From positions 1 through 48,918 of the forward strand of contig CALWPK010000009.1 in the NCBI GenBank assembly GCA_944383415.1: DNA of 48,918 bases, written 5' to 3'. Source of the stretch: an uncultured Clostridia bacterium (lineage in GTDB: Bacteria > Bacillota > Clostridia > Christensenellales > UBA1242). The notes beneath the pieces are model-generated. The model made no database searches and was not told the origin of the DNA. It saw nothing but the letters and a program-made list of their open reading frames with translations. The position numbers and the translations under genes are program-made. Numbering within the stretch: the first letter of the stretch is position 1; each line of letters starts with the position of its first letter. This document shows positions 1 to 48,918 of the stretch, piece after piece.

Positions 1-59
1 GCCTTTTTACTTTTATTTTTATATACTGATAATAAGGATAATTGTTAAGGGAGAATTTT

Positions 60-560
60 ATGAAATTTTTAGGTTGGTTATTTAGTATTCCTAGTCGGCA
101 TTATAGAGATATGCGAAGATATGAAAGAGGGGGTGTTGGTGCAAGAATTTTTGCAATCATCCTTTCAATGCTTTTTATTGGTGCTGCGCTCGGGCTTGAA
201 TATTGGTTTTTGTCGTCATTTATGACAGGTGGTTCGCTTGGTGGTGGAATTGCAAAGGTTGTTGCATTGCTTTTTATTGGCATTTTCTTTGTTGCAACTT
301 TTATTGCTGCACTTGAATATTGTGGCGTTTATGCTTTCACTGCTTTTGCAATGGCGATTATGGGTGTGGTATATAAAGCAGAAAAAAGAAAAGCAATGCT
401 TGAAAAAAATCAAAAGAAAATTGAAAATTTGGAAGCAGAACTTGAAACAACTCCAAGTTTAAAATATAAAAATCTTGACATATTTGTAGGAATTTTTCAA
501 ATACTATTAGCAATCGGGCTTTTTGCTGGTGCTATTGCTGTTGCTGTTTTAACTGTTTAA
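60..560 (+). CDS. small membrane protein, function unknown
   Basis: I do not recognise this 166-residue protein. Hydrophobic stretches lie near residues 29-47, 64-86, 87-103 and 145-165, so about four membrane segments are likely. A charged Lys/Glu-rich stretch (about 105-135) between the third and fourth looks like a short cytoplasmic coiled coil. The ATG at 60 is preferred over a TTG at 42 because AAGGGAG lies 6 nt upstream of it; the TTG has no such site. A TATACT-like -10 box near 22-27 could drive it, but its -35 region is at the window edge. The gene stands alone; the next 250 bases hold only a decayed fragment. There is no signal peptide distinct from the first membrane span and no recognised motif, so no function is assigned. 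Confidence 0.75.
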   Translation: MKFLGWLFSIPSRHYRDMRRYERGGVGARIFAIILSMLFIGAALGLEYWFLSSFMTGGSLGGGIAKVVALLFIGIFFVATFIAALEYCGVYAFTAFAMAIMGVVYKAEKRKAMLEKNQKKIENLEAELETTPSLKYKNLDIFVGIFQILLAIGLFAGAIAVAVLTV

Positions 561-667
561 TAATGAAAAGATAAGTAAATTGCTTGTTATTTAATAATTT
601 TTGTGGTAGTATAATTCTATAGTTATATGTTGACAATTTTCACAAACAACCCTTTTACTGCGTATAA

Positions 668-1059
668 CAAAAAGATATTGCAGAGAAGTTAAGAATTAGT
701 CCTGCTGCTATCAATGGCAGGCTTGATACAATTTTCTTAAATTATCGCACTTATCTTTGCAATGATAAAGAATTTAAAGACACAGAAGAATTTTATAATC
801 TACAACTTGAAACTGAAGAAGCTACTTGGACTATAAGACTAAACAAAACTCGGCAAACACTATATCAAATGTTTTTAACTTTAATTCAAAGAAAGAAGAA
901 GATAAAACAAACGAAATTGATAAGACAAAAGAACTTGAAGAGAAAATTGCAAAGTTAGAAAAACAACTGAAATCTCAACAAGAAGATGAAGAATATCAAG
1001 AATGGTTAAAAGAAAAAGAAATGCGTAAAAAGAAAAAACAAAAAGATTTTGAGATGTAA
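668..1059 (+). pseudogene. frameshifted fragment of an HTH/coiled-coil protein
   Basis: From 668 one frame reads QKDIAEKLRISPAAINGRL, which looks like a helix-turn-helix start, and stays open to about 820. The similarity in composition then continues in another frame (from 826) as a Lys/Glu-rich coiled coil ending at TAA 1057-1059. A TAA stands directly before codon 668, so the true start is lost. The frame change plus missing 5' end points to a decayed gene, perhaps of phage or mobile-element origin, with its terminator still intact downstream. The 77-codon downstream ORF has no ribosome site and no ATG near its start, so I do not treat it as a separate gene. Confidence 0.5.
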
Positions 1060-1064
1060 AAAAT

Positions 1065-1099
1065 GACTGAGAATTATCACTAATTCCCAGTCTTTTTTT
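1065..1099 (+). terminator. Rho-independent terminator
   Basis: A 12-bp stem (1065-1076 with 1081-1092, one G-T pair) with loop TCAC is followed by seven T residues. It closes the decayed unit at 668-1059. Confidence 0.85.
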
Positions 1100-1276
1100 G
1101 TGTTGTTTTTCTAAAAATTTTTAGACAAATTTTTAGACAGTGACAATTTTTAAGTAAAATTTGATGTTTTTATACAATGTGAAATATTAAAATTTTACAA
1201 GCAAATATGCCATTTTTTAGACACTTTTTACAAAAATTTTAGACAGTTTTGAGTAGATTTTTTAATATCTTGAGAT

Positions 1277-1304
1277 TAAAAAATCCCTTATTTTATAAGG
1301 AATT
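1277..1304 (-). terminator. Terminator of the tRNA-Lys(CTT) transcript
   Basis: On the minus strand a 10-bp stem (1295-1304 with 1282-1291) with a 3-nt loop is followed by a T tract (A run at 1277-1283 on the plus strand). It lies just past the tRNA 3' end. Confidence 0.85.
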
Positions 1305-1309
1305 TAGCG

Positions 1310-1385
1310 TGGTGGGCTGTCGGGGACTCGAACCCCGGACCCACTGATTAAGAGTCAGTTGCTCTACCAACTGAGCTAACAGCCC
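1310..1385 (-). tRNA. tRNA-Lys (anticodon CTT)
   Basis: Complete 76-nt cloverleaf with encoded CCA. The acceptor GGGCTGT pairs with ACAGCCC, and the anticodon loop is CTCTTAA. A clean promoter (1500-1528) and a terminator (1277-1304) bracket the unit. A broken copy of the same tRNA lies between promoter and this gene. Confidence 0.97.
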
Positions 1386-1417
1386 ACGCTTATAGTTTAT
1401 ACTCGTTTCGGAGCGTA

Positions 1418-1458
1418 TGATTAAGAGTCAGTTGCTCTACCAACTGAGCTAATCGTCC
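1418..1458 (-). pseudogene. 5' half of a tRNA-Lys(CTT) copy
   Basis: On the minus strand the sequence from 1458 reproduces the D arm and anticodon arm of the neighbouring tRNA-Lys (loop CTCTTAA). It diverges after the anticodon stem and has no T arm or matching acceptor 3' strand. It sits upstream of the intact gene on the same predicted transcript. The 32 bases after it (1386-1417) hold a short imperfect hairpin that does not rebuild a T arm. Confidence 0.85.
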
Positions 1459-1499
1459 ATAAATTTGATTAATAACTTATTTAAAAATATAACTATTTT

Positions 1500-1528
1500 A
1501 TTTTACCAGAATTTACATTTGATGTCAA
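1500..1528 (-). promoter_or_regulatory. Promoter for tRNA-Lys(CTT) unit
   Basis: Minus-strand TTGACA (1523-1528) and TAAAAT (1500-1505) with 17-bp spacing. The predicted start is about 1493, so the transcript begins before the broken tRNA copy at 1458. Confidence 0.8.
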
Positions 1529-1909
1529 TATAATTTTGAGAAAATTTTTAAAAGTTATAAATTTCTTATTATATTTATAAAAATTGACGAATATTTGTAG
1601 TGAAAATATATAGGTAATCAATAAAAAAATAAAAAAAATTTATAAGAAAATGACAAAATCCAAGAGATGAACAGGGTAGCAAAGGAATATGATAATTAGT
1701 AAAAATCCACCAGTAAACTTGGCGGATTTACATATAACGGGTAAAAACCTCTATTATTTGAAACACGAAATCGTGTACTTTTCTTGCATAATTTTGTTTT
1801 TTTACCTTTGTTATTATGATTTTTATGTTAATTTTGGGATTTTATTTATATTTTTTGTTCATTGGTAAACCTCGACCGAACCCCAGATAGTCTGAGGATT
1901 TTCATTTAC
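1529..1909. other. Non-coding stretch
   Basis: I see no convincing gene here. It is AT-rich. It holds a 10-bp imperfect hairpin (1703-1712 with 1720-1729, one A-C mismatch) and a short repeat at 1871-1903 that recurs in inverted orientation near the other end of the window. Confidence 0.6.
1871..1903 (-). repeat. Short dispersed hairpin repeat, copy 1
   Basis: Read on the minus strand, this matches 48091-48121 with several substitutions. Both copies centre on a 7-bp hairpin around CAGA-(3 nt)-TCTG followed by a GGTT(T/C)GGTC-like tail. Function unknown. Confidence 0.5.
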
Positions 1910-1968
1910 AAAAAAAAGACCGCTATTTTTTTAGAAATTTGTTTTTCTATAATTAATAGCGGTCTTTT
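1910..1968 (-). terminator. Bidirectional terminator after the 2021-2632 gene
   Basis: A perfect 14-bp stem (1914-1927 with 1955-1968, core GACCGCTATT) is flanked by a run of A on the left and T on the right, so it can act on both strands. It lies 52 bases past the stop of the minus-strand membrane protein. Confidence 0.85.
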
Positions 1969-2020
1969 GTCAATCGTTTTCAAATTGTTATCGTTTTAAT
2001 TTTTATTTTCATTACGTATA

Positions 2021-2632
2021 TTAATTGTTGCTTTTTCTATCGAAAACAAATGTTAGAGAAGTTGACACTGCGGTCAAAATACTCAAGATCAAATTTACTA
2101 CATTTGCCCAAGCGATGTTTGCGGTGTAGTCTGTCATTAAATTAGCCAATACGATCTCTGCTGTGACATTAGGCATACCGGCAGCGGTCAATGATTCTGC
2201 AGCAGTCGTAGCGATGGTCATATCAAGTCCGTCATTCAAATATGCGGATGTACAAGATATTGCCACGATAGCGAATATTGCGATCAACACGCCCAACACA
2301 AAATTGATAATAGAAATGGTTTTGTCTAATTTTTCATTTTCATATTTGACCACATTGAAGTTTCTAAGCAGACTATAAACTGAACAGATGATCATTAGTC
2401 CAGCCAAAATCGAGATGATGAATAGACTCACCACCATAGCCAAAGATGCTGGGGTAGAATCTCCGCCTTCAAATAGGTTGCGGATCAATTGATAACCGGT
2501 GGATGCTCCCGAAGTAGGATTTCGTGAAATGTTTACTGAATATGTAAAGAAGTTTTGAGATAAGAATACATAAATTAATATCCCGAACACGATTGAAAAC
2601 GAATTTGTAATAACTGATTTTAAATTTTTCAT
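2021..2632 (-). CDS. four-helix membrane protein, function unknown
   Basis: I do not recognise this 203-residue protein. Hydrophobic segments near residues 10-27, 60-86, 105-131 and 172-197 suggest four membrane helices. Polar loops rich in Thr, Ser and Asn lie at about 30-58 and 132-170. The ATG at 2632 is preceded by AAGGAG at a normal distance. It is a single-gene unit with a strong terminator at 1910-1968. Its base composition is less AT-biased than its surroundings in the middle part. No motif points to a transporter or enzyme class; small four-helix proteins of this shape are common orphans in Bacillota. Confidence 0.8.
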   Translation of the reverse strand: MKNLKSVITNSFSIVFGILIYVFLSQNFFTYSVNISRNPTSGASTGYQLIRNLFEGGDSTPASLAMVVSLFIISILAGLMIICSVYSLLRNFNVVKYENEKLDKTISIINFVLGVLIAIFAIVAISCTSAYLNDGLDMTIATTAAESLTAAGMPNVTAEIVLANLMTDYTANIAWANVVNLILSILTAVSTSLTFVFDRKSNN

Positions 2633-3295
2633 TTTTTTTCTCCTTATTTTTTTTTGATTTAATTGTTACTTAATTATAATTTTTGATATTTTTGGATGAT
2701 TATGGAAGAATAGAAATTATGAACATCTGTCTATAAAATCGCCCCCTTTCTAGTCTAAAATATCAAATATAAATAACAATGTCAAGCATTTTTCATAAAA
2801 AAATGTACAAGTGTTTATAATTTATTGAATTTAACGAAAATATTAAGAATTATTCTAAACTTATGGCGAAATATTTTATATATTGTCAATTTTTTTGATC
2901 GATATAGCTCAAATTGGTCTTGCACAATGATAGTTTATTTAGATAGTTGAGGCGGTTTATAGAATAATGATAGGAAGGTTGTAGTTTTTACTATAGACGA
3001 TAACAACGACTTTTGCAATTACGGCAATTCGATAGTCTGCTCGGTGATAACTGCTAAAAGTATATTGGGCAAAGTAATTAATCAGAAGATACAGGCGAAT
3101 AGGGAAACGAGTTTTAGAGTAAAAATATCTTTAAATTTTAAATTTATAAAATTTACTGAGACATTGCTATTATAATAAAACGATATTTCATTTTTGAAGA
3201 TGAATCTGCTTGAATCTTCAATTTTTTATCATATTTTTTGATGAGTCTTTTTATTTTGACTTATAATTAGAGACAATCTTACATAAAATAGATTT
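2633..3295. other. Intergenic stretch with a possible decayed ORF
   Basis: No supported gene. A 70-codon open frame at 2963-3175 on the plus strand, containing IDDNNDFCNYGNS, has no ATG and no ribosome site; I regard it as chance or decay. The right end carries the murG promoter. Confidence 0.5.
3256..3289 (+). promoter_or_regulatory. Promoter of murG, probably leaderless
   Basis: TTGACT at 3256-3261 is followed by candidate -10 boxes TACATA (3280-3285) or TAAAAT (3284-3289). The second ends 6 nt before the ATG at 3296. No Shine-Dalgarno sequence is present, so the mRNA likely starts at or just before the start codon. Confidence 0.5.
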
Positions 3296-4336
3296 ATGAA
3301 GAAGATAGTTTTCACTGGTGGCGGAACACTTGGGCACGTTATGCCAAATCTCTACTTGATAGAAGAATTAAAGTTCGATTACGAAATAGAATACATAGGT
3401 AGTGAAGGGATTGAAAAAAACGAAATGATTAAACGAAATATAAAATATCATACGATCCCAACTATTAAACTCGTGAGGGGAAAGATTTTTCAGAATCTAA
3501 AGATACCTTTTGTCCTAATTAGATCAATATCAAAAGCAAAGAAGATATTGAAACAGTTAAAGCCTGATCTTATATTTAGTAAGGGTGGATATGTGGCATT
3601 GCCCGTTTGTATTGCGGGGAGGATGCTAAAAATACCAATTGTTGCACACGAAAGTGACTATAGTTTTGGGCTCGCAAATAAAATTATTTTGAGGTTATGC
3701 AACACTATGTGTGTGAACTTTCAAAATTTGGAAAAGAAAAATAAAAAAATAATTTATACAGGTCCAATTTTTAGTAAAGAATATGAAAACGACACAAAGT
3801 TAAGTTCAAAATTCAAATTAGACAACACAAAAAAAACAATTTTGATTATTGGAGGTTCGTTAGGCTCGAAAAAAATTAATGAAGTGGTATTTCCAATAAT
3901 TAAGGATTTAATCAAGAAGTTTAACATCATACATATCACAGGAAAAGGGAACATAAAGTTGAAATCATTTGATAATTACAATGCAATTGAGATGTGTGAG
4001 AATTTATACGAAGTATATAATTTAGTTGACATAATGGTGGGGAGAAGTGGTGCGGGGGTGACTAGTGAATGTTACTTCAAAAAGATTCCAATGATACTTA
4101 TCCCTCTTCAAAACAAAGCCAGCAGGGGAGATCAACTTCAAAATGCAAGATATTATGAAGATTTGAAAGTGGCAGATATTTTGAGAGAAGAAGATCTCAC
4201 TCCTACAAAACTATACAATACAATAATTGAATTTGAAAAGCATTTTCAAGATATGAAGGATAATTTTAAAAAATTAAATATAGTCAATGGCAAACAAAAA
4301 GTGATAGATATTTTTCATAATATATTGAAAGATTAG
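3296..4336 (+). CDS. murG: MurG, lipid II-forming GlcNAc transferase
   Basis: Family role: adds N-acetylglucosamine from UDP-GlcNAc to lipid I at the inner face of the membrane, giving lipid II for peptidoglycan. The 346-residue length suits a MurG. Seen motifs: the N-terminal glycine loop GGGTLGH (about 8-14), FSKGGY and the HESDYSFGLANK segment (about 118-129) where MurG usually has HEQN. The C-terminal domain has GRSGAGVTSE and a QNKASRGDQ-type UDP-GlcNAc-binding segment. It is a GT-B fold by pattern. The start has no ribosome site and sits close to a -10 box, suggesting a leaderless message. It is not in a division/cell-wall cluster here, which is unusual, but the motifs are clear. Confidence 0.88.
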   Translation: MKKIVFTGGGTLGHVMPNLYLIEELKFDYEIEYIGSEGIEKNEMIKRNIKYHTIPTIKLVRGKIFQNLKIPFVLIRSISKAKKILKQLKPDLIFSKGGYVALPVCIAGRMLKIPIVAHESDYSFGLANKIILRLCNTMCVNFQNLEKKNKKIIYTGPIFSKEYENDTKLSSKFKLDNTKKTILIIGGSLGSKKINEVVFPIIKDLIKKFNIIHITGKGNIKLKSFDNYNAIEMCENLYEVYNLVDIMVGRSGAGVTSECYFKKIPMILIPLQNKASRGDQLQNARYYEDLKVADILREEDLTPTKLYNTIIEFEKHFQDMKDNFKKLNIVNGKQKVIDIFHNILKD

Positions 4337-4442
4337 CCTATTTTATTTGTCAAACAAATTGTTTTTGTGATAGAAACGAACTCTTCAAAATTCACAAATT
4401 ATTATATTTAATGTTTTCTCATCACGTGATTTTTAAAAATTG

Positions 4443-4470
4443 TTGAAATTTGATTATTTTGTGATATAAT
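4443..4470 (+). promoter_or_regulatory. Promoter of the tandem OB-fold gene
   Basis: TTGAAA (4443-4448) and TATAAT (4465-4470), 16 bp apart. The transcript should start near 4477, just before the AGGAG at 4480-4484. Confidence 0.75.
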
Positions 4471-4491
4471 CTGTGTTATAGGAGATGTGAA

Positions 4492-5154
4492 TTGGATAAT
4501 AGAACAAACTTTGGACACATTTCAGGACAAATAGTCAGTATCAACAAAGTGCCACTTTTAGACGATGTCCTGGCGGGTAATTATCTTTTAGGCATAATGA
4601 AAGTTCTTAGGGGAACAGGAAAATGTGATTATGTTCCAATAGTTTTCACACAATCCGAAATAAAAGCCCATCCAACACTTATAGACAACGGAAAATTTTT
4701 AGTAAGTGGAAGTTTCAGAACATTTTTGATCAACTTAAATAACAAAAATCTGAAAATTCAGTTATTTTATGCTAGTCAAATCACAGAGCAAGTTAATGAC
4801 CGCCGAGCGTTGATAAATCAAATCAAAAATAATAGGATAAACTTGACAGGCGAGATCAAAAGTATGGACAGGATTAAAACATTTAATTCTAAGGATATGT
4901 TAAGATTTCTTTTGCAAGTTGACGAATGTCAGCCGAACCATTCTAGTTTAATTTCCTGCGTGGCTTGGGGAGTAACATCTAAATTTATAAATATGTTAGG
5001 TGAGGGTGAAAAAATAACTATACAAGGTTGTATACAATCTCATTTTGCCTATAACCAAAACAAAAGGAAAGTCCCAGTTATAAAAAACAATGTTTCAGTT
5101 TTGAAAATTGTTTCTATGGATGATAATGAAATTCCACTAGATTTTAGGTATTGA
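4492..5154 (+). CDS. tandem OB-fold (SSB-like) protein
   Basis: The 220-residue protein seems to be two SSB/PriB-like OB folds in a row. The first starts SGQIVSINKVP (about 10-20) and ends near 'LVSGSFRTF'. The second starts NLTGEIKSMD (about 117-126) and runs through CVAWGVTSKFINMLGEGEKI, the strand-helix-strand pattern of SSB proteins. A role in binding single-stranded DNA is an inference from this pattern only. There is no acidic C-terminal tail as in canonical SSB, so it is probably not the replicative SSB. The TTG start at 4492 is chosen because GGAG ends 7 nt upstream. It forms a single-gene unit. Confidence 0.6.
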   Translation: MDNRTNFGHISGQIVSINKVPLLDDVLAGNYLLGIMKVLRGTGKCDYVPIVFTQSEIKAHPTLIDNGKFLVSGSFRTFLINLNNKNLKIQLFYASQITEQVNDRRALINQIKNNRINLTGEIKSMDRIKTFNSKDMLRFLLQVDECQPNHSSLISCVAWGVTSKFINMLGEGEKITIQGCIQSHFAYNQNKRKVPVIKNNVSVLKIVSMDDNEIPLDFRY

Positions 5155-5189
5155 CAACTCCTGTAGCCTTTTAGAAGATTTTTTAATTT

Positions 5190-5220
5190 TTGATAAAATT
5201 TAATGTTTATGTGATATACT
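5190..5220 (+). promoter_or_regulatory. Possible promoter of the frameshifted small gene
   Basis: TTGATA (5190-5195) and TATACT (5215-5220) with a rather long 19-bp spacing, 40 bases before the ATG at 5260. Confidence 0.4.
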
Positions 5221-5259
5221 CATTTTTAAATTGGCAAGATCACTAGAATTAGAGGTTTT

Positions 5260-5428
5260 ATGAAAGAATATCTTGATATTGCAGCATTGAACAAAATTTA
5301 AAATTGAAACGCAGGATAAAAGAGACAAATTTGAATATCTATGGAAAAAAATAAATAAGAATTCAAATGAGAGAGTTTTGTCACTATCTATGATAGTATA
5401 TATCAATTTTATCAGTACATTGTCATAA
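5260..5428 (+). pseudogene. small gene broken by a 1-nt frameshift
   Basis: AGAGG precedes an ATG at 5260, but the frame stops after 13 codons (TAA 5299-5301). In the next frame the coding pattern resumes with IETQDKRDKFEYLWKKINK and runs to TAA 5426-5428. Removing one base in the A/T run at 5296-5303 would give a 56-residue protein. A fresh single-base loss of function, a sequencing slip in a homopolymer, or programmed frameshifting are all possible. I do not recognise the family. Confidence 0.45.
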
Positions 5429-5453
5429 ATTAAATTTTTTGAAATTCGCCTAA

Positions 5454-6350
5454 TCAGTTTTGTCTGCCAAGTAGAGAAAGATATATTTTTTCCGCAGTAA
5501 TAAATATTTTTCTACTTTCATCTTCAGAGCAGGTTCTTAATCTTCGTTTTTTTGGATATCCCCAAATGTTAGATAGTTTCGGACCAATCCAGTAATGATA
5601 ATTGGTGCTATCAAACACTCCTTTGACAATGGATAGAGAGGCCTTTTTCGGTTTCATAAACAGGACCTTCATAGGATATTTAATAATCGCATAAATAAGT
5701 TTTGGATAATGATTTGTCATATTAGTGCTGGTGATACCAGGATGCACTATGGACAATTTTATCCTTTTTTCTTCTTTAAATAATTCATACATAGAGAACA
5801 TTAAATGACGTTTTGAGTTGCCATAAATTTTACTTGCTTTCTTATATGTAGAAAAATCTATATCATTGTTATCAATGTGCGAATAATTGTGTGCTATACT
5901 TCCAACAACCACTACTTTTGGATCGCTACTTTTTTCTAAAATTGGCAAAAGTTGTTTCGTTAGATAATAAGGTGCTAAAAAATTGACACTAAAAACATTA
6001 TTATATCCAAAATTTGTTTGAGTTATCGGCACGTTATAAATTCCGGCATTATGAATCAATACATCAATTTTATCGTATTTATTCAACTCAGTAATGCACA
6101 TATTGACACTTTCAAAATCAGATAAATCGATATCGATAATATCAATTTGAATGTTCGAATGTAGTAGCAAAAGTTTGTTTTTCAAATTCTCGAGTTTTGT
6201 TTTATTTCTTCCTAAAAAAACTAGATTGGCATTTAAGTCTGACAAAATCGTAGCAATTTGTATTCCTATTCCGCCAGTCACTCCAGCGATAACGACTCTT
6301 TTTCCTGTCAAATCATTGCAATTTTTTTCAATCCATTTTTTGATACTCAT
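5454..6350 (-). CDS. short-chain dehydrogenase/reductase
   Basis: A 298-residue Rossmann-fold oxidoreductase. The dinucleotide loop GVTGGIG is at 23-29, the NAG motif at 101-103, and the catalytic set Ser151, Tyr176 and Lys180 (YGNSK) is intact, so it is likely an active NAD(P)H-dependent enzyme. An Arg at 48 after the second strand may favour NADPH. The substrate cannot be told; the layout resembles the retinol dehydrogenase/WW-domain oxidoreductase-like group. The C-terminal part (KPKKASLSIVKGV) is typical of that group. The start has no ribosome site; a minus-strand promoter ends 6 nt before the ATG, so the mRNA is predicted to be leaderless. It is a single gene. Confidence 0.85.
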   Translation of the reverse strand: MSIKKWIEKNCNDLTGKRVVIAGVTGGIGIQIATILSDLNANLVFLGRNKTKLENLKNKLLLLHSNIQIDIIDIDLSDFESVNMCITELNKYDKIDVLIHNAGIYNVPITQTNFGYNNVFSVNFLAPYYLTKQLLPILEKSSDPKVVVVGSIAHNYSHIDNNDIDFSTYKKASKIYGNSKRHLMFSMYELFKEEKRIKLSIVHPGITSTNMTNHYPKLIYAIIKYPMKVLFMKPKKASLSIVKGVFDSTNYHYWIGPKLSNIWGYPKKRRLRTCSEDESRKIFITAEKIYLSLLGRQN

Positions 6351-6356
6351 ATTGAT

Positions 6357-6385
6357 ATATTAGCAGAATTTCTCTCATTTGACAA
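6357..6385 (-). promoter_or_regulatory. Leaderless promoter of the SDR gene
   Basis: Minus-strand TTGTCA (6380-6385) and TAATAT (6357-6362), 17 bp apart, with exactly 6 nt between the -10 box and the ATG (6350). No Shine-Dalgarno sequence fits. Confidence 0.75.
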
Positions 6386-6450
6386 ATGAATTGCCAAATC
6401 CTTGTCAAAATAAAATGCTGAAATTCCATTAAAAATTTCAACTAAACGCC

Positions 6451-6605
6451 GTTTCAAAAAATAATACAAAAAAGTAAAAAGAGAAAAGATAAGAAAAGTG
6501 AAAGATGTAGAGTGAAAAAAGAAAAGTACAGACAAAAAAATCCGCAACTTATGTCACGGATTACATTTATAAGGGCTCCCACAAGAACTTATTCGAAGTA
6601 GGAAA
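6451..6605 (+). repeat. Long direct repeat near tRNA-Arg, unit 1
   Basis: Diverged direct repeat of 6720-6856. Shared landmarks in order: TTTCAAAAA, an A/G-rich block with AAAAGTG, AAAAGTAC, CGGATTA, and GGGCTCCCAC at the start of a nested hairpin (6573-6605). No ORF. Orientation is arbitrary. Confidence 0.6.
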
Positions 6606-6606
6606 C

Positions 6607-6640
6607 GGGTTCCCTGCGAGCCGAATGTCGAAATGGGGAG
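6607..6640 (+). repeat. Nested-hairpin repeat copy
   Basis: Diverged copy of the family GGGTTCCC-GCAAG-inner hairpin-GAAG-GGGAA; it has CCGAATGTCGAAATGGGG. It directly follows the hairpin at the end of unit 1. Confidence 0.55.
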
Positions 6641-6719
6641 AGAAAAATGACCGCCCAATTACTTTTAATTATTGTTTTTAAAATATCCACCAACTTTTCT
6701 TTCTTCTTTTTTATTTCTT

Positions 6720-6856
6720 ATTTCAAAAACATACGTTAAAAAGAAAAAATAAAAGTGAAAAATGAAAAGAAAAAAGTACGAACAAAATAACCTCAAACAA
6801 GTTCTCGGATTATATCCAACAGGGCTCCCACGAGTGTCGTAAGATACGAAGTGGGA
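6720..6856 (+). repeat. Long direct repeat near tRNA-Arg, unit 2
   Basis: Second copy of the 6451-6605 unit, ending in a nested hairpin (6822-6856): outer stem TCCCAC/GTGGGA, inner stem CGTA/TACG. The inner stem sequence differs from unit 1 while pairing is kept. Confidence 0.6.
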
Positions 6857-6860
6857 AAAA

Positions 6861-6932
6861 GGAGTGACCGATTATAAACTCACTGATGCAATTTTATTTT
6901 AAAATTGCGGTGAGTAAAAATCGTGTCACTCC
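6861..6932 (-). repeat. 72-nt long imperfect hairpin on the tRNA-Arg 3' flank
   Basis: GGAGTGAC (6861-6868) pairs with GTCACTCC (6925-6932). Further inside, ACTCAC and GCAATTTTA pair with GTGAGT and TAAAATTGC. It starts 4 nt after the encoded CCA of tRNA-Arg. There is no following T tract, so it is not a standard terminator; it could guide 3' processing. Confidence 0.65.
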
Positions 6933-6936
6933 GTTT

Positions 6937-7013
6937 TGGTGCGTCAAGAGGGATTCGAACCCCCGACCCCCGCCTTAGAAGGGCGATGCTCTATCCAACT
7001 GAGCTATTGACGC
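6937..7013 (-). tRNA. tRNA-Arg (anticodon TCT)
   Basis: 77-nt cloverleaf with encoded CCA. The acceptor GCGTCAA pairs with TTGACGC, and the anticodon loop is CTTCTAA. Confidence 0.97.
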
Positions 7014-7023
7014 ATACTTATAT

Positions 7024-7052
7024 ATTTTAGCACTTGTTTGAAATTTTGTCAA
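7024..7052 (-). promoter_or_regulatory. Promoter of tRNA-Arg
   Basis: Minus-strand TTGACA (7047-7052) and TAAAAT (7024-7029), 17 bp apart, 10 nt before the tRNA 5' end. Confidence 0.85.
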
Positions 7053-7161
7053 TAAAATAAAACGATTATTTATTCAATTGTGCAATTTTGATTCAAACTC
7101 TAGAAATTAGACATTAAGTATTCGATTGATTTTTGCTATATAGTGTTTAGGTAATGGCATT

Positions 7162-7189
7162 AAAAAATCGCCCAAGAGAATAGACGATT
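7162..7189 (-). terminator. Terminator after tRNA-Gly(TCC)
   Basis: Minus-strand stem AATCGTC/GGCGATT (7183-7189 with 7166-7172, one T-G pair) followed by a T tract (A run 7162-7167). Confidence 0.7.
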
Positions 7190-7252
7190 CTTAACTTAAT
7201 ACAAAAGGAGTTCAGCAATGTAAATTATATTTTATTATAATTCACACTGCAG

Positions 7253-7326
7253 TGGAGCGGGTGAAGGGAATCGAACCCTCGTAACTAGCTTGGAAGGCTA
7301 GCGCTCTACCATTGAGCTACACCCGC
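7253..7326 (-). tRNA. tRNA-Gly (anticodon TCC)
   Basis: 74-nt cloverleaf with encoded CCA. The acceptor is GCGGGTG, and the anticodon loop CTTCCAA is closed by CTAGC/GCTAG. Confidence 0.97.
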
Positions 7327-7336
7327 AGATTGTATT

Positions 7337-7365
7337 AGTTTAGCAGTAAACACTTTGATTGTCAA
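7337..7365 (-). promoter_or_regulatory. Promoter of tRNA-Gly(TCC)
   Basis: Minus-strand TTGACA (7360-7365) and TAAACT (7337-7342), 17 bp apart, 10 nt before the tRNA. Confidence 0.85.
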
Positions 7366-7481
7366 GCGAATTCATAATTTTTTCAAATTTTTTTTAGAAA
7401 TTTATTATATTATACCATAGCAAAATGAAAACATAATTGCTTATATATAATTTTATCGCCATTTTATTAGATAAATGTTGG

Positions 7482-8024
7482 TCACAAACTTTTAACTGAA
7501 ATGAAATAAAAATTCATTATTAATAAAAAAATTTCATTAATTTTTGAATATAGACATATTAAATTCAAATATGATTCACATACAAAAGATGTATCATTTT
7601 TCCAATTCTCTTGAATAAGTTCTACATTTTGATTTTCAGAATTGTTAAAACATCCATTGTTCTCAAAAGTATTGTTGGGTTGATTTTTACTTGCATGTTG
7701 AAATTGATTAAACCAAAAATTAAATGATTGTTTATGTCCTATATGACTATGTGATGATTGGGTATGAGTATGGCTTGGCATTTCTTCTAGTGTTAATGTG
7801 TGTGTTAAATTTCCGCCAGTTGACCCAGCAACAAAGTTCACATTTTCTAATGAGCCATTTCCAATCAATGTTCTGCCTTCAGCATAAGGCTCCCATGTTC
7901 CGCCAAACAATTCACTTGGATTTGTTGCGTTAGTTGTGATATAAATTGCGCCAATTGGGTAAATGGTTCTTAAAATTTTGCTTGTTATATCTAATTTATT
8001 TTCTGTTGTATTTAAACTTTCCAT
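7482..8024 (-). CDS. phage tail collar-like protein, probably truncated
   Basis: The N-terminal 100 residues look like the collar/receptor-end domain of phage tail fibres: YPIGAIYITTNATNPSELFGG (about 27-47 in part), GTWEPYAEGRTLIGNG, then a His-rich TLEEMPSHTHTQSSHSH stretch (about 78-94) that usually forms the metal-binding loops. Such proteins normally end with a PPY-x-W motif. Here the last 60 residues become hydrophobic and unrelated (ICLYSKINEIFLLIMNF), so the C-terminus is lost or replaced. AAAAGGAGA precedes the ATG at 8024. No other tail gene is nearby, so this is an orphan remnant. Confidence 0.6.
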   Translation of the reverse strand: MESLNTTENKLDITSKILRTIYPIGAIYITTNATNPSELFGGTWEPYAEGRTLIGNGSLENVNFVAGSTGGNLTHTLTLEEMPSHTHTQSSHSHIGHKQSFNFWFNQFQHASKNQPNNTFENNGCFNNSENQNVELIQENWKNDTSFVCESYLNLICLYSKINEIFLLIMNFYFISVKSL

Positions 8025-8112
8025 TATATCTCCTTTTTATAATTTTTATTTTCGACTGTAGTCTAACTACTATTTTTACCTCCTTATATAATCATTATAA
8101 AAGGAAAATTTT

Positions 8113-8547
8113 CTAATTTTTTCTAACATTTGCTAATTTATGGCAATAAAAAAACAACCCATAAATTGGGTTGTTGTTACAGTATGCGTAAAGTTTAAGT
8201 ACGTTATGAAATTCTTTACCTTCAACAAGAATAGATATATCATCAGCATTAATAAATCTTCCAGTTTCAGGGTCATAATATCTTGAATTTAAGTAGTACA
8301 ATCCTGTTTCGGTGTCATAATAGTAACTTCTATACCTAAATGGGCTAATTTGTGCGATTAACTTGTTATTTAACCCACTCTGAGTATAACTCGTTTCTAC
8401 TAAAATGTCAACGAATATGCCATCATTCAAAACATATGTTTTGTGATTTCCCCATGCATCATATACATATTTTGCTATTTCTTGTCCGTTGTTATCAATA
8501 ATTCCAATTATATCACCAAAAATGTTCTTTTTATAATTTACGGACAA
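8113..8547 (-). pseudogene. Rhs/YD-repeat core fragment without toxin tip
   Basis: The 144-codon frame carries the end of an Rhs shell: GDIIGIIDNNGQEIAKY, YVYDAWGNH, PFRYRSYYYDTETGLYYL, NSRYYDPETGRFI, then LYAYCNNNPI. In full Rhs proteins (over 1000 residues) this core is followed by a variable toxin domain. Here the frame runs straight into a terminator hairpin (8147-8175) within five codons of NNNP and stops at FYCHKLANVRKN. The 5' end has only a TTG without ribosome site. It is therefore broken at both ends: shell upstream part lost and toxin absent. No immunity gene is seen. Confidence 0.75.
8147..8175 (-). terminator. Terminator at the end of the Rhs fragment
   Basis: Minus-strand perfect 9-bp stem AACAACCCA/TGGGTTGTT (8167-8175 with 8153-8161), 5-nt loop, T tract. 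It lies inside the open frame of the Rhs fragment. Confidence 0.8.
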
Positions 8548-8644
8548 AGGCGATTTTATATTTTGGGTTATATATTGAAATTAAATTCGAATTAAATTTT
8601 GAGGTTGTTTTCATAAAAATTTATGCTAAAATCAAAGGATTTGT

Positions 8645-9439
8645 TTAAACATTCAGTGAGGCATTGAGTTTATCTTCAAACTCTTTTTGTCGTTCATCAA
8701 GAAGTGCCATTATGCTATGATATTCGCTCATAATTTCATCATTTGGTTTTGTCCTTGATATGTATAGATTCACGATATTTTTTAGAGAAATTTGAGCCAT
8801 TTTATTTAGAGATTTTGTTGCAAATTCGCTATCTGAGGATTTTTCGGCAAGAGTTTTGTTTGAATATGGTAGTTTTTTGCTAGCCAAGTTTTCAAATAGA
8901 GTAGAATAAAATCTAAACACGGTTCTTTTTATATCGGTGTATGGAAATTTTTTACACAATAGTCTTTCAGATATACTGTGAAAATCATAGTCTTTGCCTT
9001 TGTTTTCGTTTAAGATCTCAATCGAACGCTCCAGCAGTTTTGGATCAGGATTGCCAAAGAGTGGAGAGATTTTTCGTTTTGGATCCATCATCCCTTCCAC
9101 TAAAACAATTAAACGTGAGATTTCGTATGGATCTTCTTTTTTATTCATTAAAAGTACAATGGCATATCTATTATTTATACGATAAATTCGTTTTAAGTTT
9201 GACATAAAATCCTTTTCACTGATTTTTATAGCGTTGTTTTTCAATTTGTTGAAACAAAAATCAAAACATCTCCAAATATCATTTGGCTGTAAAAAATATA
9301 AATAATCATAAGCACCCAATCGCTCAATGAATTCGATGACAATGTCCAAATTGCCTATTTTTTGCATAGTTATATATTCGTACGGGTCAGTAGGGGTGGC
9401 GAGAGGGCGTCCAGTATTCACTTCATCTATCAAACTCAT
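8645..9439 (-). CDS. hypothetical protein, soluble, mostly helical
   Basis: I do not recognise this 264-residue protein. It has no membrane segment or signal peptide. Composition is Lys/Glu/Leu/Ile-rich with many predicted amphipathic helices, and it contains a Pro-rich N-terminus (TGRPLATPTDPYEY) and a short DPKRKISPLFGNPDPK loop near 118-134. TAGGAG lies a normal distance before the ATG at 9439. It stands alone between the Rhs remnant and the tRNA-Lys/Leu transcript. Function is not assigned. Confidence 0.75.
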   Translation of the reverse strand: MSLIDEVNTGRPLATPTDPYEYITMQKIGNLDIVIEFIERLGAYDYLYFLQPNDIWRCFDFCFNKLKNNAIKISEKDFMSNLKRIYRINNRYAIVLLMNKKEDPYEISRLIVLVEGMMDPKRKISPLFGNPDPKLLERSIEILNENKGKDYDFHSISERLLCKKFPYTDIKRTVFRFYSTLFENLASKKLPYSNKTLAEKSSDSEFATKSLNKMAQISLKNIVNLYISRTKPNDEIMSEYHSIMALLDERQKEFEDKLNASLNV

Positions 9440-9834
9440 ATCGGTCTCCTATTATTAATGTTTGTTTTTGGTGTAAAATTTGGATGGGACAAAACGTGTC
9501 AATTGAGTTAGATTATCATAATACCTAGATTTTGTCAAGGGAATAAATTTTTGACTTTTATTAATGTCCTGCATATCTAAGTGAAAATTCATTAAAATTT
9601 TCTTTATTTTCCCTTCAAAGAAATTTTTTTAAGTTTTTTATCAAAAACACTTGTCTTTTTTTTTAATATGCTGTATAATAAAAAAGTTTCTAATTGAATA
9701 TCTCGATATGAATTTTACTTATTATAGTGAAGATCTCACGAGAATTAGTTTCAAGAAAGGAATAGGAGCAACTTAGTAAAAGGCGAAAATTGCAAAAAAT
9801 ATAGGCAATTGAGTAATTGCGAGAGTTGAGACGT
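9440..9834. other. Non-coding leader region of the tRNA-Lys/Leu unit
   Basis: No gene. After the promoter at 9651-9679 the RNA would carry a CTCACGAGAATT...AAGAAAGG segment (9736-9763) that resembles 10140-10170, and a perfect hairpin GCAATT-GAGT-AATTGC near 9814-9829, before the broken tRNA-Lys copy. Confidence 0.55.
9651..9679 (+). promoter_or_regulatory. Promoter of the tRNA-Lys/Leu unit
   Basis: TTGTCT (9651-9656) and TATAAT (9674-9679), 17 bp apart. No terminator is visible before 10571, so the RNA would include the broken tRNA-Lys, tRNA-Lys(TTT), the spacer repeats and tRNA-Leu. Confidence 0.65.
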
Positions 9835-9984
9835 GGTTCATTAGCTCAGTTGGTAGAGCAGATGACTTTTAATCAAGGGTGAGCGCGTTAAGAAAACAAT
9901 TAATAATTGTTTTTAGCAAGCGAACGGGAGCAATCTACGATTGCGGTCCGGTTCCGACAGGATATCCCGGGTTCCCGGGACACA
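9835..9984 (+). pseudogene. tRNA-Lys(TTT) copy split by a hairpin element
   Basis: Positions 9835-9875 match the first 41 nt of the intact tRNA-Lys at 10009 (two changes), through the anticodon loop CTTTTAA. The copy is then interrupted by an 81-nt element (9881-9961). A remnant of the T stem (9965-9980, CCCGGG-TT-CCCGGG) follows, with the T loop deleted. No acceptor 3' strand is present, so it cannot fold as a tRNA. Confidence 0.85.
9881..9961 (+). repeat. tRNA-inserted hairpin element, copy A (81 bp)
   Basis: Shares GCGTTAAGAAA (9885-9895), a following hairpin (AAAACAATT/AATTGTTTT, 9893-9913), a TTAGC...CGA..GGGAGC stretch and the end GACAGG with the element at 48707-48772. It has an additional perfect hairpin GCAATC-TAC-GATTGC (9930-9944). 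The shared hairpin has different stem bases in the two copies but pairing is kept. Confidence 0.7.
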
Positions 9985-10008
9985 TTATCTTAATAGTAAC
10001 ATAAATAT

Positions 10009-10084
10009 GGTTCATTAGCTCAGTTGGTAGAGCACATGACTTTTAATCATGGTGTCCCGGGTTCAAGTCCCGGATGAGCCACCA
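10009..10084 (+). tRNA. tRNA-Lys (anticodon TTT)
   Basis: 76-nt cloverleaf with encoded CCA. The acceptor GGTTCAT pairs with ATGAGCC (one G-T pair), and the anticodon loop is CTTTTAA. The upstream block TATCTTAATA (9986-9995) is shared with both tRNA-Gly(GCC) copies at the window end. Confidence 0.97.
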
Positions 10085-10459
10085 AACATTAGTCCATAGT
10101 ATAATGACTATAAACTTATACTGAACTTATAATATTCAAACTCTTGCGAGAATTTTAGTGTAAGAAAGAGGACTGGTCGCTAAATATTTACAATTGTGAT
10201 GAATATGAATAATTTAACATAAAGGCGACAATTCTTCAATTTCAACTTCTTAAAAAGGAAAAGAAGTAATGAAGGAAAGCGTCACAATGCGCCGTATAGT
10301 CAATTTGCTGACGCAAATATAGACCTTTAGGCGATTGTTCCTTTTCCCCACATCGACATTCGTCTTGTGGGGACCAAAAATAGTCCTTCATAGAAGTAAG
10401 TAATCAAGCAAAAGACTAAAACTTCACTAGTGATAATAGCATAGATTACGAAGTGACGA
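10085..10459 (+). other. Structured spacer between tRNA-Lys and tRNA-Leu
   Basis: No gene. It holds several potential hairpins: ACTTCTT/AAGAAGT (about 10245-10268), GCGTCA/TGACGC (about 10279-10315), and an inverted copy of the nested-hairpin family (10345-10373). It resembles 9725-9790 at its start. Confidence 0.55.
10345..10373 (-). repeat. Nested-hairpin repeat copy, minus orientation
   Basis: On the minus strand: TCCCCAC-AA-GACGAATGTC-GAT-GTGGGGA. Outer stem 7 bp, inner stem GAC/GTC with loop GAAT. It matches the copies at 12468 and 12568, including the exact run CAAGACGAATGTCGA. Confidence 0.75.
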
Positions 10460-10542
10460 GCGGATGTGGCGAAATTGGCAGACGCGCTAGACTTAGGATC
10501 TAGTGGGAGACCGTGGGGGTTCAAGTCCCTTCATCCGCACCA
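10460..10542 (+). tRNA. tRNA-Leu (anticodon TAG)
   Basis: 83-nt class II tRNA with long variable arm and encoded CCA. The acceptor is GCGGATG, and the anticodon loop is CTTAGGA. Confidence 0.96.
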
Positions 10543-10570
10543 TAATATAAATATTTAAAACTATTTAAGT

Positions 10571-10602
10571 ATGAATGTTAAAAGATTGACATTCATTTTT
10601 TT
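10571..10602 (+). terminator. Terminator of tRNA-Lys/Leu unit, overlapping the next promoter
   Basis: Stem ATGAATGT (10571-10578) / ACATTCAT (10589-10596) followed by seven T residues. The -35 box TTGACA (10586-10591) of the next gene is embedded in it. Confidence 0.8.
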
Positions 10603-10614
10603 GTAAGGTATTAT
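10586..10614 (+). promoter_or_regulatory. Leaderless promoter of the DUF2441-like gene
   Basis: TTGACA (10586-10591) and TATTAT (10609-10614), 17 bp apart; 6 nt then ATG at 10621. No ribosome site could fit. Confidence 0.8.
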
Positions 10615-10620
10615 TCAATT

Positions 10621-11217
10621 ATGGAAAGAGTGAAAGATAAGATTTATTATCAGGTGGCGACTGATAGAGATTATAAGGTAGGACAAAAATTAGTTTTTGA
10701 TAGAAACACCATTAATGGTCAGTATAGAAAAGTAATGATGACAAAATTTTTATTAGAAGGCAAGCGAGCAAGTGACTTTATCTATTCTGAAATAAATAAG
10801 AAATTTGCTAAGTTAAAAAAAGATGAATTATATGATTTAGCACATATTTTAGATGATTATGACTTTACCTTGCGAGAGTTGGCATTAGAATTTGTTAGAG
10901 AAAAAGAATTTCCTGATAAACCATCTAGATTACATTGTCTGTATCTATCTAATAATAAAGATACTTCTCTTAGCAATCTAAACGATTTTGTAAAATCTAA
11001 AAAGGGTAAACAATTTCAAGTGGTTGCAATAAAACTTAATGGCACAATTTTTAAAGCAGGAGAAGTGACAATCGCAAGACAGGGAGAAAGTATGTCAACT
11101 TATATTGAACAGGCTAGGGCATATTGGTCTCAAAACAATATTGATGATAATAAAATAAAAGAAATACTGTTTGAAGGCACGGCAGAAATCGTAGAAATAA
11201 TAAAAGAGATTAAATAA
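10621..11217 (+). CDS. DUF2441-like protein
   Basis: A 198-residue soluble protein. I recall this pattern from the DUF2441 family: YYQVATDRDYKVGQKLVF at 9-26, then a 'ASDFIYSE' segment, ELYDLAHILDDYDFTLRELA (about 75-94), RLHCLYLS (about 103-110), and the end ARAYWSQN...EILFEGTAEIVEI. The biochemical role of the family is not known to me; the layout suggests an enzyme-like or binding domain of about 190 residues, so this is full length. The mRNA should be leaderless. It is transcribed alone directly behind the tRNA-Leu terminator. The next gene is 150 bases away with its own ribosome site. Confidence 0.7.
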   Translation: MERVKDKIYYQVATDRDYKVGQKLVFDRNTINGQYRKVMMTKFLLEGKRASDFIYSEINKKFAKLKKDELYDLAHILDDYDFTLRELALEFVREKEFPDKPSRLHCLYLSNNKDTSLSNLNDFVKSKKGKQFQVVAIKLNGTIFKAGEVTIARQGESMSTYIEQARAYWSQNNIDDNKIKEILFEGTAEIVEIIKEIK

Positions 11218-11368
11218 ATGGTATATATGTTTTTGAACTAAAATTGATTAGAATATTTAAATTATTAAAAAGTCTGAACTAAAATGGATAATGTTTATTT
11301 GAGAATTTTAAGAATAAACTATTTATACATTAAAATTCTTGAAACACAAATTTAATAGGAGTTAAAAA

Positions 11369-12013
11369 ATGAAAAAATTGACTAAATTAGAATGTAAGAG
11401 ATATTTAAAAGGTGGAGTATTGACTGAGCCATTTCTAGATAAGGAATATGTCTTAGAGAAAGTCGATTATGACTATAACTATAACATAAAAACAAATAAG
11501 AATTATACCAAAATCGAAAGTCTATATTATTGGATACATAAAAATTTAAAGCGTGTTCAAAATGAGGACGTAAAACGAAAATACAAATTTCAGCGTACTG
11601 CACGAGAAATTTGGGAAAGTGGTTTTTCAACAGGGTGTACAGATTGGGCGCTTGTTTTTGCTACATTATCAAGACAAATTGGTATACCTACAACATTCTT
11701 TCACACTGTTGAATATAACTGGTTAAAAAAATTGAAAAATGGTGATAATTATGATATTGCAGTAGGGCATTCATTCTGCGAATGTTATTATGAAGGGAAA
11801 TGGGTATTGGTAGATCCTACCGTTTGCGAAATAATGTTTGATTATAACACAAAAAAAATTATTTTGCCATATAAATTGACAGATAGAGTAAATCAATTCG
11901 TTCCATATTTTCGAGGGTTAGACCTTGGACAAACAATGACATTGAGTGAACATAACCTAGAGCAAGAAAAAATTTGTAAAGAATTAGAGATAGATAATAA
12001 TATATATCTATAA
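11369..12013 (+). CDS. transglutaminase-like superfamily protein
   Basis: A 214-residue soluble protein with the core pattern of transglutaminase-like cysteine enzymes: SGFSTGCTDWALVFATLSRQ puts Cys90 at the head of a helix, GHSFCECYYEGKWVLVDPT puts His134 and Asp149 on the following strands. These would form the Cys-His-Asp triad. The region before it (KIESLYYWIHKNLKR, about 48-62) is the usual helix preceding the core. Reaction unknown: peptidase, transglutaminase or inactive. There is no signal peptide, so it acts in the cytosol. ATAGGAG precedes the ATG. Another protein with a similar triad lies at 12852-14126. Confidence 0.7.
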   Translation: MKKLTKLECKRYLKGGVLTEPFLDKEYVLEKVDYDYNYNIKTNKNYTKIESLYYWIHKNLKRVQNEDVKRKYKFQRTAREIWESGFSTGCTDWALVFATLSRQIGIPTTFFHTVEYNWLKKLKNGDNYDIAVGHSFCECYYEGKWVLVDPTVCEIMFDYNTKKIILPYKLTDRVNQFVPYFRGLDLGQTMTLSEHNLEQEKICKELEIDNNIYL

Positions 12014-12060
12014 TAATTGCTGAAAAATTATAAATTTTTATGCTTTTATACAATTTTTGA

Positions 12061-12088
12061 TTGACAATTTCATTTTTTATGGTAAAAT
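12061..12088 (+). promoter_or_regulatory. Promoter of tRNA-Gln unit
   Basis: TTGACA (12061-12066) and TAAAAT (12083-12088), 16 bp apart, 21 nt before the tRNA. No terminator is seen before 12772, so the DUF4177-like gene, the repeat array and tRNA-His may share this transcript. Confidence 0.75.
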
Positions 12089-12109
12089 AATTTAGTGTCA
12101 TAAATTCAG

Positions 12110-12184
12110 TGGGGTATCGCCAAGCGGTAAGGCACAAGACTTTGACTCTTGCACGCGGTAGTTCGAATCTACCTACCCCAGCCA
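12110..12184 (+). tRNA. tRNA-Gln (anticodon TTG)
   Basis: 75-nt cloverleaf with encoded CCA. The acceptor TGGGGTA pairs with TACCCCA, and the anticodon loop is CTTTGAC. Confidence 0.97.
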
Positions 12185-12211
12185 GATGACATTGTCATCA
12201 TTAGGAGAAAA

Positions 12212-12376
12212 ATGTATAAGACAGTTATAATTCCATATACTGCCAGTGCTAAGAAAAGAGCAAAATTAATTGAAGATAAGATTAATGAAATGACTACTAA
12301 TGGTTATGAATTTATAAGCGTATGTTCTACTCCAAATTGCGGTGCAATTCTTATCTTTAAAGAAACAAGTAAATAA
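12212..12376 (+). CDS. small DUF4177-like protein
   Basis: A 54-residue protein starting at an ATG with TTAGGAG 4 nt upstream. A longer in-frame version would begin inside tRNA-Gln and is rejected. The pattern (MYKTVIIPYTASAKK, KINEMTTNGYEFISV, PNCGAILIFK) resembles small DUF4177-type proteins, which have a beta-alpha-beta-beta layout. Function is unknown. It lies 27 nt after the tRNA-Gln CCA without a promoter of its own that I can see, so it is probably co-transcribed with the tRNA. Confidence 0.75.
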   Translation: MYKTVIIPYTASAKKRAKLIEDKINEMTTNGYEFISVCSTPNCGAILIFKETSK

Positions 12377-12417
12377 TAGATATATAGCACTGATGAGATG
12401 GACAAATTGTCAAATAA

Positions 12418-12453
12418 AGTTTTGCGAAAGCAAAACGATAATAGAGGGCATAC
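12418..12453 (+). repeat. 36-bp repeat, left copy
   Basis: Identical over 36 bp to 12625-12660. It begins with the hairpin GTTTTGC-GAAA-GCAAAAC (a GNRA-type tetraloop) followed by GATAATAGAGGGCATAC. Confidence 0.9.
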
Positions 12454-12467
12454 ATCGTAAAAGAGTA

Positions 12468-12617
12468 GGGTTCTCGCAAGACGAATGTCGAAGTGGGAAG
12501 ATATGGGCAGAGTAAATGGGTTCCCACAAGTATCGTTAGATACGTCACGAGCATACTTGAAGAAACTGGGTTCCCGCAAGACGAATGTCGAAGTGGGAAA
12601 ATATGGGCTGTTGCCCA
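12468..12617 (+). repeat. Array of three 50-bp nested-hairpin units
   Basis: Units start with GGGTTC at 12468, 12518 and 12568, exactly 50 bp apart. Units 1 and 3 match over their first 41 bp with two changes. Unit 2 keeps GGGTTCCCACAAG but has another inner hairpin (GTATC-GTTA-GATAC). Units 1 and 3 fold as TTCYCGC / GTGGGAA around GAC-GAAT-GTC. Confidence 0.85.
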
Positions 12618-12624
12618 AAAAAGA

Positions 12625-12660
12625 AGTTTTGCGAAAGCAAAACGATAATAGAGGGCATAC
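12625..12660 (+). repeat. 36-bp repeat, right copy
   Basis: Identical copy of 12418-12453, in direct orientation, 207 bp away. Together they bound the 50-bp array. Confidence 0.9.
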
Positions 12661-12671
12661 TGCCCATATAT

Positions 12672-12748
12672 GGTGGCTATAGTTCAGTTGGTAGAGCGCC
12701 AGATTGTGGATCTGGTTGTCGTGGGTTCGAGTCCCTCTAGCCACCCCA
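12672..12748 (+). tRNA. tRNA-His (anticodon GTG)
   Basis: 77-nt cloverleaf with encoded CCA and the extra G-1 opposite C73 expected for tRNA-His. The anticodon loop TTGTGGA is closed by CCAGA/TCTGG. Confidence 0.97.
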
Positions 12749-12771
12749 GATAATACTAATATAGTATTAAA

Positions 12772-12812
12772 AAATGACTTATATAAGAAGAGTGATATAA
12801 GTCATTTTTTTA
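12772..12812. terminator. Bidirectional terminator
   Basis: A 13-bp stem (12772-12784 with 12795-12807), T tract on the right and A run on the left. It ends the tRNA-His unit and the minus-strand gene at 12852-14126. Confidence 0.85.
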
Positions 12813-12851
12813 ATTAAATAAAGATAAAGAATATCTATAAAAATTTATCTA

Positions 12852-14126
12852 TTAAAATATTTTTAAATTTTCAATCATAGGATCGCGTTCATAATAAGGT
12901 GCCAAACAGAATGTATTTCTTGATTTCAGTATAGAAAACAGAGATTGAGCGGTTTGGATTGATTTTCTTAAGGTTTGGTAACAACGGTCGTTAAAAGAAT
13001 TAATAGTGGCATCGTCAATAACTTCAGAAGCAGGCGAATTTGATATATTGAAATATTTGTCAAAAGGCAAATTATTTTCTACGCAATATTCTTTGTACAT
13101 TATTGTAAATAATGCATTAAAATAGGAGTCATAAGGAATAGGTTCAGAATTTATAGCGTTTTTGTCGACTTGACGTTCAAATCTCCTTATGATTGAGTGA
13201 ACTACCAGATCTTTATTTTTGTCTAAATTTGCATTAATAAAGGATTGAACGTCTTCGTCAGAAAAACGATCGGTAGGAGATGGGTTGATGATTGCTTCAT
13301 ATCTATTATTGAAATTCATTATGCGGGCGAAGAACATTTTATAATTATTTAGATCTTCAAGCGGAAATAAACAGGTGCTGATGTCCGGGATTCCATCTTT
13401 AGATACATTGGCACAAATATCATCGCCATACATACCTTTGATATGATATTTTTCATCATTTATAGTAACGACCAATTGTTCGTGGGCACTGATAGATAGA
13501 TTGTTTTTGTCCATAAATTGAAGAGGAGAAAAGTCACAAACAAGATTAGGATCATTATATTTGTCAATGACGGCTTTACCAAAACTCGCGTGACCAGAGC
13601 AGACTATATATCCTTCTTTTAGAGCGATTCCTAATATCACTCTAGAGATTTCATCTTGCCATTTATTATTGCTTTTTGAACTATTATATTGGAATTTCCC
13701 TACAAAAGTATGAACGAATAACATTGCTTCAAACGGCGTCAATTTCAATCTTTTCATATATTCAACAACGGTATCAACATTTCTATTCGCTTTTTTGACT
13801 AAACTATATGACCAGGCAGATTTGAAGTCATTTTCATTCTCCACAGAACTCAATTCGGAAAATTTAAGCGCATTTTTGAGTCCTTTGGATTGATAAAATC
13901 TCTCAATTTCATCCAATGCTTGCAGTTCCGCCTGAGAATATAGATAGTTGCTAGATGGATCCGCGTCTGAATCGAGGCTCCTTCCGATACATATAAATGT
14001 AGGATATCTATTTTCAAAATTATGATTGAGAATCGACATAATTCGATTGAAATTAGAAGTTATTTCACTTTTGTCGACCAAGAGCAAAAGTTCATTATAT
14101 TGATTTGCTTGTTTCAAATATCTCAT
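12852..14126 (-). CDS. large hypothetical protein with transglutaminase-like triad
   Basis: A 424-residue soluble protein. The middle holds a possible transglutaminase-like core: GYIVCSGHASFGKAVIDKY with Cys176, AHEQLVVTINDEKY with His215, and GMYGDDIC with Asp235 or 236. The order and spacing fit Cys-His-Asp enzymes of that fold, but overall similarity is weak by eye. The first 140 and last 190 residues are helical and unrecognised. The ATG at 14126 is chosen because GGGGA lies just upstream and a promoter follows at 14144-14172; an ATG 27 nt further upstream falls too close to the -10 box. Single gene with a shared terminator. Confidence 0.6.
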   Translation of the reverse strand: MRYLKQANQYNELLLLVDKSEITSNFNRIMSILNHNFENRYPTFICIGRSLDSDADPSSNYLYSQAELQALDEIERFYQSKGLKNALKFSELSSVENENDFKSAWSYSLVKKANRNVDTVVEYMKRLKLTPFEAMLFVHTFVGKFQYNSSKSNNKWQDEISRVILGIALKEGYIVCSGHASFGKAVIDKYNDPNLVCDFSPLQFMDKNNLSISAHEQLVVTINDEKYHIKGMYGDDICANVSKDGIPDISTCLFPLEDLNNYKMFFARIMNFNNRYEAIINPSPTDRFSDEDVQSFINANLDKNKDLVVHSIIRRFERQVDKNAINSEPIPYDSYFNALFTIMYKEYCVENNLPFDKYFNISNSPASEVIDDATINSFNDRCYQTLRKSIQTAQSLFSILKSRNTFCLAPYYERDPMIENLKIF

Positions 14127-14143
14127 AAATTTTCCCCAAAGAA

Positions 14144-14172
14144 AGTATATCACATTTTTTATAAAATGACAA
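14144..14172 (-). promoter_or_regulatory. Promoter of the 12852-14126 gene
   Basis: Minus-strand TTGTCA (14167-14172) and TATACT (14144-14149), 17 bp apart; a short leader with GGGGA follows. Confidence 0.75.
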
Positions 14173-14342
14173 TATTTATTAAAAGATTCGAAATAATTTT
14201 CAATACGTAAAAAAAATTAATAAAAATTATGAATTGAAAATCTAAAATATATAGTTTTTTGATAATGATCTGAATTGTTATGTGGACTAGTCATTTTTTT
14301 TAAATGAAAGTGATGAAAAATATATCTTAATATTTGAAAACT

Positions 14343-14373
14343 AGTTGACTTCTCAACTTAATAATGATATATT
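14343..14373 (+). promoter_or_regulatory. marR promoter with overlapping operator
   Basis: TTGACT (14345-14350) and TATATT (14368-14373), 17 bp apart, 6 nt before the ATG at 14380: a leaderless arrangement. The inverted repeat AGTTGA-CTTC-TCAACT (14343-14358) covers the -35 box and is a likely binding site for the MarR protein itself. Confidence 0.65.
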
Positions 14374-14379
14374 TTAAAT

Positions 14380-14826
14380 ATGGAAAAGATGACATTCTTC
14401 AATTATGATTTAGGTAAACTAATTCAGTGTTTTGACAAATATATGAGAAAAGTCCAGGATAATATGCTTGCGAAATTTCATTTGACGCATTTTCACGCGT
14501 GGTATTTGGCGAATTTACACCGATTTGGAGAGATGAATATGACAGATTTGACAAACCATATTGGTGTAGACAAAGCCAATACGACTCGTGCGGTGAAAGA
14601 TTTGATGAACAAAGGCTATATTGAAAAAGTGGGCACTAGCGAGAGAAAATACAATATCAAATTGAGTGAAAAGGGTAGTTCGGTGGCTACCATTTTCAAA
14701 GAACGCATTGATAAAATGATGAAAGATAGTTTCAAATATTTTACCGATGAAGAAAAGAAAACTTTTTTTGAATTGTTAAATAAATTGTCTAAGGGGGTAA
14801 AAGATGCTGGAAATATCTCAAATTAA
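14380..14826 (+). CDS. MarR-family transcriptional regulator
   Basis: A 148-residue winged-helix repressor. The DNA-binding part is clear: MNMTDLTNHIGVDKANTTRAVKDL (about 52-75) is the helix-turn-helix, followed by KGYIEKVGTSERKYNIKLSEKG (about 78-99), the wing with its conserved Arg/Lys. Flanking helices (about 1-35 and 105-145) form the dimer part. Family members repress their own operon until a ligand or oxidant binds. It overlaps the ABC exporter gene by 23 bases, so the two are translated together and it likely controls that exporter. The palindrome over its -35 box supports autoregulation. The start has no ribosome site. Confidence 0.88.
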   Translation: MEKMTFFNYDLGKLIQCFDKYMRKVQDNMLAKFHLTHFHAWYLANLHRFGEMNMTDLTNHIGVDKANTTRAVKDLMNKGYIEKVGTSERKYNIKLSEKGSSVATIFKERIDKMMKDSFKYFTDEEKKTFFELLNKLSKGVKDAGNISN

Positions 14827-17404
14827 AAAAGATTATATATTAAAAGATCAGGCTGTCAATGCTCTGAAAGGCATAGATATTTGTTTTCGAAGAAGTGAAT
14901 TTGTTGCCATTCTTGGACCTAGTGGTTGCGGAAAAACGACACTGCTGAATATAATAGGCGGTTTGGATAGATACACCAGTGGAGATTTGATAATAGATGG
15001 CACGTCCACGAAGGAATTCAAAGACAAAGATTGGGATAATTATAGGAACCATAGGGTAGGTTTCGTATTTCAAAATTATAATTTAATTCAGCATCAAACA
15101 GTATTGGAAAATGTAGAACTTGCATTGACTCTTAGTGGGGTGAAAAAGGCTGATAGGAAGAAGCGTGCAATGCAGGTACTCAAGCAAGTGGGCTTGGGGG
15201 ACAAATTGAAATCTAAGCCAAATCAATTGAGTGGCGGACAGATGCAAAGAGTGGCGATAGCGCGTGCACTAGTCAACGATCCTGAGATAATCTTGGCGGA
15301 CGAACCGACAGGTGCCCTTGATAGCAAAACGAGTGTACAGATAATGGAATTATTGAAAGAAGTCAGCAAAAACAAATTGGTAATAATGGTGACACACAAT
15401 CCAGATCTTGCCGACAAATACTCGAATAGGATCATACGTTTGCTTGATGGTGAACTCATTGAGGACACGAGACCATATAGCAAAAATGATGCAGATAAAG
15501 AGATTAAAAAATACCTTGAGAAAAAAGAGAAACAAGAAGATTTAGAATTTAAGAAAACAAAGAAGAAAAAATCAATGTCTTTCTTCACTGCATTGGCACT
15601 AAGTTTCAAAAACTTGATGACCAAAAAGGGTAGGACAATAATGGTCTCCCTTGCTGGCAGTATAGGAATCATCGGCATTGCGTTGATATTGGCAGTGAGC
15701 GCTGGTATGACAAATTATATTGATAATATGCAGAGTCAGTCGCTATCTTCATATCCTGTCAGCGTATCAGCAATAGGCATTGATTATGACTCTATGATGA
15801 ACACTTTGCAAGGTGGAATAGATGCAGGAGAAAATGAAGAGGATTCTATCAATGTATATAATCCTAGTAGTTCGCTGATCAATCTTGGAAAATTTAATTA
15901 TCTTAGCAGTGAATTTGTAGACTATGTGAACGATTATTATTCAAGAGAGAACAAGCGAAATCTTTTGAATGATTATTTAGTGAGTTATGCTAGTGATATG
16001 CGTTTGATCACTCATAACGATTTATCCGGATATAACACGATAAATAGCGAAGTTACCACTAGTGCATTATCTGGCACAACTTCATCACTATTGTTTGAAG
16101 AGGTAGATCAAGAATATGCTTTGTCATTGTATGATATCAAAGGTACGAACGCTCGCTATCCGTCAAATGCCAATGAAATTGCGTTGGTTGTCGGTGATGA
16201 TGGATTATCTACTACAGAACTTGCAAGTTTAGGCATTGATATCGTATATAAAACGGATCAAAATGGAGATGTCGTTTTAGACGATCAAAGTCAACCAATT
16301 ATAGAAAATATTCAGTATGATGACGTGATAGGCAAGACATATAAATTACTACTAAATGACGCATATTACAATACTGAAACTATGCTTCCATATTATGATT
16401 TTTCATTAGACACAGTGATTGATCAAGCAAATTTAGAATCATTATACAACAATGTAAATACGATTGAACTTACAATTACTTGTGTACTTACTCATAAAGA
16501 AGACACCACAGGTAGTATATTTTCAAATGGATTGATGTATACACACGAGTTGGCTCAAGAATATAGAAATCAATCAAAAAATTCAGCAGTTGTACAAAAA
16601 ATTAGATCCAAATATCTAGACCGTGATGGGAATTTCATTGATGGAGCAGCGATGAATACATTTGCCATCCCTTATGTTGTGAATGTAAGTGAGGTGTCTC
16701 AATATTTGGGTACAGAATATGCTAGTCTATTTAGTTATGATTCACCTATAAGGATGCAAGCAACTCTCAGGGACGCATTAGGGCTGACATTGACCGATAG
16801 TGAAATCATTGATTTGTATTTGCAAGTCTATGGTGCAAGTGATGTGCCGAATAATATATATTTCTATGCTAAAGATTTCGATGCGAAGGACGATATAGTG
16901 GCAATGTTGGATGCTTGGAATAGCGAACATAAGGATAATCAAATTGTACTTACAGATAGTTCGGCGATGATCACCGATCTATTGGGGACGCTGGTTGATA
17001 TTATATCCTATGTATTGGTGGCATTCGCGGCAATATCATTGATTGTTTCAAGCGTAATGATTGGTATAATCACATATACATCAGTGATTGAACGAACGAA
17101 AGAAATTGGAGTCTTGAGAAGTATTGGTGCATCAAAACGCGATATTATGAATGTATTTAATGCTGAAACTACAATTATAGGTCTAACGGCGGGTCTGTTA
17201 GGAATCATCATTGCTGGAATCTTAACTGTCCCAATTGCACTAATTTTGAAGTCACTCACAGGCATTGGCGGGCTTGCGGTGATAGAACCATTGAGCAGTA
17301 TAATTTTGGTAGTTATTAGCGTTGTCCTAACGTTCATTGCAGGATTGATACCTGCCCGTATTGCATCTAAAAAAGATCCTGTGATTGCACTAAGAAGTGA
17401 ATAG
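14804..17404 (+). CDS. ABC exporter, ATPase fused to FtsX-type permease
   Basis: An 866-residue fusion like MacB-type exporters. Residues 1-230 are the ATPase: Walker A GPSGCGKTT at 38-46, signature LSGGQ near 143, Walker B IILADEPTGALD near 160-171, H-loop THNP near 199. A Lys-rich linker (about 233-258) leads to a first membrane span near 280-300. A large extracytoplasmic region of roughly 400 residues follows, then three C-terminal spans (about 735-860) with the FtsX signature ERTKEIGVLRSIGASK. It probably exports a peptide, antimicrobial or lipid; the substrate is unknown. AAGGGGG precedes the ATG. It is controlled with the MarR gene it overlaps. Walker residues are intact. Confidence 0.9.
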   Translation: MLEISQIKKDYILKDQAVNALKGIDICFRRSEFVAILGPSGCGKTTLLNIIGGLDRYTSGDLIIDGTSTKEFKDKDWDNYRNHRVGFVFQNYNLIQHQTVLENVELALTLSGVKKADRKKRAMQVLKQVGLGDKLKSKPNQLSGGQMQRVAIARALVNDPEIILADEPTGALDSKTSVQIMELLKEVSKNKLVIMVTHNPDLADKYSNRIIRLLDGELIEDTRPYSKNDADKEIKKYLEKKEKQEDLEFKKTKKKKSMSFFTALALSFKNLMTKKGRTIMVSLAGSIGIIGIALILAVSAGMTNYIDNMQSQSLSSYPVSVSAIGIDYDSMMNTLQGGIDAGENEEDSINVYNPSSSLINLGKFNYLSSEFVDYVNDYYSRENKRNLLNDYLVSYASDMRLITHNDLSGYNTINSEVTTSALSGTTSSLLFEEVDQEYALSLYDIKGTNARYPSNANEIALVVGDDGLSTTELASLGIDIVYKTDQNGDVVLDDQSQPIIENIQYDDVIGKTYKLLLNDAYYNTETMLPYYDFSLDTVIDQANLESLYNNVNTIELTITCVLTHKEDTTGSIFSNGLMYTHELAQEYRNQSKNSAVVQKIRSKYLDRDGNFIDGAAMNTFAIPYVVNVSEVSQYLGTEYASLFSYDSPIRMQATLRDALGLTLTDSEIIDLYLQVYGASDVPNNIYFYAKDFDAKDDIVAMLDAWNSEHKDNQIVLTDSSAMITDLLGTLVDIISYVLVAFAAISLIVSSVMIGIITYTSVIERTKEIGVLRSIGASKRDIMNVFNAETTIIGLTAGLLGIIIAGILTVPIALILKSLTGIGGLAVIEPLSSIILVVISVVLTFIAGLIPARIASKKDPVIALRSE

Positions 17405-17451
17405 GTTATAATTAATATAAATTGAAAACTGGATTCATTTTAGTTTTTGTA

Positions 17452-17485
17452 TTAAATTTATTTTCGATTCAAAATGGATTTAATT
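17452..17485 (+). other. AT-rich hairpin after the ABC exporter gene
   Basis: About 14 bp of stem (with two G-T pairs) around CGATTC. No T tract follows, so a role in 3' end protection or decay is only a possibility. Confidence 0.4.
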
Positions 17486-17547
17486 TAACGATTATAAATT
17501 GTTTTGATATTTAAAATTAGACATCAGAATTTATGAAATTTGTATAT

Positions 17548-17589
17548 AAGGATAAATAAGGGTTTTATCTTGTTTATCCTTTGTTTTTT
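17548..17589 (+). terminator. Terminator of the marR-ABC operon
   Basis: Stem AAGGATAAA/TTTATCCTT (17548-17556 with 17573-17581) followed by TGTTTTTT. Confidence 0.8.
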
Positions 17590-17611
17590 GGAAATAATAT
17601 ATATATTATTA

Positions 17612-17640
17612 TTGACAAACTCTTTTTATTAAATTATACT
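17612..17640 (+). promoter_or_regulatory. Promoter of the M16 peptidase gene
   Basis: TTGACA (17612-17617) and TATACT (17635-17640), 17 bp apart; a 20-nt leader with TAGGAG follows. Confidence 0.85.
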
Positions 17641-17665
17641 GAAAAACATAGTAATAGGAGAATGA

Positions 17666-18967
17666 ATGGAATTTAAACTAATAAATTTGCCTTTTGGGGC
17701 AAGACTAATGTATGTGAAAAACAAGATCAACAAGACCACGAATGTTGAAATATCTTTTATGGGCGGATCGTCTGAAGAGAAGATTCCAGGATTGGCACAT
17801 TTCGTCGAGCATCTGTTTTTCTCAGGTACGGATAAGTTGTCGGCGCAGGAAGTGAAGAAACAATACTTCGATTTTTCCGTTGCCAATGCTTATACCAATT
17901 TTCGAGACATTACCTTTATGGGTAGAATTTTCACGAACGAATTGGAAAAATATTTGTCTACTGTGGCAATGCTGATCACTGAATCTACCTTTTCACCAAA
18001 AGCAATAGAAAACGAAAAGAAGATTGTCATCCAAGAGATCAATTCTAGCAAGGATGATAATAGAACCAATTTTTATGACACGGATCTTTCAAAAATTTTT
18101 GATCGCGATATGCTGAATGAAAATGTAATAGGAAGTGAAAAATCAGTAAAGAGTATAAAGCAAAAGGATGTACTTGATTTCGTCAACAATTATTTTGTTG
18201 CAAATAATGTAGATGTATATATTTGCACTCCGCTATCTGCTGGGAAAGTGAAGAAAATGGTGATTGATGCTCTATTGGGCAAATTGAAAGTGACGGACAA
18301 TTTCAAAAAACCAAAGTTATTCTATTTCAATACGACCGACTTCAATTATTATCAGTCAATTTATAAAGACATTGGCAAAATGTATCTTAGCATAGACTTC
18401 AAAGTGAATCATAATGTTTATGATCTTGATTTTTATGTGAAGGAAAAATTGATTAGATATATGATTAATGATATCAGTTATGGCTTAATGAAGACATTGA
18501 GACAAGATAAAAGTTTGGTGTATTACGCCGACTACAATTTGACCTATGAAGAGGATGCTTCTTTTGTACAGATAATCACAGAGTCGGACAAAAACAATGC
18601 GAATCAAATTATCGAAACGGTGGCGGAATATGTGAAAGATTTGAAAGAAAAGGGATTTTTGCCTGAGCAATTTGAAAAAGCAAAACGAATAATTAGATAT
18701 TCACACGAATCAAGAACGTTTACACCAATTGATTTTCTTGATAAATTATATGAATTTAGAAAATATGGAAAAATTTTGGATAGCGAAAAGATCTATACTC
18801 AAATAATGAGCACCACACTTGAAGAATGCAATGCTTTGATCAACGATATTTTTGACACGACTAATTTAGGATGCACGCTATATGGAGATGTGAAGAAAAA
18901 GGACATTATGACTGAGAAAAAGTTTTTCAAATTGTTTAAAAGAGAACATAAGACTGGCAAAAAATAA
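17666..18967 (+). CDS. M16-family zinc metallopeptidase
   Basis: A 433-residue protein, the size of a single two-domain M16B peptidase. The inverted zinc motif HFVEH is at 45-49 (His45, Glu48, His49), and Glu124 lies at the expected distance for the third ligand (IVIQEIN), so an active metalloenzyme is likely. The C-terminal half keeps the substrate-binding pattern LMKTLRQDKSLVYYADY (about 274-290), where the R...Y pair is typical. M16B peptidases degrade peptides in a two-subunit clamp. No signal peptide. No partner M16 gene is next to it, so it may be a homodimer. TAGGAG lies 7 nt before the ATG. Confidence 0.88.
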   Translation: MEFKLINLPFGARLMYVKNKINKTTNVEISFMGGSSEEKIPGLAHFVEHLFFSGTDKLSAQEVKKQYFDFSVANAYTNFRDITFMGRIFTNELEKYLSTVAMLITESTFSPKAIENEKKIVIQEINSSKDDNRTNFYDTDLSKIFDRDMLNENVIGSEKSVKSIKQKDVLDFVNNYFVANNVDVYICTPLSAGKVKKMVIDALLGKLKVTDNFKKPKLFYFNTTDFNYYQSIYKDIGKMYLSIDFKVNHNVYDLDFYVKEKLIRYMINDISYGLMKTLRQDKSLVYYADYNLTYEEDASFVQIITESDKNNANQIIETVAEYVKDLKEKGFLPEQFEKAKRIIRYSHESRTFTPIDFLDKLYEFRKYGKILDSEKIYTQIMSTTLEECNALINDIFDTTNLGCTLYGDVKKKDIMTEKKFFKLFKREHKTGKK

Positions 18968-19238
18968 TGCGTTTATTTCAATATTTTGAAATCATATTTT
19001 GTTTGACATTTTTCAATCAAACACCAATTAGACCGTTCGGCAATTATGAAGACATATCAATCCGAATCGTTATAGAAATTTTACTTCTATGAAAATTAAA
19101 GTATGATTGAAAAAAATTATTATGATAAATGAAAAATATTATCTAAAATGTTTTTCTTTTCTATGAAAAATCAAATTTGTATTTTAGATTTATATTTTAC
19201 CAATCTTTGTTTTATTTGCAAAAAGAAATGAAATTTGC
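18968..19238. other. Intergenic stretch
   Basis: No gene. A weak hairpin TTTCAA-TATT-TTGAAA (18978-18993) after the peptidase gene may end its transcript. The rest is featureless AT-rich DNA. Confidence 0.5.
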
Positions 19239-19266
19239 TTGACAAACCATACATTTGTGGTATACT
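19239..19266 (+). promoter_or_regulatory. Promoter of RNase J with a long leader
   Basis: TTGACA (19239-19244) and TATACT (19261-19266), 16 bp apart. The start of transcription near 19273 leaves about 120 nt of leader. That leader has a small hairpin (AAGTG-CTTAGC-CACTT, near 19289) and a T run (19343-19350), leaving room for control of this RNase's own mRNA. Confidence 0.75.
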
Positions 19267-19392
19267 TAATATAAGAATTTGTGAGTGCAAGTGCTTAGCC
19301 ACTTTGATATATAATTTTAATATTGATGTATTAATATATATTATTTTTTTGTGCTTTGTTGCACTAATTTTGTAATTAAATAAGGAGATTTT

Positions 19393-21297
19393 ATGATAAA
19401 TAATTTGATGACAAGTGAAGAATTTGATTCTTCGATCAAAACGAACAAAGATTTGAATCCGGCTACAACTTTTCATAAGAAAAATGAATTTAAGCCAATT
19501 AGATCAAAGCAGACGAAGTCTGAAAAAAATGAATTTTCAAAAGAAAGTTCAGAATCAAAACTTGACGAAAATTTTGACCCAATTTTTGATAACGAGGACG
19601 ATATCGAGCAATACGGAATCAAGCAGGGCAAAACTAGAGCAAACAACTTGAAAGTTATGTTTTTGGGAGGTATTGGCGAAATTGGCAAAAATATGACCGT
19701 GCTAGAATATGGCAAGGATATCATCGTAATTGACTGCGGAGTAGAGTTCCCTACGAGTGATTTGCTGGGTATAGACCTCGTCGTGCCTGACATAACATAT
19801 TTGGTTCAGAATAAGGAAAAAATCAGAGGATTTTTGATAACTCACGGGCACGAAGACCATATCGGTAGCATACCTTATGTCGTGAATGAAATTAATTCAC
19901 CGATCTATGCGAGCAAAATGACCTGTGGACTGATCAAAAAGAAGATGGAAGAACACAAGCGTGTAGAATACAAAACTATATCAGTAAAACCAAAACAAAA
20001 GATAACGCTAGGATGTTTTGAAATACAATTTATTCACGTCAATCACGCAATTCCAGGCGCCTTTGCTCTCGCAATCAAAACTCCAGTAGGTATGGTAGTG
20101 CATACTGGGGACTACAAGATTGATTTGACTCCAATTTATGATGAAAAGTTTGATTTGCACACTTTTGCAGAACTTGGCAAACAAGGAGTGTTGCTCTATA
20201 TGTCTGATTCCACCAATGCAGAGAGAGAAGGATATTCACTTTCTGAAAGAGTGGTAGGTGACACTTTGGAAAAACTTTTCATTGAAAACAGAGACAGAAG
20301 GATGATTGTAGCGGCCTTTGCATCCAATGTTGATAGGATGCAAGAAGTCATCAACCTTGCTGAAAAATATAAGAGAAAAGTGATTTTGACTGGTCGTAGT
20401 ATGGTCAATGTGACTGATGTGGCTACGCAAATTGGCGAAATGAAGATAAACAAAGATAATATTATCGAAGTTGACAAAATGAAGAATTTCAAAGATAGTG
20501 AGATACTCATTTTATCTACAGGAAGTCAGGGTGAGCCAAACAGTGCATTGTCGCGTATGGCAGCGGGTGAATTCAAAGGAATTGAAATCGGAGACAATGA
20601 TATAGTAATATTTTCAAGTAGTCCTATTCCAGGCAATGAGAAGTCCGTCAATAATATAATCAACAAATTGATTATGCGTGGAGCGAAAGTGATCTATAGT
20701 CAACTAGAGCAAGTGCACGCATCTGGTCACGCCTGCAAAGAAGAGATGAAATTGATGCTAAATCTGGTTAGACCAAAATTCTTTATTCCTGTGCACGGAG
20801 AGCAGAAACATCTGCTTGCACAGCGTGAAACGGCTATGACTGTAGGTATGGACAGACACAATATCTTGCTTCCAATGCTTGGAATGAGAGTCGAAATCAA
20901 TAAGAATTTTATGAAATGTACAGGTTCAGTTCCTTTCGGTAGCAGATTGATTGATGGCGCGGGGATTGGAGAAATGGATAGCAATGTATTACGCGAGAGG
21001 AAACAACTTAGCGAAGATGGACTATGCATTGTCATACTTAATGTCAACGCAAAACGTGGCGAATTGAACTCTCGTCCAGAGATTGTATCACGAGGATTTA
21101 CTTATATGGGTGAGGCTCAGACTTGGCTAGAAGATGCTAGGAGTACAATTGTCAATAGTATTGATCAAGATAGCCTACGTTCACGCGATTATGTGAATAT
21201 CAAAATTGCTTTGAGGAGAGCACTTACAAATTATCTAAACAAAAAATTGAAAAGAAAACCTATGATAATACCTATTATTATTGAGAGTAATGATTAA
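19393..21297 (+). CDS. rnjA: Ribonuclease J
   Basis: A 634-residue metallo-beta-lactamase/beta-CASP ribonuclease, the main 5'-exonuclease/endonuclease of mRNA decay and rRNA maturation in Bacillota. Zinc motif HGHEDH at 151-156, later ligands in HVNHAIPGAF, HTGDYK and the SDSTNAEREG segment; beta-CASP motifs in FASNVDRMQ and ILSTGSQGEPNSALSRMA, and the final PVHGEQKHL loop. The first 85 residues are a polar Ser/Lys/Glu-rich extension absent from typical RNase J1 (about 555 residues); it may be a flexible arm for RNA or partner binding. AAGGAG precedes the ATG. The methyltransferase gene overlaps its stop codon. Whether it is the J1 or J2 type cannot be told. Confidence 0.93.
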   Translation: MINNLMTSEEFDSSIKTNKDLNPATTFHKKNEFKPIRSKQTKSEKNEFSKESSESKLDENFDPIFDNEDDIEQYGIKQGKTRANNLKVMFLGGIGEIGKNMTVLEYGKDIIVIDCGVEFPTSDLLGIDLVVPDITYLVQNKEKIRGFLITHGHEDHIGSIPYVVNEINSPIYASKMTCGLIKKKMEEHKRVEYKTISVKPKQKITLGCFEIQFIHVNHAIPGAFALAIKTPVGMVVHTGDYKIDLTPIYDEKFDLHTFAELGKQGVLLYMSDSTNAEREGYSLSERVVGDTLEKLFIENRDRRMIVAAFASNVDRMQEVINLAEKYKRKVILTGRSMVNVTDVATQIGEMKINKDNIIEVDKMKNFKDSEILILSTGSQGEPNSALSRMAAGEFKGIEIGDNDIVIFSSSPIPGNEKSVNNIINKLIMRGAKVIYSQLEQVHASGHACKEEMKLMLNLVRPKFFIPVHGEQKHLLAQRETAMTVGMDRHNILLPMLGMRVEINKNFMKCTGSVPFGSRLIDGAGIGEMDSNVLRERKQLSEDGLCIVILNVNAKRGELNSRPEIVSRGFTYMGEAQTWLEDARSTIVNSIDQDSLRSRDYVNIKIALRRALTNYLNKKLKRKPMIIPIIIESND

Positions 21298-21877
21298 TAT
21301 TGATAATGATCTGAAAGAGTATGGAAAAAATCACAAAGTGCCAATATCACTAGATGACACTTTGGATTTTTTAATCAAAACCATAAATGACTCAAATTCA
21401 AAATATATTTTAGAGATAGGTACGGCAATTGGATATAGTTCAATTGCGATGGCTGAAAATACGGACTGCATAAGGATCGATTCGGTTGAAATTGATCAAT
21501 CTAGATATCGTTTGGCAAAGGATAATGTAGCAAAACATAATCTTTTGAATAGAATCTCACTTTATAATGGAGATGCTTTAGAATATATAAAAAATACAAA
21601 CAAAACATACGATTTCATATATCTAGATGGACCCAAAGGTCAATATATAAACTATCTTCCTCATTTGATGAAAATATTGAAGATTAATGGCATAATATTC
21701 GCTGATAATCTTTATTTTCATGGTATGGTGACTGGTTCGATTCCGGTATCAAAGGGGTGTCGTGCTATGATAAAGGGACTTCATAGATATATAGATGAAA
21801 TAAATTCAAACCCCAATTTAGATACAAAAATTTATGATATTGGAGATGGTATCGGCATAAGCAAAAGAATTAAATAA
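21290..21877 (+). CDS. trmR: O-methyltransferase, TrmR-like
   Basis: A 195-residue SAM-dependent O-methyltransferase of the catechol-OMT/YrrM type. Motifs: SAM loop LEIGTAIGYSSIAMA (about 44-58), acidic residue after strand 2 in VEIDQ, metal/SAM segment DFIYLDGPKGQY (about 108-119) and ADNLYFHG (about 138-145). TrmR of Bacillus methylates 5-hydroxyuridine at tRNA position 34. Its usual neighbour, a U32 protein that makes ho5U, is the plus-strand gene at 22821, which supports this reading. The ATG at 21290 is chosen over a TTG 9 nt upstream; GAGAG overlaps the end of RNase J, whose stop lies inside this gene, so translation is coupled. Other small-molecule O-methylation is possible. Confidence 0.7.
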   Translation: MINIDNDLKEYGKNHKVPISLDDTLDFLIKTINDSNSKYILEIGTAIGYSSIAMAENTDCIRIDSVEIDQSRYRLAKDNVAKHNLLNRISLYNGDALEYIKNTNKTYDFIYLDGPKGQYINYLPHLMKILKINGIIFADNLYFHGMVTGSIPVSKGCRAMIKGLHRYIDEINSNPNLDTKIYDIGDGIGISKRIK

Positions 21878-21925
21878 AGTAATTATAAAAATTTGCGATA
21901 TAATAAAAATTTGATATTAAAAACT

Positions 21926-21944
21926 AGAATAATCCTATTCTTTT
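21926..21944 (+). terminator. Weak terminator after the methyltransferase gene
   Basis: 6-bp stem AGAATA/TATTCT with loop ATCC and TTTTC. Confidence 0.45.
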
Positions 21945-22074
21945 CGAAATATTGCCAGAAGCACAATTTGATCGTCACGTGAGGTGGCAATTTCAATGGC
22001 AAACTAGAAAATGATGAGGTTGGTATTGAAAAGTCCGAAAAGAAAATATTAAAAGGCATAAATTATAATAAATA

Positions 22075-22125
22075 AAATTAAAAAGACTTTATCTTGTGAT
22101 TGGTCAATAGATAAAGTCTTTGTTT
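22075..22125. terminator. Bidirectional terminator
   Basis: Perfect 13-bp stem (22082-22094 with 22109-22121, AAAGACTTTATCT). The T-rich side on the minus strand serves the gene at 22163-22705; the plus side could back up the weak terminator at 21926. Confidence 0.8.
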
Positions 22126-22162
22126 GTTTTATATAGTTTAGAAAATGTAATTTATTAAAACA

Positions 22163-22705
22163 TTAAATCTTAGGAGAGTTGGAACTAGCCAAATAATTCA
22201 AAAGACTACCTTTTTTGTTCGAAACATATTCTCCGAGATAATATTCATTTTCAGAAACAGATTTAAGTAAATCAATTGGTGAGTGCATTTTTACCCACTC
22301 ATTGTCCTGACAGGTAACCTGCATAATCAATTCACCATTATAGATGACTTTCGAGGTTTTTGAATCAAAAGATTGATTTTTCTTGAAGGCAATTTTCAAT
22401 CCAAAATATTTTCCATCCTCTCCGCGAAAACCCAATACAAATTTTGAATTCGATGAGATGATATTAGGCAATTCGATCAAGCATGAGTCAGGATCTCTCA
22501 AATTGATATTAGATCGATCTATTGTCGTGAGACATCCATTGGATCTACTCAATTTATTTTTATTTCTAAACGTGACAGTAGGGTATTCAAATTCTCCAAA
22601 ATGAAACACTTGAGTGATTTTTTCACCCTTTTTCACGTGTTTTGATGGATCGTATACATAAGCATTTGTTACGTTTTTATCATTGCTATAAATTATATAT
22701 TTCAT
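22163..22705 (-). CDS. hypothetical soluble protein
   Basis: I do not recognise this 180-residue protein. It looks beta-rich (alternating hydrophobic residues through most of its length) with no membrane span, signal peptide or cysteine motif. The N-terminus MKYIIYSNDKNVTNAYVYDP and a central segment KFVLGFRGEDGKYFGLKI suggest a compact beta-sandwich. TAGGAG precedes the ATG at 22705. It is a lone minus-strand gene between two plus-strand tRNA-modification genes, so it probably is not part of their pathway. Confidence 0.75.
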   Translation of the reverse strand: MKYIIYSNDKNVTNAYVYDPSKHVKKGEKITQVFHFGEFEYPTVTFRNKNKLSRSNGCLTTIDRSNINLRDPDSCLIELPNIISSNSKFVLGFRGEDGKYFGLKIAFKKNQSFDSKTSKVIYNGELIMQVTCQDNEWVKMHSPIDLLKSVSENEYYLGEYVSNKKGSLLNYLASSNSPKI

Positions 22706-22785
22706 ATTTACTCCTAATTATGTCACTATGACTATGTAGTTTATCACAAATTAAATTAATTTTCAAGTAGTTTTTTCAAAATCGG

Positions 22786-22814
22786 TTGAAATTTTCAAAA
22801 AATTGTTTTATAAT
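22786..22814 (+). promoter_or_regulatory. Leaderless promoter of the U32 gene
   Basis: TTGAAA (22786-22791) and TATAAT (22809-22814), 17 bp apart; exactly 6 nt then ATG at 22821. This decides the start: an upstream TTG at 22803 lies within the promoter. Confidence 0.8.
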
Positions 22815-22820
22815 ATGATT

Positions 22821-24017
22821 ATGGAACTATTGGCACCAGCGGGTGATAAAGATAAATTAATTATGTCTATAGAGTATGGCGCAGACGCAGTGTACCTGGC
22901 ATCGACAAGATTTGGTCTGCGTACTTTTGCTGGCAATTTTGATCTGGAGGGATTGAAATGGGCGGTAGAATATGCACACGAACGCAATGTGAAGGTGTAT
23001 GTGACAGTTAATATTATTCCACACGAATCAGACTTAGAAGATTTACCACAATATATATCATATTTAGACACTATTCACGTAGATGCTTTGATATGCGCGG
23101 ATTTGGGAGTGATAAGTATCGTCAGAAGAATTGCTCCAAATATGCCAATTCACGTTAGCACTCAAGCCAATATTACGAATAGCGAATCGGCAAAAGTGTT
23201 CATCTCTATGGGTGTGAAACGTCTAATTTTGGCGCGTGAGATGACTCTAGAAGAGATCAGGCAACTAAGAGAGAGTATTCCAAAAGACATAGAGTTGGAG
23301 GCATTTGTGCACGGAGCAATGTGTATTAGTTATTCAGGTAGATGCCTGTTGTCAAATTTTTTCACCAATCGTGACGCCAATCGTGGAGCCTGTGTTCAGG
23401 CGTGCAGATGGGAATATGCCATTCGCGAAATCAACAAGGATCAAGAGTATCCAATTGAAGAAGATACACACGGAACTTATATTTTGAATAGCAAAGATCT
23501 GTGTATGATAGATCATTTGGACAAACTTAGAGATGCTGGAGTAGATTCAGTCAAAATCGAGGGCAGGATGAAGACCGAGTATTATGTGGCGAATATCGTC
23601 AATGCGTATAGAGAGGCGTTAGATTATCTTGACACGCATGAAGAGTACGATTTGCCTGGTGAGATCAAAAACGAGGTATACAAATCTAGCCATAGAGATT
23701 ATTCTTGCGGATTTTATTTCGGAGATCCAAAGCAAACGCTGGATACTAGTCTACCAGTGAGTGAATACGATTTTGTCGCGGTAGTTTTGGAAAATAGTTC
23801 AACTGGCTGGACAAAAGTAGAGATGAGAAATAGATTTAGTATAAATTCTAGTTTGGAATTGTTGTCTAAAACGAAAAATAATGTTATAATAAACATCGAG
23901 AAGATAAAAGATTTGGATGGATGTGAGTTATCTGAATGTAAAATTCCTAAACAACAAGTTTATATAAAATGCGACCAAGATTTGAAAAAATATGAAATTT
24001 TAAGAAGGAAAAAATAA
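22821..24017 (+). CDS. U32 family protein, TrhP-like tRNA hydroxylase
   Basis: A 398-residue U32 protein with the family signature at about 160-178 (EAFVHGAMC...SGRCLLS, Cys168 and Cys175), followed by further cysteines in NRGACVQACRW that may hold an Fe-S cluster. N-terminus MELLAPAGDKDKL is the classical TIM-barrel start. In E. coli and Bacillus, U32 proteins of this type (TrhP) use prephenate to make 5-hydroxyuridine at tRNA position 34; the TrmR-like gene upstream would methylate it. The original peptidase label is probably wrong for this member. The start at 22821 follows from the promoter position. The lipid kinase-like gene follows after 3 bases. Confidence 0.85.
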   Translation: MELLAPAGDKDKLIMSIEYGADAVYLASTRFGLRTFAGNFDLEGLKWAVEYAHERNVKVYVTVNIIPHESDLEDLPQYISYLDTIHVDALICADLGVISIVRRIAPNMPIHVSTQANITNSESAKVFISMGVKRLILAREMTLEEIRQLRESIPKDIELEAFVHGAMCISYSGRCLLSNFFTNRDANRGACVQACRWEYAIREINKDQEYPIEEDTHGTYILNSKDLCMIDHLDKLRDAGVDSVKIEGRMKTEYYVANIVNAYREALDYLDTHEEYDLPGEIKNEVYKSSHRDYSCGFYFGDPKQTLDTSLPVSEYDFVAVVLENSSTGWTKVEMRNRFSINSSLELLSKTKNNVIINIEKIKDLDGCELSECKIPKQQVYIKCDQDLKKYEILRRKK

Positions 24018-24020
24018 AAA

Positions 24021-24911
24021 GTGAAAGAATGCTCTACAGTATTGATTTTATATAATCCAAATGCTATGCGTGGTAGGATAGATGAATTTTTGCCTGTTAT
24101 CAAGAAACGTTTGCTGACTAGATTTTCAAAAGTCGACTTAATCGCTAGCCCAAATGAACTTGGAGTGGAGGATATAGCGAAGAAGAATGCTGAGTTTTAT
24201 GACATCATCATTGCTTGCGGAGGCGATGGTACCGTTCATCAGACTATAAATGGGGTAATGAAAAGCGGTTTCAAACCATTGGTGGGTATCCTGCCTTATG
24301 GCACTTGCAACGATGTTGCGTTTACATTGGGAATACCTAATGATCTGAACAAAGCGATTGATTGCATACTCAGATTGAATACAACAAAATATGATTTGAT
24401 GTATGATGGTACAGATTATATTACCTATGCATTGGCAACAGGATATATTACGGACGCTTCATATTCTGCGGGGAAAAATATCAAGAAAAAATTGGGCAGA
24501 TTCGCTTATGTGCTTGCGGGGATAAAATCATTTTTCAAAATTCCCGCTTTGCCTATGACCATTGAATATGAAAATGAAAAAATTCATTGCAAGGTTGCAT
24601 ATTTTATGCTTATGAATGGATATAGAGTCGGTGGATTCAAAATCAATATGAATGAAAAACTAGATAATGGAACGGTGAAATTGGTGATGATCAGGAGAAG
24701 CAATGGTATAATGACATTATTTAGATTTATCAAATTGTTCTTACGAGGAGTAAAGGCGTTCAAAGACAACAAATATGTCATCATCAAAGATGTTGATAAA
24801 GTGAAGATTGAGAACCACTCAAATACGCCATTCACGCTTGACGGCGAGAAGGTTGGATTTTTGAAAAAGACTATAAGAGTCAATTCATACATTGAGTTGA
24901 TAAAACATTAG
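24021..24911 (+). CDS. DagK/YegS-family lipid kinase
   Basis: A 296-residue lipid/diacylglycerol kinase-like protein. The nucleotide-binding motif GGDGTVHQTINGVM is at about 67-80, preceded by YNPNAMRG (about 11-18), and followed by PYGTCNDVAFTLGI (about 92-105), where most members have GTxNDFAR. The last third is the beta-sandwich domain, ending in TPFTLDGEKV that matches the family's C-terminal motif. Likely reaction: ATP-dependent phosphorylation of diacylglycerol or a related lipid at the membrane. The start is GTG, with GAAGGA about 12 nt upstream, 3 nt after the U32 stop; they form one operon. Exact lipid substrate is unknown. Confidence 0.85.
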   Translation: MKECSTVLILYNPNAMRGRIDEFLPVIKKRLLTRFSKVDLIASPNELGVEDIAKKNAEFYDIIIACGGDGTVHQTINGVMKSGFKPLVGILPYGTCNDVAFTLGIPNDLNKAIDCILRLNTTKYDLMYDGTDYITYALATGYITDASYSAGKNIKKKLGRFAYVLAGIKSFFKIPALPMTIEYENEKIHCKVAYFMLMNGYRVGGFKINMNEKLDNGTVKLVMIRRSNGIMTLFRFIKLFLRGVKAFKDNKYVIIKDVDKVKIENHSNTPFTLDGEKVGFLKKTIRVNSYIELIKH

Positions 24912-24940
24912 AATATTAGAAAATCATTTTATGATAAAGA

Positions 24941-24972
24941 GAATCAATACGCCATATTATTGATTCTTTTTT
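24941..24972 (+). terminator. Terminator of the U32-lipid kinase operon
   Basis: 9-bp stem GAATCAATA/TATTGATTC (24941-24949 with 24958-24966) followed by six T residues. Confidence 0.85.
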
Positions 24973-25071
24973 ATTAATTTACCCAGAATAAATTAGAAAT
25001 AGCGAATAAAATTAAAATGACAAAATCATTTAATCAGTAATTTTACGCTCACATATTTAATAAAATATGAT

Positions 25072-25299
25072 ATGAGTTTGTCCGAAGTAAAATTAAACGT
25101 TCCTACCATCATAAAAGAGATAAATATTTTGGATATGAAAATCAAAATTCGTCTGATGGAATTGGGGTTAAATATTGGTACAAAAATCATTGTTAAAAAT
25201 CGTAGTATAATGAAGCGAACGATGCTGATTGTTTTCAATTCTTCGTGTTTTGTGCTGAAAGAAAATTTGGCAAAAGAGATAGTGGTCAACTATGCGTAA
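25072..25299 (+). CDS. feoA: FeoA, ferrous iron transport accessory
   Basis: A 75-residue SH3-like protein. The family pattern is visible: IRLMELGLNIGTKIIVKNRS (about 26-45) corresponds to the conserved RLxxLGLxxGxxI core, followed by strands to IVVNYA. FeoA binds or regulates FeoB at the inner membrane. It overlaps feoB by 8 bases. A TAAAAT box (25061-25066) ends 5 nt before the ATG and no ribosome site exists, so the mRNA may be leaderless; the -35 region is poor, which could mean an activator is needed. No Fur-box-like palindrome was evident by eye. Confidence 0.85.
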   Translation: MSLSEVKLNVPTIIKEINILDMKIKIRLMELGLNIGTKIIVKNRSIMKRTMLIVFNSSCFVLKENLAKEIVVNYA

Positions 25300-27361
25300 A
25301 ATTTTATTAATCGGCAATCCAAATGTAGGGAAATCTACCCTATTCAATAGCCTCACAAAATCCAGTGAGCACACTGGAAATTTTCACGGCGTAACGGTAG
25401 AAGAGAAACACAAAGTAGTAAAATTCAAAGACGAAGAATATGACTTTTATGATTTGCCAGGAATGTACTCTTTGAACAGTTTTTCGTTTGAAGAGGAAGT
25501 GGCAAGGGATTTTGCACTAAAATCCGATGCAGATAAAATAATGCTATTAGATGCGAATAGCCTTAGAAAAAATTTGTATTTATGTCTACAATTTTTGGAA
25601 TTGAATATTAATTTTCAAATTTTGATAAATAACTATGATTATTTCAAAAAATATAAAAATAATTTAGATATAGAAAAAATGAATAGAAAATTAAATATAA
25701 ATTGCGAAATAATTAATGCAAAAAAAATAAAAATTAAAGATTTGGACTTGAAAAACAATGAAAAACCGATGAATAATAGTTATTTTCAAAAAATTTCTTC
25801 AAATTCTAGCAATTATTTGTCAAAATATATAAAAATAATAAAAAATAAATATAATCTTGATGAAAAAACTATTATATATGCGTTAAATGGAATTTTTAAT
25901 AATGTTAATGAAGAACAAAAAAAATTCATTCAATCGCTTTTCCCTGATGTGATTTTGGACAGATACAAATATATAGATGAATTGTTATTAGGAGTTGTAG
26001 AAACTAAAAACAATTTCGTCTATGGATTGAACAAAGCGGACAAAATTATTCTGAAGCCTCTCGTTACGATAGTCGGTTTTTTACTCTGTTTTTTTGCGAG
26101 CATTTATTTGATATTTTTCCTTATGGGACCTCTTTTTAGCGAAGGGTTAAATTATCTGATTGACTTCATTTTGATCACTCCGGTTATGAATTTTTTGTAT
26201 TCAGTTACGAGCAATATATGGTTGATAGAATTTTTTTCATGCGGGGTGTTTAGTTCAATATTGACCATAATGAATTTCTTGCCACAAGTGTTGCTTCTGT
26301 TCATTTTTTTAACGATGTTGGAAGATAGCGGATTGATATCAAGAATGGCTTATGTCTTTGATGATTTTTTGTCAATTTTTGGACTGAATGGAAAAGCGAT
26401 TTATATTACGCTTTTAGGGTTAGGATGCAACACAGTTTCAGCGCTCGCCACACGTAATATGGATGAAAAAAATTTAAGAATAAAGACAATGCTTTTGAAT
26501 CCATATATCAGTTGTATGGCACGTCTTCCCATTTATGTTGTCATAGCATCGGCGTTCTTTGGTCAATATGCGTATTTTGTCGTCACTGGACTTTATTTGC
26601 TCGGACTTGTCGTTGCATTGATGCTAGGGTTCGTGTTGAACAAAACTATTTTGAAGTCGGATAGCAATTCGCTTCTCTTGGAATTTGCACCACTACGTCC
26701 AGTCGATTTCAAACACGTTTTAATAGTCGGTAGAGACAACGCAATTGATATGATCAAAAGAATATTTTTCATCGTTTTAGGAGTGGGAGTAATTGTTTGG
26801 ATATTGTCTCATACTTCATTCAATCTAACCTATACTCAATCAATCACGGATAGTATTTTGTTCTTCTTTGCTGATAAGATATCATTCTTGTTCACGCCGA
26901 TAGGGTTAAACAGCGCAGGAATAGTGTGTGCACTGATAGTTGGAGTGATGGCAAAAGAATTGCTCGTCTCCACATTTTCTATCAGCAACAATGTCTCCAC
27001 GATTTCGGCATTGATCGCCAGTCTTAGTGTCGCCACCAGTGTGGTACATTTCAACAGTGCGACCGCCATATCATTTTTGGTATTCACACTTTTATATTGT
27101 CCGTGTAGTTCAAACTTGGCAGTCATCAAGAAAGAGATCGGCACTTTCTGGATGTGGTTTGCTATCCTTAGCCAATTCACCAATGCATATATACTTAGTT
27201 TCTTGATTTATAACTCAATGATACACAACTTTTTCTATGCGATCATCGTGTTGTCTATAATTCTATTGATATTGTTTGCTGTGTGCTATATTATAAAAAG
27301 GATACGATCAAAAAATATCTTATGTATATTTTGTTCAAAAAACTGCAAAGGGAAAAAATAA
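25292..27361 (+). CDS. feoB: FeoB, ferrous iron transporter
   Basis: A 689-residue GTP-gated Fe(II) importer of the cytoplasmic membrane. G1 GNPNVGKST at 8-16, G3 DLPGMYSL near 53-60, and a four-residue NNYD where G4 NxxD is expected (about 112-115). The linker helical region (about 120-215) is very AT-rich and Asn/Lys-rich. The membrane part has the Gate-type segments with LGLGCNTVSALATRN (about 373-387) and VGVMAKELLVSTFS, both holding conserved transport residues. The last residues carry CxxCxxxC (Cys678, 681, 685), which may bind iron in place of a separate FeoC. The ATG at 25292 overlaps feoA. No FeoC gene is seen. Confidence 0.93.
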   Translation: MRKILLIGNPNVGKSTLFNSLTKSSEHTGNFHGVTVEEKHKVVKFKDEEYDFYDLPGMYSLNSFSFEEEVARDFALKSDADKIMLLDANSLRKNLYLCLQFLELNINFQILINNYDYFKKYKNNLDIEKMNRKLNINCEIINAKKIKIKDLDLKNNEKPMNNSYFQKISSNSSNYLSKYIKIIKNKYNLDEKTIIYALNGIFNNVNEEQKKFIQSLFPDVILDRYKYIDELLLGVVETKNNFVYGLNKADKIILKPLVTIVGFLLCFFASIYLIFFLMGPLFSEGLNYLIDFILITPVMNFLYSVTSNIWLIEFFSCGVFSSILTIMNFLPQVLLLFIFLTMLEDSGLISRMAYVFDDFLSIFGLNGKAIYITLLGLGCNTVSALATRNMDEKNLRIKTMLLNPYISCMARLPIYVVIASAFFGQYAYFVVTGLYLLGLVVALMLGFVLNKTILKSDSNSLLLEFAPLRPVDFKHVLIVGRDNAIDMIKRIFFIVLGVGVIVWILSHTSFNLTYTQSITDSILFFFADKISFLFTPIGLNSAGIVCALIVGVMAKELLVSTFSISNNVSTISALIASLSVATSVVHFNSATAISFLVFTLLYCPCSSNLAVIKKEIGTFWMWFAILSQFTNAYILSFLIYNSMIHNFFYAIIVLSIILLILFAVCYIIKRIRSKNILCIFCSKNCKGKK

Positions 27362-27395
27362 TCATTCCAAATTTTAAAGTTTATTTTGATATAGC

Positions 27396-27433
27396 AAATA
27401 GATATTTTTAAAAAGTAAATATCTATTTTTTAT
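27396..27433 (+). terminator. Terminator of feoAB
   Basis: Perfect 12-bp stem AAATAGATATTT / AAATATCTATTT (27396-27407 with 27417-27428) and T run. The following 200 bases before der hold nothing I can name. Confidence 0.85.
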
Positions 27434-27638
27434 AGATTGGTTTGAAAATCTATATAAGTAAATATCACTCTATAGGTATAAAATATATAAATAAAATATT
27501 AGAGTCTAAATTTATCTTGTCTTTTATATTTAATCAAACTCTACACACATAAAAGCGAAAAGATACGGTCAAAGGCAAACGAGTGCAGTCTAATTCATTA
27601 ATCGACACATATATTATGAAATAACATTTTTTAAATAC

Positions 27639-27667
27639 TTGAAAATTTCTTTAATTTTTGATATACT
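27639..27667 (+). promoter_or_regulatory. Promoter of der
   Basis: TTGAAA (27639-27644) and TATACT (27662-27667), 17 bp apart; short leader with AGGTG before ATG 27688. Confidence 0.8.
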
Positions 27668-27687
27668 AAAATATAAGCAGGTGAAAT

Positions 27688-29004
27688 ATGAAAAAACCAT
27701 TGGTAGCAATCGTTGGCAAGCCAAATGTCGGGAAATCTACATTTTTTAATAAGGTAGCGGGTAGCAAAATAAGCATTGTAGAAGATATTCCGGGAGTGAC
27801 TAGGGATAGGATTTTTGCCAACGCGGAATGGTGCGGATATCAATTTCAGATAGTTGACACTGGTGGACTTGATTTCAATAAGGATGATGAGATAAACAAG
27901 CGCATAATCGAGCAGGCAAACCTCGCCATTGACCTTGCAGATGTGATAGTCTTTTTTGTTGACGGAAAGGAGGGACTGACATCAAGTGATATGGAAGTCG
28001 CCAATCATCTAAGAAGAGCGAAGGCTCCCAAGATTGTTGCGGTCAACAAGTTAGATAATTACGAAAGAGAAAAAACGTATGAGTTTTACGAATTGGGGCT
28101 AGGAGATCCTATCCCTATTTCGGCAGAACAGAGCAAGGGTATTGGAGATCTTCTAGATGAAATCGTCAAATATTTGAAAAAAATCGAAAATACAGATGAC
28201 GATAGTGAGATCAAAATTGCCATTGTTGGCAAGCCAAATGCTGGCAAATCTAGCATTACAAACAGACTCTTGGGAGAAGATAGAGTGGTCGTCAGTTCAA
28301 TAGCGGGGACGACTCGCGATGCGATAGATAGCCCATTTAGATGGAATGGCAAAGATTATTGCCTTATAGATACGGCAGGACTTAGACGCAAATCAAAGAT
28401 TGAAGCAGGTAGCATTGAAAGGTACAGTGCTATTAGAAGTCTAAACGCGATTGAAAGATGCGATGTGGCAGTGCTTGTGATTGACGCGAGTCAAGGCATC
28501 ACCGAACAAGACGTGAAGATTGCTGGGCTCATTCACGAGCAAGGCAAACCGAGCGTGATTGTCATCAACAAATGGGATTTGATTGAAAACGTAGAGTCTA
28601 CCAGAAAAGAGTTTGAAAAACAACTCAGCAATGATTTGGCGTTTATGAAATATTATGTCCTCTTGTTCGTCTCTTCCAAGACTGGTCAAAGGGTGGGTAA
28701 GATTATGGAGATGGTTGATATGGTGCTAAGCAATGCAAAAAAAGAAATATCTATGTCGTTATTCAACAATGTTTTGACCAATGCCATAACCGTCACCGAA
28801 CCTCCTAGCAAGAATGGCAAGAGACTCAAAATCATATTTGGAAAGCAAGTCGCGGTGTGCCCACCTACATTCAATATCTATTGCAACGATTCAAGCCTAA
28901 TAGAAAATTCATATATCAGATATCTAGAGAATAGTTTGCGAAGAGCGTTTGATTTCAAAGGGACGCCTATCAAAATTCAATTCAAAAACAAAAATGAGAA
29001 GTAG
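27688..29004 (+). CDS. der: Der (EngA), ribosome-assembly GTPase
   Basis: A 438-residue protein with two GTPase domains in a row, unique to Der: GKPNVGKST (10-18), DTGG and NKLD in the first; GKPNAGKSS (about 181-189), DTAGLRRKSK and NKWDL in the second. The KH-like C-terminal domain (about 355-438) contains PPSKNGKRLKI, FVNDP-like 'IYCND' and the terminal 'GTPIKIQFK', all standard. Der acts in 50S subunit maturation and is essential in most bacteria. AGGTG precedes the ATG. It is a single-gene unit; plsY, its usual neighbour, follows on the same strand after an unrelated minus-strand gene. Confidence 0.96.
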   Translation: MKKPLVAIVGKPNVGKSTFFNKVAGSKISIVEDIPGVTRDRIFANAEWCGYQFQIVDTGGLDFNKDDEINKRIIEQANLAIDLADVIVFFVDGKEGLTSSDMEVANHLRRAKAPKIVAVNKLDNYEREKTYEFYELGLGDPIPISAEQSKGIGDLLDEIVKYLKKIENTDDDSEIKIAIVGKPNAGKSSITNRLLGEDRVVVSSIAGTTRDAIDSPFRWNGKDYCLIDTAGLRRKSKIEAGSIERYSAIRSLNAIERCDVAVLVIDASQGITEQDVKIAGLIHEQGKPSVIVINKWDLIENVESTRKEFEKQLSNDLAFMKYYVLLFVSSKTGQRVGKIMEMVDMVLSNAKKEISMSLFNNVLTNAITVTEPPSKNGKRLKIIFGKQVAVCPPTFNIYCNDSSLIENSYIRYLENSLRRAFDFKGTPIKIQFKNKNEK

Positions 29005-29246
29005 AGAATGTTTGCGACCCGTTGAATAATTCATAATTTCAACTAATAAATATAATAGAATTTTATTTGAAGTTAATTTAACCTTTGTTTTGATTCATAA
29101 TTTTGTATATTGAAACAAAGGTATTTTTTTATAAATGTGTGATTAAGAGACAAATTTTTCGAAAAAAGTGTTTTATCAATGTAAATGTCTGAAAAGAAAA
29201 GGCTATTAATTTCATTAATAAAAAATCTAATTTCTACCACACTCAT
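29005..29246. other. Intergenic stretch after der
   Basis: AT-rich; I see no gene and no convincing terminator for der. Confidence 0.4.
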
Positions 29247-29274
29247 AAAAAACGAAGCGACTTTCATCACTTCG
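29247..29274 (-). terminator. Terminator of the 29296-29832 gene
   Basis: Minus-strand stem CGAAGTGA/TCGCTTCG (one G-U pair in RNA) followed by six T residues. The mismatch on the plus strand makes it strand-specific. Confidence 0.8.
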
Positions 29275-29295
29275 AATTGAAAATATAAAATCTAC

Positions 29296-29832
29296 CTAGT
29301 CCTCCACATTAACCTCAAGATTTGCTGTTTCGTGGTTGAAACGAGATAGATTTTTCAAATACTGCTTGCCCAAAACTTGATACAATATGAAAGTCCACTT
29401 TTGAGTAATTTCCTCTGCAAGTGTTTTTTCAAATCTGTCAAGCAGTCTGTTTCCTTCAAAAACTGCACTCGCTTCATAATCACCCAAATATAGAGTGATA
29501 TTTCTATCTTTGTGCATACAATTCACCTGAATTCTATCTTCTGTGCGAGCGATGCCAAAAACCACGAGATTCAATTTGCTGTAGACAAAAGCCTCTACAT
29601 CTTTATCACTAACCGCATTTATTGGATGCGATAAATTTCGAATTCCTAGTTTTTGCAAAAGGTTGTTTGCTTTAATCTTAGTAGAATTTATCGCATTTTT
29701 CCCTGTATTGAGTGCCGAATTGCCAGCATTTTTTGCCGAAATAACCAATCTTTGTGCTCTGATTTTCAATGCATCATATTTTCCTTTCACCATAGCCACA
29801 GCATCTTGTGCGACATATTTAGTCTTTTTCAT
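29296..29832 (-). CDS. hypothetical protein
   Basis: I do not recognise this 178-residue protein. The first 65 residues are basic and helical (Lys/Asn/Ala-rich, with KNAGNSALNTGKNAINSTK resembling short imperfect repeats). The rest is mixed, with a central beta-like part (LVVFGIARTEDRIQVNC) and a helical C-terminus. No signal peptide or membrane segment. GGGGGAG precedes the ATG at 29832. It interrupts der and plsY, which are on the other strand. Confidence 0.75.
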   Translation of the reverse strand: MKKTKYVAQDAVAMVKGKYDALKIRAQRLVISAKNAGNSALNTGKNAINSTKIKANNLLQKLGIRNLSHPINAVSDKDVEAFVYSKLNLVVFGIARTEDRIQVNCMHKDRNITLYLGDYEASAVFEGNRLLDRFEKTLAEEITQKWTFILYQVLGKQYLKNLSRFNHETANLEVNVED

Positions 29833-29931
29833 AACTCCCCCTTGACAACTAGTATAATTCTACCAAAAAACTTAGATTTGTCAATATTTCAATTGTAGAA
29901 TAAAGTAAATTTACTTTTTTATTCATTTTGT

Positions 29932-29960
29932 TTGATTTATTTTTGATAAGGTGATATTAT
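29932..29960 (+). promoter_or_regulatory. Promoter of plsY
   Basis: TTGATT (29932-29937) and TATTAT (29955-29960), 17 bp apart. The leader is only about 17 nt and has no good Shine-Dalgarno sequence. Confidence 0.65.
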
Positions 29961-29983
29961 GAAAGGGAAAAAAGCGAGTATAT

Positions 29984-30736
29984 ATGCAGTATTTATATTA
30001 TGTCTTATTAGCAATAGCCTGCTACTTTATCGGAAACATCAGTGGCGCTAGGATAGTATCCAAATTCAAACATAAAGATGTGACCAAATCAGGAAGTGGC
30101 AATCCGGGTACACTCAATGTGTGGCGTACTTTCGGATTTTGGCCAGGAATTATGACTTTTGTGCTAGATATGTCGAAAGGTTTACTACCTTGTTTGTTGG
30201 CATATTTCACTTTTGGCTACATAGGTTGCGAGCCTGAAATAGCATTGTACGTGGCGGGTTTTTCGGTGGTATTAGGACACGTATTCCCTGTCATTTATAA
30301 ATTCAAAGGTGGAAAGGGTATCGCTACATCCATCGGAATATTCTTAGTTGCGAACTGGTGGGTTGCACTTATTGTATTTGTCGTGATGATTGTTGGGATG
30401 TTATTTATCAAATATGCCTCAATTTTTACAATTGGTTTTGTGATTGCGATGTCAATTGTGGAGATTTGCCTTGCCAGTCCAGCGAATTGGGTGAATTACA
30501 TTTTCATCGGTTTAATCTTGATATTAGTGATGTACGCACATAGAAGTAATATAGTCAAACTATTCTCGGGCAAAGAGAACAAAACAGAACTTTTGGCTAT
30601 GCTGAAAAAAATCACCAACAAAAAGAAAAACTCAACCAATGAAAATGAAGACATAAATAATGCCTCTGAGACAGGAGATCAAAATCAATCTAATATAATG
30701 ATGGAAAAAGATATTAATTCCAAAATCAATAAATAA
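29984..30736 (+). CDS. plsY: PlsY, glycerol-3-phosphate acyltransferase
   Basis: A 250-residue integral membrane acyltransferase using acyl-phosphate to make lysophosphatidic acid, the first step of phospholipid synthesis. Motif 1 SGSGNPGTLNVWR (about 36-48, usually SGNPGATN), motif 2 and 3 with GHVFPVIYKFKGGKGIATS (about 97-115). Five or so hydrophobic spans cover residues 1-195. The last 50 residues are a hydrophilic Lys/Asn/Glu tail not found in typical 200-residue PlsY proteins; its role is unknown. PlsX is not in this window. A hairpin AAATGCC/GGCATTT overlaps the stop codon and could end the transcript. Confidence 0.92.
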   Translation: MQYLYYVLLAIACYFIGNISGARIVSKFKHKDVTKSGSGNPGTLNVWRTFGFWPGIMTFVLDMSKGLLPCLLAYFTFGYIGCEPEIALYVAGFSVVLGHVFPVIYKFKGGKGIATSIGIFLVANWWVALIVFVVMIVGMLFIKYASIFTIGFVIAMSIVEICLASPANWVNYIFIGLILILVMYAHRSNIVKLFSGKENKTELLAMLKKITNKKKNSTNENEDINNASETGDQNQSNIMMEKDINSKINK

Positions 30737-30771
30737 ATGCCAATGATTCAATTATTGTAAGGCATTTATTG
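30735..30771 (+). terminator. Possible terminator of plsY
   Basis: 7-bp stem AAATGCC/GGCATTT (30735-30741 with 30761-30767) with a weak T-rich tail; the loop is large. Confidence 0.45.
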
Positions 30772-30880
30772 TAATCGCTAAGACTTTATTTGGAACATAG
30801 ACCTGATCTGTTCATTATACTTTGGATAAAATTGTTTATAGCAATTCAGAGTTCATTTGAATCAATATTTGGATAACATT

Positions 30881-31648
30881 ATGATAGATACTCATTGTCA
30901 TCTCAATGATAATCAGTTTGATAACGATCTAGATAAAGTTATCAATGATTTTTTCTTATCTGGTGGCGGTGCAATGATATGCGTGGGTGCAGATCTAAAA
31001 TCTAGTATGAATGCAAAGATAATTGCTGATAGCAATGACAATATTTATTATACAATAGGCGTTCATCCTGACGATTGTGATAAATATAACGAATCAGAAT
31101 TGGAAGATATGCTCTTGACAAGGTCAGACAAACTCGTTGCCATTGGCGAGATAGGGCTTGACTATTTCCACAACAAGGAAAACAGGGCAAAGCAGATCGA
31201 GGTGTTCGTCAGTCAAATAAATCTGGCGATCAAATACAATCTTCCTATAGTCATTCATTGCAGAGAAGCGTACCAAGACGTCTACAACATATTGAAAGAA
31301 TATTCTCCTTTGAAGATAGGCGTGGTGATGCATTGTTATAGCGGTAGCCTAGAATTCGCCAATCAATTGATCAAATTAGGTGTCAAACTATCATTCACTG
31401 GATCGGTCACCTTCAAAAATGCTGTCAAAGCAAAAGAAGTGGTCAAAAATATACCTCTAGATACGTTCTTTTTCGAAACGGACGCCCCATATCTCACTCC
31501 CGAACCGAATAGAGGGAAGAGAAACGAACCAAAAAATGTTTTCGATACAGTGAAGTATGTGGCGAGTTTGCGTGAAATGGATGTGGAAAAAATAATAAAA
31601 ATTACCGATCAAAACGCAAAAAAGTTTTTCAATATAGAATTTGTATAG
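30881..31648 (+). CDS. tatD: TatD-family metal-dependent DNase
   Basis: A 255-residue TIM-barrel hydrolase. Metal ligands: His5 and His7 in IDTHCHL, Glu90 in GEIGLDY, His126 in IHCREA, a His in MHCYSG (about 150) and Asp in FETDAPYLTPEPNRGKRNEP (about 204). Family members are divalent-metal nucleases working on DNA 3' ends or related substrates in the cytosol. The start is placed at the ATG directly before IDTHCH, as in the family; an upstream TTG (30857) has no ribosome site. A weak GGA lies 7 nt before the ATG. All catalytic positions are present. Confidence 0.92.
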   Translation: MIDTHCHLNDNQFDNDLDKVINDFFLSGGGAMICVGADLKSSMNAKIIADSNDNIYYTIGVHPDDCDKYNESELEDMLLTRSDKLVAIGEIGLDYFHNKENRAKQIEVFVSQINLAIKYNLPIVIHCREAYQDVYNILKEYSPLKIGVVMHCYSGSLEFANQLIKLGVKLSFTGSVTFKNAVKAKEVVKNIPLDTFFFETDAPYLTPEPNRGKRNEPKNVFDTVKYVASLREMDVEKIIKITDQNAKKFFNIEFV

Positions 31649-31911
31649 TGACTCTTTGAAATTTTGAGCAACATTTATACCATCATTTATAAATATCATA
31701 TTTATAAGTTTGGTCACCACCAACATTTGATTGAATTTCTCAAACAAATAGGAGAGATATAAACAACTCTTATGTTTTCACATTTCTTCTTTGAAGAGAC
31801 TAAAAATGATTTATTTAGAATTTTGAATTTCATAGATTATATACATTTTTTTAAAATTAGTTGATAATATATACAAATTTGTCAATCTTGAAAAAATTTC
31901 AAAATTGGGTA

Positions 31912-31939
31912 TTGACAAATCACTTTTTGATGATATAAT
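31912..31939 (+). promoter_or_regulatory. Promoter of RNase P RNA
   Basis: Perfect TTGACA (31912-31917) and TATAAT (31934-31939), 16 bp apart, about 8 nt before the RNA 5' end: one of the strongest promoters in the window. Confidence 0.9.
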
Positions 31940-31947
31940 GATAATGT

Positions 31948-32293
31948 CAGCTTGGTCAGATGGTCGCAAGTTGAGTGTGATGCTCAATTTGAGGAAAGTC
32001 CGAGCTTCACAGAGCAGGGTGCTTGCTAACGGCAAGTCTAGGCAACTAGAAGGAAAGTGCAACAGAAAATAACCGCTATACCCCTGAGTGGTTAGTAAGG
32101 ATGAAAAGGCGAGGCAAGAGCTCACCGCGAAGTTGGCGACAACTTTGGTCCATGTAAACCCCACCCGAAGCAAGGTTAAAATATTCGTTATGGTTGCTCG
32201 CCAGAATATTAAAAATACCGCTAAATTTATGAAGCAATTCATAAATTAGATTGATGACCGTCAAATACAGAACTCGGCTTATAGACCAAACTG
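31948..32293 (+). ncRNA. rnpB: RNase P RNA
   Basis: The catalytic RNA that cuts tRNA 5' leaders. Conserved blocks in order: GAGGAAAGTCCGAGC, GCAACAGAAAATA, GTAAGGATGAAAAGGCGAGGC AAGAGC in two pieces, AACCCCACCCG-AGCAAG, and near the end AGATTGATGACCGTC, CAGAACTCGGCTTATAG. P1 is formed by CAGCTTGGTC (31948-31957) and GACCAAACTG (32284-32293). Total about 346 nt, a normal size. I do not assign type A or B with certainty. A strong promoter lies upstream and a terminator downstream. Confidence 0.95.
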
Positions 32294-32324
32294 CCACCTA
32301 AATGCTTTCATCCTTTTGGATGGT

Positions 32325-32353
32325 GGAGAATGAAACTCATTCTCCATTTTTTT
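32325..32353 (+). terminator. Terminator of rnpB
   Basis: Perfect 9-bp stem GGAGAATGA/TCATTCTCC with loop AAC and seven T residues. Confidence 0.9.
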
Positions 32354-32820
32354 GCTTATAATCAAAAATGTTTTTAAATATATTGACAAATTCGTCTATT
32401 TTCCGCTAATTTTTTTTATTCTTCAATTTTTAGTTGACATACTTAGTGTGCAAAATTCAAACAGTGATATATTTTTTATGTGAGAGATTGTATTTGATAT
32501 TTCTTAGGTAACAAAAAAATTAAATGAACAAAAGAAACAATTACGAAAAATTATCTAGATTTGAAAATGACTTATTATGGCATTATTTAAATATAGCATT
32601 AATAATTTTTACTTAATTGTTGATGAGATAAAGTCGAATTTTTAGAAGTGGATATTTAGCAATATTGCCTCAAGACCATTTCAGCGCTATTGAATTTTAG
32701 ATTTAAAAGCAAACCTCTGAATTACATAAAATATTTTATTTTAATTCATATATAAATGAAATATAAAGTTTATGTATAGATAAATCTATGGAAATAAAGT
32801 CATCCATTAGATTTTTATAT
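32354..32820. other. Intergenic stretch
   Basis: No gene seen. It is very AT-rich. A hairpin just after the sigK stop (about 32780-32812, CTATGG/CCATTAG type) might end sigK but lacks a T tract on that strand. Confidence 0.5.
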
Positions 32821-33531
32821 TTACGCATTCAAGATATTTCCATATTCGCTAAACTCTTCCTTCAAGATGGACAGTGCCTTGCTTTCAATCCTTGATATAT
32901 AACTTCGACTAATGTTCATAGAGTTAGCCACTTCTTGCTGTGTGCGTTCGACTCCGTCATCCAAACCATATCTCTGAGTGATTACATTGTATTCGCGTTC
33001 ACTCAGTTTTTGACGCATTACATTTTTAATTTCTTTTACTATGACACGTTTTTCTACTATAACATCTGGGTCCTGCTCCGCCTGTTGAGGTATTATGTCC
33101 TTTATGGCCAATTCGCCTCCGTCCTTGTCGTAGCCTATTGTTTCATCTATGCTCATACATACTTTGTGCTTTTTGTTCGCACGCAGGAGCATCAAAATCT
33201 CGTTTTCAATGCACCTACTAGCATAAGTGGATAGAGAAGAACCTTTTTCAAGTTTGTAGGAATCGACCGCTTTCATTAGACCAATTGATCCTACAGAGAT
33301 CAGATCATCAGCCTCCGCTGCGGTGTTGTATTTCTTGGCAACGTGGGCGACCAGACGCATATTGTGATTGATCAATTTTTCTCTTGCTTTTTTGTCTCCA
33401 TTCAGCATTTGTATTATGTACTTTTCTTCATCCGCTTTGCTAAGAGGCTTTGGAAATCCGTTGTATTCATTGACATATCCGTGAAAGAACATTAGTTTTG
33501 ACATAAACTGTCCGATAGTTTCATATACCAT
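32821..33531 (-). CDS. sigK: Sigma-K-like sporulation sigma factor
   Basis: A 236-residue sigma-70 family factor. The N-terminal 20 residues are partly hydrophobic, like the pro-sequence of pro-sigma-K; then GYVNEYNGFPKPLSKADEEKY fits sigma-K closely. Region 2: LINHNMRLVAHVAKKY, DDLISVGSIGLMKAVDSY, LSTYASRCIENEI. Region 4: LSEREYNVITQRYGLD, TQQEVANSMNISRSYISRIE. In spore formers sigma-K drives late mother-cell genes. The gene is intact, with no skin-element interruption. CGGAGTG precedes the ATG and a TATACT box lies at 33545-33550. Sigma-E is the main alternative. Presence hints at a sporulating or formerly sporulating lineage. Confidence 0.82.
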   Translation of the reverse strand: MVYETIGQFMSKLMFFHGYVNEYNGFPKPLSKADEEKYIIQMLNGDKKAREKLINHNMRLVAHVAKKYNTAAEADDLISVGSIGLMKAVDSYKLEKGSSLSTYASRCIENEILMLLRANKKHKVCMSIDETIGYDKDGGELAIKDIIPQQAEQDPDVIVEKRVIVKEIKNVMRQKLSEREYNVITQRYGLDDGVERTQQEVANSMNISRSYISRIESKALSILKEEFSEYGNILNA

Positions 33532-33637
33532 AATTCACTCCGTTAGTATATATGTCGAAATATTTAGAAATTTGTTTGTACCACCTGAAATTTATAGAAA
33601 GTAGATATTATAAATTTTAAGAATATTTTATATTTGT

Positions 33638-33666
33638 TTAACTTATGAATTTTTAATAGATATACT
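33638..33666 (+). promoter_or_regulatory. Leaderless promoter of the lipoprotein gene
   Basis: TTAACT (33638-33643) and TATACT (33661-33666), 17 bp apart; 6 nt then ATG at 33673. Confidence 0.7.
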
Positions 33667-33672
33667 AAAAAT

Positions 33673-34209
33673 ATGAAAATATTGAGTAAAAATAGAAATA
33701 AAATAATTTTGTTTGTTATTTTGATATTGACTATTGCGTTTGTATCTGGATGTTTTGGTAAGATTAAAACCGAAAAATTTGAAACTTCAAGTGGCTATGT
33801 TATTACATTAGATACGTCGTTTTACACCACAACGAATGAAAATTTGTATTGTGAATTGAGCGTAGAGAATATCAATGTATCTATTGATGTGTACATTGAT
33901 GAGTTTATATATTCAACTTGTCCCAATCCTTATGCTATCAGTGCAGATGATTACGCTCTAGACTATGCTTATGATGTATTATCTGACATTTATATAGATA
34001 TTTCACCATATTTTTATGATGATAATGATCAAAATGTAGAAGCATTTGACTTCTTGTATACCGATGGAGTAGATTCCTATTATTGTTATGTGATAGTTCA
34101 TAAGGGTACTGATGCTTTTTGGGTAAGTGAATTCTCCTGTTTGAGTGATTATAGAAATGAAATGTTTGATGATTTTGACAACTGGATTGACAGTATTAGA
34201 ATTCCTTAA
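33673..34209 (+). CDS. small lipoprotein, function unknown
   Basis: A 178-residue protein with a type II signal peptide: basic start KILSKNRNK, hydrophobic core (about 11-24) and lipobox VSGC with Cys27, so it should be lipid-anchored outside the cytoplasmic membrane. The mature part is Asp/Tyr-rich and acidic, probably beta-strands (GYVITLDTSFYTT, VDSYYCYVIVHKG) with four more cysteines. I do not recognise the family. Transcribed alone with a leaderless-type start and its own terminator. Confidence 0.8.
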   Translation: MKILSKNRNKIILFVILILTIAFVSGCFGKIKTEKFETSSGYVITLDTSFYTTTNENLYCELSVENINVSIDVYIDEFIYSTCPNPYAISADDYALDYAYDVLSDIYIDISPYFYDDNDQNVEAFDFLYTDGVDSYYCYVIVHKGTDAFWVSEFSCLSDYRNEMFDDFDNWIDSIRIP

Positions 34210-34268
34210 TATACTAACATTGTTAAATTTAGTTAACGAAACTATCCTGATACAATATCGAAATTTGG

Positions 34269-34306
34269 ACAGAACATCTTTGGAAATTCGAAAGAGTTCT
34301 GTTTTT
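34269..34306 (+). terminator. Terminator of the lipoprotein gene
   Basis: Stem ACAGAAC/GTTCTGT (34269-34275 with 34296-34302), with an inner CTTT/AAAG, then five T residues. The next 190 bases hold nothing but the lepA promoter at the end. Confidence 0.8.
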
Positions 34307-34495
34307 CTAATTATTCGTTTAATTAAAACTAATTTAAGTTTTTATTTGATACAACATTTATATTCTCTAGAAGAAATAGTTCAAATACGCTACAAATAAT
34401 ATCTTAATCAGTACCAAACTTTGCGATTCGTTTTAATAATTTCAAATGTAATTAATTTTTATGGATAATAAATTTTATGCTATTATAAAATATTT

Positions 34496-34524
34496 TTGAC
34501 AACAGGTTCGAATTATAGTATAAT
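34496..34524 (+). promoter_or_regulatory. Leaderless consensus promoter of lepA
   Basis: Perfect TTGACA (34496-34501) and TATAAT (34519-34524), 17 bp apart. Only 7 nt separate the -10 box from the ATG at 34532, so transcription should begin at the start codon. Confidence 0.88.
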
Positions 34525-34531
34525 ATTGTCT

Positions 34532-36331
34532 ATGAATAGACTTGAAAAAATACGCAATTTCTGTATAGTAGCACATATTGATCATGGCAAAAGTACACTG
34601 GCAGATAGACTGATGGAATATACTAATACAGTTGCAAAACGTGACCTTGCTGAACAAATGCTTGATAGTATGGATATAGAGCGTGAACGTGGTATCACTA
34701 TCAAACTCACTCCCGCTTGTATGAAATACAATTACAAAGGCGAAGAGTATACTTTGAATTTGATTGATACACCTGGACACGTAGATTTTTCTTACGAAGT
34801 TAGCCGTTCATTGTTCGCTTGCGAGGGGGCGATATTGGTGGTCGATGCATCTCAAGGGGTGCAGGCTCAGACATTGGCGAATGTTTATCTCGCTCTTGAT
34901 GCCAACTTGGAAATCATCCCTGTAATCAACAAAATAGATCTTCCTAGCGCGGACATAGCGGGTACCAAGAAAGAAATTGAGGATACGATCGGCATTCCGT
35001 GCGATGATGCTTGTGAGATCAGTGCCAAAACTGGACTGAATATTGAATCTGTGCTTGATGCAGTAATAAAGAATGTGCCATCGCCAAAAGGAGATGAAGA
35101 TGCTCCGCTTAAAGCACTGATTTTTGATAGTTATTATGATTCGTATAAAGGTGCTGTCAGTTTGGTACGAATTTTTGACGGAACAGTGAAAGCGGGCGAT
35201 GAGATATTGTTTATGCAAACGAATAAATCTTTCATCGTGACAGAAGTGGGCATTTTCACTCCGAATTCGGTTGAGGTAGATCGGTTGAGAGCGGGAGATG
35301 TTGGCTACATTGCGGCATCAATAAAGAATGTATCTGACACAAAGGTTGGCGATACTATAACGCTGAAGAACAATCCTGTAGACAAACCTCTTGATGGGTA
35401 CAAAGAGGCAACAAGCGTGGTATTTTGTGGAATTTTTCCGCTCGATGGTGATAAGTATCAAGAATTGCAAGACGCACTGGAGAAACTTAAATTGAATGAT
35501 GCTAGTCTACATTTCAGCAAGGAGACGTCAATTGCTTTAGGGCACGGCTTTAGGTGTGGATTTTTGGGGCTTTTGCACATGGAAATTATAACCGAGAGAT
35601 TGGAACGCGAATTTAATCTTGAAATCATTACGACCGCACCAAGTGTAGAGTATAAAGTTTATGACAACAAGGGCAAAGTTTATGACGTCACGAACCCAAG
35701 CGAAATGCCTCCAATGTCGAATATTGCGAAAATGGAAGAGCCAATAGTAAAAATGGAAATAATCACTCCGAAAGATTATCTTGGAGGGATAATGGACCTA
35801 TGCGCGAATAGGCGAGGAGTGTATCACGATATGCAGTATATAGACGCTAATAGAACAAAATTAATTTATACTATGCCGTTGAATGAAATCGTATATGACT
35901 TCTTTGACAAAATAAAATCTATCAGCAAAGGATATGCTAGTATGGATTATGAGTTGGCTGGATATCAAGATAGTCAGTTGGTTAAATTAGATATTTTATT
36001 GAATGGTGAGATTTGTGATGCGCTTTCAATCATTGTCCACAAGGACAAGGCATATCAACGAGGCAGAGCACTTTGTGAACGACTGAAAACTGTCATCCCA
36101 CGTCATTTATTCGAAATTCCTATCCAAGCGGTGATAGGAGGAAAAGTGATTGCACGTGAAACTATTTCAGCAATGCGAAAAGATGTGCTTGCCAAATGTT
36201 ATGGTGGAGATGTTACTAGGAAGAGAAAACTCCTTGAAAAACAGAAAGAGGGTAAAAAACGTATGAGGCGACTGGGGAGTGTAGATCTGCCTAGTGAAGC
36301 ATTCGTTAGCATTTTAAAACTGGATGACTAA
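34532..36331 (+). CDS. lepA: LepA (EF-4), translation GTPase
   Basis: A 599-residue elongation factor 4, the family's normal length. G1 [10 protein letters not shown] at 14-23, switch I RGITIK, G3 DTPGHVDF, G4 NKID, then EF-G-like domains and the LepA-specific C-terminal domain ([22 protein letters not shown] at the end). Family role: binds ribosomes and aids translation under stress or in 30S assembly. The start is set by the promoter: the longer frame beginning at a TTG in the -35 box is rejected. hemW follows 80 bases downstream, the classical Bacillota order lepA-hemW(-hrcA). Confidence 0.96.
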
Positions 36332-36411
36332 TCAAATTTATTGTTAAAATATTAGGAAAATTTTTGCAGATGAGTTATAATATATATATATATAAGTTTT
36401 AGGGGTGAACA

Positions 36412-37563
36412 ATGTCTGATGAAGAAAATCGTCCATTAGGATTATATATCCATATTCCATTTTGCGATAGAAAATGTGACTATTGCGATTTTGTTTCTTA
36501 TTCTATGGATAGCAAGGCTCAACAACTCTATCTCGAGGCTCTTTTCGCCGAAATTGATATGGTGAGAAGCGAATTTTTTGACAAAACATTTGATTCAATA
36601 TTCATAGGTGGCGGGACTCCTAGCATAGTGTATGAAGGGTTTATTGCTAGTCTTGCTAGGAAGTTATATAGTAGTTTTCACTTTTTGGATAACACTGAAT
36701 TCACTATTGAAGTGAATCCGTCATCTTTTACTAGAGAGAAATTCTTTGAGTATGTACAAGCGGGAGTGAATCGAATTAGTGTTGGCGTGCAATGTTTAGA
36801 TGAAAAACTTTTGCGAGAACACGGACGCATTCAAAGTATGGAGAATATCGAAGAAACATTCAAAATGCTCAATACTAGCCAATTCCCCAATATAAATAGC
36901 GATGTTATGATAGGTCTACCTGGACAGACAGTGGATTCGGTTGTTGACACTATCAATTATTTGCTCAAACAAAATGTGAAACATATTTCCACATATACTC
37001 TTCAAGTTGAACGTCACACAATGCTTTATAGCAAATTGAGGAAGGGTAGACTTTCTCCGATGAAAGATAAGACTATGATTGAAATATACAACCGCATAGA
37101 TAGAATTTTAACAAAAGCAGGTTTTCATCGCTATGAAATATCAAATTATGCCAAGCCAGGATTCGAATGTAAGCACAATTTGAAATATTGGGACGATGGT
37201 GTGTCATACTTGGGTCTTGGTGTAGCAGCACATAGTTATATTGACGGCTATAGATATTACAATACGAAGAGATTAGATACTTATATCGATGATATGAAGG
37301 ATGGCAAAAGTGCGGTTTATAGTCGCGAATACGTGTCTGATGAAGAAAGGAGAGAGGAAAGAATTATGCTTTCACTAAGGACCACAAAAGGTCTTGATCT
37401 CGAAAAATTCAAAAAAGATTTTAATGAAGATCTTTTGCGCACTCATACCGATGTTATAAATAGGTTCATAGATAAAGGTATGGTTGAAGTTAAAGATAAC
37501 TTTTTGCGAATAAAGAATGCATATTTTGCCGTGTCAAACTCAATCATTGTTGAATTGATATAA
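36412..37563 (+). CDS. hemW: HemW, radical SAM heme chaperone
   Basis: A 383-residue radical-SAM protein of the HemN-like family. The cluster motif CDRKCDYC (Cys18, 22, 25) follows IHIPF, as in HemW; GGGTPS (about 66-71), EVNPSSF and the VGVQ segment are conserved SAM-binding parts, and the C-terminal HemN domain ends with a winged helix. The fourth cysteine specific to coproporphyrinogen oxidase HemN is absent from the CxxxCxxC tail (CDF follows instead of CxC), supporting HemW. AGGGGTG lies 7 nt before the ATG. In Bacillota it sits next to lepA and hrcA, as here. Confidence 0.92.
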   Translation: MSDEENRPLGLYIHIPFCDRKCDYCDFVSYSMDSKAQQLYLEALFAEIDMVRSEFFDKTFDSIFIGGGTPSIVYEGFIASLARKLYSSFHFLDNTEFTIEVNPSSFTREKFFEYVQAGVNRISVGVQCLDEKLLREHGRIQSMENIEETFKMLNTSQFPNINSDVMIGLPGQTVDSVVDTINYLLKQNVKHISTYTLQVERHTMLYSKLRKGRLSPMKDKTMIEIYNRIDRILTKAGFHRYEISNYAKPGFECKHNLKYWDDGVSYLGLGVAAHSYIDGYRYYNTKRLDTYIDDMKDGKSAVYSREYVSDEERREERIMLSLRTTKGLDLEKFKKDFNEDLLRTHTDVINRFIDKGMVEVKDNFLRIKNAYFAVSNSIIVELI

Positions 37564-37577
37564 CACATTAATTTTAT

Positions 37578-37605
37578 AAAATCCTCATATTTAGAGGATT
37601 TTTTC
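37578..37605 (+). terminator. Terminator of lepA-hemW
   Basis: Stem AAATCCTC/GAGGATTT with a 7-nt loop and six T residues. Confidence 0.88.
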
Positions 37606-37634
37606 ATAATATTTAATATAAATAAAAAATTTGA

Positions 37635-37662
37635 TTGACAATTAAATTTTCAGTGATATAAT
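37635..37662 (+). promoter_or_regulatory. Promoter of the 37683 gene
   Basis: TTGACA (37635-37640) and TATAAT (37657-37662), 16 bp apart; a short leader with GGGAG. Confidence 0.85.
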
Positions 37663-37682
37663 CAAAGGACGGGAGTAAAACA

Positions 37683-38102
37683 ATGAAAATAAAAGATGGC
37701 ATTCAAGCAGTACAGACTGATATTTTGAAAAAAATTAGAGCAATATTGAGCAAGAGAGAAGATTATGAATCTAGATTGAAAAATGAGTTGGCTTCTGATT
37801 TTTTAGACGCAAAAACTTTAGACGGTTTTATAATAAATTGCATTGTTAAGTACAAAATTCACTATAATGAATTGCCGGATTATTATCAAGACAACGTTTC
37901 TTTTTTGGTGAAAATATGCAAACGTGACATCAAATTCCTAGACGAAATCGCTAGTTCTGGGTATAGTGATAGAGTTTTGCTTTCAGTTTTGAAGACGCTG
38001 AACCTAAACGATAACGATATCAAATCGTTGAACGGCAAAACTAAAAAAATCATCCGTAGCATAATGAAAAACTCAGTCGAATCATCTGAGGTATCAATCT
38101 AG
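37683..38102 (+). CDS. hypothetical helical protein
   Basis: I do not recognise this 139-residue protein. It is fully helical by composition, rich in Lys, Asp, Ile and Leu, with no membrane segment, signal peptide or cysteine cluster. GGGAG lies 7 nt before the ATG. It is expressed alone from a strong consensus promoter and ends at a strong terminator, so it is probably a real and well-expressed gene. It sits between hemW and the heat-shock operon, which normally are neighbours. Confidence 0.78.
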   Translation: MKIKDGIQAVQTDILKKIRAILSKREDYESRLKNELASDFLDAKTLDGFIINCIVKYKIHYNELPDYYQDNVSFLVKICKRDIKFLDEIASSGYSDRVLLSVLKTLNLNDNDIKSLNGKTKKIIRSIMKNSVESSEVSI

Positions 38103-38126
38103 GTTAATTATCAATCTGAGAATGAC

Positions 38127-38154
38127 AAATATAATCCGCTGATTATATTTTTTT
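38127..38154 (+). terminator. Terminator of the 37683 gene
   Basis: Perfect 10-bp stem AAATATAATC/GATTATATTT with loop CGCT and more T residues. Confidence 0.88.
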
Positions 38155-38492
38155 AATTTATTAAAATTTCTAAGCAAAAGATATTGTGTATTTATATTTA
38201 CTTAAATTTATCAATTTTTCTAAATATATATATATATTGGTTATCTAAATTTGTCAGTTTTTATTTAATCAATAAAAAAGACATTATTTTTTTATCATTA
38301 ATATGCGGTTTTCAATTGCCTGCAATTTGTGGTGAATTCATTAACTTGTATATATTTATTTAAAACATTGATTAGCCTTAATATTTATTAAACTAAAATC
38401 GGAACGCTAAATGCCATAATTAAAACAACGCTAAATGCCATAATTAAAACAAAAAAAATTAAAAAAAATTTTAAAAAAGTTGACAAAAATAG
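38155..38492. other. Gene-free AT-rich stretch before hrcA
   Basis: No gene. It includes an alternating TA run near 38224-38236 and a perfect 24-bp tandem duplication at 38403-38450. Confidence 0.6.
38403..38450 (+). repeat. 24-bp perfect tandem duplication
   Basis: AACGCTAAATGCCATAATTA plus AAAC occurs twice in direct succession with no mismatch (38403-38426, 38427-38450), 45 bases upstream of the heat-shock promoter. Confidence 0.9.
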
Positions 38493-38521
38493 TTGACTTT
38501 TGTTAGCAATGTGCATAAAAT
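38493..38521 (+). promoter_or_regulatory. Promoter of the heat-shock operon
   Basis: TTGACT (38493-38498) and TAAAAT (38516-38521), 17 bp apart. The HrcA operator starts 4 bp downstream. Confidence 0.85.
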
Positions 38522-38525
38522 ATAG

Positions 38526-38552
38526 TTAGCAGTCAATAATAAAGAGTGCTAG
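38526..38552 (+). promoter_or_regulatory. CIRCE operator (HrcA binding site)
   Basis: TTAGCAGTC-N9-GAGTGCTAG, matching the CIRCE consensus TTAGCACTC-N9-GAGTGCTAA except for one base in each arm. Its position at the transcription start implies repression of the whole operon by HrcA. Confidence 0.9.
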
Positions 38553-38586
38553 ATATCGGAGGCTGAGATTGTAAATGAGGTAAAAA

Positions 38587-39618
38587 GTGAAAATAGATGA
38601 GAAAAACAAAAGGAAACACGACATAGTGCTCACAGCGGTGGACGACTTCATCAGAACCGCTCAGCCGATCACCAGCGGTGGACTGAATAATCATTTCAAG
38701 GATATCAGTTCGGCGACATTACGCAACGAATTGAACGCGCTTGAAAGTATGGGATATTTTCGACAGTTGCACACATCGGGTGGCAGAGTACCTACGAGTC
38801 TTGCGTACAAAGAGTATGTGAATTCATTGCTAGACAGTGACAAACTAGATTACGATTCGATCAAAAATGTATTATCTAGTTATGAAAACAGGTCAGTTAG
38901 TTTGATTAGCACACTATCAACTTTAGCAAAAAGGCTCAGCAGAGCCACCAATTGTCCTACAGTGTTGGTTCAGCACGGACTTCAAAATCTGACTATTGAA
39001 AATATCCAAATCATACCATTGATTCAAAAGGACGCGTTGCTTCTAGTTGAGACCAATGCAGGAATCATTGATGATAATATCGCGCTTGACCCAAATATTG
39101 ACAAGAGTTCGTGTCAAGAAGCGAGCGACTATCTGACCAAGCATTTCAAAGGACAAACAATAAAATATATGATAGATAATATTAACGATGTTTGTCTGAA
39201 AGCGGGCTCGCAAATCATTCAATTCAAGAATTTGATTGATAGTGTGGCAGACGCTCTCATCAGCGTGATCAAAACAAAATGTGATGTATCGAATGAAAAT
39301 CCTACAAAATTATTGGATGGGCTCAATAAGAACGAAATGGATGATGCCAAAAGCGTATTCGAATTCTTATCGGACGAAGATAATGTCATTGACGTGGTGA
39401 AAAGTGACACAAATGATTTGAATTTTACAATTGGTGATGACAAAGAGCAGTCGAAACTGAAAGGCGGGATGATGATGAGTGCTCCGATTGTGATCAATGG
39501 TGTACCTATTGCCAGTCTTGCATTAGTAGGACCTAAGCGTATAGACTATGCAAATGTGGCAGCAGCACTAAAATTTATCGTAAATCAAATTGATAATGAG
39601 AAAGGAGGTAGCGCGTGA
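38587..39618 (+). CDS. hrcA: HrcA, heat-shock repressor
   Basis: A 343-residue repressor that binds CIRCE and is kept active by GroEL. The N-terminal winged helix shows SSATLRNELNALESMGYFRQLHTSGGRVPTSLAY (in part, about 41-75), the family's most conserved stretch. The C-terminal part ends with MMMSAPIVINGVPIASLALVGPKRIDYA, also standard. The GTG start at 38587 follows GAGGT by about 6 nt. It shares 4 bases (GTGA) with grpE. It is the first gene of the operon and probably represses its own synthesis through the CIRCE at 38526. Confidence 0.95.
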   Translation: MKIDEKNKRKHDIVLTAVDDFIRTAQPITSGGLNNHFKDISSATLRNELNALESMGYFRQLHTSGGRVPTSLAYKEYVNSLLDSDKLDYDSIKNVLSSYENRSVSLISTLSTLAKRLSRATNCPTVLVQHGLQNLTIENIQIIPLIQKDALLLVETNAGIIDDNIALDPNIDKSSCQEASDYLTKHFKGQTIKYMIDNINDVCLKAGSQIIQFKNLIDSVADALISVIKTKCDVSNENPTKLLDGLNKNEMDDAKSVFEFLSDEDNVIDVVKSDTNDLNFTIGDDKEQSKLKGGMMMSAPIVINGVPIASLALVGPKRIDYANVAAALKFIVNQIDNEKGGSA

Positions 39619-40292
39619 GAAAGCGAAATAGACAAAATGACTCATTTGATGATGATAGAGTTTATGAAGAACCTGATGAAGTTTTTGATCAAGACTCTGT
39701 TTTAGAAGACGAAGATATTGAGCCGAACGAGAAAATCTCTGAGAACAAAAAAGATTGCGGTTGTGAAGGGCATTGCGATTGTGGTGAAAATTGTGATTGT
39801 GAAAAAGATAGCGACAACGAAATGGAATGCAAATGTTCGAAGGAAAATGACGGTGATGGCAAATGTAAATGTCAAAATCAGGCTGAACAAAAGAATTATT
39901 TTGATGATTTATTACGTTTGCAGGCAGAATTCGACAACTATCGAAAGCGTATGCAAACTGCATTGTCAGATGCTAGACAGGATGGCTTTATTGATGCGAT
40001 TGAGCAATTCATTCCAGCATTGGACAGTTTCAAAATGGCGACAAATATGATCACAGACAAAAATACACTTATGGGCATCAAATTCATCGAAAAAGGAATT
40101 TTGGATACCCTCAATAAAATGGGAGTTGAAGAGATTGATGCTACAGGCAAGTTCAATCCAGAATTGCATCAAGCAATTGATACAGATGATAGTGCGGATG
40201 TCGAGTCTGGCACGATCACGAAAGTGGCATATCGTGGATTCATCTATAAAGGCAAAGTGATTCGTCACGCTCAGGTGGTGGTCAAAAAATAA
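39615..40292 (+). CDS. grpE: GrpE with an unusual cysteine-rich N-terminus
   Basis: A 225-residue nucleotide-exchange factor for DnaK. The normal GrpE part begins near residue 93: LLRLQAEFDNYRKRMQ (about 99-114), the long coiled coil, then FNPELHQAID (about 176-185) and the beta domain ending GFIYKGKVIRHAQVVV. The first 92 residues are acidic, as often in GrpE, but carry ten cysteines at 48, 50, 54, 56, 60, 62, 72, 74, 84 and 86, arranged as five CxC pairs, like a metallothionein. That is not a normal GrpE feature and suggests metal binding or redox sensing (inference). The GTG start follows AAAGGAGG and overlaps hrcA. Confidence 0.93.
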   Translation: MRKRNRQNDSFDDDRVYEEPDEVFDQDSVLEDEDIEPNEKISENKKDCGCEGHCDCGENCDCEKDSDNEMECKCSKENDGDGKCKCQNQAEQKNYFDDLLRLQAEFDNYRKRMQTALSDARQDGFIDAIEQFIPALDSFKMATNMITDKNTLMGIKFIEKGILDTLNKMGVEEIDATGKFNPELHQAIDTDDSADVESGTITKVAYRGFIYKGKVIRHAQVVVKK

Positions 40293-40912
40293 TGAACGTT
40301 CATACATTGAAGGTCAAATGGAAAGAAGGTGAGTTGAATCAAAATACCTATGTCGTAGAACAAGAAGATGGCTGTATTTTGATTGACGCAGGAGTATCGA
40401 TTGAAGAGATAAGAAAGATTACAAACAAACCTATTTTAGCAGTGTTGTTGACGCACGGTCATTTTGATCGTATAGATTATATCGAAGAATATGACGAATT
40501 GAAAATTCCAATTTATGCATCAATATATACGAAAAAATATATGCTTGATCCTAACTTAAATGTTAGCAAAATGATTAAATCCAGAGTTTATCGAGTTGGT
40601 AAAATCAATGAATTAAAGGACAACGAAACTATTAAGATAGGCAAAATGGAAGTAAAATGTCTCTACACACCAGGACATTCGCGGGACAGTGTGTGCTATC
40701 TGATGGGAGATAAATTGTTTAGCGGAGATACGTTATTTTCAGTTTCAATTGGTCGAACAGATTTTATTGATTCTAACAATGACGAAATGATAAAAAGTTT
40801 ATCTAGACTAGACAATTTAGATTACAAAGAATTGTATTCTGGGCACGGCAGGGTGAGCAACAAAGCAGAACAAAATCAAAATATAAAACAATGGCTCAAC
40901 ATTTTAAAATAA
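40292..40912 (+). CDS. metallo-beta-lactamase-fold hydrolase, altered metal site
   Basis: A 206-residue glyoxalase II-like protein. Residues 55-60 read HGHFDR where the family has HxHxDH, so one ligand of the second metal site is Arg60 instead of His. His129 (TPGHS), Asp146 (SGDTLF) and His185 (YSGHG) are present. It probably still binds one metal; thioester hydrolysis as in YqgX/GloB is the family's usual activity, but the change makes the reaction uncertain. The ATG overlaps the last base of the grpE stop, so it is translationally coupled inside the heat-shock operon. Confidence 0.85.
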   Translation: MNVHTLKVKWKEGELNQNTYVVEQEDGCILIDAGVSIEEIRKITNKPILAVLLTHGHFDRIDYIEEYDELKIPIYASIYTKKYMLDPNLNVSKMIKSRVYRVGKINELKDNETIKIGKMEVKCLYTPGHSRDSVCYLMGDKLFSGDTLFSVSIGRTDFIDSNNDEMIKSLSRLDNLDYKELYSGHGRVSNKAEQNQNIKQWLNILK

Positions 40913-40940
40913 ATATTACTTATAAAAAAGGAGATAAATT

Positions 40941-41366
40941 ATGAGTAAAATATTGTATGCTCCACGATTGCTTATATGTAGATTGGAACCATCATTAGAG
41001 ACAAAATTTGGATATATAGTAGACACGGTGAATATAGTATCAAAGACTACATTGTATAACGATAATGAACCAATAAAAGAGACGGCGACATATTCTGTCG
41101 AGTTTCAGGATAGAGAATTCAGCAGATATGCCTACTATACAGATTTTGGTGAAAATGAATGTGACGAAATACTTTATAAGTCTAATATGCTTTTTAGCCG
41201 TCCAGAAGAATGTAAAATACTTGTCGATAAATTGAATGAAAAGTTGTTTAAAAAATATGAAGATAGTAAATATGTATCACAGCAAGATATAGAACATTAT
41301 AAACAAGTTCTAAAATTCGAACAAAGACTTGCTCAGGATAGTTGGGCAGATGAATTAAAACAATAG
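40941..41366 (+). CDS. hypothetical protein in heat-shock operon
   Basis: I do not recognise this 141-residue protein. It is soluble, acidic and rich in Tyr and Glu (for example REFSRYAYYTDFGENECDEI, residues about 58-77). The N-terminal third looks beta-rich, the rest helical. AAAAGGAG precedes the ATG by 8 nt. It follows the metallo-hydrolase gene by 28 bases and precedes dnaK by 250. Its ribosome site and first codons are partly echoed at 41401-41440, as if the gene start had been duplicated and decayed. Confidence 0.75.
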   Translation: MSKILYAPRLLICRLEPSLETKFGYIVDTVNIVSKTTLYNDNEPIKETATYSVEFQDREFSRYAYYTDFGENECDEILYKSNMLFSRPEECKILVDKLNEKLFKKYEDSKYVSQQDIEHYKQVLKFEQRLAQDSWADELKQ

Positions 41367-43950
<2,584 letters not shown>

Positions 43951-43952
43951 TT

Positions 43953-45077
43953 ATGGCGAATAAAGATTATTATGCGACACTAGGAGTAAATAAGTCGGCG
44001 AGTGACGATGAAATCAAGTCTGCATACAGGCAACTTGCTAAAAAATATCACCCTGACTTGAACAAAACTCCAGAGGCTGCTGAGAAATTCAAAGAAATTA
44101 ACGAAGCATACTCTGTGCTTAGTGATAAGCAAAAGCGTGCCAATTATGACCAATTTGGTAGTGCAGATGGTCCACAAGGCTTCGGAGGTGGGCAAGGTTT
44201 TTCGGGCTTTGATTCTAGTGAAGGCTTTGGCGGATTTGAAGATATTTTCAATATTTTCACCAATTTTGGCGGTCGTGGTCGTGCTCAACAGGCAAGAGAA
44301 GAAGGAGATGACATCAACTTAAACCTTGTTATATCCTTTGTGGATGCGGCTTTTGGATGTGAAAAAGAAGTGACGGTCACCAGGAAAGAACGCTGTGAAA
44401 GTTGTAATGGTACTGGTGCGAAAACGGATAGTGATTATGTCACTTGCACGGAGTGCAATGGAACAGGGCGCGTAACCTATACTCAGCAAACTCTTTTTGG
44501 TATGACGAGGACTGTTGGCACTTGTAGGAATTGTGGCGGTAAGGGTAAGGTTGTGAAGAATAAATGCCCAGATTGTCGTGGCACAGGACTAAAGACTGTT
44601 ACGGCAAAAATCAAAGTAAAAATCCCTGCAGGTATTGACAATGAGCAAACATTGAGAATAGAGGGTCAAGGCAATCAGACGGCTAGTCCGAATGGAATAC
44701 CTGGAGATCTTAGAATATCTATCACCGTCCAGCCTCATTCATTGTTGGTAAGGAAAGGATTTGACCTATATGTAGACGCTTATGTACCGATCACCACACT
44801 TATGCTTGGCGGGAAGATCGAGATACCCACCTTGAAAGGCAAGCAGACGATCGATGTGGCACCGCTCACTCAGTCCAACACCAAATATACATTGAAAGGT
44901 AAGGGCATAAAATACTTGAAAGGCTTTGGCACGGGAGATCTAATAGTGACCCTTAAGGGCGAAATGCCAAAAGATATAGATAAAAACACGATTAAACTAA
45001 TGAAAGAACTACAAAATTCGATTTCTGAAAAGTCATATCCAAAAACAAATAACTTCAAAAAGAAACTAGGCGATTAG
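43953..45077 (+). CDS. dnaJ: DnaJ, Hsp40 co-chaperone
   Basis: A 374-residue type I DnaJ. The J domain holds HPD at 33-35; a Gly/Phe-rich region spans about 72-108; four CxxCxGxG zinc repeats lie at 148-155, 165-172, 191-198 and 205-212; the C-terminal substrate-binding domain follows. It stimulates DnaK ATPase and delivers clients. AAAGG lies before the ATG, 2 bases after the previous stop. The operon's terminator stem overlaps its final codons. Confidence 0.97.
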
Positions 45078-45090
45078 TCTAGTTTTTTTG
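45063..45090 (+). terminator. Terminator of the heat-shock operon
   Basis: Stem AACTAG/CTAGTT (45064-45069 with 45079-45084) around the dnaJ stop codon, followed by seven T residues. Confidence 0.8.
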
Positions 45091-45345
45091 TTTTTTAGGA
45101 TTTGAGTTATTGTTTTATCTTGATATATGCTAAAATCATTTTCCTACGTAAAAAATATTTTTTCTAAATATTAGTTTCAGAAGTGGGCATAGAATTTTTG
45201 GTGCTTTCCAACATATTATTTTCATACTTTATTATATGAATTTTAGTTTTGATCTGTAACAACTAAATTTGATGACATTAATTTTTTATAATAATACTTC
45301 TTTTAAGTAATGTGACTTAAATTTATTAATATCATTTATTAGAAA
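45091..45345. other. Intergenic stretch
   Basis: No gene. A perfect inverted repeat TTTAAGT-AATGTG-ACTTAAA lies at 45302-45321, between two convergent terminators; role unknown. Confidence 0.45.
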
Positions 45346-45374
45346 TAAAAAAACGATAGCAATAAACTATCGTT
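45346..45374 (-). terminator. Terminator of rpmB
   Basis: Minus-strand stem AACGATAG/CTATCGTT (45367-45374 with 45352-45359) with a 7-nt loop and T tract. Confidence 0.88.
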
Positions 45375-45387
45375 GGACAAAATAAAA

Positions 45388-45573
45388 TTATTTACTTTCT
45401 TTTTTCATAGTCTTTAAGCAACGAGCGCATACATTTTTTTTGCCTTTCTTTCCATCTATTTCTACATCAACTTTTTGGATGTTGGCTTCAAAAGTTCTCT
45501 TTGTATGACGCATACTATGGCTAACATTGTTGCCCGAAGTGCTACCTTTTCCGCATACTTCACATACTTTCAT
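45388..45573 (-). CDS. rpmB: 50S ribosomal protein L28
   Basis: A 61-residue L28 of the zinc-binding type, with two CxxC pairs (Cys4/Cys7 and Cys49/Cys52). The start MKVCEVCGKG and HSMRHTKRTFEANIQKV segment are characteristic. GGAGG precedes the ATG at 45573. In Bacillota rpmB is divergently placed next to the Asp23-family gene and the YloV gene, exactly as here. Confidence 0.97.
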   Translation of the reverse strand: MKVCEVCGKGSTSGNNVSHSMRHTKRTFEANIQKVDVEIDGKKGKKNVCARCLKTMKKESK

Positions 45574-45609
45574 CGTTTACCTCCACTAGAATTTATCTAA
45601 AACGTATGT

Positions 45610-45638
45610 ATATTATCATAAATTCAACAAAAAAGCAA
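45610..45638 (-). promoter_or_regulatory. Promoter of rpmB
   Basis: Minus-strand TTGCTT (45633-45638) and TAATAT (45610-45615), 17 bp apart. Confidence 0.65.
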
Positions 45639-45666
45639 GTATTTTTAAAAAAATAAGTAAAAATGT

Positions 45667-45695
45667 TTGATTAATTCATAATAATATTATATAAT
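45667..45695 (+). promoter_or_regulatory. Promoter of the Asp23-YloV operon
   Basis: TTGATT (45667-45672) and TATAAT (45690-45695), 17 bp apart; leader with GGAGAG. Confidence 0.8.
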
Positions 45696-45711
45696 ATTTT
45701 CGGAGAGTGAA

Positions 45712-46059
45712 ATGAAACTAACCACTTTTAACTCATTTGGCAAGATTAGCATTAGCAAGCGAGCAATCAGCAAGGTTGCCGCTGTTTCTGTTATGGAGTG
45801 CGTTGGTGTAGTTGGCTTGGTGTCAGAGCGTAGTTTTTTCAAGGGCAATGCTTTGACCACTGCTCACAAAGGTGTGGTTGTCACTACTCTTAAGAATGAT
45901 AGTATGAATATTGACGTCTACGTTATAATGCGCCATTGCGGTGTTTCTGCATCTGCGGTTTCTGAATCTATCAGGCAGAGTGTCAAATACTCTGTTGAAC
46001 GATTTGCGGGTATGATCGTGAAAAATGTCATAGTACATATTGTAGACGTTAGAGTATAG
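45712..46059 (+). CDS. Asp23/Gls24-family protein (YloU-like)
   Basis: A 115-residue Asp23/Gls24 (DUF322) domain protein. The pattern GKISISKRAISKVAAVSVMECVGVVGL (about 10-36, in part) and the VDVYVIMRHCG-like strand, SVKYSVERFAGMIVKNVIVHIVDVRV end are typical. In Staphylococcus Asp23 is a membrane-linked envelope-stress protein; in this rpmB-yloV context the YloU role is unknown. GGAGAG precedes the ATG. The YloV-like gene follows after 14 bases, so one operon. Confidence 0.9.
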   Translation: MKLTTFNSFGKISISKRAISKVAAVSVMECVGVVGLVSERSFFKGNALTTAHKGVVVTTLKNDSMNIDVYVIMRHCGVSASAVSESIRQSVKYSVERFAGMIVKNVIVHIVDVRV

Positions 46060-46073
46060 GAGAGTTTAATATT

Positions 46074-47708
46074 ATGGGTAAGACTATTAACGGTTCTACG
46101 TTAAGAAAGATGTTTCTAAATGCTTTTTCGTTGGTAGAAGAAAATAAAAAAAATATAGATGCTTTGAATGTATTTCCTGTGCCAGATGGTGATACGGGTA
46201 CAAATATGAGTTTGACGCTCAAAAGTGCCGTCACTGAGATGAATGCGTGTGAATCAAATACGATAGAGTCTATTTGTGTAGCATTCAATCGCGGAGCACT
46301 GAAGGGTGCACGAGGCAATAGCGGTGTCATCACATCGCAAATAATCAAGGGTATTTGTTCTGCACTGATGTCGAATGAGACTGAAATCACACTCAAAGAT
46401 TTTGCCAAGGCTATGCAAAATGGTTCTGATATGGCATATAAAGCAGTGACTGTACCTAAGGAAGGGACAATCCTTACAATCATCAAAGCAATGGCAGAAA
46501 AAGCAAAACAAGCATCTAAATCTGCTAAAAGTTTTGAGGATTTTTTCAATGAAATTATTATGCACGGAGAGACAACCTTGCAGATGACTCCGGATATGTT
46601 GCCAGTATTGAAAAAAGCAGGAGTTGTAGATGCTGGTGGTAGAGGACTTGTTTTCATCTTTAGTGGATTCTACAAGGCTTTGACAGGCGAAATGACAGAA
46701 GTTCAATTTGTTGACAACGTAGAGAAAGATGTCACCAGTGAAGATATTCACGTGAATTATGAATCTCTTGCCGATATCAAATTTGCATATTGCACAGAAT
46801 TTTTTGTGATAAATATATATGAAAAAACTACCGATGCTGATATAAATACGCTCAGATCTCGTTTGATGGAGATTGGCGATTGTGTGCTTTGCATTGGTGA
46901 CTTGCAATTGATCAAAGTGCACGTGCATACCAATGAGCCAAATAGAGCATTGGGCTACGCGCTACAGTTGGGAGAATTGAACGGCGTTAAGATTGAAAAT
47001 ATGCTTGAGCAGAATCGTCAATTAAGGAAACAACAAGAAAAAGTACCAGACAAAGAATATGGAATGATATCCGTAGCAGCGGGTGAGGGACTGAATAATG
47101 TATTCAAAGACATTGACGTAGATTATATTATCAGTGGCGGACAGACTATGAACCCTAGCGCCAATGATATAGCGACGGCAGCGGACAAAGTAAATGCGAA
47201 AAATATTTTCGTCTTCCCAAACAATAAAAATATCATAATGTCAGCAGAACAGGCGAATGACATTACTGACAAAAATTTAATAATCATACCTACTAGAAGT
47301 ATTCCTGAAGGCATAAGTGCAATTTTGGCTTTTGATCCTAACGCTAGCGTTGAAGAAAACAAATCAAATATGCTTGATGCTATGGCTAGTGTCAGGTCAG
47401 GTTCGGTAACTTATGCTGTACGTACTACCAATGTGGATGGTATTGATGTAAAAGTTGGAGATATAATGGGATTGGACGAGCATTCTGTGCTGACGATAGG
47501 TAAGAATGTTATTGATACTACCGTTGAATTGGTAGATAAATTGGTCAAGTCGGATTCTAGCAATATCACACTGTTCTATGGAGAAGGAGTCACAGAGGAA
47601 GATTCTTGTAATCTTCAGTCTAGATTGGAGGAGAAATATCCAGATATTGACATTTCAGTCGTGTTTGGCGGACAACCTGTATATTATTATATCATCTCTA
47701 TTGAGTAA
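46074..47708 (+). CDS. DhaL-domain kinase, YloV/FakA-like
   Basis: A 544-residue protein like YloV/FakA. The N-terminal DhaL (Dak2) domain (about 1-200) holds the Mg-ATP-binding motif PVPDGDTGTN (35-44), GARGNSGVI and MTPDMLPVLKKAGVVDAGGRGL. A middle domain and a C-terminal degV-like domain (about 330-544) follow, with ISGGQTMNPS. FakA phosphorylates fatty acids bound to FakB for phospholipid synthesis. No FakB (DegV) gene is in the window. GGAGAG precedes the ATG. It is the second gene of the Asp23 operon; recG, its usual next neighbour, is absent here. Confidence 0.9.
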   Translation: MGKTINGSTLRKMFLNAFSLVEENKKNIDALNVFPVPDGDTGTNMSLTLKSAVTEMNACESNTIESICVAFNRGALKGARGNSGVITSQIIKGICSALMSNETEITLKDFAKAMQNGSDMAYKAVTVPKEGTILTIIKAMAEKAKQASKSAKSFEDFFNEIIMHGETTLQMTPDMLPVLKKAGVVDAGGRGLVFIFSGFYKALTGEMTEVQFVDNVEKDVTSEDIHVNYESLADIKFAYCTEFFVINIYEKTTDADINTLRSRLMEIGDCVLCIGDLQLIKVHVHTNEPNRALGYALQLGELNGVKIENMLEQNRQLRKQQEKVPDKEYGMISVAAGEGLNNVFKDIDVDYIISGGQTMNPSANDIATAADKVNAKNIFVFPNNKNIIMSAEQANDITDKNLIIIPTRSIPEGISAILAFDPNASVEENKSNMLDAMASVRSGSVTYAVRTTNVDGIDVKVGDIMGLDEHSVLTIGKNVIDTTVELVDKLVKSDSSNITLFYGEGVTEEDSCNLQSRLEEKYPDIDISVVFGGQPVYYYIISIE

Positions 47709-47729
47709 ATATATTGTGTAATAATCTGC

Positions 47730-47764
47730 AATAATACCCTATATATTGGGTATTATTTTTTTTT
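47730..47764 (+). terminator. Terminator of the Asp23-YloV operon
   Basis: 10-bp stem AATAATACCC/GGGTATTATT (47730-47739 with 47748-47757) and eight to nine T residues. Confidence 0.9.
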
Positions 47765-47846
47765 GTCAAAAATTGTAATAATATGTATTAATTTTGCTAT
47801 TTTGCTCATACTAAGGGTGTAGGCAACTACAGAAAGGAGTTTAATT

Positions 47847-48032
47847 ATGTTTGGTAAAAAGAAAAAAGAGATGAAAAATTCTTCTTCAGCAAGCAATGCA
47901 ACTGGGGCTACTAGTGCTTCTACAAGTGCAAAGAATTCAACTAGTAAATCAACAGGTGCAAAGTCTTGTACTAGCAAGAATAGTTCTACAAAATCTTGTG
48001 GATCATCTAGTTCAAAAAATTGTGGAAAATAA
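47847..48032 (+). CDS. tiny Ser/Thr/Cys-rich protein
   Basis: A 61-residue low-complexity protein. It opens with a basic MFGKKKKEMKN, then is almost only Ser, Thr, Asn, Ala, Gly and Lys, with three cysteines near the end (KSC, KSC and KNC at about 40, 50 and 59). A strong AAAGGAG lies 8 nt before the ATG and a strong terminator follows 26 bases after the stop, so it is expressed as its own unit. I do not recognise it. Possibilities: an unstructured metal- or nucleic-acid-binding peptide, or a substrate of a modifying enzyme; no such enzyme is beside it. Confidence 0.75.
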   Translation: MFGKKKKEMKNSSSASNATGATSASTSAKNSTSKSTGAKSCTSKNSSTKSCGSSSSKNCGK

Positions 48033-48058
48033 TTTTTCAAACAAAAATTAAATCTATG

Positions 48059-48085
48059 AAAAGGGAGAGTTTTCTCCCTTTTTCA
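48059..48085 (+). terminator. Terminator of the tiny protein gene
   Basis: Perfect 10-bp stem AAAAGGGAGA/TCTCCCTTTT with a 4-nt loop and T tail. Confidence 0.9.
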
Positions 48086-48090
48086 AAATT

Positions 48091-48121
48091 GAAATCTTCA
48101 GATAGTCTGGAGGTTTGGTCA
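48091..48121 (+). repeat. Short dispersed hairpin repeat, copy 2
   Basis: Counterpart, in the opposite orientation, of 1871-1903. The 7-bp hairpin CTTCAGA-TAG-TCTGGAG is followed by GTTTGGTC. The rest of 48122-48323 holds nothing I can name. Confidence 0.5.
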
Positions 48122-48323
48122 GATTAACTAATGGATAAAAAATTTCAAAGGGACGAAATAAATAATATCAGATAGCAATAGTTGCAAAAGTAAAAAATAT
48201 GCAACAGATGTAGATGATTTGGAATAGTTTTATATGAGATTCAATCCTAAACAGTCAAATTCATTAGTCAAATTGGTGATACTTTACTTTTTTAAATAAT
48301 TTCAATATTTTTATCAAAAATCG

Positions 48324-48352
48324 TTGACATAATATTTTGTTTATGATATAGT
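48324..48352 (+). promoter_or_regulatory. Promoter of tRNA-Val
   Basis: TTGACA (48324-48329) and TATAGT (48347-48352), 17 bp apart, about 16 nt of leader before the tRNA. Confidence 0.85.
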
Positions 48353-48374
48353 TATATTGCAATCGCTAATGTAT

Positions 48375-48450
48375 GGGAGATTAGCGCAGTTGGTAGAGTA
48401 CCTGCCTTACAAGCAGAGGGTCATAGGTTCGAGTCCTATATCTCCCACCA
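48375..48450 (+). tRNA. tRNA-Val (anticodon TAC)
   Basis: 76-nt cloverleaf with encoded CCA. The acceptor GGGAGAT pairs with ATCTCCC, and the anticodon loop is CTTACAA. Its U34 is a usual target of ho5U/mo5U modification, for which genes are in this window. Confidence 0.97.
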
Positions 48451-48507
48451 ATTCAAACGATTGTATTTTATTTTAACATTATATCTTCGTTTGAATATAC
48501 TATTTAT

Positions 48508-48599
48508 AACTATCAGATATTGGAAGATAACATTCGATGTCTCAAGAGCGTGAGATGTTGAAACGGCACCCAGTGAAATTTGAATATATAATGATAGTT
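48508..48599 (+). repeat. 92-nt structured spacer between tRNA-Val and tRNA-Gly
   Basis: Perfect 8-bp outer stem AACTATCA/TGATAGTT (48508-48515 with 48592-48599) encloses a smaller hairpin TCTCA-AGAGCG-TGAGA (48540-48555). No ORF and no T tract. Confidence 0.55.
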
Positions 48600-48687
48600 T
48601 AAAATCTGCAATTGACCTACTAGAGTATTCTATCAACGTGAAAGTTAAATTTAACAGTTGTACTATCTTAATATTACAGTATACTAT

Positions 48688-48789
48688 GCGGGAGTGGCTC
48701 AGTGGGGAGTAGCGTTAAGAAACAGCAACGATTTGCTGTTTTAGCGTCAACGAGTGGAGCGTAGGCGACAGGGAGAGTGTTGCCGGCAA
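48688..48789 (+). pseudogene. tRNA-Gly(GCC) copy split by a hairpin element
   Basis: Starts as the intact tRNA-Gly (first 18 nt identical, through the D loop), then a 66-bp element (48707-48772) interrupts it. The anticodon stem remains as GTTGCC/GGCAA (48779-48789), but its loop is deleted, and no T arm or acceptor end follows. The 45 bases upstream are also duplicated before the intact gene. Confidence 0.85.
48707..48772 (+). repeat. tRNA-inserted hairpin element, copy B (66 bp)
   Basis: Shares GCGTTAAGAAA (48712-48722), the hairpin position (AAACAGCAA-CGAT-TTGCTGTTT, 48720-48741), TTTTAGC, a CGA..GGAGC stretch and terminal GACAGG with copy A at 9881-9961. GGGAG occurs on both sides, a possible target duplication. 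Confidence 0.7.
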
Positions 48790-48842
48790 TGCGATTGGTT
48801 GAATTTAACAATTGCACTATCTTAATATTATTGAATAAATAT

Positions 48843-48917
48843 GCGGGAGTGGCTCAGTGGTAGAGCGTTGCCTTGCCAAGGCAAATGTCGCGAGTTCGAA
48901 TCTCGTCTTCCGCTCCA
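48843..48917 (+). tRNA. tRNA-Gly (anticodon GCC)
   Basis: 75-nt cloverleaf with encoded CCA. The acceptor is GCGGGAG, and the anticodon loop TTGCCAA is closed by TTGCC/GGCAA. It is complete although it ends one base before the window edge. Its upstream block includes TATCTTAATA (48818-48827), with a likely TAATAT -10 box. Confidence 0.96.
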
Positions 48918-48918
48918 T

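What the first reader, a model, noticed from the sequence alone, without database searches (positions are those of the whole stretch)
9881..9961. A structured element inserted in a tRNA-Lys copy has a relative inside a tRNA-Gly copy, with compensatory stem changes
Copy A (9881-9961) and copy B (48707-48772) share GCGTTAAGAAA, a hairpin right after it, TTTAGC, a CGA..GGAGC block and terminal GACAGG. The hairpin stem reads AAAACAATT/AATTGTTTT in one and AAACAGCAA/TTGCTGTTT in the other: different bases, same pairing. Both sit inside broken tRNA genes directly upstream of an intact tRNA of the same type. Known small repeats (REP, MITE, RUP) are not described as tRNA-embedded in this way as far as I know; that novelty is inference.
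Basis: partly seen in the sequence, partly recalled or inferred. Interest (0 to 1): 0.82.

Follow-up and report, generated by a model that had tools for sequence, protein, structure and literature searches.

The report
Hairpin elements embedded in tRNA genes
A short DNA element made of several hairpins, whose stems keep pairing while their letters change, sits inside broken tRNA gene copies next to intact ones in many gut Clostridia; it looks like an undescribed family of small mobile repeats that favours tRNA genes.

Summary
A covariance model built only from copies in other genomes, at other tRNA genes, finds exactly two credible places in the window: copy A (69.9 bits, E 2e-16) and copy B (29 bits, E 1e-5). 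The genome has one more clear copy, beside tRNA-Asn. Relatives of the same genus (uncultured Clostridia including Candidatus Onthoplasma) carry dozens. Other models find it in 28 of 125 sampled genera of the order and 19 of 223 of the class. Stems covary strongly (63 distinct hairpin-1 sequences, 579 Watson-Crick pairs against 7 G-T and 5 A-C). In the genus, 39 of 47 copies abut at least 14 of 16 matching letters of a tRNA gene, and the others abut shorter or decayed tRNA pieces. Most sites share one plan: truncated tRNA piece ending in GG, element, short inverted copy of the adjoining tRNA arm, then a direct repeat (38-57 bp where perfect) leading into the intact tRNA. It is not in Rfam. No mobility enzyme was found linked to it. 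I read it as a new family of small structured DNA repeats (REP/MITE-like in behaviour, not a member of either). Its spread is shown by distribution; the mechanism is inferred.

The parts
9835..9879 (+). truncated 5' part of a tRNA-Lys(TTT) gene copy, ends ..AATCAAGG next to the element
   Evidence: 96% identical to 10008-10052 of the intact tRNA-Lys; 45-bp direct repeat ending at the insertion point
9877..9962 (+). copy A of the element: hairpin 1 (9893-9913, flanked by GCGTTAAG and TAGC), hairpin 2 (9925-9950), hairpin 3 (9952-9962, loop GACA)
   Evidence: model R3 trained on other loci: 9875-9967, 69.9 bits, E 2.1e-16; folds at z -2.9 as DNA
9963..9982 (+). hairpin 4: TCCCGGG then CCCGGGACA, a copy and an inverted copy of the tRNA-Lys segment just beyond the insertion point (TGTCCCGGG)
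   Evidence: sequence; same arrangement in most other copies
10009..10084 (+). intact tRNA-Lys(TTT)
   Evidence: ARAGORN and Rfam
48646..48705 (+). promoter region plus the first 18 nt of tRNA-Gly(GCC), direct repeat of the region running into the intact tRNA-Gly
   Evidence: 62-column direct repeat; sequence
48704..48772 (+). copy B of the element: hairpin 1 (48720-48741), conserved GCGTTAAG / TTTTAGC and terminal GACAGG
   Evidence: R1 (not trained on B) 53.4 bits, E 3.5e-10; R3 29.0 bits, E 9.5e-6; z -3.3 as DNA
48773..48792 (+). imperfect copy and inverted copy of the tRNA-Gly segment beyond the insertion point (GAGAGTGTTGCC / GGCAATGC; target TAGAGCGTTGCC)
   Evidence: sequence, comparison with other tRNA-Gly sites
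48843..48917 (+). intact tRNA-Gly(GCC)
   Evidence: ARAGORN and Rfam

Best explanation
The two copies belong to a family of about 75-110 nt non-coding DNA elements made of three hairpins. Hairpin 1 is a variable stem inside an asymmetric GTTAAG/TA loop; hairpin 2 has a variable stem above GGG-A/GG-YCC; hairpin 3 often has a GACA loop. The family is spread through Clostridia, most densely in the order of the window's organism. The element enters after a GG dinucleotide inside tRNA genes (D-loop or the 3' side of the anticodon arm in sense, T-arm in antisense) and occasionally inside other palindromic repeats. The carrier locus also holds a short inverted copy of the interrupted tRNA arm and a direct repeat that restores a complete tRNA gene, so the host keeps a working tRNA. 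I think it spreads as a non-autonomous DNA element recognised as a folded single strand by an enzyme supplied in trans, and that only insertions accompanied by the local duplication survive. Shown: family, covariation, tRNA targeting, GG junction, duplication and inverted copy, presence/absence between species. Inferred: DNA-level recognition and survival filter. Not shown: the enzyme, the order of events, current activity.
For: Independent model hits. Covariation: 5 of 10 hairpin-1 pairs changed on both sides in 10 copies, none on one side, 99% paired, 0 of 500 shuffles as high in covariation score; 8 of 20 pairs over hairpins 1 and 2. 63 distinct hairpin-1 sequences with 579 Watson-Crick, 7 G-T and 5 A-C pairs against 711, 36 and 1 in tRNA acceptor stems, so hairpin 1 shows no RNA strand bias. 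tRNA targeting: 39 of 47 copies in the genus match a tRNA gene with at most 2 mismatches over 16 nt at the junction, against 8 of 150 random windows drawn from the same tRNA-rich loci. Insertion after GG and restoration by direct repeats. Presence/absence at one locus: at tRNA-Val/tRNA-Gly some species carry it before Gly, others before Val. Near-identical multi-copy sets within a genome (13 hits in G275), tandem arrays at one tRNA.
Against: No enzyme was linked: reverse transcriptase (8 of 34) and Y1 transposase (7 of 34 genomes) do not track the element. Fixed-length target duplications expected of a transposase are not seen (perfect repeats of 38, 46, 48, 56, 57 bp). Conserved G-T in the base of hairpin 2 (8 of 11) would suit RNA. 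Many sites are orthologous between species, so part of the count is inheritance.
Confidence: 0.55

Rival explanations
1. The element is a recombination (attachment) site of tRNA-targeting integrative elements: a folded site recognised by a recombinase, working like an integron attC site. The loci are then scars or arrays of such sites, sometimes with cargo between two sites.
For: Intact tRNA, then element, then displaced tRNA 3' end plus terminator is the classical layout at integrated elements. Tandem arrays of three units occur behind tRNA-Arg. A 3.4-kb stretch with an HTH-AAA-CYTH gene and a 402-aa gene lies between two copies carrying tRNA-Ser ends (L236).
Against: No integrase was recognised at the loci read, though integrases were not searched genome-wide; the flanking repeats include local promoters or terminators like the host flank and vary in length; one copy interrupts an ORF with no tRNA seen nearby (L202); only one cargo case was seen.
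Confidence: 0.2
2. The element is a functional RNA tied to tRNA genes (decoy, processing or regulatory RNA) kept by selection on RNA structure.
For: Three hairpins with conserved asymmetric internal loops; G-T pairs at the base of hairpin 2; one hairpin-2 loop is CTTG, a stable RNA tetraloop (own knowledge).
Against: Both orientations relative to the tRNA occur; hairpin 1 shows no G-U excess; presence varies between close species; copies occur in non-tRNA repeats and in an ORF.
Confidence: 0.12
3. There is no mobile element: the loci are scars of template switching (tandem inversion duplications) at tRNA palindromes, and stems stay paired because palindromes are copied from themselves.
For: Most loci have the direct-inverted-direct order of such events; templated correction could give perfect stems without selection.
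Against: The conserved core (GCGTTAAG, TAGC, CGGGAG) recurs at unrelated tRNAs, in other repeats and in many genera, which local template switching cannot supply.
Confidence: 0.08

Closest known systems
REP / REPIN elements (GTAG-tagged, RAYT-mobilised) and CGTC-tagged palindromes including some Rickettsia palindromic elements (PMC3733652)
   Same: short non-autonomous palindromes with variable paired stems, many dispersed copies, occasionally inside genes
   Different: no GTAG or CGTC tag directly at the stem foot; several hairpins per unit; tRNA genes are the main target; duplication and inverted copy of the target; RAYT-like Y1 transposase absent from most carriers
MITEs
   Same: non-autonomous, hairpin-forming, dispersed
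   Different: no terminal inverted repeats of its own and no fixed short target duplication; the inverted repeat present is made from the target tRNA
Integron attC sites
   Same: site defined by structure more than sequence, with unpaired bases inside a stem; tandem arrays; one cargo-like case
   Different: no RYYYAAC...GTTRRRY boxes in the attC order; no integrase seen at the loci; local target duplication
tRNA-targeting integrative elements (phages, ICEs, islands)
   Same: tRNA gene restored, tRNA fragment displaced
   Different: the element is about 100 nt without genes, and also enters the D-loop from the 5' side
Tandem inversion duplications from snap-back replication (own knowledge)
   Same: direct-inverted-direct order around the site
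   Different: a conserved foreign element lies at the junction
Inovirus intergenic hairpins (IMG/VR L088, L089, L091)
   Same: GTAGCGTGAAGAAAA-stem-TTTTTAGCGT, same stem flanks
   Different: they lie in filamentous-phage intergenic regions with no tRNA junction; picked by pattern, so the resemblance may be chance

Membership tests
REP (GTAG/RAYT type) | GTAG or GGAG tetranucleotide at the foot of the palindrome | tested here: not met
   the stem foot is GTTAAG; GTAG occurs 6-7 nt upstream in one subtype only
REP (GTAG/RAYT type) | RAYT/Y1 transposase in the carrier genomes | tested here: not met
   PF01797 in 7 of 34 genomes of the genus; most carriers lack it
CGTC-tagged palindromes | CGTC tag at one end directly beside an 8-9 bp stem, with a short unpaired tail (mostly CCA) | tested here: not met
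   GACG precedes GCGTTAAG in order-wide copies but is separated from the stem by the loop
MITE | terminal inverted repeats and fixed short target duplication | tested here: not met
   direct repeats vary from 38 to 57 bp where perfect; inverted repeat is target-derived
Integron attC | R'' RYYYAAC and R' GTTRRRY boxes in inverted order | tested here: not met
   read from the consensus: GTTAAG lies on the 5' side, no matching 5' RYYYAAC box
Integron attC | integron integrase in the genome | not tested
   no integrase search was run
Known Rfam RNA family | score above a family's cut-off | tested here: not met
   on the element loci only tRNA reached its cut-off
Group I/II or archaeal-type tRNA intron | both exons of one tRNA flank the insert | tested here: not met
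   the 3' part of the broken copy is not downstream of the insert; a complete second tRNA gene is

The most novel reading that the evidence does not exclude
The element is the folded recognition site of an undescribed recombination or retro-insertion system in Clostridia that targets tRNA arms, builds tandem arrays behind tRNA genes and can capture cargo, each insertion rebuilding the tRNA through a templated direct-inverted-direct duplication.
Probability: 0.2. Interest if true: 0.88.

Novelty: new variant of a known kind. Interest (0 to 1): 0.72.

Why it matters
tRNA genes are classic landing sites for large integrative elements, but I know of no family of ~100-nt structured repeats in bacteria that lives inside duplicated tRNA pieces. 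One genome-wide hairpin screen removed tRNA-linked families by design (PMC2267715), which may help explain why this was missed. If mobile, it offers a natural, repeated experiment on how a cell survives insertion into an essential gene, and it yields an alignment from which the missing enzyme could be sought.

Tried and rejected
Patescibacteria as source: rejected; same-genus relatives are uncultured Clostridia including Candidatus Onthoplasma. tRNA intron: rejected, no downstream exon. Chance resemblance: rejected. Reverse transcriptase or Y1 transposase as mover: no correlation. Phage or plasmid carriage: no blastn match and no hit of an A-type pattern in viral contigs. Inovirus link: two permuted control patterns gave 0 hits against 4 for the real pattern, and model R3 scores the selected inovirus-like sites at 20-33 bits; since these were chosen by pattern, left open. 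Split tRNA-Ile(GAT) of this genome as an autonomous insertion: the 3' piece lies among ordinary genes, no mobile gene found. Some sequences in alignments A3 and A5 were retyped with small edits; A3 and A5 were not used for models or counts.

Full report
The observation. Copy A follows the first 45 nt of a tRNA-Lys(TTT) copy (9835-9879) and lies just upstream of the intact tRNA-Lys at 10009; copy B follows 18 nt of a tRNA-Gly(GCC) copy and lies upstream of the intact tRNA-Gly at 48843. GCGTTAAGAAA occurs exactly twice in the genome, at these two places. A third copy lies beside tRNA-Asn on another contig (C3:95369-95421, minus strand).

It is more than chance. I built model R1 from ten copies in which neither A nor B was included; in the window it finds B at 53.4 bits (E 3.5e-10) and A at 20.1 bits (E 0.008). 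Model R3 was built from eleven copies of other genomes, leaving out A, B and every tRNA-Lys site; it finds A at 69.9 bits (E 2.1e-16) and B at 29.0 bits (E 9.5e-6), with nothing else better than E 0.86. E-values from these short calibrations are rough, but the gap is large. Neither copy matches an Rfam family.

Distribution. A simple pattern hits 10 of the 33 other genomes of the same genus searched, besides the window's own, and none of the 26 genomes of other genera, with one match in total among the control patterns (the listed hit in G032 is a chance match without the element's context). R1 then found full-length hits at E 0.01 or better in about half of the 34 genomes; I read about 45 sites by eye. 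R2, built from the subtype of copy A, finds the element in 53 of 297 genomes of the order (28 of 125 genera) and in 25 of 391 genomes drawn from the class (19 of 223 genera). The record titles of same-genus hits are uncultured Clostridia and Candidatus Onthoplasma faecipullorum, placed in Christensenellales by NCBI.

Anatomy. The element starts after a GG inside the tRNA gene. Hairpin 1 has a stem with very variable letters between GTTAAG and TA, and short outer pairs that join into one long helix in some copies, such as CGTTTTGC/GCAAAACG in L198 and GGTTTTTGC/GCAAAAAACC in L224. Hairpin 2 is CGGG-A-stem-GG-YCCG. Hairpin 3 is a short stem, often with a GACA loop, in the copy-A subtype. In ten copies 99% of hairpin-1 cells pair, five of ten pairs changed on both sides and none on one side only; none of 500 shuffles reached the covariation score. 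Over hairpins 1 and 2 in eleven copies, 8 of 20 pairs changed on both sides. Sixty-three distinct hairpin-1 sequences, a few of them from the off-clade pattern hits, give 579 Watson-Crick, 7 G-T and 5 A-C pairs. tRNA acceptor stems read from the same loci give 711, 36 and 1. A stem kept at RNA level should tolerate G-U far more than A-C, as the tRNAs do; hairpin 1 does not, which points to DNA, or to palindromes copied from themselves. The base of hairpin 2 has a conserved G-T, which cuts the other way.

Target and junctions. In the genus, 39 of 47 distinct copies abut a stretch that matches an intact tRNA gene with at most two mismatches in 16 nt; 8 of 150 random windows from the same tRNA-rich loci do. 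The remaining eight abut shorter or decayed tRNA pieces, or a tandem unit. Insertion follows GG in the D-loop (GTGG|TAGAGC), after the anticodon arm (ATCATGG|TGTCCC) or, in antisense, in the T-arm (AGAGGG|ATTCGAACC). Downstream comes a copy of the next 8-12 nt, then an inverted copy of the same stretch, then a direct repeat of the flank and tRNA start that leads into the intact gene. Perfect direct repeats of 38, 46, 48, 56 and 57 bp were seen, so the length is not fixed. At 3' sites in other clostridial families the order along the tRNA strand is intact tRNA, terminator, inverted T-arm, element, displaced tRNA 3' end, terminator, and units can stand in tandem, three behind one tRNA-Arg.

Spread. 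At one tRNA-Val/tRNA-Gly locus, some species carry the element before Gly and others before Val. Within a genome, copies at different tRNAs can resemble each other closely. G275 has 13 model hits, nearly identical where read, and the sites read lie in one palindromic repeat. One copy interrupts an ORF (L202). These facts fit mobility, but gain within a species was not observed, and the collections hold one genome per species.

Mechanism. My preferred reading is a non-autonomous DNA element recognised as a folded strand, with survival of those insertions that come with a duplication restoring the tRNA. The order direct-inverted-direct resembles tandem inversion duplications formed by snap-back replication (own knowledge). 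Reverse transcriptase genes occur in 8 and Y1 transposase genes in 7 of 34 genomes of the genus and do not track the element; the window's genome has no reverse transcriptase match and one partial Y1 match. Integrases were not searched. The attachment-site reading is the main rival; one 3.4-kb stretch between two copies with tRNA-Ser ends, carrying an HTH-AAA-CYTH gene, is its best support.

Comparison with known kinds. REPs and CGTC-tagged palindromes (PMC3733652) are the nearest in behaviour, but the tag next to the stem and the RAYT association are not met. MITE features are not met, attC boxes are not met, and a tRNA intron is excluded. The literature searches returned no description of such an element; the library is partial, and one genome-wide stem-loop survey removed tRNA-linked clusters (PMC2267715). 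Hence: a new variant of the known kind 'small structured repeat', with an unusual target and locus plan.

Noticed in passing
window 9775-9834; G000:C4 ~43412-43471; L142: A second repeat, AGTAAAAGGCGAAAATTGC-hairpin-GCAATT..GAGAGTTGAGACG, ends directly before tRNA sequence in three places; it looks like another tRNA-linked hairpin element.
   Followed up: partly
window 1386-1458 (minus strand): A 5' half of tRNA-Lys(CTT) upstream of the intact gene, followed by ACGCT..AGCGT, perhaps a decayed copy of the element; G303 carries a clear copy at the same tRNA (L222).
   Followed up: partly
G000:C16 right end and G000:C12 ~35950 (minus): tRNA-Ile(GAT) appears only as a 5' part at one contig end and a 3' part on another contig; no intact copy and no tRNA-Asp or tRNA-Phe were seen, perhaps an assembly gap at repeats.
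   Followed up: partly
window 6790-6870, 10340-10380, 12440-12650: Another palindromic repeat family of the type CCCACTTCG..CTCGTGGGA / GGGTTCCCGCAAGACGAATGTCGAAGTGGGAA near tRNA genes.
   Followed up: no
L236:1000-4620 (G336:C33): Two copies with tRNA-Ser(GGA) ends enclose 3.4 kb with an HTH-AAA_28-CYTH gene and a 402-aa gene without Pfam match.
   Followed up: partly
L088:10349, L091:9899, L089:6690, L086:1654: Inovirus-like intergenic hairpins share GTAGCGTGAAGAAAA-stem-TTTTTAGCGT with the element; a like block is in Thiobacillus and Chitiniphilus contigs.
   Followed up: partly
L203-L211 (G275): Host palindromic repeat CCTCCCTTGTGAAAGGGAGGTGGCACGAAGTGCCGGAGGGATT carries the element after AAAGGG; empty and filled copies stand side by side.
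   Followed up: partly
L202:1501-1583 (G247): A copy interrupts an ORF resembling a ParB-like nuclease (..TVV / HQRLKVMKHLGY..), without a tRNA seen nearby.
   Followed up: no
L132: One copy at tRNA-Lys(CTT) carries about 35 nt extra, itself a hairpin, in the loop of hairpin 1: a possible nested insertion.
   Followed up: no
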